Positions 1-64,000 of a stretch of DNA of 64,000 bases are shown one piece after another; the stretch's first letter is position 1, and every line of letters starts with the position of its first letter. The position numbers and the translations under genes were made by a program. The stretch lies in assembly GCA_000283635.1 (NCBI GenBank), contig HE613569.1:211501-275500 (forward strand), written 5' to 3'. The stretch comes from Streptococcus macedonicus ACA-DC 198 (GTDB lineage Bacteria > Bacillota > Bacilli > Lactobacillales > Streptococcaceae). A model generated the notes under the pieces. The model searched no databases. It had not been told where the DNA came from and worked only from the letters and a program-made list of their open reading frames with translations.

Positions 1-235
1 TTGGACAGTAGTTTTGGTAGAAGTGATGACAAATTTGTGATAATTGCTGTACATTCCATTGTAAATGATGAGATTTAGCAGTATACTGCAAGTGGCTCAT
101 TTGGACTAACCTCCTATATGTTTCATAACTTACGCTATTTTGAAATGAACTAGCACCACGAGTAAAAGGTATCCTAGTAGCCTTTATCACTGTTAATGTT
201 TATAAATTCTGTGTGCTTCATGACATCACCATCAA

Positions 236-1072
236 GATGCCAAAAGAAGTACCTGGTACTATTTCTCAAACATTAAAAAAGTTGTTGTGGTTGAAACAGC
301 TTATGCCAATACTCTTGGCAATCTTGACCAAAAGACAAATGCTGTCACAGCAACAGAAGAAGCAGCAGCTGGTTACAAAGCTAGCCAAGATGGTTAGTAC
401 GAATTTTTGACAGATTTAGTTGATAAGATTAAGGATGTCAAAAATAACAATGGACTTGGTTTCTTCTATTAGGAACCACTCTGGTATAACGGTAACGTCT
501 TATGGGCTACGCAAGTGGGTATGTCATATCTTGGCGTTTCAGATATGACAGGTAACGAATGGGAAAATCAAGCTGTCTTCGATTTCCAAGGAAATGCTTT
601 ACGTGGCATCAAAGCCTTTAATTACTCTAATCTAACAAATCTCCTTCAAAACAATAGCTTTGAATGGGATGGTTATACCGAAAGTTCATCATCTTGGAAT
701 ATTTGGAAAAATGGCCAAATTTCTGGGATTAAGACCGAAGTTTATGATAATACGCGTTATAAACTCAGCTTCTGGTCAGACAAAGCATATGAAAGTTCTA
801 TCTATCAAACAGTAGGAAATCTCAGCTCAGGTACTTACAAATTAAGCATCGATGCTATGGGTGGTACAAGTCTTGAAAATGCAGAACTTTATATCAAAAA
901 CTACGGTGGCAACGAACAAAAAATCTCTCTCAAAGATTCAAATACTTGGAAAACCTATACCATTGACAACATTCAAATCACAAACGGACAGTGTGAAGTT
1001 GGCGCTTACGTCACATCATCTGCCAACAAATGGTTAAACATTGATAACGTCCGACTTGTTAAAGTTGATTAA
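236..1072 (+). pseudogene. Broken GH53 endo-beta-1,4-galactanase with C-terminal carbohydrate-binding domain
   Basis: One frame can be read from about 236 to the stop at 1072, interrupted by TAG at 395-397 and TAG at 470-472. The first part holds the GH53 signature VVVVETAY, whose Glu is the family's catalytic nucleophile. It is followed by a FFY-stop-EPLWY stretch in which the stop replaces the usual Trp (TGG to TAG) and by GNALRGIKAFN, the normal end of the GH53 barrel. From about position 640 a beta-rich segment resembles a carbohydrate-binding module. The family cleaves galactan outside the cell to galacto-oligosaccharides. The N-terminal half is missing or unrecognisable; positions 1-235 show no gene I can name. 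A GTG at 515 could start a 185-aa remnant, but it lacks the active site. Confidence 0.8.
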
Positions 1073-1078
1073 GAAAAA

Positions 1079-1122
1079 CTCCCCCAAGAACTTAGTTCTA
1101 GGGGGGATTTCTGTTTTATTTT
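1079..1122. terminator. Bidirectional terminator between GH53 remnant and msmR
   Basis: CCCCCAAGAAC and GTTCTAGGGGGG form a strong stem with a three-base loop. It is followed by a T-rich run on the plus strand and by a GTTTTTC tract when read on the minus strand. It serves both converging genes. Confidence 0.85.
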
Positions 1123-1949
1123 TTCAGCGCTCTTCGGTAATGGCTTGGGCTTTGTCCGAAATGTTTTTTGAAAGCCTTGCTGAAGGCGAGAGCGTCTGGA
1201 AAGCCTACAGCGTTTGCGATTTCTGATATGTGAAAAGTCGTGCTGGTAAGCAAATCAGCACTTTTTTCCATGCGGATTTGGATGAGATAATCCTTGAGAG
1301 AATAATCTGTTTCTTCTTTGAAAATCTTGTACAAGTAGGAGCGATTTAGATTGAGCTTTTTTGCAATCTCACTGATTTTTAATGGATTTCCATATTGTGT
1401 GTGAATGATTTTTTTAGCTTGCTTGATGTAATTTTGAATCAAAATACTGCTATCAGACATTGCTTTGCTTGGAAATTCTTCTATTAGAAACGCTAGCAAT
1501 TTGTAAAGTTCAGCAATCAGCTGAAGCTCTGTAATGTCATCAAGTTTTTGGTCACGGAATTGTGTTAATTTGACTAGCTGATCGAGGATTTTAGAGTTGA
1601 GCGTTGAATGACAAAAATAGTGTTCAAGAAGTTGTGTTTTATTTAAGATGCTTTCAGCTTTTGAGCCACTAAATCCAACCCAAAGATAAGTCCAAGGGTG
1701 CTTGCTATCTGCTTGGTAGAAGGTCACTTTTCCTTTTGGCAAAATAAACATATCACCTGTTTTAAGTTCGGTCATTGTGCCATCAATTTTGAAAGTTCCC
1801 TTGCCATCAACAATGAAATGAAGGACGTAGTTATCCCTAACAGTAGGTCCAAAAGAGTAGTTTTTATCACAAATCTCAGCACCATAATGGTCGACGTTCA
1901 GGTCAAAATTATTCGTGCCAAATTCGTTGTAGGTATTTAGAATATTCAA
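1116..1949 (-). CDS. msmR: AraC-family activator of the raffinose/multiple sugar operon (MsmR-like)
   Basis: The 277-aa protein has an N-terminal cupin-like sugar-binding region (about residues 20-150) and a C-terminal pair of AraC helix-turn-helix motifs (about 175-275: IKISEIAKKLNLNRSYLYKIFKE-type first helix pair, then ISEIANAVGFPDALAFSKAFKKHFG-type second pair with the family ending SPSHYR). It is transcribed away from aga and the msm transport genes, exactly as msmR lies in Streptococcus mutans, so it very probably activates that operon when raffinose, melibiose or a related sugar is present. Length is normal for the family. The inducer is inferred from context. Confidence 0.88.
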   Translation of the reverse strand: MNILNTYNEFGTNNFDLNVDHYGAEICDKNYSFGPTVRDNYVLHFIVDGKGTFKIDGTMTELKTGDMFILPKGKVTFYQADSKHPWTYLWVGFSGSKAESILNKTQLLEHYFCHSTLNSKILDQLVKLTQFRDQKLDDITELQLIAELYKLLAFLIEEFPSKAMSDSSILIQNYIKQAKKIIHTQYGNPLKISEIAKKLNLNRSYLYKIFKEETDYSLKDYLIQIRMEKSADLLTSTTFHISEIANAVGFPDALAFSKAFKKHFGQSPSHYRRALKK

Positions 1950-2023
1950 AGTATCAACTCCTTTATAAACAACATTTTACCATATTTGCCCAACATGATA
2001 CCATTCAAGAGGTAAATAAATGA

Positions 2024-2043
2024 TGGTAAAATTTTAGTAAACA
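2024..2043 (+). promoter_or_regulatory. Candidate operator upstream of aga, shared with galK
   Basis: The 18-bp sequence GTAAAATTTTAGTAAACA (2026-2043) differs by only two transitions from the sequence at 11633-11650 upstream of galK. It contains a possible -10 (TAAAAT, 2027-2032) and lies just before the GGGAGG ribosome site of aga. No good -35 is seen, as expected for an activator-dependent promoter. I infer a common regulator, perhaps GalR; this is not proven. Confidence 0.5.
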
Positions 2044-2058
2044 AAGGGAGGAATTATC

Positions 2059-4221
2059 ATGGGAATTCGCATCGAAGGGAATCTTTTTTACATTCAAAGT
2101 AAAGAGATGTCAATGATTATCGAAAATAAAGAAGGGGATTTGCTTCTTCGTCATATTGGAGGCAAAATCGCCAAATATCACGGCTCAAACGCTATTTTGG
2201 AGAAGGACCACGCTTTTTCAGGAAATCCAACTCCAGATAACCGCACCTTTAGTTATGATACACAACGCCAAGTTTTTGGCGTTCATGGATTCGGAGATTT
2301 CCGACAACCATCTCTAAAAATAGCACACGCTAATAACGAATTGACACAATTTAAGTTAACATCTAGTGAGATTTTAAATGGTGCAAACGAAGCAACAGGA
2401 TTACCTAATCCACATTCAACAGAAGATGCCGAAACTTTAGTTTTGACACTTGAAGACAAAGTCGCTGCGCTAGAATTAAAACTTTACTACACTGCTTATG
2501 CTGATTGCAGCACTATTTCAACTCATGCTGAGGTTCGAAATTTATCAGATAAAGCAGTTGTTATCAATCGTGTTTTGTCAACCATGCTTGATGTGCCAGC
2601 TTCTGCTTATGATGTGGTGACATTGCAAGGTGCTTATGCACGTGAAAAAACGGTTCGTCGTCAAAAAGTTGAACAAGGTATTTTCACAGTTGCTTCAAAT
2701 CGTGGTGCTTCAGGTCATTCCCATACACCTGCCATGATTTTATGTGAGCATACAGCAACAGAAGATGCTGGTCAGGCTTTAGCTCTTCAACTGCTTTACA
2801 GCGGTAATTTCCAAGCTTTTGTCCAAAAAAATCAATTGAACGAAGTTCGTTTAGGTATCGGAATCAACGATGATAATTTTGCTTGGCAACTATCAGCTGG
2901 CGATAGCTTTGAAACACCAGTGGCTTTGATAACCTTTTCAAATCATGGTCTTGGAAAACTTACTCAAGAAAGTCAATTGTTCATTCAAGATCACATCATG
3001 CCAAAACAATTTGCACATGCTGAACGTCCAATTCTCATTAACAACTGGGAAGCAACTTATTTTGATTTCAAAAAAGAAAAATTGCTTGATTTAGCTGACG
3101 AAGCAAGTAAACTTGGTATCGAGCTTTTTGTTCTTGATGACGGTTGGTTTGGTAATCGATTTGATGATAATCGTGCGCTTGGTGACTGGGTTGTCAACGA
3201 AGAAAAACTCGGTGGGCCTTTGAATGACTTGATTGCTGAAGTGCATGCCAAAGGTTTGAAATTTGGTTTGTGGTTTGAACCAGAAATGATTTCTGTTGAT
3301 AGTGATCTTTATCGTGCGCATCCAGATTGGGCTATTCAAGCTGAAGGTCGTGGTCATACTTATTCTCGTAATCAATTGGTGCTCAACCTTGCAAATCCTG
3401 ATGTCGTAGCCTACATCAAGGCAGCTATTGATAAGATTTTGACAGAAAATGCTATTGATTATGTTAAATGGGATTATAACCGTAACATCACAAATATCGG
3501 AAATGGTGATACTTACCTTGCGACCCAAATGCAATCTCATGCTTACATGCTAGGCTTGTATGATTTGGTGTCTTATTTGACAGAAAAACATAGTAACATT
3601 CTCTTTGAATCTTGCTCAGGTGGCGGTGGGCGAAATGACCTTGGTATGATGCGCTATTTTCCACAAGTTTGGGCTAGTGACAATACTGATGCTATTTCAC
3701 GTTTACCAATTCAATACGGCTCAAGTTACCTTCACCCAACCATTTCAATGGGCTCTCACGTATCAGCAAGTCCTAATCACCAAATGGGTCGCACAACACC
3801 GATTGAAACTCGTGGTAATGTTGCCATGATGGGAAATCTTGGCTATGAACTTGATTTGACAAGCTTGCCAGAAAGTGACAAAGAAGTAATTGCTGCTCAA
3901 GTCGCTCATTACAAAGAGATTCGTCCAGTGATTCAATTTGGTAAGCAATATCGCTTGATTAATCCAGAAGAAGGGTCAAATGAAGCAGCGGTTCAATTTG
4001 TTTATGAAGATAAGGTAGTTGTCACTTATGTTCGCACACTTTCAACCATTGAAATCATTGAAACAACACTTAAGCTGAAAGGTTTGGAAGAAGAAGCTCT
4101 TTACTGCTTGCAAGGAACAGACCAAGTTTACTCAGGAGCAGAGCTCATGTACGCGGGCCTCATAGCGATTCTCCCACAAGGTGATTACCTCAGCAAACAA
4201 TACTATTTCGTGAAACAATAA
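2059..4221 (+). CDS. aga: Alpha-galactosidase, GH36
   Basis: This 720-aa cytoplasmic enzyme (no signal peptide) removes terminal alpha-1,6-galactose from raffinose, melibiose and stachyose, giving galactose plus sucrose or glucose. It shows the GH36 nucleophile in YVKWDYN (Asp472) and the acid/base Asp541 in WASDNTD, with the SCSGGGGR loop between them and the FVLDDGWFG strand earlier. Length matches streptococcal Aga. A strong GGGAGG lies 8 bases before the ATG. It is the first gene of the msm operon; msmE follows after 11 bases. Galactose goes to the gal operon encoded 7 kb downstream, sucrose to GtfA. Confidence 0.96.
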
Positions 4222-4232
4222 GGAGGTTTTCC

Positions 4233-5504
4233 ATGAAATGGCCTAAACGATTAATAGTGACTGGAGTGGCAATGTTGACAGCGGCAGCTGCTTTGACATT
4301 GACAGCTTGTTCAAAAAACAGTGATTCCTCTAATGATGGCAAGGTAACTATCGAATATTTCAACCAAAAAACAGAAATGGTTGATACGCTAAAAGAAATC
4401 ATTAAGGATTTTGAAAAAGAAAATCCAAAAATCCATGTCAAAATGACCAGTGTGCCAAGTGCTGGTACTGTTCTAAAAACACGTATGCTTGCAGGTGATG
4501 CTCCGGATGTCATTAACATTTACCCTCAGAACGTTGATTTTAAAGAGTGGGCAAAAGCAGGTTACTTTGAGAATATGACTGGAAAATCATATCTTAAAAA
4601 CATCAAAAATCATTACGAAAAAAATTATGCTGTCAACGGCAAAATTTATAGCGTCCCGCTATCAGCCAACGTTTCAGGGATTTATTTTAACAAGACAAAA
4701 TTTGAAGAATTAGGCCTCAAAGTTCCAGAAACTTGGGATGAATTTGAAACACTTGTTAAACAGATTAAAGCTGACGGCGAAACCCCGTTTGCGCTTGCTG
4801 GTAGTGAAGGTTGGACTTTAAATGGCTATCACCAACTAGCTTACATTAGTGTAACTGGTAGCGGCGATAAGGCAAATGATTACCTTCGTTTTTCTCCGGT
4901 GAATTCTATTTCAACAGATGACAAAGAAGTAAAAAATGTCTTGAAACGTCTTGATTTATTGGCTGAAAAAGGAAATCAACAAACTAACTGGGAAGGGGCT
5001 TCTTATAATGATTCTGTTGTAGCCTTTGCGACTGAAAAAGCTTTAATGTTACCTGGCGGTTCATGGGTATTAGCAGCCATTAAGCAACAAGACCCTAAAT
5101 TTGACATCTCAACCTTTGCCTTTCCTGGGAATGAAGTTGGTCAAGAAGTGACTGTTGGTGCAGGTGATTTGGCTTTGTCTATCTCATCAGCAAGCAAACA
5201 CAAAAAAGAGTGCGAAAAATTCATTTCTTATATGGCTTCAGCTAAAGCAATGCAAAAATATTATGACGTCGATGGCTCACCAGTATCTGTAAATGGTGTG
5301 GTTGAAGATGAGAACTCTCCCCTTGCTCCGCTTTATCGATTAGCTTTTACAGATAAGCACTATGTTTGGCTTGGTGAAAATTGGACAAGCGAAGAAGACT
5401 TCTTTAGTTTGACAGCCAATTATTTGATGAGCGAAGATGCTAAGCAATATACAGATGAATTAAATGCCTTTTTCAATCCGATGAAAGCCGATGTGACGAA
5501 GTAG
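4233..5504 (+). CDS. msmE: Sugar-binding lipoprotein of the raffinose ABC transporter
   Basis: The 423-aa protein starts with a positively charged signal peptide ending in the lipobox LTAC, so Cys26 would be lipidated and anchor it to the outer face of the membrane. The rest is a typical extracellular solute-binding protein family 1 fold (KVTIEYFNQ..., PDVINIYPQN, YSVPLSANVSGIYFNK, MLPGGSW). It captures raffinose, melibiose and isomalto-oligosaccharides in S. mutans and hands them to MsmF/MsmG. An AGGAGG ribosome site and 11-base spacing to aga support translation as part of the operon. Confidence 0.94.
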   Translation: MKWPKRLIVTGVAMLTAAAALTLTACSKNSDSSNDGKVTIEYFNQKTEMVDTLKEIIKDFEKENPKIHVKMTSVPSAGTVLKTRMLAGDAPDVINIYPQNVDFKEWAKAGYFENMTGKSYLKNIKNHYEKNYAVNGKIYSVPLSANVSGIYFNKTKFEELGLKVPETWDEFETLVKQIKADGETPFALAGSEGWTLNGYHQLAYISVTGSGDKANDYLRFSPVNSISTDDKEVKNVLKRLDLLAEKGNQQTNWEGASYNDSVVAFATEKALMLPGGSWVLAAIKQQDPKFDISTFAFPGNEVGQEVTVGAGDLALSISSASKHKKECEKFISYMASAKAMQKYYDVDGSPVSVNGVVEDENSPLAPLYRLAFTDKHYVWLGENWTSEEDFFSLTANYLMSEDAKQYTDELNAFFNPMKADVTK

Positions 5505-5516
5505 GAGGAAACTAGA

Positions 5517-6383
5517 ATGCGAAAATTTTTAAATAAATATTGGGGCTGGGTGTTCTTGATTGTTCCCTTGATTTTACAAGCAATTTTCTTCTATTTCCCA
5601 ATGATTCAAGGTGCTTTCTACAGTTTTACAAACTGGACTGGATTGACTTACAATTTTGATTTTGTTGGTGTCAACAATTATAAAATCTTGCTAACGGATA
5701 CCAAATTCTTTAAAGCTCTTGGCTTTACTTTGATTTTGACCATTGTGTTAATTGTCGGTGAAATTGTGATTGGTATCTGGGTGGCGCGTGCTTTGAATAC
5801 TAAAATCAAAGGTCAAACGTTCTTTAGAGCTTGGTTCTTTTTCCCAGCTGTTTTGTCAGGGTTGACAGTGTCTTTGATTTTTAAACAAGTTTTTAACTAT
5901 GGTTTGCCTGCTATCGGCGAAGCTTTGAATATTGAATGTTTAAAAACAAGTCTTTTAGGAACAACTGGCGGTGCTGTTTTTGCAGCAATCTTTGTTATGT
6001 TGTGGCAAGGTGTTGCCATGCCGATTATTCTCTTCCTATCTGGTCTTCAAACCATTCCGAGTGAGATTACAGAAGCGGCAGCAATCGATGGCGCAAACAG
6101 CAAACAAACGTTCTGGAACATTGAATTACCATATCTGTTACCAAGTATTTCTATGGTCTTTATCATGGCACTAAAAGGTGGCTTAACAGCTTTTGACCAA
6201 ATCTTTGCTTTGACTGGTGGTGGACCAAGTAATTCAACAACATCAATCGGACTTTTGGTTTACAATTATGCCTTTTCAAGTAACCAATACGGTTATGCTA
6301 ACGCAATTGCCTTGATTCTTTTTGCCATCATTGTTCTTGTTTCAGTGTTGCAACTTAAATTATCAAGTCGTTTTGAAGTATAG
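5517..6383 (+). CDS. msmF: ABC sugar transporter permease 1
   Basis: A 288-aa inner-membrane permease with about six transmembrane helices. The cytoplasmic EAA loop that docks the ATPase reads EAAAIDGANSKQTFWNIELP, followed by the usual LPYLLPSI and GGPSNST segments. It pairs with MsmG to form the channel for sugars delivered by MsmE. It starts 12 bases after msmE behind an AGGAGG site. No ATPase gene (msmK) is found in the operon, so the pair must use an ATPase encoded elsewhere, which is common in streptococci. Confidence 0.94.
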   Translation: MRKFLNKYWGWVFLIVPLILQAIFFYFPMIQGAFYSFTNWTGLTYNFDFVGVNNYKILLTDTKFFKALGFTLILTIVLIVGEIVIGIWVARALNTKIKGQTFFRAWFFFPAVLSGLTVSLIFKQVFNYGLPAIGEALNIECLKTSLLGTTGGAVFAAIFVMLWQGVAMPIILFLSGLQTIPSEITEAAAIDGANSKQTFWNIELPYLLPSISMVFIMALKGGLTAFDQIFALTGGGPSNSTTSIGLLVYNYAFSSNQYGYANAIALILFAIIVLVSVLQLKLSSRFEV

Positions 6384-6392
6384 GAGTGAGAG

Positions 6393-7226
6393 ATGAAAAA
6401 AGAAGAACGTTATAATACTTTTTGGAAATATGTGCTCTTAATTGCGGGTTCAATTCTGATTTTGATTCCTTTATTAGCAACTGTCTTTAGTTCGTTTAAG
6501 ACAACTAAGGATATCATGCAACATTTCTTTGCTTTTCCAAATCCTGTCACTCTAAGCAACTACACACGCTTGCTTGCTGATGGCATCGGACATTATTTCT
6601 TAAATTCAACGATTATCACCGTTGTATCAGTGATTTTGGTGACTTTATTTATTCCTGCGGCTGCTTATTCAATTGCTCGTAATATGAGCAAAAAACGTGC
6701 TTTCAATATCATGTACAGTTTGTTGATTTTGGGAATTTTTGTGCCATTTCAAGTTATCATGATTCCAATCACAGTGATGATGAGTCGACTTGGCTTGACT
6801 AATATTTGGGGTTTGATTATCTTGTACTTAACATATGCTGTACCACAAACCTTATTCTTGTATGTCGGATACATCAAGTTAAGTGTTCCTGACAGTTTGG
6901 ATGAAGCAGCTGAGATTGATGGTGCTGATAAATTCACAACTTATCGCAAAATCGTCTTTCCAATGTTAAAACCAATGCACGCTACAACTTTGATTATCAA
7001 TGCACTTTGGTTTTGGAATGACTTCATGCTTCCACTCTTGATGCTGAATAAATCATCAGACTCTTGGTCATTGCCACTTTTTCAATACAACTACACAGGA
7101 CAATACCTCAGCGACTACGGACCAAGCTTTGCATCATACGTCGTTGGTATTATTACTATCACAATCGTTTACCTCATTTTCCAAAAACATATCATTTCAG
7201 GAATGAGCAACGGCGCAGTGAAATAA
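6393..7226 (+). CDS. msmG: ABC sugar transporter permease 2
   Basis: A 277-aa permease of the MalG/MsmG type with six predicted membrane helices; the EAA loop reads EAAEIDGADKFTTYRKIVFP. It starts 9 bases after msmF behind GGAGTGAG. It forms the heterodimeric membrane part of the raffinose transporter with MsmF. The next gene, gtfA, is 112 bases away, farther than other junctions in the operon, and a hairpin lies in that gap. Confidence 0.94.
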   Translation: MKKEERYNTFWKYVLLIAGSILILIPLLATVFSSFKTTKDIMQHFFAFPNPVTLSNYTRLLADGIGHYFLNSTIITVVSVILVTLFIPAAAYSIARNMSKKRAFNIMYSLLILGIFVPFQVIMIPITVMMSRLGLTNIWGLIILYLTYAVPQTLFLYVGYIKLSVPDSLDEAAEIDGADKFTTYRKIVFPMLKPMHATTLIINALWFWNDFMLPLLMLNKSSDSWSLPLFQYNYTGQYLSDYGPSFASYVVGIITITIVYLIFQKHIISGMSNGAVK

Positions 7227-7271
7227 GGAGTCGACGCAGTGTCATTAAGACACAAGGAAGCTCATCTTTTT

Positions 7272-7309
7272 CACCCAGCCCGTAGCCCGAGTTCAACTTT
7301 TGCTGGGTG
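7272..7309 (+). other. Hairpin in the msmG-gtfA gap
   Basis: CACCCAGC (7272-7279) and GCTGGGTG (7302-7309) form an 8-bp GC-rich stem with a 22-base loop. No T-run follows, so a simple terminator is unlikely. It may be an mRNA processing or stability element that separates transporter and gtfA expression. Confidence 0.45.
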
Positions 7310-7338
7310 CTAAAATCCAAAAAGGTAAAGGAGTAACT

Positions 7339-8784
7339 ATGACAATACAAAATAAAACAATGCTTATTACTTACTCAGATAGTCTGGGAAAGAATTTGAA
7401 AGAATTAAATGAAAATCTTGGCAAGTATTTTGGAGAAGCTGTTGGCGGGGTTCATCTTTTGCCATTTTTCCCGTCAACAGGTGACCGTGGTTTTGCGCCA
7501 GTCGATTATGATGAGGTTGATGCTGCATTTGGGGATTGGGATGACGTGAAGGCATTGGGTGAGAAGTATTATCTCATGTTTGATTTCATGATTAACCATA
7601 TTTCTCGTCAATCAAAATATTACAAAGATTATCAAGAAAAGCACGAAGCTAGTGCTTACAAGGATATGTTTCTTAACTGGGATAAATTTTGGCCAGAAAA
7701 TCGTCCGACACAAGCTGATGTGGATTTGATTTACAAGCGTAAAGACCGCGCACCAAAACAAGAAATTCACTTTGCGGACGGTTCAGTTGAGCATCTCTGG
7801 AACACATTTGGTGAAGAGCAGATTGACCTTGATGTGACAAAAGACGTGACCATGGATTTCATTCGAAAGACCATCGCGCATTTAGCTGAAAATGGTTGCG
7901 ACCTTATTCGATTAGATGCTTTTGCTTATGCAGTTAAAAAATTAGATACTAATGATTTCTTTGTAGAACCAGAAATCTGGGAATTGCTTGATAAAGTCCG
8001 TAGCATTGCTGCGGAATCTGGTACAGAGTTACTTCCAGAAATTCACGAGCATTATTCGATTCAGTTTAAAATCGCTGAGCACGATTACTATGTTTATGAT
8101 TTTGCCCTTCCGATGGTGGTTCTTTATAGCCTTTACAGCGGAAATGTTAATCGTTTGGCGAAATGGCTTAAAATGTCTCCAATGAAACAATTTACGACAC
8201 TTGATACGCACGATGGTATTGGAGTTGTTGATGTCAAAGATATCTTGACGGATGAGGAAATTGATTACACGTCAAATGAACTTTATAAAGTAGGTGCCAA
8301 CGTCAACCGAAAATATTCAACAGCCGAGTATAATAATCTTGATATCTACCAAATCAATTCAACTTACTATTCTGCGCTTGGGGATGATGACAAGAAATAT
8401 TTCTTAGCTCGTTTGATTCAAGCTTTCGCGCCAGGCATTCCACAAGTGTATTATGTTGGCTTTTTAGCTGGTAAAAATGATCTTGAATTGTTAGAAAAAA
8501 CAAAAGAAGGGCGCAATATTAATCGTCATTATTATAGCAGTAGCGAAATTGCAGAAGAAGTCAAACGTCCAGTTGTTCAAGCTTTGCTAAAATTATTTAC
8601 TTTCCGTAATCAATCGGCTGCTTTTGACCTGGATGGCAGTATTGAAGTTGATGAACTTGATAGTCACACAATTCTTATTACACGCCGTAATCAAGGCAGT
8701 AGTGTTGTCGCACAAGCAAAGATTAATCTAAAAGATTTGACTTATCATATCACAGAAAACGGTCAAGAAATTACCTTTCTATAA
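7339..8784 (+). CDS. gtfA: Sucrose phosphorylase, GH13_18
   Basis: Converts sucrose plus phosphate to glucose-1-phosphate and fructose in the cytoplasm, acting on the sucrose left after Aga removes galactose from raffinose. I start it at the ATG at 7339 (AAAGGAG five bases upstream), giving 481 aa, the length of S. mutans GtfA; an upstream in-frame ATG at 7300 has no ribosome site. Catalytic residues are Asp193 in RLDAFAYA and Glu234 in LLPEIHEHY. The N-terminal [12 protein letters not shown] and HLLPFFPS stretches are typical of sucrose phosphorylases. A terminator follows directly. Confidence 0.95.
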
Positions 8785-8788
8785 AGCT

Positions 8789-8817
8789 AAAAGCAAGGGA
8801 GTATCCTTGCTTTTCTT
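8789..8817 (+). terminator. Terminator after gtfA
   Basis: AAAAGCAAGG (8789-8798) pairs perfectly with CCTTGCTTTT (8805-8814) around a six-base loop and runs into TCTTT. It separates gtfA from dexB, so dexB probably has its own promoter. Confidence 0.85.
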
Positions 8818-8836
8818 TGCATCTAGGTTTGAGTAA

Positions 8837-10516
<1,680 letters not shown>

Positions 10517-10529
10517 AAATATGAAATAA

Positions 10530-10563
10530 AACGAGCTTCAGATTTAAATTTGGAGCTCGTTAT
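10530..10563. terminator. Terminator between dexB and galR
   Basis: AACGAGCTTCA (10530-10540) and TGGAGCTCGTT (10551-10561) form an 11-bp stem with one mismatch. The genes on either side converge, so it can serve both. Confidence 0.65.
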
Positions 10564-10572
10564 TAACATCTT

Positions 10573-11574
<1,002 letters not shown>

Positions 11575-11630
11575 TCATCCCTTCTTTCTTATCCCTATTA
11601 TAGCACAAAAAATAAAATAAAGAAAATTTT

Positions 11631-11695
11631 AAGTAAAACTTTAGTAAATATTATTGACTTAAGATATTTAGGGTTGTAAAATGAAAGCGTAAACA
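11631..11695 (+). promoter_or_regulatory. galK promoter with candidate GalR operator and cre site
   Basis: A near-consensus promoter is seen: TTGACT (11654-11659), 17-bp spacer, TAAAAT (11677-11682). Just upstream, GTAAAACTTTAGTAAATA (11633-11650) matches the motif before aga. A perfect cre match, TGAAAGCGTAAACA (11682-11695), overlaps the -10 end and the expected start point, so CcpA should repress directly. AAAGGAG precedes the galK ATG. Confidence 0.8.
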
Positions 11696-11721
11696 AAAAG
11701 AAATGAAAAAAGGAGACCCTC

Positions 11722-12894
11722 ATGACTATTACAGAACTTAAAGAAGCTTTTGCTAAAGTATTTGGCAATGAAGCAGACGCAACCTTTTTCTCACCAGGAC
11801 GTATCAATTTGATTGGTGAGCATACAGACTACAATGGTGGTCATGTTTTCCCAGCGGCTATCACCCTTGGAACATACGGTGTAGCTCGTAAACGTGATGA
11901 TAAACTTTTACGTTTTTACTCAGCTAACTTTGATGATTTAGGTGTTATTGAAGTGCCACTTGATAATCTTACTTTTGATAAGAAAGATAGCTGGACAAAT
12001 TATCCAAAAGGTGTCATTAAATTCTTGCAAGAAGCTGGGCATATGATTAATACTGGTTTTGACCTTTACGTCAATGGTAATATTCCGAACGGTTCAGGCT
12101 TGTCATCATCAGCTTCGTTAGAGCTCTTGGTCGGAATTGTTGCTGAAGAATTATTTGACCTCAACTTAGACCGTCTTGACTTAGTAAAAATTGGTAAACA
12201 AACGGAAAATGAATTTATCGGCGTTAATTCAGGAATAATGGACCAATTTGCTATTGGTATGGGAGCTGACAAGCAAGCTATTTACCTTGATACCAATACA
12301 TTAGAATACGACCTTGTGCCGCTTGATTTAGGTGACAATGTCATTGTTATCATGAATACTAACAAACGCCGTGAATTGGCTGATTCAAAATACAATGAAC
12401 GTCGTGCCGAATGTGAAAAAGCCGTTGAAGAATTGAATCAAGTGCTTGATATCAAGACACTTGGTGAACTTGATTTGCAAGCTTTTGATGAATACAGTTA
12501 CCTCATTAAAGATGCTAATCGTCTCAAACGTGCTCGTCACGCTGTTTGGGAAAATCAACGCACTCTTCAAGCCAAAGAAGCTTTGATTGCAGGTGAACTT
12601 GAAAAATTTGGTCGTTTGGTCAATGCCTCACATGTGTCACTTGAGCATGATTACGAAGTGACTGGTATTGAGCTTGATACCCTTGCTCATACCGCTTGGC
12701 AACAAGAAGGTGTCCTTGGAGCTCGTATGACAGGAGCGGGCTTTGGTGGCTGCGGTATTGCCATTGTCGCTAAAGATAAAGTTGATGAATTCACCCAAAA
12801 TGTCAGCAAGGTTTATACAGAAATCATTGGCTATGCGCCAGCTTTTTACATTGCTGAAATTGCAGGTGGCTCACGTGTCTTGTCTCGAAAATAA
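11722..12894 (+). CDS. galK: Galactokinase
   Basis: Phosphorylates alpha-D-galactose to galactose-1-phosphate with ATP, the first committed Leloir step. The 390-aa protein shows all GHMP-kinase signatures: [15 protein letters not shown] (about 26-40, the galactose-binding signature), the ATP loop [16 protein letters not shown] (about 115-130) and the C-terminal [13 protein letters not shown]. It is first of three closely spaced genes (galT starts 19 bases later), cotranscribed from the promoter at 11654. Its galactose comes from Aga in the cell or from uptake. Confidence 0.97.
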
Positions 12895-12913
12895 GTAAGA
12901 TTAGAGAAGAAAA

Positions 12914-14383
12914 ATGAAACTTTTAGATACTTTTGTTGCTAAAGTCATTGCAGTTAGCGACTACACAGAAGATGATATGTTTTACTTGCGTAATCGTGTT
13001 CTTGCCCTTGTTGGCGAAGATGGCGTACAGCAAGAAACGAAGCAAACAGAGCTTATTGCCCTCAAAGATGGATTGGTTGACCTAGCCGTGCAAAATGGCA
13101 AGGTTGGTGAATTGGTAGCTGAAAAAGATTGTTTGGGTGCTGAGCTAATGAATTTTATCACGCCTGTCCCAAGTCAGGTGAATCGTAAATTCTGGGATAC
13201 TTATGCAAAATCTCCTCAACAAGCTATCGCAGATTTTTATGCCCTCAGCAAACACAACGATTATATTAAAGTTGCCGCAATCGCAAAAAACATTGCCTTT
13301 ACGACACCGTCACAATATGGTGATATTCAAATCACAATCAATTTATCAAAACCTGAAAAAGATCCTAAAGCTATTGCACAAGCTAAACTGGTCAAAGCTT
13401 CCTCATATCCAAAATGCCAACTTTGCATGGAAAATGAAGGTTACCAAGGTAGGATTAACCACCCTGCCCGCGCTAACCACCGCATTATCCGTATTAAGTT
13501 AGACGGTGAAAAATGGGGCTTCCAGTATTCACCTTATGCTTACTTCAATGAGCACTGCATTATTTTAAATACTGAGCATGTGCCAATGGTTATTAGCAAG
13601 GATACTTTTGCGCAATTATTGGACATTGTTGATATTTTTCCAGGGTATTTTGCAGGGTCAAATTCCGATTTACCGATTGTTGGTGGGTCAATTTTGACAC
13701 ACAATCACTATCAAGGTGGGCGTCATGTCTTTCCTATGGAAATAGCAGAGCTAGACCGTGAGTTTCATTTCAAAGGCTTTTCTGATGTGACAGCTGGTAT
13801 TGTCAACTGGCCAATGTCTGTTATTCGTTTGCGTAGCGCTGATAAAAATCGTTTGGTTGAACTAGCTGAAACCATTCGCTTGGCTTGGCGTGATTATTCT
13901 GATGATAGCGTTGATGTTATCGCCTATACAGGAGACACACCGCACCACACCGTGACCCCGATTGCTCGTAAACGTCGTGGCTTGTTTGAATTGGATATTG
14001 TCCTACGTGATAATCACACGACTGCTGAATTTCCTGACGGTGTTTATCATCCGCACGCTGATGTGCAACACATCAAAAAAGAAAATATCGGTCTGATTGA
14101 GGTTATGGGCTTAGCTATTTTACCTCCGCGTTTGAAAGATGAACTGTCAGAAGTTGAAAAATATCTTTTGAACCAGTATAATGAAATCGCTGACTATCAC
14201 AAAGATTGGGCAGATAATATTAAAAAACGTACTGATATTACGGCTAAAACAGTGTATAATATTGTACAAGAGGAAGTCGGAAAAGTTTTTGTTCGTGTTT
14301 TAGAAGACGCAGGTGTTTACAAACGTGATGAAAAAGGGCAAGCTGCCTTTATGCGTTTTGTAGATAGCGTGGGGTTAGAATAG
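12914..14383 (+). CDS. galT: UDP-glucose-hexose-1-phosphate uridylyltransferase, class II
   Basis: Transfers UMP from UDP-glucose to galactose-1-phosphate, giving UDP-galactose and glucose-1-phosphate. The 489-aa length and the motifs [18 protein letters not shown] and THNHYQGG(R)HVFPME mark the long Firmicute class II GalT, which differs from the ~350-aa HPH-type enzyme of E. coli. It sits between galK and galE with short gaps (19 and 9 bases), consistent with one transcript. Confidence 0.95.
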
Positions 14384-14392
14384 GAGAAATAC

Positions 14393-15391
14393 ATGTCAAT
14401 TTTAGTGCTTGGTGGGGCTGGTTATATCGGTTCTCACATGGTTGATCGTTTGGTTGAAAAAGGTGACGAAAAAGTCGTCGTGGTTGACAGTTTGGTGACA
14501 GGGCACCGTGCTGCGGTTCACCCTGATGCGACATTTTATCAAGGCGACCTTGCTGACCAAGACTTTATGCGTAAAGTCTTTACAGAAAATCCAGATATTG
14601 ATGCTGTCATTCACTTTGCGGCTTATTCATTGGTTGCTGAATCAATGGAAAAACCTTTAAAATACTTTGATAACAATACAGCAGGCATGGTCAAATTGCT
14701 TGAAGTGATGAATGAATTTGGCGTGAAATACATTGTTTTCTCGTCAACAGCAGCAACTTATGGCATTCCAGATGAAATTCCAATCAAAGAAACAACACCA
14801 CAACGCCCAATCAATCCGTATGGCGAAAGTAAACTCATGATGGAAACAATCATGAAATGGTCTGACCAAGCTTACGGTATTAAATTTGTACCGCTTCGCT
14901 ATTTCAATGTTGCTGGTGCAAAACCAGACGGTTCAATCGGTGAAGACCATGGTCCAGAAACACATTTGTTACCAATTATTTTGCAAGTGGCACAAGGTGT
15001 ACGTGAAAAAATCATGATTTTTGGTAATGATTACAACACACCAGATGGCACAAATATCCGTGATTATGTTCACCCATTTGACCTAGCAGATGCGCATTTG
15101 CTTGCGGTTAAATACCTTCGTGAAGGTAATCCGTCAAAGGCATTCAATCTTGGTTCTTCAACAGGATTTTCAAATCTTCAAATTCTCGAAGCAGCTCGTA
15201 AAGTGACCGGCAAAGAAATTCCAGCTGAACTGGCTGACCGTCGCCCTGGTGACCCGGATACCTTGATTGCGTCATCTGACAAAGCGCGTGAAGTCCTTGG
15301 TTGGAAACCACAATTTGACGACATTGAAAAAATCATTGCCTCAGCATGGGCATGGCACTCAAGCCACCCAAATGGGTATAATGATAGATAA
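14393..15391 (+). CDS. galE: UDP-glucose 4-epimerase
   Basis: Interconverts UDP-galactose and UDP-glucose, closing the Leloir cycle and supplying UDP-galactose for cell-surface sugars. The 332-aa short-chain dehydrogenase has the NAD loop GGAGYIGSH (residues 7-15), the catalytic Ser in FSSTAATYG, and the YGESK motif (Tyr-x-x-x-Lys). Starts 9 bases after galT behind GGAG. A strong hairpin after the stop ends the operon. Confidence 0.96.
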
Positions 15392-15395
15392 GTAT

Positions 15396-15430
15396 AACAG
15401 GACACCAAGTTCAACTTGGTGTTCTGTTCT
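15396..15430 (+). terminator. Terminator after galE
   Basis: AACAGGACACCAAG (15396-15409) pairs with CTTGGTGTTCTGTT (15415-15428) around TTCAA, a 14-bp stem with one G-T pair. The T-run is poor, but the position at the operon end supports termination. Confidence 0.7.
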
Positions 15431-15450
15431 TGATTATAAAAGGAGATATT

Positions 15451-16320
15451 ATGGAAATTATTAGGGCTTATGTTTTAACAGATGAGGAATTGTTGGCAGC
15501 TAAAGAACTTATCAAGGTTGTTCAAGCGTTTGACCAGACACATCGCACACCGTATTTGTCTAATCAGCTTAATTTTGATGTGGATATGCCATCGTTTTTC
15601 TTGGGTTATGATGAGGGAAAATTAGTGGCTTTATTAACCGTTTATGCGGATTGCCAAGAAGCCGAGCTTGCTATTTTGGTTCACCCAAATCATCGTCGAA
15701 AGGGGTATGCAAAGGCGCTCTGGCGTGAATTTGATGAGATTAGACGTGATTATCAACTAAGACCAATCATCATGACTGAAAAGTGTTTTTTAGACAAAAA
15801 TCCTGACTTAACCAGGCATTTGGGCATGGTGTTAGAACCTGATTTTGAATATTGGTTGGCACGTGAGCGAGAACCCTATCCTTTAGAAGAACGCACGGAT
15901 TTAACCGTTCTTGAGGCTAGTACAGCACATATTGAAGCTATTGCTGATTTCCAAATGAAGGCTTTTAAAGAATCGAAAGAACAAGCGCTTCATTATGCCA
16001 AAGGGGCTTTGGAAGATGAGAATGGCAAGCTGTATACTGTCATGAGAGGAGATACAGTTTTGTCCTCTTGTACAGTTGATTTTAGTACAGATTATAACTA
16101 TTTTTACGGTTTTGCGGTGGTTGAGGATTGCCGCGGTCAAGGAATTGGTACTTATTTTATGAAAAGGTTGGTGAATCAATTGATTGCTGAAAATGAGAAA
16201 ACTTTTCAGATTGCAGTTGAGTCAGCTAACATTGCTGCCAAGAGTCTATATGAAAAATTAGGCTTTAAAGAACAGACTCAAGTGTTTTATGTGAAAAAAT
16301 TGACAGATTTCACACGTTGA
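15451..16320 (+). CDS. GNAT-family N-acetyltransferase
   Basis: The 289-aa protein, started at the ATG at 15451 behind AGGAG, appears to hold two GNAT-like halves: an N-terminal one with LVHPNHRRKGYAKAL (about residues 75-90, acetyl-CoA loop pattern R-x-x-G-x-A) and a C-terminal one with VVEDCRGQGIGTYFM (about 220-235). It should transfer an acetyl group from acetyl-CoA to an amine; the substrate cannot be told from sequence. It stands alone between the gal terminator and the yajC promoter. Confidence 0.8.
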   Translation: MEIIRAYVLTDEELLAAKELIKVVQAFDQTHRTPYLSNQLNFDVDMPSFFLGYDEGKLVALLTVYADCQEAELAILVHPNHRRKGYAKALWREFDEIRRDYQLRPIIMTEKCFLDKNPDLTRHLGMVLEPDFEYWLAREREPYPLEERTDLTVLEASTAHIEAIADFQMKAFKESKEQALHYAKGALEDENGKLYTVMRGDTVLSSCTVDFSTDYNYFYGFAVVEDCRGQGIGTYFMKRLVNQLIAENEKTFQIAVESANIAAKSLYEKLGFKEQTQVFYVKKLTDFTR

Positions 16321-16354
16321 ATCCTTGCTTTATTACCATTTTAACGGTCAATTC

Positions 16355-16383
16355 TTGCGTTGATAACTTAAATTTGGTATAGT
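16355..16383 (+). promoter_or_regulatory. Promoter of yajC
   Basis: TTGCGT (16355-16360), 17-bp spacer, TATAGT (16378-16383). A GGAGG-type ribosome site follows at about 16403. Confidence 0.6.
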
Positions 16384-16415
16384 AAATTTTGACCTTATAA
16401 ATTTGGAGGAAACAT

Positions 16416-16787
16416 ATGGGAACAATTATTATGTTGGTTGTATTGGGTGGTATGATTTGGTTCATGCAACGTTCACAAAAGAAACAAGCTCAGGAACGTC
16501 AAAATCAGCTTAAAAAATTAGCTAAAGGTGATGAAATTGTAACTATCGGTGGTCTTTACGGAGTTATTGACGAAGTAGATGAAGATAACCAAAAAATGGT
16601 TTTAGACATTGATGGTGTTTACTTGACATTTGAATTGAGCGCTTTGAAACGTGTTATTAACCGCGCAGAACAAGAAACTGTTGAACCTGAAACAACTGTT
16701 ATCGAAGAAGCAACAGAAACAGAAGCAGTTGTTGAAGGAGCTACTGAAGAAGCAAGTACAGATACTGCCATTGAAAGCAAAGATTAA
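16416..16787 (+). CDS. yajC: Preprotein translocase accessory subunit YajC
   Basis: A 123-aa protein with a single N-terminal membrane helix (IIMLVVLGGMIWFM), a short basic linker (QRSQKKQAQERQ) and the conserved YajC core LAKGDEIVTIGGLYGVI (about 40-56). It belongs to the Sec holotranslocon in the cytoplasmic membrane. The last ~35 residues are acidic and low in complexity (repeated Thr-Glu-Ala), a common streptococcal tail. It has its own promoter and terminator. Confidence 0.92.
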   Translation: MGTIIMLVVLGGMIWFMQRSQKKQAQERQNQLKKLAKGDEIVTIGGLYGVIDEVDEDNQKMVLDIDGVYLTFELSALKRVINRAEQETVEPETTVIEEATETEAVVEGATEEASTDTAIESKD

Positions 16788-16793
16788 TACATG

Positions 16794-16824
16794 AAGTCAG
16801 ATGTGAAAAACGTCTGGCTTTTTA
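16794..16824 (+). terminator. Terminator after yajC
   Basis: AAGTCAGATG and CGTCTGGCTT pair (two G-T pairs) around a seven-base loop, followed by TTTT. Confidence 0.75.
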
Positions 16825-16889
16825 AATGCAATGCTTGGAGAATTTTCCAGCATAATCTGCTTAAAAGCGTGCAATAAGTGGAGAAAAAA

Positions 16890-16917
16890 TTGCCAATTTA
16901 TGGTAAAATATTATAAT
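16890..16917 (+). promoter_or_regulatory. Promoter of the uppS-cdsA genes
   Basis: TTGCCA (16890-16895), 16-bp spacer, TATAAT (16912-16917), 23 bases before the uppS start. Confidence 0.7.
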
Positions 16918-16940
16918 GAGTATGCTTTTAAGGAAATTTT

Positions 16941-17690
16941 ATGTTTAAATTTAGAAAAAAAGAAAAGGCGATAAGCCTTGAAAAGATTCCAAAACACATC
17001 GGAATCATCATGGATGGAAATGGTCGCTGGGCGAAGAAGCGTATGCAACCACGTGTCATGGGACACAAAGCAGGAATGGACGCTCTGCAAGACGTCACCA
17101 TTGCGGCTTCTGAACTTGGTGTTAAAGTTTTGACTGTCTATGCTTTTTCAACTGAAAATTGGTCTCGTCCCGAAGATGAAGTTAAATTCATTATGAATTT
17201 ACCAGTCGAATTCTTTGATAAATATGTCCCTGAATTGGACGCAAATAATGTCAAAGTTCAAGTTATTGGTGAAACAGACCGCCTGCCAAAAGATACTTTT
17301 GATGCGATGAAACATGCTTGCGAGAAAACAAAGCACAATTCTGGTTTGATTTTGAATTTTGCGCTTAATTATGGTGGACGTTCAGAAATCACAGAAGCAG
17401 TAAAAAACATTGCCCAAGAAGTGCTTGAAGCTAAAATCAACCCTGATGACATTACAGAAGATGTGATTTCAAACCACTTGTTGACAAATCACTTGCCGTA
17501 TTTATACCGCGATCCTGATTTGATTATTCGAACAAGTGGTGAGCTTCGACTAAGTAATTTTCTGCCTTGGCAGTCAGCTTATAGTGAATTTTATTTCACA
17601 CCAGTTTTATGGCCTGATTTCAAAAAAGATGAGCTGATTAAGGCAATTGCTGAATACAATCGACGTCATCGTCGTTTTGGTGGAATATAG
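16941..17690 (+). CDS. uppS: Undecaprenyl diphosphate synthase (isoprenyl transferase)
   Basis: Adds isopentenyl units in cis to farnesyl diphosphate to make the C55 lipid carrier for peptidoglycan and wall polymers. The 249-aa protein shows the family signature GIIMDGNGRWAKKR with catalytic Asp25, and the C-terminal RTSGELRLSNFLPWQ and SEFYFTPVLWPDF blocks. It is followed after 12 bases by cdsA, the normal uppS-cdsA-rseP-proS order of streptococci. Confidence 0.97.
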   Translation: MFKFRKKEKAISLEKIPKHIGIIMDGNGRWAKKRMQPRVMGHKAGMDALQDVTIAASELGVKVLTVYAFSTENWSRPEDEVKFIMNLPVEFFDKYVPELDANNVKVQVIGETDRLPKDTFDAMKHACEKTKHNSGLILNFALNYGGRSEITEAVKNIAQEVLEAKINPDDITEDVISNHLLTNHLPYLYRDPDLIIRTSGELRLSNFLPWQSAYSEFYFTPVLWPDFKKDELIKAIAEYNRRHRRFGGI

Positions 17691-17702
17691 AAAGGAAATG
17701 TC

Positions 17703-18497
17703 ATGAAACAACGTGTGATTTGGGGGGCGATTGCCTTACTGATTTTACTGCCGTTTCTGTTGTTAGGAGGCTTATCTTTCCAAGTTTTTGCTGGTCTTTT
17801 AGCGATGATTGGTGTGGCAGAAATGTTGCACATGAAACGTCTAGAATTTTTCTCAATTGAAGGTGTTTTGGCGATGTTGGGAGCTTTTGTTCTTACTGTG
17901 CCTTTGGATAATTATTTTACATCGCTACCGCTGGACTCAAGTTTTTCAGTTTATGGCTTGCTAGTTTTTCTACTCTTGGCTGGAACTGTTTTAAACAGTG
18001 ATGATTATTCATTTGACGACGTTTCTTATCCTATTGCGGCTAGTCTTTACGTCGGCATTGGTTTTCAGAACCTTGTTAATGCTCGTATCAGCGGTTTAGA
18101 TAAAGTTTTATTTGCTTTGTTTATCGTTTGGGCGACTGACATCGGTGCTTACATGATTGGACGTCGTTTTGGACGCCGTAAATTGTTGCCGAAAGTTTCT
18201 CCGAATAAAACAATCGAAGGTAGCCTTGGAGGAATTGTCTGTGCTGTTATTGTTGCTTTGATTTTCATGCTTGTTGATAAGGCAGTCTATACACCGCATA
18301 ATCTTTTTGCAATGCTTATTTATGTTGTGCTGTTTAGTGTTTTTGGCCAATTCGGTGATTTGGTTGAGAGTGCTATCAAACGTCACTTTGGTGTAAAAGA
18401 TTCAGGCAAATTAATCCCTGGTCATGGTGGTATTTTGGACCGCTTTGATTCAATGATTTTTGTCTTTCCAATTATGCATCTCCTTGGTCTTTTCTAA
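17703..18497 (+). CDS. cdsA: Phosphatidate cytidylyltransferase
   Basis: Makes CDP-diacylglycerol from phosphatidic acid and CTP, the entry to phosphatidylglycerol and cardiolipin synthesis. The 264-aa protein is almost wholly membrane-embedded (about seven to eight helices) and ends with the CTP_transf_1 signature (residues about 225-250: KDSGKLIPGHGG then LDRFDS). It follows uppS by 12 bases. Confidence 0.95.
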   Translation: MKQRVIWGAIALLILLPFLLLGGLSFQVFAGLLAMIGVAEMLHMKRLEFFSIEGVLAMLGAFVLTVPLDNYFTSLPLDSSFSVYGLLVFLLLAGTVLNSDDYSFDDVSYPIAASLYVGIGFQNLVNARISGLDKVLFALFIVWATDIGAYMIGRRFGRRKLLPKVSPNKTIEGSLGGIVCAVIVALIFMLVDKAVYTPHNLFAMLIYVVLFSVFGQFGDLVESAIKRHFGVKDSGKLIPGHGGILDRFDSMIFVFPIMHLLGLF

Positions 18498-18598
18498 TTT
18501 TGATTGTGAGTTAACGCTGACAAGTCGCTCTTATCGCTTAATGGCTAGTGAATGATTATTAGGATAATATCAAATTTACTGGTATGGAAAGGAGTAAA

Positions 18599-19861
18599 AT
18601 GCTCGGAATTTTAACCTTTATTATTGTTTTTGGAATTTTAGTTATTGTCCATGAATTTGGGCACCTTTACTTTGCTAAAAAGTCTGGTATCTTAGTACGA
18701 GAATTTTCTATCGGAATGGGCCCGAAAATCTTTTCGCATATTGATAAAGAGGGTACCGCTTATACAATTCGTATCCTACCTCTGGGTGGCTATGTACGCA
18801 TGGCTGGTTGGGGTGATGATACAACGGAAATAAAGACTGGAACACCTGCCAGTTTGACACTAAATCAAGACGGTTTGGTGACACGTATTAATTTATCACA
18901 AAAGCAGTTGGACAACACCGCTCTTCCGATGAATGTCACGGCTTATGATTTAGAGGATAAGTTGGAAATCACAGGTCTAGTGCTCGATGAAATGAAAACC
19001 TATTCTGTTGACCATGATGCGACTATTGTCGAGGAAGATGGTACAGAAATCCGTATTGCACCGCTAGATGTGCAATATCAAAATGCAACAGTTTGGAGAC
19101 GTTTAATCACAAACTTTGCTGGTCCGTTGAATAACTTTATTTTGGGAACAATTGTCTTTATCCTTCTTGTTTTCATGCAAGGTGGTGTACCAGATAATTC
19201 AACGAATGTTATTCAAGTAACTGACGGCGGTGCCATGCAGGCAGCTGGTGTTGAAAGTGGTGACCGTGTCCTATCCATCGAAAATTACGACATCTCTAAT
19301 TGGTCTGATTTGACGGAGGCTGTCACGAAAGCAACTGAAAATATTTCAAGTGGTGATACGATTTCCGTAACCGTTGAAACCAGCTCAGGAAAGACTGAAA
19401 CGCTTGATATCAAACCGCGAGAAAATAATGGTAGCTACTATATCGGTGTTACTCGAGTATTGAAAACAGGTTTCTGGGACAAGGTCACTGGTGGCTTCCA
19501 AATGGCTTGGCAAAGCGCAACCGCTATTCTGACAGCTTTGAAAGGCTTGATTTCAAACTTTAGTTTGGATAAATTAGGTGGTCCTGTTGCCATGTACCAA
19601 GTTTCAAGTCAAGCTGCTTCAAATGGATTGACTTCAGTTCTTTACTTATTGGCGCTATTATCAATGGACTTAGGAATTGTGAATTTGATTCCGATTCCAG
19701 CCTTGGACGGTGGAAAAATTTTGATGAACCTTATCGAAATTGTTCGTCGTAAACCGCTTAAACAAGAAACCGAAACTTATATCACCCTAGTTGGCGTTGT
19801 TATCATGCTTATTTTGATGATTGCTGTCACTTGGAACGATATTATGCGAGTTTTCTTTTAG
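18599..19861 (+). CDS. rseP: Site-2 intramembrane zinc metalloprotease RseP/Eep
   Basis: Cleaves signal peptides and membrane proteins inside the bilayer; in streptococci Eep processes pheromone precursors. I choose the ATG at 18599 (AAAGGAG five bases upstream) rather than 18584, giving 420 aa. The HExxH zinc motif is His18-Glu19...His22 in the first membrane helix, a PDZ domain spans about residues 190-290, and [12 protein letters not shown] supplies the third zinc ligand near residue 370. About four membrane helices in total. Confidence 0.95.
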
Positions 19862-19956
19862 ATATATCTGATTACGCCTAAATGATGTAGTACAATAATT
19901 TATAAATAAAACCTATTTTTTAGAAAGGAATTTATACGGCCTTTTATAAAAAGAAG

Positions 19957-19994
19957 ATAAGTGAGCTACTTGTTCAATTGAAGAGCTTACTTAT
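19957..19994 (+). terminator. Hairpin between rseP and proS
   Basis: ATAAGTGAGCT (19957-19967) pairs with AGCTTACTTAT (19984-19994) with one G-T pair, followed by TTT. It may end the rseP transcript or lie in the proS leader. No T-box core motif is visible. Confidence 0.5.
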
Positions 19995-20007
19995 TTTCAT
20001 GATTTGA

Positions 20008-21879
<1,872 letters not shown>

Positions 21880-21886
21880 TGATAAC

Positions 21887-21916
21887 AAGGTCAGACAGTT
21901 AGTTCTGACCTTTTTC
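21887..21916 (+). terminator. Terminator after proS
   Basis: AAGGTCAGA (21887-21895) pairs with TCTGACCTT (21904-21912), followed by a T-rich run. Confidence 0.85.
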
Positions 21917-22056
21917 TTTTGTATCGAAAAAAGATTTCATTTGTGGTAAAATTAAGAGATAACGTAACTAGAAAAGAAGGCAAAATATGGTAACCAAGAG
22001 GTGTATTTTGCTTAGTAGATAAATTTAGTTTTTGGAATTGAGGTAGTTTACGCATT

Positions 22057-25000
22057 ATGTCAGAATTATTTAAAAAATTGATGGAGCAAATCGATATGCC
22101 GCTTGACATGCGACAATCTTCTGCTTTTTCATCTGCAGATATTCGTGAAGTTAAGGTGCATTCTGTATCTCGCCTCTGGGAGTTCCATTTTTCATTTGCG
22201 GAAATTTTGCCAATTGAAATCTATCGTGAATTGTCTTATCGATTGGTGAACACTTTTAAGCAAGCGGATATCAGAGCGACTTTTGATATTCAAGCAGAAA
22301 CTGTCGATTTTTCACAACCTTTATTGCAAGCCTACTATGAAGAGGCTTTTGAGCATGCTCCGTGTGATAGCGCCAGCTTCAAGGCTTCTTTCAGTAAATT
22401 GAAGGTCTCTTATGATGGCACAAAATTATTGATTGAAGCGCCAGCATTTGTTAACAATGACCATTTTCGCAAAAATCATCTGCCTAATCTAGCGCGTCAA
22501 TTTGAAGCATTTGGTTTTGGCAAACTTACCATTGACATGGTTTCTGATGAAGCGATGACGCAAGCTTTACGAGAAGACTTTACGTCAATTCGCGAAGCTA
22601 TGGTGGAAAAAGCGGTGCAAGAAAATCATGAGGCGGTTAAATCTCTGGAATCTTCTATGCCACCAACTGAAGAAGCACCAAAACCTAAATTTGATTTTAA
22701 GGAACGTACCAAACAGCGCCGTTCAGGTTTCGAAAATGCCAAAATCACACCAATGGTTGAAGTCACAACAGAAGAAAACCGAATTGTCTTTGAAGGAATG
22801 GTTTTTGACGTTGAAAAGAGAACAACTCGTACAGGACGTCACATTATTAATTTTAAAATGACTGACTACACATCAAGTTTTGCCATGCAAAAATGGGCAA
22901 AAGATGATGATGAGTTGAAAAAATACGATATGATTGCCAAAGGGTCATGGCTTCGAGTTCGTGGAAATGTTGAAAATAATAATTTCACCCATGCATTGAC
23001 CATGAATGTGCAAGATGTCAAAGAGATTGTTCATCATGACCGCAAGGATTTAATGCCAGAAGGTCAAAAACGTGTGGAATTCCATGCCCATACGAATATG
23101 TCAACCATGGATGCTTTGCCAACGGTTGAAGAATTAATTGATACAGCAGCGAAATGGGGACACAAGGCTGTTGCTGTTACTGACCACGGCAATGTGCAAA
23201 GTTTCCCACACGGTTATCACAGAGCACGCAAAAATGGTATCAAGGCGATTTTTGGTTTAGAAGCTAATATCGTTGAGGACAAAGTGCCGATTGCCTACAA
23301 TCCTCAAGATATTGAGTTAAACGAAGCTACCTACGTCGTATTTGACGTGGAAACGACTGGGCTTTCTGCGGTCAATAATGACTTGATTCAGATTGCAGCT
23401 TCAAAAATGTACAAGGGAAATATTGTTGAGCAGTTTGATGAGTTCATCAACCCAGGTCATCATTTATCAGCTTTTATAACGGAATTGACTGGTATTACGG
23501 ATAATCATGTTCGCAATGCTAAACCGATTGAAGAAGTCCTTCAAATGTTCCAAGATTTTTGTCAGGATACTGTGTTAGTTGCCCACAATGCAACCTTTGA
23601 CGTTGGCTTTATGAATGCCAATTATGAACGTCATGGCATGCCAATCATTACACAACCTGTCATTGATACCTTGGAATTCGCCCGAAATCTCTATCCAGAA
23701 TACAAACGTCATGGTTTGGGACCATTGACTAAACGGTTTCAAGTTTCGCTAGAACACCACCATATGGCGAACTATGATGCGGAAGCAACGGGGCGCTTGC
23801 TCTTTATTTTCTTGAAAGAAGCACGTGAAAACCACAATTTAACTAATATGATGGATTTGAATACGAAATTGGTTGCTGAGGATTCTTACAAGAAAGCACG
23901 CGTCAAACACGCGACGATTTATGTTCAAAACCAAACAGGTTTGAAAAATATTTTCAAACTCGTCAGCCTTTCTAATGTCAAATATTTTGAAGGTGTGGCT
24001 CGCATTCCAAGAACGGTTCTTGACGCCCACCGTGAAGGGCTCTTGATAGGAACAGCCTGCTCAGAGGGCGAAGTCTTTGACGCAGTTTTATCTTCAGGGG
24101 TAGATGCTGCAGTCAAAGTGGCGAAATATTATGATTTCATCGAAGTTATGCCACCAGCAATTTACGCTCCGCTATTGGCGCAAGGAACAATCAAAGATGA
24201 AGAAGGTATCCGACAAGTCATCCGAGATTTGCTTGAGGTTGGACGTCGTCTGAACAAGCCTGTTTTGGCGACTGGGAATGTCCATTATATCGAGCCTGAA
24301 GATGAGATTTACCGTGAAATCATTGTCCGTAGTTTAGGACAAGGGGCACCGATTAACCGTCCGATTGGTCGTGGTGAAAATGCCCAACCTGCTCCGCTAC
24401 CAAAAGCGCATTTCCGTACAACCAATGAAATGCTAGATGAATTTGCTTTCCTTGGTGAGGATGTTGCCTACGAGATTGTTGTTAAAAATACCAATGATTT
24501 TGCGGAACGCTTTGAAGAAATTGAAGTCGTTAAAAAAGACTTGTACACCCCCTTCCTTGAAAAATCAGAAGAACGTGTCGCTGAAATGACCTATCAAAAA
24601 GCCTTTGAAATCTATGGTAATCCACTTCCTGATATCGTCGATTTACGTATTGAAAAAGAATTGACGTCAATTTTGGGTAATGGATTTGCCGTGATTTACT
24701 TGGCTTCGCAGATGTTGGTAATTCGTTCCAATGAACGTGGTTACTTGGTTGGTTCGCGTGGTTCAGTCGGGTCAAGTTTCGTGGCAACCATGATTGGGAT
24801 TACCGAAGTTAACCCAATGCCACCACATTATGTCTGTCCAAATTGTCAGCATTCAGAATTCATCACCGATGGTTCTGTCGGTTCTGGTTATGATTTGCCT
24901 GACAAGGATTGCCCAGAATGCGGCACACGTTACAAGAAAGATGGACACGATATTCCGTTTGAAACCTTCCTTGGTTTTGATGGAGACAAGGTTCCTGATA

Positions 25001-26451
25001 TTGATTTGAACTTCTCTGGAGATGACCAACCGTCAGCTCACTTGGACGTTCGTGATATTTTTGGTAAACAATACGCCTTTCGTGCTGGAACCGTAGGTAC
25101 GGTGGCGGACCGTACTGCTTATGGATTTGTTAAAGGTTACGAACGTGATTATGGCAAATTCTATCCAGAAGCAGAAGTGGAACGCTTGGCACAAGGTGCA
25201 GCTGGCGTTAAACGTACGACTGGACAACACCCAGGTGGTATCGTTGTTATTCCAAACTACATGGATGTGTATGATTTTACCCCTGTTCAATACCCAGCGG
25301 ACGATTTATCAGCAGAATGGCAAACCACTCACTTTAACTTCCACGATATCGATGAAAACGTCTTGAAACTTGATATTCTCGGTCATGATGATCCGACCAT
25401 GATTCGTAAATTGCAGGATTTATCTGGTATCGATCCTAAGGATATTCCAGCTGATGACCCAGACGTTATGGCGCTTTTCTCAGGCACAGAAGTGCTTGGT
25501 GTCACCCCTGAACAAATCGGAACACCGACAGGAATGCTTGGTATTCCAGAATTTGGGACAAACTTTGTTCGTGGTATGGTTGAAGAAACTCACCCAACAA
25601 CATTTGCCGAATTGCTCCAGTTATCAGGGCTTTCTCATGGTACCGACGTTTGGCTAGGAAATGCTCAAGATTTGATTAAAGAGGGGATTGCCACGCTGAA
25701 AACCGTTATCGGTTGTCGTGACGACATCATGGTTTACCTCATGCACGCAGGTTTGGAGCCAAAAATGGCTTTTACCATTATGGAACGTGTGCGTAAGGGA
25801 ATGTGGCTTAAAATCTCTGATGAGGAACGTAATGGATACATTGAAGCTATGCGAGAAAATAATGTGCCCGACTGGTACATTGAATCCTGTGGTAAAATCA
25901 AGTACATGTTCCCTAAAGCCCATGCAGCAGCCTACGTTTTAATGGCGCTTCGTGTAGCTTACTTTAAAGTACATTATCCGATTTACTACTACTGTGCTTA
26001 TTTCTCAATCCGTGCTAAGGCCTTTGATATTAAGACAATGAGTGCTGGGCTTGATGCGGTAAAAGAACGCATGGCTGATATTTCTAATAAGCGTAAGAAT
26101 AACGAAGCTTCAAACGTTGAAATTGATTTATACACCACACTTGAAATTGTCAATGAAATGCTCGAACGTGGTTATAAATTTGGTCAACTTGACCTTTACC
26201 GTAGTGATGCAACCGAGTTTATCATCGACGGTGATACACTTATTCCACCATTTGTAGCGATGGATGGTCTTGGTGAAAACGTTGCTAAGCAAATTGTTAA
26301 AGCACGTGAAGAAGGCGAATTCCTTTCAAAAATGGAACTCCGCAAACGTGGTGGCGTTTCAGCCACATTAGTTGAAAAAATGGATGAAATGGGAATCCTC
26401 GGCAATATGCCAGAAGATAACCAATTAAGTCTGTTTGATGATTTCTTCTAA
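22057..26451 (+). CDS. polC: DNA polymerase III alpha subunit, PolC type
   Basis: The replicative polymerase of low-GC Gram-positives, 1464 aa as expected. In order: N-terminal domain, an OB fold (about 245-310), a PHP domain split by the exonuclease (starts near residue 340, [17 protein letters not shown]), the DnaQ-type 3'-5' exonuclease (FDVETTGL, about 428-435), a zinc finger (CPNC at about 927 and CPEC further on), and the polymerase palm with [11 protein letters not shown] near residue 980. The exonuclease carries its DEDDh residues, so proofreading should be intact. The ribosome site is weak. Confidence 0.98.
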
Positions 26452-26564
26452 GATAGAAACTTAAACTAGGATAGAAATGAACAAATTGCTTTCAGAAAAA
26501 CTGGCGTGGTTTGTTCGTTTTCTTATGACATTTATTTTTAAAGGGAAATTTTTAAGGAGACGAA

Positions 26565-27017
26565 ATGGCAAATTTTAAAAATAATGCTGTAAAATCAATG
26601 GTTGTGATGCGAAAAGCTTTTCGCACGATTGATGCTAGAGTATCAGAGTCGTTTGAAGTTGATCATTTGACACCGACTCAATTTGGTGTTTTAGACGTTC
26701 TTTATGCCAAAGGACCGATGAAAATCGCAGAGCTACTAGACAGTATGTTGGCAACTTCTGGCAATATGACGGTTGTCATCAGAAATATGGAGAAAAAAGG
26801 TTGGGTGACACGTACCACTTTCCCTCACGATAAACGAGCTTATCTGGTTGGGTTAACAGAGCAGGGACGCCAGGTCATTGAACACGCTCTGCCACTCCAT
26901 ATCGCTAAAGTTGAGGAAACTTTTTCAGTGCTAACAGAGGACGAACAAGCAGAACTCATTCGACTTTTGAAAAAATTCAAACCTTGTGAGCAAAATAATT
27001 TACAAAATCAAAAATAA
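26565..27017 (+). CDS. MarR-family transcriptional regulator
   Basis: A 150-aa winged-helix repressor: LTPTQFGVLDVLYAKGPMKIAELLDSM and the wing TRTTFPHDKRAYLVGLTEQGR are typical (DxRxxxVxLTxxG). It lies just before a flavin reductase gene and probably controls it: an inverted repeat (TTTAGTGAT / ATTACTAAA) lies in the gap. The start is preceded by AAGGAG. Confidence 0.88.
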   Translation: MANFKNNAVKSMVVMRKAFRTIDARVSESFEVDHLTPTQFGVLDVLYAKGPMKIAELLDSMLATSGNMTVVIRNMEKKGWVTRTTFPHDKRAYLVGLTEQGRQVIEHALPLHIAKVEETFSVLTEDEQAELIRLLKKFKPCEQNNLQNQK

Positions 27018-27097
27018 AGTGTACAATGACAGCATATAAAAAGCACTATTTAGTGATAAATAATACTTTGATTTCTTTAAAACTAATCATTACTAAA
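26999..27097 (+). promoter_or_regulatory. Promoter and inverted-repeat operator before the flavin reductase gene
   Basis: TTTACA (26999-27004), 17 bp, TACAAT (27022-27027) form a promoter that begins inside the MarR gene's end. Downstream, TTTAGTGAT (27049-27057) and ATTACTAAA (27089-27097) are inverted repeats matching in 8 of 9 positions, a plausible MarR operator. Confidence 0.55.
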
Positions 27098-27123
27098 TAA
27101 ATAACCTTTTTAAGGAGACTCAC

Positions 27124-27669
27124 ATGAAAAAAATTCTATTTGTTGTCGGCTCATTACGTAGCGGTTCATTCAATGCCCAATTCGCTAAAAATGCTGAAAA
27201 AGTGCTTGAAGGAAAAGCAGAAGTTAGCTATCTTGATTGGTCACAAGTACCAGTCTTTTCACAAGATTTAGAAGCTAATATTCCAGCGACTGTTCAGGCA
27301 GCTCGTCAAGCTGTTTCAGAAGCTGATGCTATCTGGATTTTCTCACCTGTTTACAACTTTGCTATCCCAGGTCCTGTGAAAAACTTGCTAGACTGGTTGT
27401 CACGTGCCATTGACCTTTCAGATCCAACAGGTCCATCAGCAATCAATGAAAAAGTAACTACGGTTTCTATTCTTGCTAATGGTGGTCACGAACAAGTAGC
27501 AGAAAGCTATCGTGCCTTGCTCCCATTCATCCGTACACAATTTGTCGATGAAATCACAACGACACGTGTAAATGATTCAGCTTGGGTGGATGGTGTGTTC
27601 GTTCCAACAGAAGAAGTTCTTGCAAATCTTGACAAACAAGCTCAAGCCCTTCTATCAGCAATCGACTAA
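27124..27669 (+). CDS. NADPH-dependent FMN reductase / quinone reductase-like flavoprotein
   Basis: The 181-aa flavodoxin-fold protein has the FMN phosphate loop GSLRSGSFN (residues 9-17) and SPVYNFAIPGPVKNLLDWLSR (about 76-96), both typical of the NADPH_dep_FMN_red family. Such enzymes reduce quinones, azo dyes or FMN using NAD(P)H and protect against electrophiles. The MarR gene upstream probably regulates it. The native substrate is not evident. Confidence 0.85.
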   Translation: MKKILFVVGSLRSGSFNAQFAKNAEKVLEGKAEVSYLDWSQVPVFSQDLEANIPATVQAARQAVSEADAIWIFSPVYNFAIPGPVKNLLDWLSRAIDLSDPTGPSAINEKVTTVSILANGGHEQVAESYRALLPFIRTQFVDEITTTRVNDSAWVDGVFVPTEEVLANLDKQAQALLSAID

Positions 27670-27683
27670 ATCAAATCATACAT

Positions 27684-27726
27684 AAAAAGCTCATTGTCAG
27701 CCGTAATGGTTGATAATGAGCTTTTT
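27684..27726. terminator. Bidirectional terminator
   Basis: A 19-bp stem (AAAAAGCTCATTGTCAGCC with its partner at 27708-27726, two G-T pairs) with A and T runs at the ends serves the flavin reductase gene and the converging def gene. Confidence 0.92.
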
Positions 27727-27729
27727 GTT

Positions 27730-28344
27730 TTATTCGATAATTAGCATACCTTCTTTAATGGCAAATGGATTTTTCTCATTAATGCGATCGTAGAACATAA
27801 TACCATTTGTATGGTCAATTTCGTGTTGAACGACGATTGAATTATAACCTTTGAGTTTAATGCGATGTTTTTCACCATTTTTATCAAAGTAATCAACGGT
27901 TACACGCGAGTGACGAACCACATAGCCTTCGACAGCACGGTCAACAGACAAGCATCCCTCACCATCAGCAAGTGCAGCATCTTGAACAGAATGTGCTACA
28001 ACTTTTGGATTGTACATGACTTCTTGTAAGCTATAAGCTTCTTTTGGTGGATTACCGTCTTTGTCCTCAGGATTTGGAACGAGAACAGCAATGATGCGTT
28101 TTGAAATGTCTAATTGTGGGGCTGCTAGACCAACACCACCACGCAAGCCCATTTTTTCAGCTGTCACAGGGTCTTGTGAGTTTTTCAAAAATTGTAACAT
28201 TTTTTCGCCTAGAATAATTTCTTCATCAGACAAAGGAAATGTTACTTCTTCGGCAACCGCACGAAGTGTCGGATTGCCTTCACGAACGATGTCATCCATA
28301 TTGATTAAATGACTTGGTTTTGTTAATTTTTCAATAACTGACAT
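27730..28344 (-). CDS. def: Peptide deformylase
   Basis: Removes the formyl group from the N-terminal methionine of new proteins. The 204-aa Gram-positive type II deformylase has motif 1 GVGLAAPQ (70-77), motif 2 EGCLSV with metal ligand Cys131, and motif 3 HEIDH with ligands His174 and His178. The GAGGAG ribosome site confirms the start. Transcribed alone. Confidence 0.97.
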
Positions 28345-28411
28345 ATTTTCTCCTCAATTCATTCTATAATAACAATATAGCACAAAAATGCGAAACGAGA
28401 AAGTTAAAGAC

Positions 28412-29056
28412 TTAATTAGTGATTTTTAGGTCAATCAATTGCGTCATGTCTTTGATGTAATAATAGGGTCTGCGTTTTTCGATGATTCCTGTATCAATAA
28501 GTTCATGAATGACACGTAGTAAATGACGGTAGCTGACGCTAAAGGAATCAGCAAGGCTTGTCAATTCTAATTTGAAAACACCTTTTTCCTCGATAGCCAA
28601 GATATGCGTTGCTAAGCGTTCTTTCAATGTGTAATTTAAATTCGTTGACGCGCGAATGTTTTGCTCGTAGAGAGATTGTGCTAAGCCTTTGCTCAAGTTT
28701 AAAAGCAGAGCATTGTCAGCAAGCAATTGTTCACGAATGCCAGCTAACGGTAATTGAATGATAAGAGTATCCTCAAGAGCAATGACAGATGATACGACAG
28801 GTTGGTCTGTTAATAACTCAATATCACCGATTAAGGTTGGCTTTTCTTTAATGTCAAGAATGTGTTCTTTTCCGTTAAAAAGTCGGCGAACGATTTTGAG
28901 TTTTCCCTTGGCAAAGTAAGAGAGTGCTGTTAATGATTCGCCTTGATGACAAATGGCATCCCCAGCAGATAGTTGCAAGACTTGCAATTTATCAAAATAA
29001 TGAGTAGAGAAGATTTTTTCTAGCTGATATTCTTTAATATAGGCTTCTAATGACAC
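28412..29056 (-). CDS. Crp/Fnr-family transcriptional regulator (YeiL-like)
   Basis: A 214-aa protein with a cyclic-nucleotide-binding-type beta barrel (about 15-120, GDAICHQGESLTALSYFAKGKLKI) and a C-terminal winged helix (about 150-210, LADSFSVSYRHLLRVIHELIDTGII). It lacks the N-terminal Cys cluster of classical Fnr, so oxygen sensing by an Fe-S cluster is unlikely. It is divergent from an MFS exporter, and the shared gap contains a good Crp-type palindrome, so it probably controls that exporter. Confidence 0.85.
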   Translation of the reverse strand: MSLEAYIKEYQLEKIFSTHYFDKLQVLQLSAGDAICHQGESLTALSYFAKGKLKIVRRLFNGKEHILDIKEKPTLIGDIELLTDQPVVSSVIALEDTLIIQLPLAGIREQLLADNALLLNLSKGLAQSLYEQNIRASTNLNYTLKERLATHILAIEEKGVFKLELTSLADSFSVSYRHLLRVIHELIDTGIIEKRRPYYYIKDMTQLIDLKITN

Positions 29057-29073
29057 GTAGATCTCCTTTTAAT

Positions 29074-29089
29074 TGTGACAAAAGTCATA
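29074..29089. promoter_or_regulatory. Crp/Fnr-type operator in the divergent gap
   Basis: TGTGACAAAAGTCATA matches the Crp consensus TGTGA-N6-TCACA with one mismatch. It lies between the Crp-like gene and the MFS gene and is the likely binding site of the adjacent regulator. Confidence 0.6.
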
Positions 29090-29149
29090 TTTTTATGCGT
29101 TAACTTTGATTATACTTGATTTGATGAAAAAAACAAGTAAGGAGTTAAT

Positions 29150-30310
29150 ATGAAAGCATTTTTGGAAAAACTTAGTCTCTTGTCGCTCTCTCTCATGTTG
29201 GTTTCGACTTTTTCGACATCAACAGCTTTACCGCAAATGATTGCAACGTTTCAGCAACAAGGCTATGTTGCAAGTCAGGTTGAAATGCTGTTTTCCATTT
29301 CCTCTTTTGTAATTATGGGAATGTTGGTGATAAATCCATTTTTGGACCGTTTCCTGTCAGAACGCAGCAGTATCATTTTAGGACTTTCATGCATTGCATT
29401 TGGTGGAAGTTTGCCCGTTGTTGGTAAAACCTATGCGTTGGTTGTTGTCTCACGTGTGCTTCTAGGAATGGGAATTGGTCTGATTAACGCGCGTGCGATT
29501 AGTATCATTAGCGAAAATTACCAAGGAAATGAGCGCGCACAAATGCTTGGCTTTCGTGGGTCGTTTGAAGTGCTAGGCAATGCTTTTTTAACAGCTTTGG
29601 TAGGTTTTTTAGTGCCGCTTGGTTGGTCATGGTCGTTTATCGTTTATCTGTTTGCTTTACCTATTTTACTGTTTTATTTGCTGTTTGCCCCAAAACGAGC
29701 TGTTGTAGCGGAAGTGGCTAGCCAAAAAACATCAGCTAAATTTACAAAAAAAGATATTGTGTATATTGTCGGATTGTCTTTATTGGCAGGATTTGTGATT
29801 AATATTAATAGTGCCAATAGCCTTAGAATTCCAGTTATCGTTGACCAACTGCACCTTGGAAGTCCACGCCAAGCTAGTTTGATTTTGAGTGGCATGATGT
29901 TAATGGGAATTCTCTCTGGTATTTGCTTTGAAGGCTTATTAGCACGATTTAAGAAAGAGCTGATAATTGTTTCCTTGATTCCATTTGCTCTTGGGTTGTT
30001 TATGCTTGGTGTGGCACACAATCTCTGGTTAATGCTTATCGGAGCGATGCTTTCAGGGTTCTGGTACAGCATTGTGGTTACAAGCGTCTTTAGCAATGTG
30101 TCAAATAAAATATCGCCACAATTGATTGGACATGCGACAACTTTGGTTCTCCTATTTTGTAATTTTGGCGGAGCTAGCGCAGCCATTGTCCTCAGTCTTT
30201 TTTCAAAAATCAATCCACAACCTGGTTTTACCTTTGTGATTTATGCTATTATTAGCCTAATAATCAGCCTTGTCTTGATGTTTAAAACGCGCTTTTTAAG
30301 TCAAAAATGA
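29150..30310 (+). CDS. MFS transporter
   Basis: A 386-aa membrane protein with about 12 helices in two halves and the MFS loop pattern after helix 2 (NPFLDRFLSERSSI) and motif-C-like glycines (RVLLGMGIGLINARAISII). It resembles multidrug or metabolite exporters of the DHA1 type; the substrate is unknown. It is preceded by AAGGAG and the Crp-type site and may be controlled by the divergent Crp-like protein. Confidence 0.82.
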   Translation: MKAFLEKLSLLSLSLMLVSTFSTSTALPQMIATFQQQGYVASQVEMLFSISSFVIMGMLVINPFLDRFLSERSSIILGLSCIAFGGSLPVVGKTYALVVVSRVLLGMGIGLINARAISIISENYQGNERAQMLGFRGSFEVLGNAFLTALVGFLVPLGWSWSFIVYLFALPILLFYLLFAPKRAVVAEVASQKTSAKFTKKDIVYIVGLSLLAGFVININSANSLRIPVIVDQLHLGSPRQASLILSGMMLMGILSGICFEGLLARFKKELIIVSLIPFALGLFMLGVAHNLWLMLIGAMLSGFWYSIVVTSVFSNVSNKISPQLIGHATTLVLLFCNFGGASAAIVLSLFSKINPQPGFTFVIYAIISLIISLVLMFKTRFLSQK

Positions 30311-30322
30311 TACAATAAATCT

Positions 30323-30544
30323 ATGAAAATGATACAAAGGTTACAATTACTAGAACACCTAACACCGACAGAACAGATTTTATCGGAAAATCATTATAAT
30401 AAGATGTCGTCGTTTTCAACACGAATGACCTTACTTTATTTGTTAGATAGTTTGTACTCTTTGTATTTCCAATTAAATTACGACCAAAATTTGGCATTCA
30501 AATTGGAAGCTTACGAGCGAATGACCAAAACGAAAAAAGAATAA
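30323..30544 (+). pseudogene. RpiR-family regulator reduced by internal deletion
   Basis: The 73-aa frame starts like an RpiR/MurR helix-turn-helix domain (LQLLEHLTPTEQILSE) and jumps at about residue 27 to what reads like the end of its SIS sugar-phosphate domain (SSFSTRMTLLYLLDSLYSLYF...AFKLEAYERM). Full-length members have about 250-280 residues, so about 200 codons seem to be lost in frame. There is no good ribosome site. It probably makes no working regulator. Confidence 0.6.
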
Positions 30545-30546
30545 AA

Positions 30547-30605
30547 AAAACTTGGTAACTACTCCTAATACCTATCTGATTAGGATTTAGCCCAAGTTCT
30601 TTTTT
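30547..30605. terminator. Bidirectional terminator
   Basis: An outer stem AACTTGG/CCAAGTT (30549-30555, 30592-30598) encloses an inner stem TCCTAAT/ATTAGGA. It is flanked by an A-run on the left and TTCTTTTTT on the right. Confidence 0.75.
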
Positions 30606-30664
30606 GTTTGCTATAAGTGAGATTCGCAAATGCTGGATAGGTAATCTCCCCATAGCAAAGCCGA

Positions 30665-31045
30665 TTAAACGGTCAATTCTAAACGATTTCCTTCGGGGTC
30701 ACAAACGACGGATTCGTAGTAACCGTAACCAGTTGTTCGGGGTTGACCTAAAACATGATAGCCATCGTTTTCAAGCTGTGCCGTTAACTGATCAACGGCT
30801 TCTTTACTACCAAGTGAAATGGCTAAATGAGTAAAGCCAAGACTCTTATCAACGCCTTCAGAAATATCCCCACGATGACACAATTCCAAACGAGTACCAT
30901 CAGAAAAGCTCAAAAAATGAGATGAAAAACCAGTTCGTGGATTATGGTAAAGTTCAGAAGCAGATGTGTTGAAATATTTAGCAAAAAAAGCTTTCATTTG
31001 CTCTAAATCATGTACCCAAACACCGATGTGTTCAATTTTTATCAT
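30665..31045 (-). CDS. VOC-family (glyoxalase-like) protein
   Basis: A 126-aa protein of the vicinal-oxygen-chelate fold: it opens with IEHIGVWVHDLEQMKAFF and ends with SVVCDPEGNRLELT, the family's metal-site framework (His near the start, Glu at the end). Members are glyoxalase I-like lyases or dioxygenases; the substrate is unknown. I start at 31045, where GGGAG lies eight bases upstream, not at 31066. The gene lies 17 bases after the broken HAD gene on the same strand. Confidence 0.83.
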   Translation of the reverse strand: MIKIEHIGVWVHDLEQMKAFFAKYFNTSASELYHNPRTGFSSHFLSFSDGTRLELCHRGDISEGVDKSLGFTHLAISLGSKEAVDQLTAQLENDGYHVLGQPRTTGYGYYESVVCDPEGNRLELTV

Positions 31046-31062
31046 TTTTATCTCCCGTTTAA

Positions 31063-31909
31063 TCAAATGTTAAAGTAAACTCGTAACGTTTCAGCGATAC
31101 CGTCCTCGTCGCTAGAAAGGGTAATAATATCGGCAATGTCTTTCAATTCTTGCACAGCATTTGCCATTGCCACCGCAGTTCCAGAATAAGTCAGCATACT
31201 AGCATCGTTTTGTCCGTGACCAAAAGCAATCATATCCTCTGGTTGATAACCAAGCGGTGCTAAAACAGTATTCAAGGCTTTTGCCTTGTCGATTCCTTGA
31301 GCAGTAAATTCATAATAAAAATCTGCCGTAAACATTGAACTGAGTTTGCCTTCAAATGGTGCAGCAATTTCTTTGTAATGTGCAGCAAGATAATCGCTAC
31401 TGCCAGCCAATAAGATTTTATGGAGCGGGAAATCAGCAAAGGAAGCCAAATCACGCTTTTCAGCTAGCAAATATTTACCGCCACGTGATTCGTATTCAAT
31501 GATATTAATGTCCAGATTCTTTTTCTCCCAGTGAATCATGTTCTTATAGACGTCGTTGACGTACATATAATCCCCTTTGCTAATCATTGGGATGACATCA
31601 AATTGTTTCACGTGTTCAAGAACTGCTTGTCCTTCTTCAACTGTCATGGCTTGATTGAAAAGAATATCGCCAGATTCACAATCCACTACCACAGCGCCAT
31701 TATAAACTACTAAAAGCCCGTGGTGCTTGTCCATTGCTAATTCGTTAGCAAAATCCTGCATACCACTTACAGGATGACCAAGAAGCCAAGATGAGACGTG
31801 CTCCTTGTTCTTGAGTGGCTAAAAGAGCTTCTTTTGTTTTAGAAGTGATTTTTTTCTCGCTGTTTGTCAATGTTCCGTCAATATCCATGATAATTAAAGA
31901 TTTTGTCAT
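31063..31909 (-). pseudogene. Cof-type HAD hydrolase, broken by a one-base frameshift
   Basis: The frame from the ATG at 31909 encodes the HAD motif I MDIDGTLT and runs to ARLILAS; the rest of the protein (VSGMQDFANELAMDKHHG to the stop at 31063) is in another frame. An extra base near 31780 (TTCTTGG where TTCTGG is expected on the coding strand) explains the break. Motif IV (FGHGQNDASML) is present in the second frame. The intact ~280-aa protein would be a sugar-phosphate or cofactor phosphatase of the YidA/Cof group. Confidence 0.88.
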
Positions 31910-32099
31910 AAGAGTTCTCACTTTCTTGTTGTTTGATTTCAGTATAGTTGATTTTGGAAAAGATAAAAATAGCTGAGCGTTGTTTAGAATGTTCTTGTCA
32001 TTTTTTCTGACTTTCTTGATAAATTTTTGAAAAAAGTTTTTCAAACGGATGATTTCCAAATAACTTTTAGATGACCTTAGCTAAAAACATTAAAAACCT

Positions 32100-32190
32100 T
32101 TGACAAAAGCAGCAGTAATCTGCTAAAATAAGGACTGTCATATGACAAGTAACTTTTTCTTGGTTGTAGGAGACGCCAAAAACCTACGAC
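32100..32190 (+). promoter_or_regulatory. rpsO promoter and leader hairpin
   Basis: TTGACA (32100-32105), 18 bp, TAAAAT (32124-32129) is a strong promoter. In the leader, GTTGTAGG (32163-32170) pairs with CCTACGAC (32183-32190) around AGACGCCAAAAA, giving an 8-bp stem. S15 regulates its own mRNA in several bacteria, so this hairpin is a candidate S15-binding leader. Confidence 0.65.
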
Positions 32191-32222
32191 TCGGATGAAG
32201 CAATATAAAGGAGAAAAATATT

Positions 32223-32492
32223 ATGGCAATCTCAAAAGAGAAAAAAAATGAAATCATTGCTCAATACGCACGTCATGAAGGTGACACAGGTTCAGTTGAA
32301 GTTCAAGTAGCTGTTCTTACTTGGGAAATCAACCACCTTAATGAGCACATTAAACAACACAAAAAAGACCACGCAACTTACCGTGGATTGATGAAAAAAA
32401 TTGGTCACCGTCGTAACTTGTTGGCATACCTTCGCCGCACAGACGTTAACCGTTACCGCGAATTGATCGCATCACTTGGACTTCGTCGTTAA
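32223..32492 (+). CDS. rpsO: 30S ribosomal protein S15
   Basis: The 89-aa protein binds the central domain of 16S rRNA (helices 20-22) early in 30S assembly. It carries the conserved [13 protein letters not shown] and [13 protein letters not shown] blocks and ends LRR. It has its own promoter, an AAGGAG site and a terminator. Confidence 0.98.
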
Positions 32493-32511
32493 TCAGATGC
32501 CCAAGTCAACT

Positions 32512-32546
32512 AAAAGCTTCTTGGATTTTTCCAAGGGGCTTTTTTG
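32512..32546 (+). terminator. Terminator after rpsO
   Basis: A stem of about 13 bp (AAAAGCTTCTTGG with CCAAGGGGCTTTT, two G-T pairs) ends in a T-run. The following gap to 32975 holds the adhE control region. Confidence 0.88.
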
Positions 32547-32750
32547 TATTTTCTAAGATGATTTCTCCTTTAAAAAGACAAATTTTACAAAAAATGAAAG
32601 CAAACGATAATAACCTTGAGATGATTAAATAAAATGAGAGAATCGTGTCAAAAGTGATAAAAAACATTAATATATCAAGCTTTTTGGTGTTTCTTTTGTA
32701 TCCCCTTACAACGCTTTTATAATAAAAATAAAAAAGCTTACAAAAAATAC

Positions 32751-32798
32751 TTAACTTTTTTGAAAAAAGTTTAATATAGTTGGTGAAGAATATCACAA
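32751..32798 (+). promoter_or_regulatory. adhE promoter with Rex-like operator
   Basis: TGGTGAAGAATATCACAA (32781-32798) matches the Rex consensus TTGTGAA-N4-TTCACAA at 12 of 14 fixed positions. It directly follows TATAGT (32775-32780); TTAACT at 32751-32756 is a weak -35. Rex represses fermentation genes when NADH is low. A leader of roughly 190 bases, otherwise without recognised features, runs to the AAGGAGG site at 32961. Confidence 0.7.
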
Positions 32799-32975
32799 TT
32801 ATTGATAGTTGAAGAACTTAACCTTTGATTTTGTGTAGTGAAGAGAGTTTTTTGACCTCTGTTGAGGTTTTAGGCGACTATACAGGTTTTATTTTTATCT
32901 TGGTGTCATTCATTCATTATTCTTCTTAAAAATTGAGGCACTTATTTTAAGGGTACTTATAAGGAGGTTTTCTTA

Positions 32976-35657
32976 ATGGCTTAAAGCAACAAATGCAGAT
33001 GTAAAGAATAACGAGTTGAGCGCTGAAGAAGCAGCCTAGCAGTATACAGGGGCTCTTGTCGATAAAGCTCTTGAAGCTGAGCGCGTTTATGCAACTTATT
33101 CACAAGAACAAGTTGATAAAATTGTAGAAGCTATGGCTCTCGCAGGTTCTGAAGCTTCGCTAGAATTGGCAAAAGAAGCACATGCCGAAACTGGTCGTGG
33201 TGTCGTTGAGGATAAAGATACTAAAAACCACTTCGCAACAGAATACGTTTACGAACGTATCAAAAATGAAAAAACAGTTGGTATCATTGGTGAAGATAAG
33301 GTTTCTGGAAGTATTCAAATTGCAGAACCTCTTGGTGTTTTAGCAGGTATTGTCCCAACAACAAACCCAACATCAACAACAATGTTCAAAATTTTGGTAG
33401 CGTTGAAAACACGTAATGCCATTGTTTTTGCATTCCACCCACAAGCACAAAAATGTTCTGCTCATGCAGCAAAAATTCTTTACGAAGCTGCGGTGAAAAC
33501 TGGTGCTCCTGAAAATATTGTCCAATGGATTGAAATGCCCTCAATCGCTAACACAACAGCCCTTATCCAAAACAAGAAAATTGCTTCTATTTTGGCAACT
33601 GGTGACCTGGTATGGTAAATGCAGCCCTTAAATCAGGTAACCCATCAATGGGTGTCGGTGCAGGTAATGGTGCTATCTATGTTGATGCAACTGCTCATAT
33701 TGACCGCGCTGTGGAAGACTTGTTGTTATCAAAACGCTTTGATAATGGTATGATTTGTGCGACTGAAAATTCAGCAGTCGTTGAAGCGTCAGTTTACAAA
33801 GAATGGTTGCAAAAAATGCAAGATAAAGGTGCTTACTTAGTACCTAAGAAGGACTACAATAAAATTGAAGACTTTGTTTTCAATGATAACCATGGTGTAA
33901 ACGGTCCTGTTGCCGGGATGCCAGCAACTTGGATTTGTGAACAAGCTGGTGTGAAATTGCCAGAAGGTAAAGATGTTCTCTTGTTTGAGCTTGACAAGAA
34001 AAACATCGGTGAAAAACTAACATCAGAAAAATTGTCTCCACTCCTTTCAGTGTACAAAGCTAAAGATCGTCAAGAAGGTATCGAAATTGTTGAAGCACTT
34101 CTTGATTATCAAGGTGCAGGGCACAATGCCGGTATCCAAATTGGTTCACAAGCAGACCCATTTGTAGCAACATATGGCGATGCCGTGAAAGCATCACGTG
34201 TCTTGGTTAACCAACCAGATTCAGTCGGAGGTATCGGTGATATCTATACAGACGCACTTAAAGCCAGCTTAACAATTGGAACAGGATCATGGGGGAAAAA
34301 TTCATTGTCACACAATCTTTCAACTGGCGATCTCTTAAATATCAAGACTGTTGCGAAACGTCGTAACCGTCCACAATGGATTCGCTTGCCAGGAAAAACT
34401 TACTACGAAAAGAATGCTATCTCATATTTGCAAGATGAATATGAACCAATGCAACGTGCTTTGATTATAGCAGACCCAGGTATGGTTCAATTTGGATTTG
34501 TTGACACTGTCCTTGCTCAATTGGCATTGCGTGATGAAAAAGTCGCAACATCAATTTACGAAACAATCAAACCAGACCCAACCCTTGGACAAACAATCGA
34601 AATTGCAAAACAAATGCGTGATTTCAAACCAGATACAGTCATTGCAATTGGTGGTGGCTCTGCTATTGATGCATCTAAGATTGCACGTTTAATTTATGAA
34701 TTTTATCTTGACCGTGGTGATGAATTCCTTGATAGTTATGATGCTGTTAGCGAATTTTTCCTTGAATTGCAACAAAAAATCATTTATATTCGTAAACGTA
34801 TTGTGAAATTCAAACATCAAACAACAATACGTCTCTTCTGTATCCCAACCACATCTGGTACAGGTGCTGAGGTGACACCATTTGCGGTTATTACTGATGA
34901 TTATACACACGTGAAATACCCACTTGCTGATTATGAATTGGTACCACAAGTTGCTATTGTTGATCCAGAATTTGTTATGACTGTGCCAAAACGTACAGCA
35001 GCTTGGTCAGGATTAGATGCTTTGTCACATGCTCTTGAATCTTACGTATCAGTTATGGCATCTGACTTTACACGTCCATGGTCTCTTGAAGCTATCAAGT
35101 TGATTATTGAAAATCTTGAAGATGCTTATAACTACGATCCTAAGAACCCAACACTTCGTGGTGAAAAAGCTAAAGAAAATATGCATTATGCAGCAGTTAT
35201 TGCTGGTATGGCATTTGGTAATGCTTTCTTAGGTATCAACCATTCACTTGCTCACAAAACAGGTGGTGAATTTGGACTTCCACACGGTTTAGCTATTTCA
35301 ATCGCAATGCAACATGTTATCCGCTATAACGGTGCATCTGGTAATGTTAAACGCTCAGTTTATCCACGTTATGAAGAATACCGTGCTCAAAAAGATTACG
35401 CAGATATTGCGCATTATATTGGTCTTAAAGGTAAAGATGATGCAGAATTAGTCGAAGCACTTTGCGACCGCATTGATAAATTGATTCATACTGTTGACGT
35501 TGAACCAAAACTTTCTGCTAATGGGATCACAAAAGAAGCCTTTGATGCAGCAGCTAATCGTTTGGCAAGCTTGGCATATGATGACCAATGTACTCCAATA
35601 AACCCACGTCAACCATACATTTCAGAATTGAAACAACTTTTGATTGATATGTTCTAA
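32976..35657 (+). pseudogene. adhE: Bifunctional acetaldehyde-CoA/alcohol dehydrogenase, broken
   Basis: AdhE converts acetyl-CoA through acetaldehyde to ethanol. The start with its AAGGAGG site is intact (ATG at 32976), but the frame shifts right after the second codon, a TAG interrupts the next stretch (33037-33039 region, after SAEEAA), and one base is lost near 33610 so that ATGGPGMVN reads ATGDLVW-stop. The aldehyde dehydrogenase half is therefore split at 33612, while the C-terminal iron alcohol dehydrogenase half (CIPTTSGTG, NHSLAHK) is in one frame to the stop at 35657. A shorter protein from 33612 would carry the alcohol dehydrogenase half but lacks a proper start. Confidence 0.92.
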
Positions 35658-35690
35658 TATTAGTTGTTTAGTTAGCAGTCAATATCTTAA

Positions 35691-35713
35691 AAGTCTCCCT
35701 TTGGGAGGTTTTT
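35691..35713 (+). terminator. Terminator after adhE
   Basis: CTCCC-TTT-GGGAG stem (35695-35707) followed by GTTTTTA. Confidence 0.75.
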
Positions 35714-35729
35714 ATGTTACAATAAGGAT

Positions 35730-36083
35730 ATGGTATTTGGAATTTTAGCATTTTGTTTTGTTTTAATGGGACTGCTAGAGTTGATTTTTCTTGGTTTGAG
35801 TTTGTCAATTGGTCACCGTTGGAAATATATGTGGCTTTTGTCACTAGCATTCGGAATTGTATTTTTAAGTTCCTTTATTTTCATGGCAGAATAAACAATT
35901 GTTTTTTTAATACTGATGATACTAGGTTCTTTTGGAATGGGATTTACTTGCCCAAATCGATTTAGCAAGCGGAGCCGAATAGCTTTGTTTATCGTAGCTA
36001 TTTTGGTTTTGGCATTTTATCTAATCGTCTTGTGGATAATTAGTGGAGCTCTTTCAAATATTTCTAGTGGGACAACGATTTAA
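35730..36083 (+). pseudogene. Small multi-helix membrane protein split by an in-frame TAA
   Basis: A frame of 118 codons runs from the ATG at 35730 to the TAA at 36081, with a single internal TAA at 35892-35894. The first part (54 aa, MVFGILAFCFVLMGLL...) has two hydrophobic helices; the second (from an ATG at 35916, 55 aa) has one or two more. The same frame on both sides of one stop suggests a ~117-aa membrane protein hit by a CAA-to-TAA change; two tiny genes are the alternative. The ribosome site (AAGGA) is only one base from the ATG. Function unknown; glsB follows. Confidence 0.55.
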
Positions 36084-36095
36084 AAGGAGAATATT

Positions 36096-36329
36096 ATGAT
36101 TTGGTCATTAATTGTCGGAGCGCTTATTGGGGTGATGGCTGGTGCAATTACCAATAGAGGAGAATCTATGGGCTGCATTTACAATATTTTTGCTGGTTTA
36201 GTCGGTTCTTTTGTTGGTCAAAGTTTATTTGGCTTTTGGGGACCATCGTTAGCTGGCATGGCAATTTTACCATCGATTTTAGGAGCTATTATTGTTATTG
36301 CAGTCGTTGATTTATTCTTTGGCAAGTAA
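36096..36329 (+). CDS. GlsB/YeaQ/YmgE-family stress membrane protein
   Basis: A 77-aa protein of three hydrophobic helices with the family pattern IVGALIGVMAGAI, GCIYNIFAGLVGSFVG and ILGAIIVIAVVDLF. The family (formerly called transglycosylase-associated) is linked to general and bile stress in Gram-positive cocci; its biochemical role is unknown. AAAGGAG precedes the start. Confidence 0.87.
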   Translation: MIWSLIVGALIGVMAGAITNRGESMGCIYNIFAGLVGSFVGQSLFGFWGPSLAGMAILPSILGAIIVIAVVDLFFGK

Positions 36330-36343
36330 ATATTTTGATAAGA

Positions 36344-36372
36344 AGTAGTTGTCAACTGACAACTGCTTTTTA
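36344..36372 (+). terminator. Terminator after the GlsB-like gene
   Basis: AGTAGTTGTCA and TGACAACTGCT pair with one G-T pair, followed by TTTTAG. Confidence 0.75.
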
Positions 36373-36532
36373 GTATTCTTAAAAAACTATGCTACAAGCT
36401 CTGCTATTTCCCATAAAATGTGATAAAATGATAGGGATACGTGGTTTTATGCAAAGACGAGTTTATAAGTCTTTTACAGACTGGTTTTTGTAGAAAACGG
36501 ACGTATCAAAATAAAATATCAGAGGAATAAAT

Positions 36533-38716
36533 ATGTCAAAACAAACTTTTGAAACAACTTTTGCTGGCAGACCACTTGTTGTTGAGATTGGTCAAGTTGC
36601 TAAACAAGCCAATGGCGCTGCTGTGGTACGTTATGGTGAATCAACCATTCTTAGTGCAGCTGTGATGTCTAAAAAGATGTCAACAGGTGACTTTTTCCCA
36701 CTTCAAGTTAATTATGAAGAAAAAATGTATGCAGCTGGAAAATTCCCTGGTGGTTTCAATAAACGTGAAGGACGCCCAACAACTGATGCGACTTTGACAG
36801 CGCGTTTGATTGACCGTCCAATTCGTCCAATGTTTGCAGAAGGCTTCCGTAATGAAGTTCAAGTGATTAATACCGTTCTCTCTTACGATGAAGATGCTAG
36901 TGCGCCAATGGCTGCTATGTTTGGTAGCTCACTTGCTTTATCTATCTCAGATATTCCATTTAACGGACCTATTGCAGGCGTTCAAGTAGCTTACATTGAC
37001 GGTGAATTTATTATTAATCCGTCAGCTGCACAAAAAGAGGAGTCACTTCTTGAGTTGACTGTTGCCGGTACAAAAGATGCCATTAATATGGTTGAATCTG
37101 GCGCCAAAGAATTGTCAGAAGACATTATGCTTGAAGCGCTTCTTAAAGGACACGAAGCTGTTCGTGAGTTGATTGCTTTCCAAGAAGAAATCGTAGCAGC
37201 TGTTGGTAAAGAAAAAGCTGAGGTTGAATTGCTTCAAGTTGACCCAGAATTGCAAGCTGAAATTATCGCAGCTTATAACGCTGACCTTCAAAAAGCAGTT
37301 CAAGTTGAAGAGAAAAAAGCGCGTGAAGCAGCGACAGAAGCTGTGAAAGAACAAGTCATTGCTGTTTACGAAGAACGCTACGCTGACGATGAAAATTACG
37401 AAACTATCATGCGTGACGTTGCTGAAATCCTTGAACAAATGGAACACGCAGAAGTCCGTCGCTTGATTACTGAAGATAAAATTCGTCCTGACGGTCGTCG
37501 TGTTGATGAAATTCGTCCATTGGATGCTGAAATTGATTATTTACCAAAAGTTCACGGTTCAGGTCTTTTCACACGTGGACAAACACAAGCATTATCAGTC
37601 TTGACCCTTGCTCCAATGGGAGAAACACAAATTGTTGACGGTCTTGACCCAGAATACAAGAAACGTTTCTTACATCACTACAATTTCCCACAATATTCAG
37701 TTGGTGAAACAGGACGTTATGGCGCTCCAGGTCGCCGTGAGATCGGTCATGGTGCCCTTGTTGAACGTGCTCTTGCGCAAGTTCTTCCTAGCTTAGAAGA
37801 ATTTCCGTATGCAATCCGTCTTGTAGCCGAAGTTTTGGAATCAAATGGTTCATCTTCACAAGCTTCAATCTGTGCGGGTACTCTTGCTCTTATGGCTGGT
37901 GGTGTACCAATCAAAGCTCCAGTAGCAGGTATTGCCATGGGATTGATTTCAGACGGTAGCAACTACACAATCTTGACAGACATCCAGGGTCTTGAGGATC
38001 ACTTTGGTGATATGGACTTTAAAGTTGCTGGTACACGTGAAGGAATTACAGCACTTCAAATGGACATTAAGATTGAAGGAATCACTCCTCAAATCTTGAA
38101 AGAAGCTCTTGCTCAAGCTAAGAAAGCTCGTTTTGAAATTCTTGATTTGATTGAAGCAACTATCCCAGCACCACGTGCTCAATTGGCTCCAACAGCACCA
38201 AAAATTGATACAATCAAGATTGATGTTGATAAAATCAAAGTTGTCATCGGTAAAGGTGGTGAAACAATCGATAAAATCATCGAAGAAACGGGTGTTAAAA
38301 TCGATATTGATGATGACGGAAATGTATCTATTTATTCATCTGACCAAGCTGCAATTGACCGCACAAAAGAAATCATTGCTGGTTTAGTTCGCGAAGCTAA
38401 AGTTGGTGAAGTTTACCATGCCAAAGTTGTTCGTATTGAAAAATTTGGTGCGTTTGTTAATCTCTTTGATAAGACAGATGCCCTTGTTCATATCTCAGAA
38501 ATTTCATGGTCACGTACGGCTAATGTGTCTGATGTCTTAGAAGTCGGTGAAAAAGTCGATGTTAAAGTTATCAAAGTTGATGATAAAGGTCGTATTGATG
38601 CTTCAATGAAGGCTTTGTTACCACGTCCATCAAGAGCTGAGAAAGAACACAAAGGGCAGTCACCATTTGGCGGACACTTACTTGATCGTAAAGAAAAACA
38701 TGACAAAATCGACTAA
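36533..38716 (+). CDS. pnp: Polynucleotide phosphorylase
   Basis: A 3'-5' phosphorolytic exoribonuclease of the RNA degradosome. The 727-aa protein has two RNase PH domains, a KH domain (about 555-615, [18 protein letters not shown]) and an S1 domain (about 620-690, [18 protein letters not shown]). The core [13 protein letters not shown] and [20 protein letters not shown] blocks are conserved. The leader upstream (36430-36532) contains repeated GACGAGTTTATAAG/CTTTTACAGACTGG stretches but no structure I can assign. The following SseB-like gene is 44 bases away. Confidence 0.97.
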
Positions 38717-38760
38717 TTGTCTTTCTTAAAGATCATTCTTTATAATTTTGGAGTTTTATC

Positions 38761-39516
38761 ATGACAAATACAAATGAACTTGATATTCGTTTGCGTGCCT
38801 TTATTAATGCGCCAGACAATTTTTTAGATAGTATTGCCCTTGTTAATGCTTTGCATAACGCCCCTGTCTTAGCCAGTGATCAGCCTTATGCTCTTGAAAT
38901 TGATGGGCAAAAGGTGACCCCTGTTTTTTCAGACAAAGATGACCTTGAAACATTCAAAACAGAACAAGCTAGTGCCAAACAACAAAATTGGATAGAACGT
39001 TCAACACTAGATGTTTTGAGAGAAGTTATTGAAAAAGGATTGACAGGACTTGTTTTTAACCTTAAAAAGACAGGTGATTTTGGTAATTCAACCATTTTCA
39101 AAAGTAGTGAATTGATTCAATTTTTGAATGCTTACACAACTATCTTAAACAAACTCATGGGAGAAGAAAATCTCACCGCAGATGTTTTGGATAAATATTA
39201 TTTAGTACCTGCTTTTGTTCACCCACGTGATGACAAGAGTTTTGATCGTATGTTTCCAACAATGTTAACACCAGAAGGTAAAAGCTATGTCCCTGCTTTC
39301 TCAAACCTTCAAAGTTTTGCCAAATGGTATAACCACAATGATTTTGGTTTGCCATTCCGTAAAGCACAAGGAAGTGTTTTAACATGGCGCTTGGCAGATA
39401 TTTATCAACCGGGACATGGTGAAAATGACATTGACGAAACCGTAGGAGTTGCGATTAATCCATTTGACGACCAACAAATCTTAGTGGATTGGTCCGAAAT
39501 CGACGAAGACGAATAA
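38761..39516 (+). CDS. SseB-family protein of unknown function
   Basis: A 251-aa soluble, acidic protein. The middle (VPAFVHPRDDKSFDRMFPTML) and C-terminal part (SYVPAFSNLQSFAKWY) resemble the SseB N- and C-terminal repeats found near pnp-cysE in streptococci. The name comes from a Salmonella protein unrelated in clear function. It is probably cotranscribed with cysE, which begins 15 bases later behind AAAGGAG. Confidence 0.7.
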   Translation: MTNTNELDIRLRAFINAPDNFLDSIALVNALHNAPVLASDQPYALEIDGQKVTPVFSDKDDLETFKTEQASAKQQNWIERSTLDVLREVIEKGLTGLVFNLKKTGDFGNSTIFKSSELIQFLNAYTTILNKLMGEENLTADVLDKYYLVPAFVHPRDDKSFDRMFPTMLTPEGKSYVPAFSNLQSFAKWYNHNDFGLPFRKAQGSVLTWRLADIYQPGHGENDIDETVGVAINPFDDQQILVDWSEIDEDE

Positions 39517-39531
39517 AGGAAAGGAGAAGAT

Positions 39532-40149
39532 ATGGGTTGGTGGAAAGAGACCATAGATATCGTTAAGAAAAATGATCCAGCGGCTCGTAGCTCTCTGGAA
39601 ATTATCTTAACATATCCCGGTATTAAAGCTCTGGCTGCACACCGTTTATCACATTTTTTGTGGAAACATGGTTTTAAATTAATCGCTCGTATGCACAGCC
39701 AATTTTGGCGCTTTTGGACACAAATTGAAATTCACCCAGGAGCTGAAATTGCTGAAGGAGTTTTTATTGACCACGGTTCAGGACTTGTTATCGGAGAAAC
39801 AGCTATTGTGGAAAAGGGAGTTATGCTCTACCACGGTGTAACCCTTGGTGGAACAGGTAAAGATGTAGGAAAACGTCATCCGACCGTTCGTGAAGGAGCG
39901 CTTGTCTCTGCTCACGCTCAAGTCATTGGTCCTATTGAAATTGGAAAAAATGCTAAGGTAGGTGCTGCTGCTGTTGTAGTTGCGGATGTTCCTGCTGATG
40001 TCACAGTTGTCGGTGTTCCCGCAAAAGTTGTTCGTGTTCACGGTAAAAAAGATGTGGATGCTATTCATAACATGGAAGAAAATCGTGAATATTACACGTC
40101 TAAACTTGAAGAAGCACGCTATCAAAGCTTGCATTCCTCAAAACTTTAG
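39532..40149 (+). CDS. cysE: Serine O-acetyltransferase
   Basis: Makes O-acetylserine from serine and acetyl-CoA, the substrate for cysteine synthase. The 205-aa trimeric left-handed beta-helix enzyme shows the hexapeptide region (about 65-165) with GVFIDHGSGLVIGETAI and GVTLGGTGKDVGKRHPT. It has a short N-terminal domain, as usual in Gram-positives. It stands before cysS, coupling cysteine synthesis to its charging. Confidence 0.95.
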   Translation: MGWWKETIDIVKKNDPAARSSLEIILTYPGIKALAAHRLSHFLWKHGFKLIARMHSQFWRFWTQIEIHPGAEIAEGVFIDHGSGLVIGETAIVEKGVMLYHGVTLGGTGKDVGKRHPTVREGALVSAHAQVIGPIEIGKNAKVGAAAVVVADVPADVTVVGVPAKVVRVHGKKDVDAIHNMEENREYYTSKLEEARYQSLHSSKL

Positions 40150-40207
40150 ATAACATGAACAGTTTAAACAATAGTTTAAGAATGACTATAAAAGGGGAGA
40201 AACAGAC

Positions 40208-41554
40208 ATGACAATTAAAATTTATGATACAATGACCAGAAGTTTGCGAGATTTCGTGCCGATTACTGAAAATACGGTTAATATGTATGTCTGCGGACCA
40301 ACGGTTTACAACTATATTCATATTGGAAATGCTCGTAGCGTTGTGGCATTTGACACTATTCGTCGTTATTTTGAATACCGAGGATACAAGGTTAACTATA
40401 TTTCTAACTTCACAGATGTTGATGACAAAATCATCAAAGGAGCTGCTGAAGCTGGTATGGACACCAAAGCTTTTTCAGATAAATTTATCGCCGCTTTCAT
40501 GGAAGATGTCAAACAACTCGGTGTGAAACCAGCAACTAAAAATCCTCGTGTCATTGATTATATGGATGAGATTATTGACTTTGTTAAAGTCTTGGTAGAT
40601 AAAGGTTTTGCTTACGAAGCTAATGGCGATGTGTATTTTCGCGTTGCAAAAAGCCAAAACTATGCAAAACTCGCTAATAAAACACTTGCTGACTTAGAAG
40701 TTGGAGCTAGTGGTCGTGTTGATGGCGAAGGAGAAATCAAGGAAAATCCCTTAGACTTTGCTCTTTGGAAATCAGCCAAACCAGGCGAGGTTTCATGGCA
40801 AAGCCCATGGGGAGAAGGACGCCCTGGTTGGCATATTGAATGTTCTGTTATGGCGACAACCATTCTTGGTGATACGATTGATATTCACGGTGGTGGAGCT
40901 GACTTGGAATTTCCTCACCATACCAACGAAATCGCCCAATCTGAAGCCAAAACAGGAAAAACATTTGCCAATTATTGGATGCATAATGGTTTTGTCAATG
41001 TGGATAATGAAAAAATGTCAAAATCTCTTGGAAATTTTGTAACTGTTCATGATATGTTAAAAACCGTTGATGGACAAGTTTTAAGATTTTTCCTTGCGAC
41101 ACAACAATACCGCAAGCCAGTAAATTTCACTGAAAAAGCTGTTCATGACGCCTCTGTTAATCTTAAATATTTGAAAAATACTTTTACATTGCCACTTACT
41201 GAAGAAGCTGATGCTGCTGAATTGGCAAAATTTAAAGCTGACTTCGAAGTAGCTATGGATGATGATTTCAATACGGCAAATGGTATTACAGTCATTTTTG
41301 ATATGGCAAAATGGATTAATTCAGGTAATTATAATCAAGCAGTCAAAGATACCTTTGCTAAGATGCTTGCTGTATTTGGTATTGTGTTTGAAGAAGAAGT
41401 CTTGGATGCTGATATTGAAGAACTTATTGAAAAACGTCAAGCTGCGCGTGCTAATAAAGATTTCGCAACAGCAGATGCCATTCGTGACCAATTAGCAGCA
41501 CAAGGTATTAAACTTCTTGATACCAAAGATGGTGTGAGGTGGACACGTGACTAA
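40208..41554 (+). CDS. cysS: Cysteinyl-tRNA synthetase
   Basis: A 448-aa class I synthetase. HIGN (38-41) is the HIGH motif, KMSKS starts at Lys269, and Cys29 in CGPTVYNY is a zinc ligand; CSVMA supplies the second zinc cysteine. AAGGGGAG precedes the start. The last 8 bases overlap the mrnC gene, indicating translational coupling. Confidence 0.97.
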   Translation: MTIKIYDTMTRSLRDFVPITENTVNMYVCGPTVYNYIHIGNARSVVAFDTIRRYFEYRGYKVNYISNFTDVDDKIIKGAAEAGMDTKAFSDKFIAAFMEDVKQLGVKPATKNPRVIDYMDEIIDFVKVLVDKGFAYEANGDVYFRVAKSQNYAKLANKTLADLEVGASGRVDGEGEIKENPLDFALWKSAKPGEVSWQSPWGEGRPGWHIECSVMATTILGDTIDIHGGGADLEFPHHTNEIAQSEAKTGKTFANYWMHNGFVNVDNEKMSKSLGNFVTVHDMLKTVDGQVLRFFLATQQYRKPVNFTEKAVHDASVNLKYLKNTFTLPLTEEADAAELAKFKADFEVAMDDDFNTANGITVIFDMAKWINSGNYNQAVKDTFAKMLAVFGIVFEEEVLDADIEELIEKRQAARANKDFATADAIRDQLAAQGIKLLDTKDGVRWTRD

Positions 41555-41951
41555 CAAGGTAGATGTCAATCTAATTAATGGTATTGCCCTTGCTTTTGAA
41601 GGTGACGCGGTTTATTCCATGTATATTCGTAAGCACTTGATTTTTCAAGGATTAACAAAGCCAAATCAATTGCACCGCAAAGCAACCAAATATGTCTCTG
41701 CTAAGGCGCAAGCTATGCTAATTAATCTTATGTTAGAAGCTCAGCTATTGACTGAAAAAGAAGAAGACATCTATAAACGTGGTCGCAACACAAATAGCCA
41801 CACTAAAGCTAAAAATGCGGATGTCGTGACTTATCGCATGTCAACAGGCTTTGAAGCAGTCATGGGATATCTTCATATGACTGGCCAAATCGAACGCCTC
41901 GAAGAACTAATCGACTGGTGTATTCAAGCCGTTGAGAAAATAGAAGACTAG
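41547..41951 (+). CDS. mrnC: Mini-ribonuclease III
   Basis: Trims 23S rRNA precursors (mini-III cuts the double-stranded stem of pre-23S rRNA in Bacillus). The 134-aa protein is an RNase III catalytic domain without a double-strand-binding domain: GIALAFEGDAVYSMYIRKHL carries the signature acidic residues, and GRNTNSHTKAKNADVVTYRMSTGFEAVMGYLH the second set. It starts within the end of cysS. Confidence 0.94.
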   Translation: MTNKVDVNLINGIALAFEGDAVYSMYIRKHLIFQGLTKPNQLHRKATKYVSAKAQAMLINLMLEAQLLTEKEEDIYKRGRNTNSHTKAKNADVVTYRMSTGFEAVMGYLHMTGQIERLEELIDWCIQAVEKIED

Positions 41952-41970
41952 TTATAAATAAAAATAACAG

Positions 41971-41998
41971 CCAGTTCTCGCATGAGAGCTGGTTTTCG
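41971..41998 (+). terminator. Terminator after mrnC
   Basis: CCAGTTCTC-GCAT-GAGAGCTGG (one G-T pair) followed by TTTTC. Confidence 0.85.
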
Positions 41999-42013
41999 TG
42001 ATATAATAATACT

Positions 42014-42763
42014 ATGGAAAACAGAGAATTTAATGAAACTAATGACATTGTTTACGGTGTTCATGCCGTAACGGAAAGTTTGACGGCTAATACAGGAAAT
42101 AAACTTTACATTCAAGACGATTTACGCGGAAAAAATGTTGATAAGATAAAAAATTTAGCAGCAGAGAAAAAAGTATCCATCTCTTGGACGCCTAAAAAAA
42201 CACTTAGCGATATGACAAATGGTGCTGTTCACCAAGGATTTGTTTTGCGTGTTTCAGAATTCGCCTATGCAGAATTGGATGCAATTTTGGATAAAGCTGC
42301 GCAGGAAGAAAACCCGCTCATTCTTATCTTGGACGGACTCAATGACCCGCATAATTTTGGATCAATCTTGCGAACAGCTGATGCAACAAATGTGACAGGT
42401 GTTATCATTCCAAAACACCGTGCGGTTGGTGTTACGCCAGTTGTTGCCAAGACATCAACAGGGGCCGTTGAGCATGTGCCGATTGCACGTGTGACAAATC
42501 TCAGCCAAACCCTTGATAAATTAAAAGAACAGGGTTTCTGGGTATTTGGGACAGACATGAATGGAACCCCATCTCACAAATGGAATACTTCAGGTAAATT
42601 AGCATTAATCATCGGAAACGAAGGAAAAGGCATTTCACAAAACATCAAAAAACAAGTTGATGAAATGATTACCATTCCGATGAACGGTCATGTGCAAAGC
42701 TTAAATGCCAGCGTCGCTGCGGCAGTATTGATGTACGAAGTCTTCCGCCATAAAATCGACTAA
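42014..42763 (+). CDS. rlmB: 23S rRNA (guanosine-2'-O-)-methyltransferase RlmB
   Basis: SPOUT-family enzyme that methylates G2251 in the 23S rRNA P loop. The 249-aa protein has the short N-terminal substrate-binding domain (YGVHAVTESL...) and the knotted SAM domain with LDGLNDPHNFGSILRTADA, NEGKGIS and SLNASVAAAVLMYE (motifs 1-3). It belongs to the cysS-mrnC-rlmB cluster. Only a few bases follow the preceding terminator, so its promoter likely overlaps it. Confidence 0.93.
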   Translation: MENREFNETNDIVYGVHAVTESLTANTGNKLYIQDDLRGKNVDKIKNLAAEKKVSISWTPKKTLSDMTNGAVHQGFVLRVSEFAYAELDAILDKAAQEENPLILILDGLNDPHNFGSILRTADATNVTGVIIPKHRAVGVTPVVAKTSTGAVEHVPIARVTNLSQTLDKLKEQGFWVFGTDMNGTPSHKWNTSGKLALIIGNEGKGISQNIKKQVDEMITIPMNGHVQSLNASVAAAVLMYEVFRHKID

Positions 42764-42812
42764 AACCTTGTAAAGCCGAAAAAGCTAGCCATCTATGAAA
42801 GGACTAGAATAA

Positions 42813-43325
42813 TTGAAGAAAAAAATCCTCTTAGTTGATGGTTATAATATGATTGCCTTTTGGCAGGAAACACGTCAACTGTTTAAGAAAAATCAACTAG
42901 ACGAAGCCAGAAATATCTTGCTACGTAAGTTAAATAACTACGCTCATTTTGAAAATCTTGACATTATCTGTGTTTTTGATGCGCAATATGTTCCTGGAGT
43001 TCGTCAACGCTATGACCAATATAAAATTCAAGTCATCTTTACAGAAGAAGACGAGACTGCAGATTCTTACATTGAACGTACCGCTGCTGAATTAAACACA
43101 ACCCTTAATCTTGTTGAAGTTGCGACCAGTGATTTGAATGAGCAGTGGACAGTTTTCTCGCAGGGAGCTTTACGCGTCTCGGCCCGTGAACTCGAACAAC
43201 GTGTTAATACAGTCAAATCAGATTTGGATAAAATGTCTCAACATATTGATTTAACAACACCCAAATTACGCCCTTGGAACGACGGACAATTGGATAAATT
43301 AAAACAATTGCTAGACGATATGTAG
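42813..43325 (+). CDS. NYN-domain ribonuclease (YacP/Rae1-like)
   Basis: A 170-aa PIN-like NYN protein starting at TTG 42813 (AAAGGA nine bases upstream). ILLVDGYNMI (first acidic residue), VFDAQYVPG and the TADSYIERTAAEL stretch match YacP. In Bacillus this protein (Rae1) is a ribosome-associated endonuclease and lies in the same cysS-mrnC-rlmB-yacP order, which supports the assignment. Confidence 0.88.
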   Translation: MKKKILLVDGYNMIAFWQETRQLFKKNQLDEARNILLRKLNNYAHFENLDIICVFDAQYVPGVRQRYDQYKIQVIFTEEDETADSYIERTAAELNTTLNLVEVATSDLNEQWTVFSQGALRVSARELEQRVNTVKSDLDKMSQHIDLTTPKLRPWNDGQLDKLKQLLDDM

Positions 43326-43358
43326 TTTAAGTTTAATCATAATTGGACTTTTTAAAAG

Positions 43359-43384
43359 AAGCTCGCGCAATGTGAGCTTTTTTG
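43359..43384 (+). terminator. Terminator after the NYN gene
   Basis: AAGCTCGC and GTGAGCTT pair around a short loop and run into TTTTT. Confidence 0.75.
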
Positions 43385-43492
43385 GTATAATAATTTAAAA
43401 TAATTTGATTATCAAAGTATCATTTTGAAAATGAAAACTGATTTGACGGTAAAATATCAGAAAAATCAGTGTTTGATAGTAAAGGAAGAATT

Positions 43493-44353
43493 ATGACTTT
43501 TAAATTAATAACAGATTCAACAGCTGATTTGGATGAAAAATGGGCAAACGCTCACGATGTTGAAATTTTAGGATTAACCATTCAGCTAGATGGAAAAACA
43601 TACGAAACTGTCGGCGAAAACCGTTTAACAAGCGAAACATTACTTGACAGCATGAAAAATGGTAGCAAACCAACCACTAGTCAAGTTAATGTTGGACAAT
43701 TTGAAGAAAGTTTCCGACGTCATGTTCGAAATGGGGAAAAGGTGCTTTATTTGGCATTTTCATCTGTTCTTTCAGGAACGTATCAAAGTTCGATAATTGC
43801 TCGTGATATTGTCTTAGAAGAATTCCCGCAAGCTACTATTGAGATAGTCGATACTTTAGCTGCTGCTGGGGGAGAAGGCTACTTGTCTATTTTAGCAGCT
43901 CAAGCGCGTGATGAAGGAAAATCTCTTGAAGAGACAAAAGCAATGATTATTGATGTTTTGCCACGTCTAAGAACTTATTTCTTGGTTGATGACCTTTATC
44001 ATCTTGTACGTGGTGGGCGTTTATCAAAAACATCAGCTATTGTAGGAAGTTTAGCAAATATTAAACCACTTCTGTGGATTGAGCCATCTGGAAAGTTAGT
44101 TCCATTAGCCAAAGTTCGTGGACGCAAAAAAGCCTTGAAAGAAGTCGTTGCCCAAGCAACGCAATCACTAGCGCATGACACTGCCGTTGTTGCCTATGCC
44201 AATGACATTGAAGGTGCTGAAACACTCAAAAAATCATTACTAGAACATGAAGATATTAACCATGTCCTCATCATGCCACTAGGACCAGTCATTTCTGCTC
44301 ATGTAGGACCAGGAACATTAGCCGTCTTTTCAATCGGAAAAGAAGCAAGATAA
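43493..44353 (+). CDS. DegV-family fatty-acid-binding protein
   Basis: A 286-aa protein of the DegV/FakB fold, which in Gram-positives presents fatty acids to the kinase FakA. ITDSTADL near the N-terminus and the central [17 protein letters not shown] plus [13 protein letters not shown] are family hallmarks. I start at 43493, where AAAGGAAGA lies properly upstream; the frame is open to 43469 but without a ribosome site. Confidence 0.9.
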
Positions 44354-44359
44354 TAGAGA

Positions 44360-44390
44360 AAGGTTAGAATAGTAAGTTCTAGCCTTTTTA
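44360..44390 (+). terminator. Terminator after degV-family gene
   Basis: AAGGTTAGAA and TTCTAGCCTT (one G-T pair) followed by TTTATTT. Confidence 0.82.
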
Positions 44391-44483
44391 TTTATAGCTA
44401 GCCATAAGAAAATTCTATACCTGATTTCCTCCATATTCGACTGATGAAGTGATATAATTTTTAAAATCAAAGGAGGAAAAGAC

Positions 44484-45440
44484 ATGGCTTTGACTTATGC
44501 TGTACTTGGAAGTGGTGCAATGGGACTACGTTTTGGGCTGCTATTAAAAGAACACCTCGGTGTTCAAGTGGATTTTATTGATACGTGGGAAGAGCAAATC
44601 GATACGATTAGAAAACAAGGTGGTGTTTATCAATCACGTGATGGTAAAAATCGTCATCTGATTCCAATTAGCATTCAGACACCAGAAGTATACCAAGGAA
44701 AACCAGATGTTTTTATCATTTTTGATAAACAAATGCATTTGTCACAGTTGCTCGAACGAAGTAAGCATTTCTTCCATGAAAATCAATATGTTTTCACAGG
44801 AATGAACGGCATGGGACATATCGAGAAAATTAATCGCTATTTTGCGCCTGAAAAAGTTTTAGCAGGAACTTGTCTGATTGGAACGGTCTTGAAAGACGCA
44901 GGAAATGTTGATTTTATTGGAAAAGCAGGTGTTGGTTCTATTAATATTGCCGCTCAATCAGGGACGATCGATGATGTTCAAAAGCAGATAATAACTGAAT
45001 TTGAAGCTTCAAACCTCAATCCAAATCTGACTGATAATTTTTTAGGAACACTTTACACAAAAGTTGTGTTCAATTCTGTCATCAATACCATCTGCACCCT
45101 TTTTGAAATTCGTATGGGACAATTCATTGATTACGACGGTGCCGAAAAACTAGGATGTCAATTAATTGATGAAGCTTATAACGTTGCCGAATTAGCGGGC
45201 ATTACTCCTCTGAATAGTCGTGATGAAGAATGGGAGACCATTCGGTATATCAGCGCGGAAACAAGCCCTCTGCATTATCCGTCAATGTACCAAGATATGA
45301 GCAAAGGACGTCAGACAGAAGTTGATTATATCAATGGTTATATCTATGATTTAGGTAGGACTTATGATTACCAGGCCAAAACGCATGACTTTTTACGCCA
45401 CTTAGTTCACTTAGCAGAAAATACCCGTAAATTCCGCTAA
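44484..45440 (+). CDS. Ketopantoate reductase-family protein
   Basis: A 318-aa protein with the Rossmann loop GSGAMGLRFG (residues 9-18) and the C-terminal all-helical ApbA domain (KVVFNSVINTICTLFE; PSMYQDMSKGRQTEVDYINGYI) that binds ketopantoate. PanE reduces 2-dehydropantoate to pantoate with NADPH in CoA synthesis. Streptococci often lack the rest of the pantothenate pathway, so a related 2-oxoacid may be the true substrate. GGAGG precedes the start. Confidence 0.85.
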   Translation: MALTYAVLGSGAMGLRFGLLLKEHLGVQVDFIDTWEEQIDTIRKQGGVYQSRDGKNRHLIPISIQTPEVYQGKPDVFIIFDKQMHLSQLLERSKHFFHENQYVFTGMNGMGHIEKINRYFAPEKVLAGTCLIGTVLKDAGNVDFIGKAGVGSINIAAQSGTIDDVQKQIITEFEASNLNPNLTDNFLGTLYTKVVFNSVINTICTLFEIRMGQFIDYDGAEKLGCQLIDEAYNVAELAGITPLNSRDEEWETIRYISAETSPLHYPSMYQDMSKGRQTEVDYINGYIYDLGRTYDYQAKTHDFLRHLVHLAENTRKFR

Positions 45441-45501
45441 GCGTTTTCTATGAAAAAAAGAAAAAATCGCTAAAAAACTTAGAAAAGATGGTAGGTAAGT
45501 G

Positions 45502-45641
45502 TTGACTTGGTACCACTTTTTTTGGTATTATAGTAAACGGTATTGTTTACCCCATTTGTAAGGCCCCGGAACCTTTCAAATAACTCGTGGACCGGAACAT
45601 CCACACTTTGTAAACAAAAACGAATTCGTATAGGAGAACTC
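45502..45641 (+). promoter_or_regulatory. rplM promoter and structured leader (L13 leader candidate)
   Basis: TTGACT (45502-45507), 18 bp, TATTAT (45526-45531). The ~105-base leader contains GGTATTGTTTACC near its start, GGACCGG and CCGGAAC elements that can pair, and TTTGTAAACAAA near the end. Firmicute rplM mRNAs carry a conserved autoregulatory L13 leader; position and GC-rich elements fit, but I did not fold it fully. Confidence 0.55.
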
Positions 45642-46088
45642 ATGAACAAAACAACATTCATGGCTAAACCAGGCCAAGTTGAACGTAAATGGTACGTTGT
45701 TGACGCGACAGATGTACCTCTTGGACGTCTTTCTGCAGTAGTTGCTAGCGTACTTCGCGGAAAAAACAAACCAACATTTACACCACACACTGATACAGGT
45801 GATTTCGTTATCGTTATCAATGCTGAAAAAGTTAAATTAACTGGTAAAAAAGCAACTGATAAAATCTACTACACTCACTCAATGTATCCAGGTGGTTTGA
45901 AACAAATTTCAGCTGGTGAACTTCGTTCTAAAAATGCTGTTCGCTTGATTGAAAAATCAGTTAAAGGCATGCTTCCACACAACACTCTTGGACGTGCACA
46001 AGGCATGAAATTGAAAGTCTTCGTAGGTAGCGAGCATACACATGCTGCACAACAACCAGAAGTACTTGATATCAAAGGACTTATCTAA
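45642..46088 (+). CDS. rplM: 50S ribosomal protein L13
   Basis: The 148-aa early-assembly protein of the large subunit: [35 protein letters not shown] and [11 protein letters not shown] are conserved. I start at the ATG at 45642 (TAGGAGAA upstream) instead of the longer frame at 45543, which would run through the leader. Cotranscribed with rpsI 22 bases downstream. Confidence 0.98.
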
Positions 46089-46110
46089 GAGAGAAAGGAG
46101 CATCTATTAA

Positions 46111-46503
46111 ATGGCACAAGCACAATACACAGGTACTGGTCGTCGTAAAAACGCTGTTGCACGCGTACGTTTAGTTCCAGGTACTGGTAAAATTACAGTT
46201 AACAAAAAAGATGTAGAAGAATACATCCCACATGCTGACCTTCGTCTTGTTATTAACCAACCATTTGCAGTTACATCAACTGAAGGTTCATACGACGTTT
46301 TCGTTAACGTTGTAGGGGGTGGTTATGCAGGTCAATCAGGAGCTATCCGTCACGGTATCGCTCGCGCATTGCTTCAAGTAGACCCAGACTTCCGTGATTC
46401 ATTGAAACGCGCTGGTCTTCTTACACGTGATTCACGTATGGTTGAACGTAAAAAACCAGGTCTTAAGAAAGCTCGTAAAGCTTCACAATTCTCAAAACGT
46501 TAA
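46111..46503 (+). CDS. rpsI: 30S ribosomal protein S9
   Basis: The 130-aa protein ends in the conserved basic tail [12 protein letters not shown] that reaches the P-site tRNA. The final 52 bases of the gene are the left attachment repeat of a genomic island; the gene stays intact because the element carries a copy of the same sequence. The coding end is the same in both repeats apart from one silent-type change. Confidence 0.98.
46452..46503 (+). other. attL, left 52-bp direct repeat of the rpsI island
   Basis: The last 52 bases of rpsI (AAAACCAGGTCTTAA... to the stop codon) recur at 60342-60393 with one difference (G at 46467, A at 60357). A truncated tyrosine integrase starts nearby. The 3' end of rpsI is a known insertion site of streptococcal integrative elements. 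Confidence 0.9.
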
Positions 46504-46528
46504 GAAATGCCTACAATACAGCATTTAC

Positions 46529-46564
46529 AACACTTCATGGTTCACACCATGGGGTGTTTTTTTG
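46529..46564 (+). terminator. Island-borne terminator serving rpsI
   Basis: AACACTTCATGG pairs with CCATGGGGTGTT (two G-T pairs) and is followed by TTTTTT. It lies inside the island, so it replaces the native rpsI terminator that now sits beyond attR. Confidence 0.8.
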
Positions 46565-46612
46565 ACGTTTTTTAACAAAATTCACACCACTTTTCACACC
46601 AAATTCACATCA
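46541..46612 (+). repeat. Four TTCACACCA repeats, probable integrase arm sites
   Basis: TTCACACCA occurs at 46541, 46581 and 46593, and TTCACATCA at 46604. The last three are 11-12 bases apart, about one helical turn. They lie between attL and the integrase stop codon, where arm-type binding sites of tyrosine integrases are found. Confidence 0.65.
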
Positions 46613-46921
46613 TTACTTTTTAAGATTACGATAGGCAATCTCTCCAACAGCCATTGGAATAACATTCGAAGCATTGACATAAGTCTTTGTTGTAATCGTG
46701 TCACTATGGGTTAGAGCTTCAGAAATAGCTTCAATAGACGTTCCAGCCTGTTTAGCAAGTGTAGCTCCTATATGCCTTAGTTTATGTGGTGTGGCGTGTG
46801 TAAAATATGGGTGACGATTTTTAAATGTTCTCATCTTATTGTTAAGATAATCTGCATGCAGAGGTTTATTTATGTTTCCTTTGGTATCTATATATGTAAT
46901 CTTGTTTGTCGCAAGAGAGGT
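46613..46921 (-). pseudogene. Tyrosine integrase, C-terminal remnant
   Basis: About 100 codons of a phage/ICE-type integrase remain: KITYIDTKGNINKPLHADYL, then TPHKLRHIGATLAKQAGTS (the HxLRH catalytic box) and ALTHSDTITTKTYV (His and the Tyr nucleophile). The frame is closed at about 46921 by a stop, so the N-terminal ~300 residues are lost. The first ATG inside (46834) would give only 73 aa. The island can thus not excise by its own integrase. Orientation towards attL is standard for such elements. Confidence 0.88.
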
Positions 46922-47281
46922 TTAGTAAAAAACTAGTGGTACTGAGTATTTTGACAGATTTTTATAGAACTAGATCAGATGGTATTTAGATTTATGAAGG
47001 ATTGTGAGACTTTGGGTGAATGTCAAAAAGAAGTTTAGTAAATACAAAATAAGTAAACAGAACCGCAGTAAATTATCTGCGGTTTTCTTGTATTCTGATT
47101 ATCTGTCAGTATCAGACACCATGTATTGTAAATGAAATTTAAGTTCTGTTCATGTTTTGCCTTTTTTTGAGAGCTAACTTACATTATTTCAGGGAACTTC
47201 AAACACTCTCAGAAATAGTTAAAGTTAGGCATAGAAAATGGTATAATAGGTGGAGATATAAACGTTTTCAAGGAGTAGGTT
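46922..47281 (+). other. Non-coding gap before the defence-like operon
   Basis: It contains a terminator hairpin AACCGCAG-N8-CTGCGGTT followed by TTCTTG (47061-47090) and, at 47239-47247, an extended -10 (TGGTATAAT) for the operon. No gene is recognised; a 14-codon tail MKDCETLGECQKEV ending near 47035 may be a relic. Confidence 0.6.
47239..47247 (+). promoter_or_regulatory. Extended -10 promoter of the island operon
   Basis: TGGTATAAT is a TG-extended -10; TTAAAG 17 bases upstream of TATAAT is a poor -35. AAGGAG follows 24 bases later before the TTG start at 47282. Confidence 0.55.
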
Positions 47282-47977
47282 TTGGAAGAGAGCTTAATTA
47301 AATCAAAACAACGTGTTCAAAAACATGGAGAAGTCTTTACACCTGCTTGGATGGTTCGGAAAATGCTGGATACTCCTGGAGTGAAAGAAGCTTGTGAAAG
47401 TGTATATAAGACCTTTTTAGAGCCATCTGCAGGCGATGGAAATTTTTTGCAAGCAATTTTAGAGAGAAAGCTAGAGGCTGTGGTCAGACAGTATGACAAA
47501 CGAAATTGGAAAACAAAGTCTTTATTCGCTCTCTCGTCCATCTATGGCATAGAGTTTTTAGAAGATAATTTGGAAGTGGCACGTTCACGGATGTTTCTTT
47601 GTTATTTAGACTGGTACGAGCAAGCTTTTGGAACTAGACTAAATAGCAAAAATGATATCTATCAATCAGCACACTATCTTATTCATAAAAATATTGTGAG
47701 AGGAAATACCTTGACTCAGCAGCATCCAGTTACAGGGGAGCCTATTAGGTTCAATGAGTGGCAACTGGTCAAAGGTCATCCAAGTTTGGTAAGAAAAATT
47801 CCTTTTGCACTTTCAGAACTTTTGGGTAATGAAGTAGAAGACGATCGGACAGTCGTGGAAGGGCAACTGAGTTTTTTTGATATAGATGATGAATTTATTA
47901 TTGAGAATGAATCTGTTAAAAAAGCAGATACGATAAAAGAGATAACTATTCAAAAAGTGTATTTACTAGGAGATTAG
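47282..47977 (+). CDS. N6-adenine DNA methyltransferase, SAM-binding half
   Basis: A 231-aa protein from a TTG start (AAGGAG six bases upstream). KHGEVFTPAWMVRKML and the SAM motif I FLEPSAGDGNF (about 45-55), then IYGIEFLEDNLEVARSRM (motif II), are those of type I/II N6-adenine methyltransferases, but the protein ends before any NPPY catalytic motif. That motif is found in the next gene (residues 1122-1125), which starts three bases later. I infer that the two products combine to form one methyltransferase active site. The C-terminal ~60 residues (GQLSFFDIDDE...) resemble no family I know. Confidence 0.8.
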   Translation: MEESLIKSKQRVQKHGEVFTPAWMVRKMLDTPGVKEACESVYKTFLEPSAGDGNFLQAILERKLEAVVRQYDKRNWKTKSLFALSSIYGIEFLEDNLEVARSRMFLCYLDWYEQAFGTRLNSKNDIYQSAHYLIHKNIVRGNTLTQQHPVTGEPIRFNEWQLVKGHPSLVRKIPFALSELLGNEVEDDRTVVEGQLSFFDIDDEFIIENESVKKADTIKEITIQKVYLLGD

Positions 47978-47980
47978 GCT

Positions 47981-50900
47981 ATGATTTCAAATTTTGAATT
48001 TTTGGCAATTGATATAGATACAGCCGAGCTTTTTAGAACCATAAATATGGCTGAAGAAAATTATACACATGGGGACTATGAAGGCACGCTGACTAAGGTG
48101 AGAAAAGTTGCTGAGAATACAGCGAGGTTGGTTGCCGATAGAGAATATTTAGATATTAGTGAGCGCGCCACCCTTAATGACGTACTAAGAGAGATAAGAG
48201 ACTTTATTCCTAATAAAACAATCGTCGATCACTTTTATGATATCAAGGGAAAGGGGAATAATTCTGCGCATGTCCTTAATCCAGAAGATGCGACAAAAGA
48301 AAATGCCTTAAAATCACTAAAACAAGTCTTTGACATACTCGCTTGGGTCATGCTGACCTATATTGAACCGGATATTAAAGCCAGTGCAATCGGTCAGTTT
48401 TTAGAACCGAGAGCACAAGAAATGTACACTACGGCTGAGCGGAAGTTTATCTATATTCAAACAGTTAACAATGAAAGTGGACTATTTAATGCCTTCGAAG
48501 GAACTCAAAAAATTGGTGAGGGTAGCGTTTCTTCGGATGATATTGAGACAGATTGGTCGCCAAATAGTGACTTTTTACGTACTGTTGCCCCAAAACGTAT
48601 TAATCAATACATGAAAACATCTGGTCTGCCTTACACGCTTGGTTGGGTAGAGCTTGCTTACAAAAAGGCGACCAAGTCCTGGTTCCATGATTATGATGTG
48701 CATAATATCTTGAAGCGTTCAGGGATTAAACAGGCTGAACAACTGGAAGGAACAGAGTGGTTCAAGACGGATTTAGAGACAGCTAAGGCTGCTATTAAAG
48801 CTGTTAAAGAAGGTAGAAATTATCTAAATATTACTGCCAAAGAATCATTTATTGAAGAACCAGTTATCACCCTTCGTCCAGAACAAGAGACAGCGGTCGA
48901 GCAGACGCAAAAAGTCTTTAAGAAAAAAGACCGAATGCTCTGGAATGCTAAAATGCGTTTTGGTAAAACCTTGACGTCCTTGCAATTGGTCAAGAATGAA
49001 GCCTTTCAAAGAGTGCTCATCATGACTCATCGTCCTGTTGTGGCGGATTCTTGGTTTGATGATTTCAAGAAAATGAAGATGAGCGCCGATGGGTATGATT
49101 ATGGCTCAGTCAATCAAGGAGAAACGCTTGAAAACCTGAAGCGAGGAGAAAAACCTTTTGTGTATTTTGCTTCAATCCAATTGCTTCGGTACAATGGCGG
49201 ACAAACCAATCTGAAAGATTTTGCAGATGTGAATTGGGATTTGATTATCATTGATGAGGCGCACGAGGGAACGCAAACCGAGCTCAGTGATACCGTTATG
49301 AAAGAATTGGTCAGAGAGCATACAAAGATACTTGAACTATCTGGGACACCTTTCAATCTTTTGGATCAATTTGACGAGGAGCAAGTCTATACTTGGGACT
49401 ATGTCATGGAACAACAGGCTAAGAAGAAGTGGGAATTAGAACGACCAAGTGAGCCAAATCCTTATGAAACTTTGCCAAAAGTATCGATGTTCACTTTTGA
49501 AATGAAGCATAAGGAACGTTTTTCTGATGAGAGTAAATCGTTCAACTTTAGGGAATTTTTCCGTGTGGCTGAGGATGGTCAACTTGTTTATAAGAAAGAG
49601 GTTCGCCAATTCTTAGATAATATCACACATCCAGATAGTCGTACGAACTACCCTTTTTCAACGAAGTCTTATCGTGAAGAGTTGCGTCATACGCTTTGGC
49701 TTATGCCAGGTGTTAAGGAAGCTAATGCTTTTGAGGACTTGCTTAAAGAACACCCTATTTTCGGGAAAGAATATAAAATTGTTAATGTTGTTCGAGGAGC
49801 AAGTAGCGATGATGGAATTGCTAATGATGCGGACATAGAGAAAGTTCGTTCTGCTATTGGTAAAGACCCTTCGCAGACAAAAACTATTACCCTGACGGTT
49901 CGTAAACTAACTACAGGTGTAAATATCCCAGAGTGGACAGCAGTCCTGTTTTTGTCAAATACCAATAGTGCCATGAACTACCTACAAGCTGCCTTTCGTG
50001 CTCAGACGCCTTTTTCTCATGAGAAATTGGGAATGAAGACAAATTGTTATGTCTTTGATTTTGCTCCTGATAGAGCCTTGACTGTCATGGCGGAGAGTGC
50101 TCAGATTAACTCAGGTGTAGGGAAGAAAAATACGCAAGCGCAAAAGCAAGCTATGGCTCGTCTGTTAAACTTTATGCCAATTTTAGGGGCTTCTGAGCAT
50201 GGGATGAAGACTTATGATGTCGATAGAATGTTGACACAGCTCAAGAAAGTTTATGCTGAAAAGGCAGTGCGGTCAGGTTTCGAAGATGACAGTCTATATA
50301 ATGACAATCTTTTAACTTTAACCGCTGATGATGCAAGCATGTTTACCAAACTAAATGCTATCGTTGGTAAGACACAGAGTCAAAAAACACCTAAAAAAGT
50401 CATTATTAATGATAATGGTCTAACGGATGAAGAACATGAGCAGGCTGAGCGAGCCAAGAAGAAACCAAAAGCCAAACGGACACCAGAAGAGCTAGAAGCC
50501 ATCGAAAAGCAAAACGAAGCTAAGAAACAACGTAAGAATATGATTTCTATTTTGCGTGGGGTATCTATCCGTATTCCTATGATGATTTATGGCATGGCGG
50601 TTGACTTATCAAAAGATATCACTATTCAAGAATTTATCCAGCAGGTGGATGATGAATCGTGGAAAGAGTTCATGCCAAAAGGTTTCACTAAGGGAATGTT
50701 TAGTGAGATTACCAAGTATTATGATGCAGAAGTCTTTATTGAGGCTGGAAGAATTATTCGCCAGCGAGCAAAATCTTTTGATAGTTTGGACTTTATTGAA
50801 CGGGCAGAAAACATCGCTGAGTTGTTTAGCACCTTTAAAAATCCTGACAAAGAAACTGTGCTGACACCGTGGCGTGTAGTCAATCTTCAAGTGATAAAAT

Positions 50901-52375
50901 CAGTAGGTGGCTTGAATTTCTATGATGATAATTTTGAGTCGGTAACAGATGGAGCGACTTCAAACCTACACTGGGTAGAAAATGAGGTCACATCATCCAT
51001 CTATCAAAAAGAAACAAAGATCTTAGATATTAACTCGAAGACTGGTCTTTATCCTCTTCACAGTGCTATTAGCCTGTATTATCAAAGAGTGGCGGAAAAT
51101 GATGACAATCATTTTGAAGCTGACCAGATCTATCAAGAGATTTTAGCAAATAATATCTATGCTATTGCGAAAACACCAATGGCAAAAACCATCACCGAAC
51201 GCACATTGACCGGTTATCGGAATTACAAAACCAATGTAACCTATATTGAAAACCTAACGGATACCCTAAAAACAGACCTAGACAAAGGGAAAACTCAAGT
51301 GGAGGAGGCATTTAGAAACGTGAAATTTGATGTAGTAATTGGAAATCCTCCGTATCAAAATGAAGGAGTTGGAGAGGTAGCCCGTGACGAGCCAATCTAT
51401 CATAAATTTATGGATTTAGCTTATGAAGTCGCAGATAAGGCAGTTCTGATTACACCAGCTCGTTTTCTCTTTAATGCTGGTCAGACTCCAAAGGTATGGA
51501 ATCAGAAAATGTTAGAAGACGAACATCTTAAAGTGGTTTACTTCGCTCAAAAATCAGAAGAAGTCTTTCCAAATACAGATATCAAGGGTGGGGTAGCCGT
51601 CACTTATCGGGATGTTAATCAAAACTTTGGTGCTATTGAGACCTTCACACCGATTGAATGGCTAAATGACTTGTTGCATTTAGTACGCAATAAAGTTAAG
51701 AAATCGTTTAATGAATATCTTTATGGTAAGAGTAGTTATAAATTTAGCAGTAGTCTTTACAATCGTTATCCAGAATTGAAGGGAAGAGTTTCTTTAGCAG
51801 AAGAAAAATCGATTGGATCAAATATTTTCGAGAAACTACCAGAGATATTCTCGGATAAAAAACAATCAGATAATCAAATTGGGATATACGGACGTATCAA
51901 TAATGAGCGTGTTACAAATTGGCTTGATAGCGATTTAATTGAAGAACATCCTAATCTGAATAAATACAAAGTGTTTTTACCTGCTTCCAACGGAAGTGGG
52001 GCGATAGGCGAAGTTCTATCGACCCCACTCGTGGGTACCCCACTCGTGGGTACCCCACTCGTGGGTACCCCACTCGTGGGTCATACACAAACCTTTATTT
52101 CTTTTGGTGCATTTGATACTGAAGTGGAAGCTGAAAACTGTTTGAAGTACATCAAAACAGATATAGCTCGTGCGATGCTAGGAACACTCAAGGTAACTCA
52201 ACACAATCAATCGAAAGAGGTTTGGAGCAATGTTCCTTGGTTTGATTTTAATGATTATTCTCAAATAGATTGGTCGAAGTCGGTTGAAGAGATTGAAAGA
52301 CAGCTTTATGATTATTTTAATGTTCCAGACAATATTATTGCTGAACTGAAAGCGAATGTTAGAAGAATGGACTAG
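47981..52375 (+). CDS. Fusion of GIY-YIG-like nuclease, DEAH helicase and adenine methyltransferase half
   Basis: A 1464-aa protein. Residues 10-130 look like DUF4145 (AEENYTHGDYEGTLTKVRK...GNNSAH). Residues 155-265 fit the T5orf172 branch of GIY-YIG nucleases: FIYIQ (156-160), KIG (177-179), Arg206, His241 in DVHNIL, EWF (259-261). A superfamily 2 helicase follows: Walker A-like AKMRFGKT (323-330), DEAH (425-428), LSGTPFNL, and TTGVNIPEWT with QAAFRAQ. NPPY lies at 1122-1125, then a specificity-type C-terminus with four TPLVG repeats (1348-1367). It looks like a restriction-modification enzyme that cuts, translocates and methylates with the upstream SAM-binding protein. DNA target and true nuclease activity are unproven. 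Confidence 0.8.
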   Translation: MISNFEFLAIDIDTAELFRTINMAEENYTHGDYEGTLTKVRKVAENTARLVADREYLDISERATLNDVLREIRDFIPNKTIVDHFYDIKGKGNNSAHVLNPEDATKENALKSLKQVFDILAWVMLTYIEPDIKASAIGQFLEPRAQEMYTTAERKFIYIQTVNNESGLFNAFEGTQKIGEGSVSSDDIETDWSPNSDFLRTVAPKRINQYMKTSGLPYTLGWVELAYKKATKSWFHDYDVHNILKRSGIKQAEQLEGTEWFKTDLETAKAAIKAVKEGRNYLNITAKESFIEEPVITLRPEQETAVEQTQKVFKKKDRMLWNAKMRFGKTLTSLQLVKNEAFQRVLIMTHRPVVADSWFDDFKKMKMSADGYDYGSVNQGETLENLKRGEKPFVYFASIQLLRYNGGQTNLKDFADVNWDLIIIDEAHEGTQTELSDTVMKELVREHTKILELSGTPFNLLDQFDEEQVYTWDYVMEQQAKKKWELERPSEPNPYETLPKVSMFTFEMKHKERFSDESKSFNFREFFRVAEDGQLVYKKEVRQFLDNITHPDSRTNYPFSTKSYREELRHTLWLMPGVKEANAFEDLLKEHPIFGKEYKIVNVVRGASSDDGIANDADIEKVRSAIGKDPSQTKTITLTVRKLTTGVNIPEWTAVLFLSNTNSAMNYLQAAFRAQTPFSHEKLGMKTNCYVFDFAPDRALTVMAESAQINSGVGKKNTQAQKQAMARLLNFMPILGASEHGMKTYDVDRMLTQLKKVYAEKAVRSGFEDDSLYNDNLLTLTADDASMFTKLNAIVGKTQSQKTPKKVIINDNGLTDEEHEQAERAKKKPKAKRTPEELEAIEKQNEAKKQRKNMISILRGVSIRIPMMIYGMAVDLSKDITIQEFIQQVDDESWKEFMPKGFTKGMFSEITKYYDAEVFIEAGRIIRQRAKSFDSLDFIERAENIAELFSTFKNPDKETVLTPWRVVNLQVIKSVGGLNFYDDNFESVTDGATSNLHWVENEVTSSIYQKETKILDINSKTGLYPLHSAISLYYQRVAENDDNHFEADQIYQEILANNIYAIAKTPMAKTITERTLTGYRNYKTNVTYIENLTDTLKTDLDKGKTQVEEAFRNVKFDVVIGNPPYQNEGVGEVARDEPIYHKFMDLAYEVADKAVLITPARFLFNAGQTPKVWNQKMLEDEHLKVVYFAQKSEEVFPNTDIKGGVAVTYRDVNQNFGAIETFTPIEWLNDLLHLVRNKVKKSFNEYLYGKSSYKFSSSLYNRYPELKGRVSLAEEKSIGSNIFEKLPEIFSDKKQSDNQIGIYGRINNERVTNWLDSDLIEEHPNLNKYKVFLPASNGSGAIGEVLSTPLVGTPLVGTPLVGTPLVGHTQTFISFGAFDTEVEAENCLKYIKTDIARAMLGTLKVTQHNQSKEVWSNVPWFDFNDYSQIDWSKSVEEIERQLYDYFNVPDNIIAELKANVRRMD
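52022..52081 (+). repeat. Four perfect 15-bp tandem repeats in the specificity region
   Basis: The unit ACCCCACTCGTGGGT occurs four times without error and codes TPLVG in frame each time. Each unit contains the inverted repeat CCCAC-TC-GTGGG, so it can form hairpins and slip. Copy-number change would alter the protein by five residues per unit without frameshift. Confidence 0.95.
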
Positions 52376-52380
52376 AAATA

Positions 52381-52512
52381 GAGGAAACGTCGAATTCGGA
52401 CATTGATTGGTCACAATCAATCGCTGAGTTAGACGGGTAACTCTATCGAAAATAAGGACTTTCAGATGATGAAATTGCCTTTATTGAAAGTAAAGTGAAG
52501 GAGATGGAGTAA
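52381..52512 (+). pseudogene. Relic of a second copy of the methyltransferase C-terminus
   Basis: After the stop of the large gene, one frame reads SNSDIDWSQSIAELD, stop, LYRK, stop, GLSDDEIAFIESKVKEME, stop (52510-52512). This parallels the live tail NDYSQIDWSKSVEEIERQLYDYFNVPDNIIAELKANVRRMD. It is best explained by exchange of the C-terminal specificity part, leaving the old end behind. Confidence 0.75.
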
Positions 52513-52537
52513 GGAAAATTTGAAAACGGAGGTGAAG

Positions 52538-55500
52538 ATGACAGAATTTAAATTTAATAAGTTAACACCATTAAACGATGTTGATATCGATGCGTCGCAT
52601 GAAGCAGCGATGAATTATGCACTAGAAGATAAAGGTATTAAAAATGTAGCGATATCTGGAAATTATGGCTCAGGTAAAAGTAGTTTTATAGAAACTTATA
52701 AAAGTAAAAATGGAAATTTCAAACCATTACATATTTCATTGGCACACTTTTCCTCTCTGAATCACCTTGAAAATGGGAGCAATGCTCAATTGGAAATAGT
52801 CCAAGGGCGGATTGAAAATAGCGATTCGCTGGAGCAAATTAATATCATTGAGGGGAAAATAATTAATCAATTGTTACATCAGATTGATGCAAAGTATATC
52901 CCAATGACTATTTTTAAGTCAAAAAAGAATCCCGTATCATTTGAAGTTATTAAATTTTCTTCCGTATTATTACTATTTTTATTACCTATTTTATTTCTAT
53001 GGAATTATACGCATTTAGCCATCTTAGTTAGAGAAGGCTTCCCAAATTTTCCTCACATTGGAAGTATCATTCGTTTGCTTGCTTACCTAATTTTAACGTG
53101 CAATATGATTTATTCAGTATATAAATTATCTGAATTACAGTTAAAAAGACGTTTAATCAAAAATCTTTCATTTCGTGGTGCGAATATATCTGGAGATGTT
53201 GAAGTATTTCAAAGTGAAGAAGACTCCTATTTTGATAAATATTTAGATGATGTTTTATATCTCTTTGATAACTGTCAGAGTGATATTGTCATCTTTGAAG
53301 ATATTGATCGATTTGAAACAAACCTAATCTTTGAGAAACTAAGAGAAATAAATACGCTTGTTAATAATAAGAGAAAAGATGGGAAGAAACTTTTATTCAT
53401 CTATCTTATCAAAGATGATATGTTTATTTCGCGAGATAGAACTAAATTTTTTGATTTCATCATTCCAATTATTCCAGTAATTACCTCATCTAATTCAGGT
53501 GAAAAGCTAGGAGAAATACTAACAAATTTAGGTGAAGTACACAGTGTTAGTAAAACATTGTTAAAACAAGTGGCGATTTACATTGATGATATGAGACTGG
53601 TGTATAATATTTGTAATGAGTTTGTTTTATATAAGAATAACTTATTTAGTCAGAAAGAAAATGATAATAATAAGCTGAATCTTTCATCAGATAAAATTTT
53701 TGCAATCATTGTTTATAAAAATATTTTTCCTAAAGATTTTTCATTACTCCAGAAAGACTCAGGATTTGTTCATCAACTTTTTAGTAAGATTAATGATTTG
53801 AGACAGGGGAATCTAGATAAAAAATCAACAGAAATTGAGAAAATAGAAGAAAAGATAATTTCTTCTGAACAAGAATTTTCTAGAAATAAACTTGAACTTT
53901 ATTCAACGTATCTGAAGGTTCCTGAGGGAAGGGTAGCTATTCGAGTAAATGGTAAAACCGAGAGTCAATTTCCTAATAGGTTAGATTTTATACGTGAAAT
54001 TCTATCGGAAGATGCGAAAATTACTTCCATCGTACCAGATTATTATAACCGAGAGGATAGCAGAGAAGAAACTATTAATAGTATTTTTGCTTTGGATGAT
54101 ATTAGTTTTCAGGAACGGATGAGTGCTATAGAAAATAGAGACCATCTTAAAGAGTTGAATTCTAAATTAGAAAAATTACGCGAAGAGTATGAAAGTGTTA
54201 AATCAGAAAAGTTGTCTGTTCTCATTAATCGTAATTTCTTCGAGACTATAATGGAAGAGTATCCTTACTTGAAGACAGAGAAAAACTCTCTAATCATGTA
54301 TTTATTGAGAAATGGCTATATAGATGAGAGTTTTCCAGACTATATTACTTATTTTTATCCTAATAGTTTGAAGAAGCAAGATAAGGAATTTTTAAATGCA
54401 GTTCAAGGTGAGATCAAACTTGACTGGGATTATTCTTTGATAGAAGTTTCAGAAGTCAATGAAAGACTTGATGACTCCGATTTTACGAGAATTTATGCCT
54501 TAAACTTTGATTTGTTTGAATATCTTTTACAGAAAAAAGATATGACAAGATTGAAAAGTTATTTATCGGAGTCTAATGTAAAATTTGTTAACAAGTTTTT
54601 ACAACAAAACTCACGACCTCTTGCAGCAAAAATTTCTGTTCTTTTATACTTAATTGATTTAAATCAGGGAACCTTAAAGTTACTTTTGACTTCTGATGGT
54701 ATCCTTGAAAAGGAAAAACTGCAGACGATTATTTTATTGTTGTCATTTATTGATTTTTCTGAAGTCAGCTGGCAAGAAGATCTACAAGAGGTAATGTATT
54801 CTTTTGTAAATAGTAACTGGTCAGCTATCCAAGAAACCGTTGATAATTTTAACGAGCTCATCAATAATACTCAGATTCAAGATAATTTGAAGTTTATGGA
54901 AGTTAAAATTAAAAATTTTAGTTTTGAAGATAGCCATAAAGTGATGAGTGATTTTGTTTATGAAAATAATTTATATGATATTAACGTTCAAAATATCCTA
55001 AGTTTGCTCTACTATATGGATGGTGATGTATCAGCTGAATCAGTTAAAAATAAACCGTTTTCGATACTTGAGCAATTTGACAATCTTAATAATTATATTG
55101 GTAAGAATTTAGAAACTTATATGTCACAAATATTACCTTTCTTGAATGAAGTCATTCGTGATGAGTTACAAGTGGTTTATAGGATTGTAAATAACACAGC
55201 AGTAGCCGAAAACCTCAGAGTTGAATATTTAAAGAAAGTACACGACCACTCTCTTGAAATATCAGAATTAGCAACAATGCCTATTTTAGATGCTGCTATT
55301 GAGTTTAATAAGGTAGGATATAACACAGAAAATATTCTAAATTACTTTTGTGAGTATGATACATGGAACGAAAGATTGATTGAATTTGTGAATAATGGTG
55401 AGCATTTAGAATTTTCCCAGTTAGTGTTCAAGGAATTTTCAGACAATTTGCAAGAAGAATTTTTTGAAGAAACCGTTAAATGTAACCAATTAGCTAATGA

Positions 55501-56296
55501 TAAATATAAAGAGATTCTTTCAAAATTGGGATGGTGTTTTACAGAATTTAAGAAGGATGATATTCCTGATGATAAAGTAGCTATTTTAATTGATGAGAAA
55601 ATTATCTCAGAAGTTTTTTCTCTAAACACATTGGATTTTATAAGAGAAAATTACTCAAATCATGTTATTTCATATCTCAAAAAATATTTAGAGGGTTATC
55701 TGGCAGAAAAGACAGGCAATTTTGTGGTTTACCATGAACATGAAATGTTAAGTCTTCTTGAACAAGGGCTAACTGATGAAGATAAATTTAAAATTATTGA
55801 TAGATTTTCTAACAATATATCCCTATCTGACAAGAATTATTCTACAGCAGTTATTGACTATATCTTGCAAAATAAATTTGATGAATCTGATTTAGAATAT
55901 ATTCTGTATGGGTACACTTCTTTTGAATTCAGTACTAGAAAGTTAGTAGAAAAAATCTTTGCGGATTATTTCGATGACATTCTAGAGGAAGGATACTCAG
56001 TCAATAAGGAATTATTGCAATCAGTCATCGAAAATACTGATATAGATTTAAGTGAACGTCGATTAATATTGGCAAAATACCTTAATGAGTTTACATATGA
56101 TGAAGTTTTGAGTTTATTTAGAGTTTTAGATCTTACCGAAATTATTTTGGCGTTAACTGATAGAAAGAATCCTAAGATTAAAAATACAAATTATAATAAA
56201 TCAATCCTCCAGTATCTAAAAATAAATAAAAAAATTGCCTCCTACCAATTAGAAGGTGATGGATATAGAATATATAGCCGTAAAAAAATAAAGTAG
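52538..56296 (+). CDS. YobI/KAP-like membrane-anchored P-loop NTPase
   Basis: A 1252-aa protein, started at the ATG at 52538 behind GGAGG rather than the TTG at 52520. Walker A is GNYGSGKSS (41-49); two membrane helices (about 135-160 and 178-200) interrupt the NTPase domain, as in KAP-type ATPases; Walker B-like DIVIFEDIDRFE lies near 248-259. The remaining ~850 residues are helical, with a possible coiled coil near 440-560 and no known domain that I can name. This architecture fits the YobI-type NTPases, which are suspected of anti-phage roles. It lies in the operon with the restriction-like genes and is AT-rich compared with the housekeeping genes. Confidence 0.75.
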   Translation: MTEFKFNKLTPLNDVDIDASHEAAMNYALEDKGIKNVAISGNYGSGKSSFIETYKSKNGNFKPLHISLAHFSSLNHLENGSNAQLEIVQGRIENSDSLEQINIIEGKIINQLLHQIDAKYIPMTIFKSKKNPVSFEVIKFSSVLLLFLLPILFLWNYTHLAILVREGFPNFPHIGSIIRLLAYLILTCNMIYSVYKLSELQLKRRLIKNLSFRGANISGDVEVFQSEEDSYFDKYLDDVLYLFDNCQSDIVIFEDIDRFETNLIFEKLREINTLVNNKRKDGKKLLFIYLIKDDMFISRDRTKFFDFIIPIIPVITSSNSGEKLGEILTNLGEVHSVSKTLLKQVAIYIDDMRLVYNICNEFVLYKNNLFSQKENDNNKLNLSSDKIFAIIVYKNIFPKDFSLLQKDSGFVHQLFSKINDLRQGNLDKKSTEIEKIEEKIISSEQEFSRNKLELYSTYLKVPEGRVAIRVNGKTESQFPNRLDFIREILSEDAKITSIVPDYYNREDSREETINSIFALDDISFQERMSAIENRDHLKELNSKLEKLREEYESVKSEKLSVLINRNFFETIMEEYPYLKTEKNSLIMYLLRNGYIDESFPDYITYFYPNSLKKQDKEFLNAVQGEIKLDWDYSLIEVSEVNERLDDSDFTRIYALNFDLFEYLLQKKDMTRLKSYLSESNVKFVNKFLQQNSRPLAAKISVLLYLIDLNQGTLKLLLTSDGILEKEKLQTIILLLSFIDFSEVSWQEDLQEVMYSFVNSNWSAIQETVDNFNELINNTQIQDNLKFMEVKIKNFSFEDSHKVMSDFVYENNLYDINVQNILSLLYYMDGDVSAESVKNKPFSILEQFDNLNNYIGKNLETYMSQILPFLNEVIRDELQVVYRIVNNTAVAENLRVEYLKKVHDHSLEISELATMPILDAAIEFNKVGYNTENILNYFCEYDTWNERLIEFVNNGEHLEFSQLVFKEFSDNLQEEFFEETVKCNQLANDKYKEILSKLGWCFTEFKKDDIPDDKVAILIDEKIISEVFSLNTLDFIRENYSNHVISYLKKYLEGYLAEKTGNFVVYHEHEMLSLLEQGLTDEDKFKIIDRFSNNISLSDKNYSTAVIDYILQNKFDESDLEYILYGYTSFEFSTRKLVEKIFADYFDDILEEGYSVNKELLQSVIENTDIDLSERRLILAKYLNEFTYDEVLSLFRVLDLTEIILALTDRKNPKIKNTNYNKSILQYLKINKKIASYQLEGDGYRIYSRKKIK

Positions 56297-56311
56297 AAGA
56301 GGAGTTACAAG

Positions 56312-57763
56312 TTGGAAAATAAGGAATATTTATCTAATGATTTATCCCTCTACCAATTCTCTCCAGAAAGCCAATATCTAGATAGAAAATCAGCACGCAA
56401 GAAGCCTCAGGAATTGCTTAAGCACTTGATTGCTTTTGCAAATGCGGACGGCGGTCAGTTGGTGGTTGGTATTGAAGATGAGAAGCAGGACAATATTATC
56501 ACTGGTTTCAAGGATGGTAGATCTTATCCCATAGACGATTTCAAAAAGATTGACCGTGAGATGCGGGAGACTCCTCTGGATTTGTCCTTTGAGGAAATCC
56601 CTGTGGTTAATCATAAGGGGGAAGATGACCTGATTTTGGTTATCTCAGTTGAATTGTCATCTAACCGAGTGATTGCTGCGCCTAATGATGAGGTTTATCT
56701 GCGTCAGGGCGATGAATCGGTTAAATTAAGCTATGAGCAACGTACTCAGCTCAGCTATGATAAGGGACAACGTTTCTTTGAAGATGAAGTAGTACCTGAT
56801 GCAACCCTGGAAGACATTGATGATAACTTAGTGCAAGATTTCAAAAATCGGTTTGATATTTCAGAACGTTCGACAGAGGAAATTCTTAAAGTACGGCGTT
56901 TTCTCGTGAATGGTAAACTGACCAAGGCAGCAATTCTACTTTTTGGTAAATGTCCGTCAGCGTTTTTCCCACAAGCTCGTGTTCGCTTTCAACGCTTTGA
57001 TGGCACGGATATGGGGACAGGCAGTAGCTTTAATGTCATCAAAGAAGTGACTTTTGATGATGCTTTGCCAGTACTGATTATAAAAGTTCGAGATTTTATC
57101 CGTACTCAGTTGCGGGAATTTCAGTACTTAGACGGTAATGGTCAATTTCAAATATTGCCTGAATATCCTGAGTTTGCTTGGTTTGAAGGTGTTGTCAATG
57201 CAGTAACTCACCGTGATTACTCTGTCTATGGAGATCACATTCGTGTACTCATGTTCGATGATCGCTTAGAGATTCACAGCCCAGGGAAATTACCCAATAT
57301 CGTCACCGTTGACAATATCAAGCATGAACGTTTTTCAAGAAATCCTCGGATTGCGAGAACCCTGACTGAATTTGGTTGGGTTCGTGAAATGAACGAGGGT
57401 GTTAAGCGTATCTATTCTGAAATGGAATCAGCTTTTCTTCATGAACCTAAATATTCTGAGCCAGGTAATAAGGTAGTTCTAATCCTTGAAAATAACATTG
57501 TTAGTCGACATCTACGAACACGAGACAGTTTGGAAAAACAGTTTTCTGATTTTGGAACTCTAAATGCAGATGAACAAGCTATCGTTCACTACATGTATAA
57601 TTCTGGTGATAAAATGACAACGGCAAAAGCGATTGAAATTACTGGTAGAAGCCGTAAATTTATTGTAAAAACTATGAAAAACTTACAAGAATTGGGCATC
57701 CTTAATTGGTACGGCGCAAACAAAAATGATAGAAATCAGTACTATACTTTGGTTGACAGATAG
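56312..57763 (+). CDS. AlbA_2/Schlafen-type ATP-binding protein
   Basis: A 483-aa protein from a TTG start (GAGGAG upstream). The N-terminal AlbA_2 domain (about 15-130: DRKSARKKPQELLKHLIAFANADGGQLVVGIED) may bind DNA or RNA; a middle segment shows EGVVNAVTHRDYS and LEIHSPGKLP, typical of the RecG-like HATPase_c_4 domain; a winged helix ends the protein (about 415-480). Members often accompany restriction systems and may act as regulators or effectors. Here it is 15 bases downstream of the NTPase gene, the last of the operon. Confidence 0.82.
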   Translation: MENKEYLSNDLSLYQFSPESQYLDRKSARKKPQELLKHLIAFANADGGQLVVGIEDEKQDNIITGFKDGRSYPIDDFKKIDREMRETPLDLSFEEIPVVNHKGEDDLILVISVELSSNRVIAAPNDEVYLRQGDESVKLSYEQRTQLSYDKGQRFFEDEVVPDATLEDIDDNLVQDFKNRFDISERSTEEILKVRRFLVNGKLTKAAILLFGKCPSAFFPQARVRFQRFDGTDMGTGSSFNVIKEVTFDDALPVLIIKVRDFIRTQLREFQYLDGNGQFQILPEYPEFAWFEGVVNAVTHRDYSVYGDHIRVLMFDDRLEIHSPGKLPNIVTVDNIKHERFSRNPRIARTLTEFGWVREMNEGVKRIYSEMESAFLHEPKYSEPGNKVVLILENNIVSRHLRTRDSLEKQFSDFGTLNADEQAIVHYMYNSGDKMTTAKAIEITGRSRKFIVKTMKNLQELGILNWYGANKNDRNQYYTLVDR

Positions 57764-57780
57764 TTTATCCTTTATGAAGT

Positions 57781-57830
57781 AGGATACAGTAGGATACAGT
57801 AGGATACAGTAGGATACAGTAGGATACAGT
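57781..57830 (+). repeat. Five perfect copies of a 10-bp direct repeat
   Basis: AGGATACAGT is repeated five times without interruption, starting 17 bases after the AlbA_2 gene. It is non-coding. The 10-base period places every copy on the same DNA face, as in protein-binding iterons. No other copy is noticed in the window. Confidence 0.95.
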
Positions 57831-57954
57831 GTTGGATATCGATTAAAGTAATATGATAATTAAAGAATAAAAATATTCAATTTAAGTTTATATATGACAG
57901 AGTTTTAATTTTAAATAGTTTTTATTTGAATTTATATATGTGTAGGAATGTTTA

Positions 57955-58818
57955 ATGGTCGTTGAAGGTTACTATTTTGTTGGTTGCAGTATAGGTCGTA
58001 GACTATTACATAGAATAGGTAAAGAGGAGTATGAACTTTTAAAGAAATTCAATCTTGATTTTAATAAATTTTCAAATGTTGTAGATTGTTATAAAAATTT
58101 TATAAAATCTAAGAATATGTTAGAAGAGTACATTAATAAAATTGAGACAGATATAGAAGAGATGGAAAAAATATATTCTGAGTTGAAGTTTTTAGTGTTA
58201 ACAAATATCCTTTTAGGAAGACTATTTGTTGATAACTGTAAAGCATTTTCTACGCAATTAAAATTAGTAGAATTGAAAGAACTGATCAGAATATATGAGC
58301 AGTACGATGAGATTCGAATTCTGAAAATATTGCGTGATTTTGGACAACATTTTTCTATTCCAGTCGATAATTTAGTGCAACAAGTAGATCTCCTTAAAGA
58401 GAGGGCGACTGTTAAAATATATATTTCGAAATCTGAGCTTGAAAGAAATAAGGGTTCTAATAAACAAAATGACAAATTTATAAGTGAAATCTCAGAAAAA
58501 GAAATAGAACTTATTGAGTCTTTCAAAAAATGGTCATTTATCCTTGATAAGGTATTTTTGGATTTAAAAAGCATATACTACAATCAAATATCTTCTGAGA
58601 TAAAGAGAATAGTTGGAAAGTATTTTAGTCCAGTTATATTGGGAAATAATATTTATCGACCGAATTACATATCAATAGAGTCTTTAGACCAATCAAATAT
58701 TAGTTTACCGGATAATCCAGATAAAAGATTCAATACATATAGAAATATTGCATTTACTCGGTTTAGTAGGATAGCTATGGATGAATTATTTAGTTTAGAG
58801 TTTGATAATGTTCTGTGA
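57955..58818 (+). CDS. Unknown 287-aa protein with HEPN-like RX4H motif
   Basis: Not recognised. It is predicted nearly all-helical and rich in Lys, Glu and Ile, with AT-rich codons unlike the housekeeping genes. Residues 127-132 (RDFGQH) fit the RX4-6H motif of HEPN ribonucleases, including the polar residue after Arg, and stand in a helix (IRILKILRDFGQHFSIPVDNL). HEPN proteins are common toxins or effectors in defence islands. AGGA lies seven bases before the ATG. The N-terminus (VEGYYFVGCSIGRRL) gives no clue. Confidence 0.5.
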   Translation: MVVEGYYFVGCSIGRRLLHRIGKEEYELLKKFNLDFNKFSNVVDCYKNFIKSKNMLEEYINKIETDIEEMEKIYSELKFLVLTNILLGRLFVDNCKAFSTQLKLVELKELIRIYEQYDEIRILKILRDFGQHFSIPVDNLVQQVDLLKERATVKIYISKSELERNKGSNKQNDKFISEISEKEIELIESFKKWSFILDKVFLDLKSIYYNQISSEIKRIVGKYFSPVILGNNIYRPNYISIESLDQSNISLPDNPDKRFNTYRNIAFTRFSRIAMDELFSLEFDNVL

Positions 58819-58977
58819 TAATTTATCCATATAATCAAAAGTATATAGAAACTATATCTTTGATAAAATTGAAAATGTGATATACTACTTCTTAATATAG
58901 TATGACCTGATATAATTAAGTTGTAACACCTGTGTATAGTTTGGTAAAATACATACATAATCCAAGGAGATGTTACA

Positions 58978-59265
58978 ATGACAAACAATCGTTACGAGCC
59001 TGAGCTCAAACAAAAGGTTCTTCGCCTCTATCTGGAAGAGGGACGAACCAAGAAAAGCCTGACCGAAGAATATAATCTTGGACAAGGCACGCTGACATAC
59101 TGGTTACAGCAATACCGCAAAGAATGTGATAACAGCCCAACAAAACGGGAAGAATCTGATTCATACGAAGTTGCAAAAAAGCTACGCAAAGAAATTGAAG
59201 AACTCAAAAAAGAAAATGATTTTTTAAAAAAAGCGGCAGCATTCTTTGCGAAGGAAATCGATTAG
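58978..59265 (+). CDS. IS3-family transposase OrfA
   Basis: A 95-aa protein with an N-terminal helix-turn-helix (YEPELKQKVLRLYLEEGRTKKSLTEEYNLGQGTLTYWL) and a leucine-zipper-like coiled coil (KKLRKEIEELKKENDFLKKAAAFF). It binds the IS ends. Near its 3' end the slippery run A7 (59226-59232) allows a -1 shift into OrfB. Confidence 0.92.
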   Translation: MTNNRYEPELKQKVLRLYLEEGRTKKSLTEEYNLGQGTLTYWLQQYRKECDNSPTKREESDSYEVAKKLRKEIEELKKENDFLKKAAAFFAKEID

Positions 59266-60122
59266 CTCAGTACCAGTTCATCCAGAAATATCAACAGACA
59301 TTTGGGGTCAGATGGCTTCTTAGAAGAATGAACATCTGTCCAAATGCTTACTATAATTATCTTAAAAACAAAAAACATGCTTATCGTCAGGAAAAGGCAG
59401 AGATTCAACGTAAAATTGTTGAAATCTACCACCGAGAAAATGGAGTTCCTGGATACCGAATGATGAACGATTATCTTAAGGGTATCGGAAGCATTCGTTC
59501 AGATCTGACAATACATCATTTTATGAATGAATTGGGCTTACGTTCCATCACACGTCGAAAGAAACCAAACTATGTAAAAGGAACTGCCAATAAAATCTTT
59601 CCAAACCTTCTGAATAGGGAATTTGATGTAAAAGAACCCAATAAAATATGGTGTACTGATTTTACATATTTAACTCGTCCAGATGGAACAATGCGTTACA
59701 ATTGCACGATTATAGACCTTTGCGGTCGTGAAGTGGTTGCATCATTAAACAGCAGTCATATCGATATTGAATTGGCAAAGGAAACCTTGAAAATCGCACT
59801 AGAACGTCGAAAACCAGCAAAAGGAATTATCCTGCATTCTGATCAAGGGCGTCAATTTACCGCAAAAGAATTCAATAAATTTTGTGATAAAAACTATGTC
59901 CAACAAAGTATGAGCAAAGCAGGCTGTCCATATGACAATGCCGTTATGGAAAGATTCTACAATACGCTCAAACACGAATTCTATTATCTCTACATGTTTG
60001 ATTCAAATGACATTCTTGACCAAAAGCTCTATGAATTCGTTTATGGGAAATATAATCACGTAAGACCACATCGTGCAAACGGTGGACTTACACCTTATGC
60101 TGCACGATGTCGTGCAGCGTAA
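59226..60122 (+). CDS. IS3-family transposase OrfB (reached by -1 frameshift)
   Basis: The frame is open from the A7 slip at 59226-59232 (then SGSILCEGNRLAQYQF...) to 60122. It holds the rve integrase fold with the DDE triad: CTDFTYL (first Asp), LHSDQGRQFT (second Asp) and NAVMERFYNTLKHE (Glu), ending RPHRANGGLTPYAAR. An internal ATG at 59328 could start a 264-aa form. All catalytic residues are present, so the element may be active. Confidence 0.92.
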   Translation, partial: KKSGSILCEGNRLAQYQFIQKYQQTFGVRWLLRRMNICPNAYYNYLKNKKHAYRQEKAEIQRKIVEIYHRENGVPGYRMMNDYLKGIGSIRSDLTIHHFMNELGLRSITRRKKPNYVKGTANKIFPNLLNREFDVKEPNKIWCTDFTYLTRPDGTMRYNCTIIDLCGREVVASLNSSHIDIELAKETLKIALERRKPAKGIILHSDQGRQFTAKEFNKFCDKNYVQQSMSKAGCPYDNAVMERFYNTLKHEFYYLYMFDSNDILDQKLYEFVYGKYNHVRPHRANGGLTPYAARCRAA

Positions 60123-60341
60123 GAAATTTTATACACTAGTGTTACAAAAATGCTTGACTAGGTCAGTATGTGCTGGATGATTATTTATTCCTCAACTACA
60201 TAAGCTCCGAAAACAGATTTTTAGTAATCTAATGGTAATCCATTGTTTGTAAGATTGGGTTATAATTGCTTATTTATAATGAAAATGGACTTTGAAAGCT
60301 TTATTCAATAGCCTTTTACAGATAGTTGACTTATATCACCC

Positions 60342-60393
60342 AAAACCAGGTCTTAAAAAAGCTCGTAAAGCTTCACAATTCTCAAAACGTTAA
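60342..60393 (+). other. attR, right 52-bp direct repeat
   Basis: Near-identical (51/52) copy of the rpsI end including the stop codon TAA. It marks the right boundary of the island; no start of rpsI lies before it. Confidence 0.9.
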
Positions 60394-60423
60394 TTCGTTG
60401 CTGGGAAGAACAATACAAACGAA

Positions 60424-60454
60424 AATACTTTGCAACTTGCAAGGTATTTTTTTG
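60424..60454 (+). terminator. Original rpsI terminator, now beyond attR
   Basis: AATACTTTGCAA (60424-60435) pairs with TTGCAAGGTATT (60437-60448) and runs into TTTTT. Its place, 30 bases after the displaced rpsI end, suggests it ended rpsI before insertion. From here to 60700 I see no gene. Confidence 0.75.
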
Positions 60455-60700
60455 TATGAGAACTGGCTGTACACAATTAGGCTAGCTCTAACGACTTTAG
60501 TCGCATAGAGATATGCTATGCACAGTTGCCTCAAGAAAACAAGTAGAGCGATGTTTGATTGGATGGCAACCACTACATAATGGAAATATCTAGAAATGTC
60601 TATTATAACTAAATAAAAAAGTTTCAGGAAAATTCATACTTTTCAGAAAGTTAGCTATTAATATTTATCATTTATCAATGATAAAAACAGCATGTTTTAA

Positions 60701-60719
60701 GGGACTGACCCCAAAAAGT
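60701..60719 (+). mobile_element. Possible solitary IS3-family end
   Basis: GGGACTGACCCCAAAAAGT resembles the terminal repeats of IS3-family elements of streptococci. No transposase gene or second end is seen nearby. It lies at the edge of the copper cluster and may mark how that cluster arrived. Confidence 0.4.
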
Positions 60720-60738
60720 GAGAATTAAATAAAAAGAC

Positions 60739-60796
60739 TTGCCATAATTCGTTTACAATGATAAACTTATTTTAAACATATTCGTTTACATATGTA
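60739..60796 (+). promoter_or_regulatory. tcr promoter with cop boxes
   Basis: TTGCCA (60739-60744), 17 bp, TAAACT (60762-60767). A perfect cop box TACATATGTA (consensus TACANNTGTA) lies at 60787-60796; a degenerate one, TACAATGATA, lies between -35 and -10 at 60754-60763. Copper-free TcrY should bind here and block transcription. Confidence 0.8.
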
Positions 60797-60815
60797 GACA
60801 ACTAGGGGGAGGAGG

Positions 60816-61262
60816 CTGAGCACAATAGAATTTAATACTTATATCACAGATGCAGAATGGGAAGTCATGAGTGTAGTTTGGGCAAATGATCGAGTAACTA
60901 GTAAAAAAGTCATTTCCGTATTGCAAGAAAAAATGGACTGGACACAATCCACTATCAAAACGATCTTAGGTCGATTAGTTGGAAAAGGCGTACTAAATAC
61001 AGAGCAAGAAGGTAGAAAGTTTATTTACACTGCCAATATTGTAGAGAAAGAAGCCGTAAGGGATTATGCAGAAGATATTTTTAACCGTATTTGCAAAAAG
61101 AAAGTCGGAAATGTAATAGGAAGCATCATTGAAGATCATGTCTTAAGCTTCGATGATATAGATCGACTAGAGAAAATATTAGAGATAAAAAAATCTTTCG
61201 CAGTAGAAGAAGTGGATTGTCAGTGTACAGAAGGGCAATGCGATTGCCATGAAGGCTGTTAA
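60816..61262 (+). CDS. tcrY: Copper-responsive repressor TcrY/CopY
   Basis: A 148-aa CopY/BlaI winged-helix repressor ([26 protein letters not shown]; then [28 protein letters not shown]). The C-terminal copper/zinc site [10 protein letters not shown] fits CxCx4CxC. Alignment of the N-terminus suggests a start at the rare CTG at 60816 (behind GGGGGA); the first ATG, 60867, would cut into the DNA-binding helix. The stop lies inside the tcrA remnant, whose frame overlaps, which shows that a deletion joined tcrY's end to the middle of tcrA. Confidence 0.85.
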
Positions 61263-61793
61263 AGAACTTAGAAGACGCGGTGTTGAAGTAATCATGATTA
61301 CTGGAGATAACAAACGAACAGCCAAAGCGATTGCTAAGCAAGTGGGTATAGACAGTGTATTAAGTGAAGTATTACCTGAAGATAAAGCAGAGGAAGTCAA
61401 AAAACTACAAGAGGCAGGCAAGGAGGTAGCGATGGTTGGAGACGGCATTAATGATGCACCCGCATTAGCTCAAGCAGATGTCGGAATTGCAGTTGGATCA
61501 GGTACAGACGTGGCGATTGAATCGGCTGATATTGTCCTTATGCGTAATGATTTAACCGCTGTATTGACTGCGATTGATTTAAGTCATGCAGCGCTACGAA
61601 ACATTAAACAAAACTTGTTCTGGGCTTTTGCTTACAACCTTGTAGGTATTCCAGTTGCGATGGGTCTTTTGTATATTTTTGGCGGACCATTGATGAGTCC
61701 AATGTTGGCGGGGCATTCGCCATGAGTTTCAGCTCCGTATCGGTCTTGCTCAATGCTTTACGGTTAAGACGATTCAAACCAGCAGTTGTTTAG
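61234..61793 (+). pseudogene. tcrA: Copper ATPase TcrA/CopA, C-terminal remnant
   Basis: Only the end of a P1B-type ATPase remains: [27 protein letters not shown] (end of the P domain), [19 protein letters not shown] (the hinge motif) and the last membrane helices. The metal-binding, phosphorylation (DKTGT) and CPC segments are absent, about 570 residues. A further frameshift near 61710 moves the conserved end [20 protein letters not shown] (61722-61790) to another frame. It cannot transport copper. Confidence 0.9.
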
Positions 61794-61873
61794 AAAACAC
61801 TTAGCTTATCTGGGATTTAAACTTCTTCCTATTCTATATAATAGGAGAAGATAAAAAAAAGGGGAATAAAATA

Positions 61874-62080
61874 ATGAAAAAAGAAGTCTTATTAGATGGC
61901 GTAAAATGTGCAGGTTGTGCGAACACGGTACAAGAAAGATTTTCAGCTATTGAAGGGGTTGAATCTGTAGAGGTTGATTTAGCGACTAAAAAAGCAGTAC
62001 TTGAAAGTCAAACAGAGATTGATACCGAAACGCTCAATGCTGCTTTAGCAGAAACTAACTATTCAGTATTAAGTGCATAA
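61874..62080 (+). CDS. tcrZ: Copper chaperone TcrZ/CopZ
   Basis: A 68-aa ferredoxin-like heavy-metal-associated domain with the metal site CAGC (residues 12-15 region, GVKCAGCANTV). It carries Cu(I) in the cytoplasm and passes it to the ATPases and to the TcrY repressor. GGGGA precedes the start. Gene order tcrY-tcrA-tcrZ-tcrB is that of the transferable enterococcal copper locus. Confidence 0.9.
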   Translation: MKKEVLLDGVKCAGCANTVQERFSAIEGVESVEVDLATKKAVLESQTEIDTETLNAALAETNYSVLSA

Positions 62081-62218
62081 AGTACGAATACCATTTATTC
62101 ATAGATAGTAGCTAGAGATAAAGTATAGAACCCTTTTCGTGAGAATTATATGCAGTGTTAGATGAGAAGGTTCTAAAACTTTAAAATCAGTCTCTAATAT
62201 AATAAAGAGGAATTAAAA

Positions 62219-64000
62219 ATGAGGAATAACAAAAAACATTCGTCACATAGTCATCATAATCACGGTGACATGGATCACTCAAAACACGACCATAATGAAA
62301 TGGAACATAGTCAGATGGATCACAGCAAGATGAATCATAGTGCGATGGATCACAGTGAAATGGATCATGGCGCAATGGGAGGGCATGCCCACCACCATCA
62401 CGGAAGCTTTAAGGAACTTTTCTTAAAGTCATTGCCACTAGGAATCATTATTATGCTCTTAGTCCCTTTGCATGGATTTGAACTACCATTCCAGTTTACT
62501 TTTCCATATTCTGATATTGTAGTAGCTATTTTATCTACTATATTAATTATTTATGGTGGACGTCCATTCTATCAAGGTGCAGTTGACGAATTTAAACAAA
62601 AAAAACCTGGAATGATGGCACTCGTTTCTTTAGGTATAAGTGTTTCATATTTATACAGTATTTATGCTGTGATCATTACCTACGTAACGGGTGAACACGT
62701 GATGGACTATTTCTTTGAATTTGCTTCATTACTATTAATCATGTTATTAGGTCACTGGATTGAGATGAAAGCTATTGGAGAAGCAGGAGACGCACAAGCA
62801 GAATTGGCTAAGTTAGTGCCGAAAGATGCTCACGTTGTATTAGAAGACGATTCAATTGAAACACGACCAGTTGCTGACTTAAAGGTAGGTGATTTAATTC
62901 GTGTTCAAGCCGGAGAAAATGTGCCAGCAGACGGGATTATCGAGCGTGGCGAATCACGTTTAAATGAAGCTCTTTTGACTGGAGAATCAAAAGCAGTTAA
63001 AAAAGGCCCTGGCGATGAAGTAATCGGGGGCTCAACAAATGGAGAAGGGGTTCTTTATATTAAAGTGAATGAGACAGGTGATCAATCCTTCATCTCTCAA
63101 GTTCAGAATTTAATCAGCCAAGCTCAAAGTCAGCCTTCCAGAGCAGAAAATATTGCTCAAAAAGTTGCAGGGTGGCTCTTCTATATTGCTGTTATTGTCG
63201 CGCTAATTGCCTTTGTAGTGTGGATGGTTATAGAAGATATACCAACGGCAGTTATATTTACTATTACTACATTAGTTATTGCTTGTCCGCACGCATTGGG
63301 TTTGGCTATTCCATTGGTAACCGCCCGTAGCACGAGCTTAGGAGCTAGCCGTGGCTTACTAGTAAAAGACCGCCAAGCCTTAGAAATAGCTCAAGATGCA
63401 GATGTGATGATTTTAGATAAAACGGGTACTTTAACAACTGGTGAATTTAAAGTATTAGATGTAAAACTTCTTAATGACAAATATACAAAAGAGGAAATCA
63501 TTGCCTTATTGGCAGGTATTGAAGGAGGATCTAGCCACCCAATTGCTCAATCAATTATAAGTTTCGCCGAGCAGCAAAATATACGTCCAGCATCTTTTGA
63601 TTCGATTGATGTGATTTCCGGTGCTGGAGTAGAGGGCGAAGCAGGTGGGCACCGTTACCAACTAATCAGTCAAAAAGCCTATGGACGTAATCTTGATATG
63701 GATATTCCAAAGGGAGCAACTCTTAGTGTCTTAGTAGAAAACGATGATGCCATTGGTGCTGTAGCTTTAGGGGACGAATTAAAACCAAAGAGTAAAGAGT
63801 TAATTAAAGCTCTTAAAAAGAACAATATTCAACCAATTATGGCAACAGGTGATAATGAAAAAGCAGCTCAAGGCGCGGCAGTAGATTTAGGGATTGAATA
63901 TAGATCAAATCAATCTCCACAAGACAAATATGAGTTAGTTAAAACACTTAAAGATGAAGGAAAGAAAGTTATCATGGTAGGTGATGGTGTAAATGATGCT
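62219..64000 (+). CDS. tcrB: Copper-exporting P-type ATPase TcrB (runs off the window)
   Basis: 594 codons are visible without a stop. The N-terminus is a His/Met-rich metal-binding stretch (HSSHSHHNHGDMDHSKHDHN...HAHHHH, about residues 8-62), then membrane helices, the actuator TGES, the ion motif Cys356-Pro-His358, the phosphorylation site Asp400 in DKTGT, and VGDGVNDA at the edge of the window. The CPH motif and His-rich start mark the CopB/TcrB branch (P1B-3). It would expel copper and confer resistance. AGAGG-type ribosome site upstream. Confidence 0.95.
   Translation, partial: MRNNKKHSSHSHHNHGDMDHSKHDHNEMEHSQMDHSKMNHSAMDHSEMDHGAMGGHAHHHHGSFKELFLKSLPLGIIIMLLVPLHGFELPFQFTFPYSDIVVAILSTILIIYGGRPFYQGAVDEFKQKKPGMMALVSLGISVSYLYSIYAVIITYVTGEHVMDYFFEFASLLLIMLLGHWIEMKAIGEAGDAQAELAKLVPKDAHVVLEDDSIETRPVADLKVGDLIRVQAGENVPADGIIERGESRLNEALLTGESKAVKKGPGDEVIGGSTNGEGVLYIKVNETGDQSFISQVQNLISQAQSQPSRAENIAQKVAGWLFYIAVIVALIAFVVWMVIEDIPTAVIFTITTLVIACPHALGLAIPLVTARSTSLGASRGLLVKDRQALEIAQDADVMILDKTGTLTTGEFKVLDVKLLNDKYTKEEIIALLAGIEGGSSHPIAQSIISFAEQQNIRPASFDSIDVISGAGVEGEAGGHRYQLISQKAYGRNLDMDIPKGATLSVLVENDDAIGAVALGDELKPKSKELIKALKKNNIQPIMATGDNEKAAQGAAVDLGIEYRSNQSPQDKYELVKTLKDEGKKVIMVGDGVNDA

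Follow-up and report, generated by a model that had tools for sequence, protein, structure and literature searches.

Most parts of the locus analyzed here have described relatives. Tmn is an anti-phage system with a YobI/KAP P-loop NTPase domain into which two transmembrane segments are inserted; for E. coli Tmn, the accessible text of the source names no partner enzyme and calls the mechanism unexplored (PMC11846954). Schlafen RNase-minimal histidine kinase-wHTH proteins show tight linkage to BREX loci across at least 1017 taxa, according to the accessible part of their description (PMC12839542). IMEs, CIMEs and mobile islands of streptococci are known from the rpsI site, and the accessible parts of the sources describe long direct repeats, tandem accretion and restriction-modification cargo (PMC5357655, PMC7563491, PMC12479173). 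Type IIG enzymes combine restriction and a complete methyltransferase in one polypeptide, while type ISP enzymes such as LlaGI unite nuclease, helicase, target recognition and a complete methyltransferase in a single chain. Finally, PrrC forms a second system inside type I restriction-modification operons, where it guards the type I enzyme.

The window is a stretch of 64,000 nucleotides from Streptococcus macedonicus ACA-DC 198 (contig HE613569.1). An earlier note had proposed four adjacent genes in it, here g1 to g4, as an anti-phage operon. These genes hold at the proposed positions, with gaps of 3, 162 (to the ATG of g3) and 15 bases, but the boundaries of the unit had been missed. Because exact 36-bp direct repeats of the rpsI 3′ end enclose the genes, the true unit is a 13.9-kb island beside this ribosomal gene (46468-60393), with g1 to g4 as its cargo (Table 1). 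A third copy of the repeat lies outside the window at G000:C1:278212 (control pattern: 0) and delimits an adjoining 6.4-kb segment. Where complete relatives carry an intact integrase, a remnant is found that is recognizable by direct reading and by 36% identity to residues 289-365 of the 384-aa integrase of locus L138 (E 1.6e-6). Close kin of the relatives' integrase were not found in the whole genome (best match 31%), nor was a mobilization gene seen by eye among the window ORFs. The island thus has the composition of a CIME, in which att sites are kept and recombination and mobilization genes are lost. Around g5 and the transposase pair, DNA homology to relatives stops at about 57830 and restarts near 60185.

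Table 1. Features of the rpsI-site island, in window coordinates.
Feature	Position	Strand	Description
attL	46468-46503	+	last 36 bases of rpsI, left island border; exact copy of attR
Integrase remnant	46667-46900	-	C-terminus of a tyrosine integrase, beside attL
Extended -10 promoter	47239-47247	+	TGGTATAAT; TGnTATAAT form kept in relatives
g1	47282-47977	+	231 aa; N-terminal half of an adenine methyltransferase: motif X, SAM-binding motif I, no NPPY
g2	47981-52375	+	1464 aa; HsdR-like N-terminus, candidate GIY-YIG nuclease, ResIII helicase, methyltransferase C-terminal half
Methyltransferase C-terminal half in g2	51296-52372	+	NPPY and target recognition; about residues 1106-1464
Relic of another g2 C-terminus	52390-52512	+	past the present stop; one frame, two internal stops; resembles g2 C-termini of relatives
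Exchangeable slot	52512-56341	+	holds Tmn here; from homology borders with loci carrying other inserts
g3	52538-56296 (ATG)	+	1252 aa; Tmn-family transmembrane KAP/YobI NTPase
g4	56312-57763	+	483 aa; SLFN_AlbA_2, GHKL-type ATPase (HATPase_c_4), C-terminal winged helix
g5 and transposase pair	57955-60122	+	g5 287 aa; transposases IS3-type by eye; between g4 and the attR arm
attR	60358-60393	+	right island border; exact 36-bp copy of attL

The chief finding is the modularity of this cargo: different second defense systems occur between the same g2 and g4 flanks. The arrangement g1-g2-insert-g4 is present at 10 loci, with five kinds of insert (Tmn, RosmerTA, AbiG, AbiD-like and an unknown one). 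Relative to loci with other inserts (L007, L013, L019, L076 and L081), DNA homology ends at 52511-52519 and resumes at 56341-56347. In two S. suis strains, homology ends at the g2 stop codon and restarts at g4. No recognized defense gene stands behind g2 in 16 of the 31 g1-g2 loci, and ten of these 16 lie outside the profile scans; unrecognized slot inserts are candidates for defense genes. Recurrence of the four genes had been proposed as a check of the operon. They occur together, always in identical order, in four of 295 Streptococcaceae genomes, this one included, but in each of the other three, all Tmn-bearing, one gene is disrupted or separated. A fixed four-gene system was rejected, as g3 is present in none of the 44 loci of the first set and in three other genomes of the 295, and the slot content varies. 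What the window shows is a single state of an exchangeable cassette rather than a fixed machine of four parts. Beside this frame there is a second one, with a 473-aa end gene.

The claim that the genes follow one promoter is supported as far as a main promoter upstream of g1 is concerned: in an alignment of g1 upstream regions, TGnTATAAT is kept in 13 out of 13 loci, window included. Consensus scans are uninformative at this locus, with counts near those of shuffles (54 promoter-like sites versus 54.0; 10 terminator-like sites versus 6.3, sd 2.9). They place four weak terminator-like sites within g1 and g2, while the + strand has none between 52237 and 60093. A promoter or terminator proper to the g2-g3 gap was rejected because the gap is the relic of another g2 end and holds no terminator-like site. 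We infer that g1 to g4 are transcribed as one unit, and their reading as a defense operon is well supported.

That no standard defense set matches the operon is half right. A PADLOC search at E 0.1 for a BREX or DISARM core set among g1 to g5 gave a PglX match for g1 only (E 0.016) and no DISARM match, but two of the genes are of known types. Judged by its domains, g3 is a member of the Tmn defense family, in line with the YobI-like NTPase proposed before: it matches YobI-ATPase (PF20693) with E 3.1e-108 over profile positions 3-363 of 363, and the PADLOC Tmn profile with E 1.6e-60. Its start is either 52520, from the first TTG, or 52538, from the ATG common to relatives. Counted from that ATG, a motif scan locates Walker A at residues 41-48 and Walker B at about 250-257, between which hydropathy predicts two membrane segments (about 131-165 and 173-195, the peaks beginning at about 131-147 and 173-177), as in Tmn. 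The second known type is g4, whose N-terminal Schlafen RNase fold (SLFN_AlbA_2, E 4e-16, as the AlbA_2 call had it), GHKL/HK-type ATPase and C-terminal wHTH form the Schlafen-histidine kinase-wHTH architecture (PMC12839542). In g4, E19 does not vary, residue 24 is either D or E, and D56 is nearly invariant.

The company of g4 is varied. It also ends loci that carry type I, type III or single-chain restriction enzymes, CBASS, SIR2-HerA or reverse-transcriptase genes, and a defense gene precedes it in 24 of 29 scorable loci. We take E19, residue 24 and D56 to be the Schlafen active-site positions. In 30 loci, g4 is uninterrupted over the match 18 times, carries stops within the match four times and is reduced to pieces eight times; one of the four with stops (G104) has an open frame in the reading used for selection analysis. 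Damage of this frequency means that g4 is dispensable and argues against obligate coupling. Of the proposed coupled or layered action, layered defense fits the data and is likely, while coupling is unproven. Where its frame is open, g4 is under purifying selection. Its high protein identity had suggested a recent spread, which dS values of 1.0-3.2 speak against; a recent spread is therefore put forward for g1-g2 only. A g4-bearing S. dysgalactiae 'plasmid' was rejected as an excised circle, since its record is linear and continues into PTS genes.

A serious alternative, somewhat short of an even chance, is that g4 is no more than the terminal gene in a family of rpsI-site elements and that defense genes gather at this tolerated cargo site by positional hitch-hiking, with g1-g2, Tmn and g4 acting independently. 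The many unrelated defense genes in front of g4, its position directly behind rpsI in one locus (L124) and its decay while neighbors stay are consistent with this, as are the att-like 20-mers (at most 3 mismatches) that 16 of 34 loci have downstream of g4 at a distance of up to 2.7 kb, a count without a shuffled control. The tight spacing of g4, which begins 1-27 bases after the previous same-strand gene in 14 of 34 loci, argues otherwise, together with the selection on its open frames and the BREX linkage of its architecture cited above. A less probable alternative is that g4 chiefly regulates the operon: its winged helix would sit on the promoter, and its GHKL and Schlafen domains would sense infection and release expression, by analogy with BrxR and CapK/CapS. 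Such regulators, as we know them, lie upstream in their operons, whereas g4 is the last gene; moreover, three insert-bearing loci (L003, L077 and L078) persist with a 5′-truncated g4, and its Schlafen domain retains the RNase fold. We give even odds to g4 being a backup effector rather than mainly a regulator.

Upstream of the slot, g1 and g2 very probably form a two-subunit split adenine methyltransferase, which confirms the proposed split. The protein of g1 is 51% identical over 201 aa to residues 17-213 of an intact 599-aa methyltransferase (L038), and the C-terminal half in g2 is 49% identical to residues 256-599 of that enzyme. Searched with a g1 profile, 23 more distant loci show an NPPY-less half gene beside the g2-type or NPPY gene in 18 cases, and the half as part of an NPPY protein in two. 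A frameshift or sequencing error was rejected on account of this recurrence of separate halves in distant loci, by which the split is conserved and genuine. It is unlikely that g2 alone holds the methyltransferase, with DINSKTG near residue 1016 paired with NPPY and g1 as an accessory or specificity factor: the stretch precedes NPPY and resembles motif I by eye, but the alignment of g1 and g2 to two halves of one enzyme and the recurring half genes argue against it.

The nuclease-helicase assignment of g2 stands for the helicase (ResIII profile match, beside Eco57I for the methyltransferase) and is less sure for the nuclease, as T5orf172 (GIY-YIG) scores 15.9 bits, below its cut-off of 20. The only PADLOC matches of g2 at E 0.1 are PDLC03626 (IIG) and PDLC03375 (MTase II), and comparison of its middle part with the helicase end of L038 gives no better than E 0.049. 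Sequence searches with g2, g3 and the intact methyltransferase found no match among solved structures, an absence that excludes nothing. Past the stop codon of g2, the relic shares 83-91% DNA identity with L002, L007, L013, L019 and L081 and is, by this resemblance, the scar of an exchanged target-recognition end. This scar, the integrase remnant, the transposase pair and the disrupted genes of relatives would also suit a decaying island whose operon no longer works, which is improbable given that all four frames are open in the window, the motifs sought are there and selection on g4 is purifying.

The best explanation as a whole, at a probability of about 0.68, is a decayed cis-mobilizable island at the rpsI site, carrying a single anti-phage operon that is modular and layered; that the locus is a modular mobile defense island we hold with high confidence. 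Points against this explanation are the frequent damage to g4, the disrupted or separated gene in each of the three other Tmn-bearing copies, the nuclease score of g2 below its cut-off, the 16 g1-g2 loci in which no recognized defense gene stands behind g2, and the failure to find a close integrase in the genome. The first layer would be the restriction-modification enzyme from g1 and g2. Since the SAM-binding half of the adenine methyltransferase comes from g1 and its NPPY/target-recognition half from g2, methylation would need a g1:g2 complex, and the helicase and candidate nuclease of g2 would cut unmethylated DNA. The second layer would be the slot content, here the membrane NTPase Tmn, expected to halt infection at a cost to the cell; slot contents may be swapped by recombination in the conserved flanks. 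The third would be g4, most likely a backup tRNase-type effector and/or an operon regulator. In a more speculative and rather unlikely version, streptococci use a standard plug-in frame that joins a restriction core to one interchangeable second system and to a common Schlafen protein, which watches the upstream system. If true, a phage that disables the restriction enzyme or second system would release g4 to cut tRNA, and one guard would serve many different immune systems. The loci form a natural series of operons that are much alike but hold different second defense systems, and the borders are known almost to the base. This makes the question of coupled versus merely neighboring systems directly testable, in one frame with several inserts and with or without g4.

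Compared with known systems, the g2 chain resembles type IIG (e.g., PDLC03626) and type ISP enzymes such as LlaGI in joining helicase, candidate nuclease and NPPY/target recognition, but the SAM-binding half is a separate gene. Another single-chain enzyme (PADLOC REase_MTase_I), which we read as ISP-like, precedes g4 in L139 and, by eye, in L143. The two-gene sets of Eco57I-type methyltransferase and GIY-YIG-like helicase (L036, L038, L039 and L124) have domains homologous to g1-g2; their methyltransferase is intact and their helicase separate, whereas here the C-terminal half is joined to the helicase chain. The locus thus adds a two-subunit adenine methyltransferase with its second half fused to a restriction helicase. 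PrrC, found between type I genes at one g4 locus (L137), shares the position of a second system inside a restriction-modification operon, but the insert here varies between unrelated systems. Tmn and g3 have in common the YobI-ATPase domain, two hydrophobic segments and a similar length; as far as the accessible text on E. coli Tmn goes, the place in a slot behind a restriction enzyme is particular to g3 (PMC11846954). Like the BREX-linked Schlafen proteins in the accessible part of PMC12839542, g4 has three parts and stands beside a DNA-modification defense core. Apart from the weak PglX match of g1, however, no BREX core was found among g1 to g5 or the scanned neighbors of other g4 genes, and g4 is linked to several kinds of restriction-modification as well as to second systems that are exchangeable, in many cases on rpsI-site elements. 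The island agrees with such elements in site, long direct repeats, restriction-modification cargo and, probably, tandem accretion, and adds to their description, in the accessible parts of PMC5357655, PMC7563491 and PMC12479173, a fixed frame with an exchangeable defense slot.

The open frames located in the window (G000 C1:211501-275500, in a genome of 2.14 Mb) bear out the positions that the earlier note gave for the four genes of the candidate defence operon, and the gaps of 3, 162 and 15 bases between them; rplM and rpsI, read by eye, stand upstream. These genes are g1 (N-terminal half of an adenine methyltransferase), g2 (HsdR-like, helicase and methyltransferase C-terminal half), g3 (Tmn) and g4 (Schlafen-GHKL-wHTH). 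Consensus scans gave 54 promoter-like sites against 54.0 in shuffles and 10 terminator-like sites against 6.3 (sd 2.9), no clear excess in either case. All 13 aligned loci retain the TGnTATAAT form of an extended -10 preceding g1, and a block of homology to the window starts at this element in L002, L006, L019, L079, L081 and L087. Conservation of this putative promoter element tells more than the consensus scans do.

Searches with g2, g4 and g3 were each run on 295 Streptococcaceae genomes taken from a larger group. The first found nearly full-length g2 at 31 loci of 30 genomes, including G271 (two frames) and G046 (one stop), and g1 lies directly ahead of it in all 31, in G012 as a 29% match only. 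Matches to g4 at E 1e-40 are found in 31 genomes, and copies at least 75% identical in 30 loci of 29 genomes, a count that excludes an additional G152 fragment as well as the copies of G048 and G142, which are 54-56% identical. For g3, 19 genomes match at E 1e-20; only four (G000, G271, G253, G152) hold copies at least 72% identical, all of them between g2 and g4, and the remaining matches are at most 45% identical. The set of four that the earlier note had joined in one operon thus recurs in G271, G253 and G152 besides the window, but something is disrupted in each: g2 lies in two frames (G271), a transposase gene separates g3 from g4 (G253) or g4 is in pieces (G152).

The order g1-g2-insert-g4 is present in 10 loci of the set, the insert being the gene or genes in an exchangeable slot between g2 and g4. 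It is Tmn in four loci, RosmerTA (RmrT-RmrA) in G149, G166 and G139, AbiGi-AbiGii in G101, an AbiD-like gene in G143 and an unknown three-gene set in G146, with profiles run on one representative per kind and one protein scanned of the G146 set. RosmerTA is, in the available text of PMC10440598, a tested anti-phage toxin-antitoxin family. Behind these inserts, g4 lacks its 5' end in G143 and G146 and is fragmented in G152 and G166. The slot borders are sharp. Between the S. suis loci L013 and L019, a DNA identity of 92% stops at the final base of the g2 stop codon (11485 and 14371) and returns at the g4 start (14153 and 16378); the intervening genes are AbiG in one locus and RosmerTA in the other. 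S. suis L003 carries an AbiD-like gene at the same place. Locus L077 has a three-gene insert (195, 87 and 149 aa) between g2 and a truncated g4, of which the 195-aa protein matches nothing in Pfam or PADLOC.

A recognised defence gene is the first or second gene after g2 in 15 of the 31 g1-g2 loci, counting those of G101 and G143, which follow a short unscanned gene. Nine kinds occur there: Tmn, RosmerTA, AbiG, AbiD-like, NsnA/GmrSD_N, NACHT, AbiJ/Abi_C, DUF4011 helicase-nuclease and SocA/Panacea. Among the other 16 loci, scanning of the insert or end gene gave no clear match in six (G146, G108, G044, G168, G172, G217; for the last two, the 473-aa gene was scanned as its L008 copy, HEC-07 match 3e-6), and 10 fell outside the profile scans. 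S. parasanguinis, infantis, australis, sinensis and danieliae have a second g1-g2 frame, in which a 473-aa end gene replaces g4. This end protein (L004, L005, L008, L010, L012 and L016, oral streptococci) shows weak HEC-07 and HicA-like matches, and the genes between g2 and it in L008, L010, L012 and L016 are NACHT, a 346+506 or 351+506-aa pair, or Abi_C. The pair occurs in two species; neither Pfam nor PADLOC gave a match for its L010 copies, and it is a candidate new defence pair.

The gene g4 also ends loci of other kinds. A recognised defence gene precedes it in 24 of 29 scorable loci, the 30th (G148) stopping at a contig end: Tmn in four (G253 included despite its transposase), RmrA in five, HsdR in six, type I loci with inverted hsdS pieces in two (G069 and G227, assigned by eye with opposite-strand genes in between), and AbiGii, AbiD-like, ResIII-type Res, a CBASS cyclase, HerA of a SIR2-HerA pair, a reverse transcriptase and a PD-(D/E)XK protein in one each. 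Representatives were assigned by profile and the others by similar length and sequence start. The five loci with no recognised defence gene before g4 are G146 (unknown insert), G285 (g4 right after rpsI) and fragments in G257, G233 and G123. Thoeris genes lie within the type I locus L129 by profile, and by eye within L130, L131 and L135; PrrC was found by profile in another, L137. Directly 3' of g4, L076 and L077 carry a tandem repeat with a 10-base step, and comparable repetitive ORFs (YCILLYSTVF) follow g4 in L003, L013, L019 and L081. In S. dysgalactiae L178 (NZ_CP044103.1), g4 (92%) lies behind an hsdS/PsrA invertase locus; the record is linear and runs on into PTS genes despite its plasmid label. 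Distant relatives of g4 in phage records (H1-H12; 11 of 12 from phages of Gordonia or Mycobacterium, with 33-36% identity across about 95%) are annotated variously as hypothetical, helicase or HTH protein, one being an unannotated 4.6-kb record. The gene after g4 in the window, g5 (287 aa), contains an R-x4-H stretch, LRDFGQH, which we take to resemble the HEPN RNase motif; it has no Pfam family over cut-off and two weak PHROG matches only (E 0.002), with no match in 44 related loci or in the relatives compared for gene order.

Judged by motifs and homology, g1 and g2 probably form a split METHYLTRANSFERASE. In g1, motif X lies at residue 16 (GEVFTP) and motif I at residue 47 (EPSAGDG); the motif scan found no NPPY there and placed that of g2 at residue 1122. 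The intact 599-aa methyltransferase of L038 is matched by g1 over residues 17-213 (51%) and by g2, from about its residue 1115, over residues 256-599 (49%). An AlphaFold model of the L038 protein (mean pLDDT 79.6, pTM 0.57, 43 sequences) has high confidence for either half and drops under pLDDT 50 at residues 201-245 and 247-273. The split falls within this poorly modelled stretch, which also contains NPPY (263-266). The best solved Foldseek matches of the intact protein are the adenine methyltransferases CamA, BrxX, MmeI and M.BseCI, at 8-11% identity. When the ORFs of 23 more distant loci were searched with a profile built from 33 g1 proteins, 18 of these loci yielded an NPPY-less half gene, always adjoining a g2-type, helicase or NPPY gene, and downstream of its partner in L022 and L031. 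The g1-type half is contained in an NPPY protein in L039 and L041, and the profile has no match in L029, L030 and L034, where the contig gives at most 147 bases ahead of the match. We read this as three arrangements: an intact methyltransferase with a helicase (L036, L038, L039), two half genes with a helicase (L035), and an N-half with a helicase-C-half fusion (window). The N-terminus of g2 is HsdR-like (PRK11448, 76.6 bits, far under the cut-off of 729); g2 also has a ResIII helicase and a GIY-YIG/T5orf172 candidate scoring under cut-off. After the g2 stop, a relic with two internal stops reads like the C-terminus of relatives' g2 and is probably a scar left when the target-recognition end was exchanged. 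Residues 1348-1367 of g2, in the target-recognition part, are four tandem TPLVG repeats, whose copy number could change specificity without a frame change.

Coordinates of features in the window, its genome and related loci
Feature	Position	Remark
Extended -10 before g1	47239-47247	homology block starts just there, at 47232-47235
Relic after g2 stop	52390-52512	
Slot borders	about 52511 and 56342	compared with window
g5	57955-58818	287 aa
rpsI last 36 bases (left att)	46468-46503	exact repeat at 60358-60393
Third exact att copy	G000:C1:278212	outside window; pattern search of genome
Second rpsI-site segment	60393-64000 to G000:C1:278247	in tandem, ~6.4 kb, ending at third exact att copy
Slot gene pair, 346 or 351 aa + 506 aa	L010 14441-16998; L016 9456-12012	
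Tandem repeat 3' of g4	L076 11317-11490; L077 9920-10178	10-base step

The operon is cargo of a decayed 13.9-kb rpsI island, because exact att repeats bound it, an integrase remnant persists, and both the site and this kind of decay are documented. A control pattern for the att search had 0 copies in the genome. The tyrosine integrase remnant (minus strand, E 1.6e-6) adjoins the left att copy; relatives L138, L139 and L143 have an intact 384-aa integrase at the corresponding place, followed in L139 by a phage replisome-organiser-like gene and NikA/MobC-like genes. Elsewhere, the window genome offers no closer relative of this integrase than one at 31% identity. The available portion of PMC5357655 documents the 3' end of rpsI as a site used by streptococcal IMEs/ICEs, with long direct repeats and tandem accretion, and that of PMC7563491 describes CIMEs as decayed elements that kept att sites and lost mobility genes. 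Of 34 g4 loci, 16 have an att-like 20-mer (at most 3 mismatches; no shuffled control) no more than 2.7 kb downstream of the gene. The first genes of the tandem segment were identified by eye as a BlaI-like regulator and a fragment of a P-type ATPase.

Recent horizontal spread of g1-g2 in some relatives is supported, as their g1-g2 block exceeds the adjoining rplM-rpsI block (88%) in DNA identity to the window, at 93% in L079 and 96% in L087; L019 and L081 show no excess (89 and 88% against 89%). DegV protein identity in these four loci is 55-60% (L079 over 184 residues), a figure that carries little weight by itself, given 95-97% identity for rplM and rpsI. The divergence of g4 (DNA identity 76-88%) is old, since dS is 1.0-3.2. 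Copies of g4 with an open frame show purifying selection, with omega at 0.031-0.067 in 14 comparisons that have dS near saturation and are not independent, as all are against the window copy; the set comprised 15 copies past a length and motif filter, which left out open copies such as L129. The frame is uninterrupted over the match in only 18 of 30 loci, and such frequent loss speaks against the importance of g4.

The locus is best read as a mobile island carrying a layered operon, whose layers may act jointly. Restriction would be the first layer, the exchangeable system in the slot the second, and g4, as backup effector or regulator, the third. PrrC in type I operons is a precedent for an inner suicidal layer, and synergy has reportedly been seen between Gabija and Tmn. 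The backup effectors of BREX, in the accessible part of PMC12839542, provide a further precedent.

Every ingredient of the locus belongs to a known kind. Searches of the open-licence literature, as far as its available text extends, turned up neither a fixed frame that combines a sharply bounded exchange slot with a common Schlafen end gene, nor a split methyltransferase fused to a restriction helicase. The S. suis survey PMC12479173, in its available part, lists Tmn, Abi and other systems apart from rpsI IMEs with an orphan methylase.
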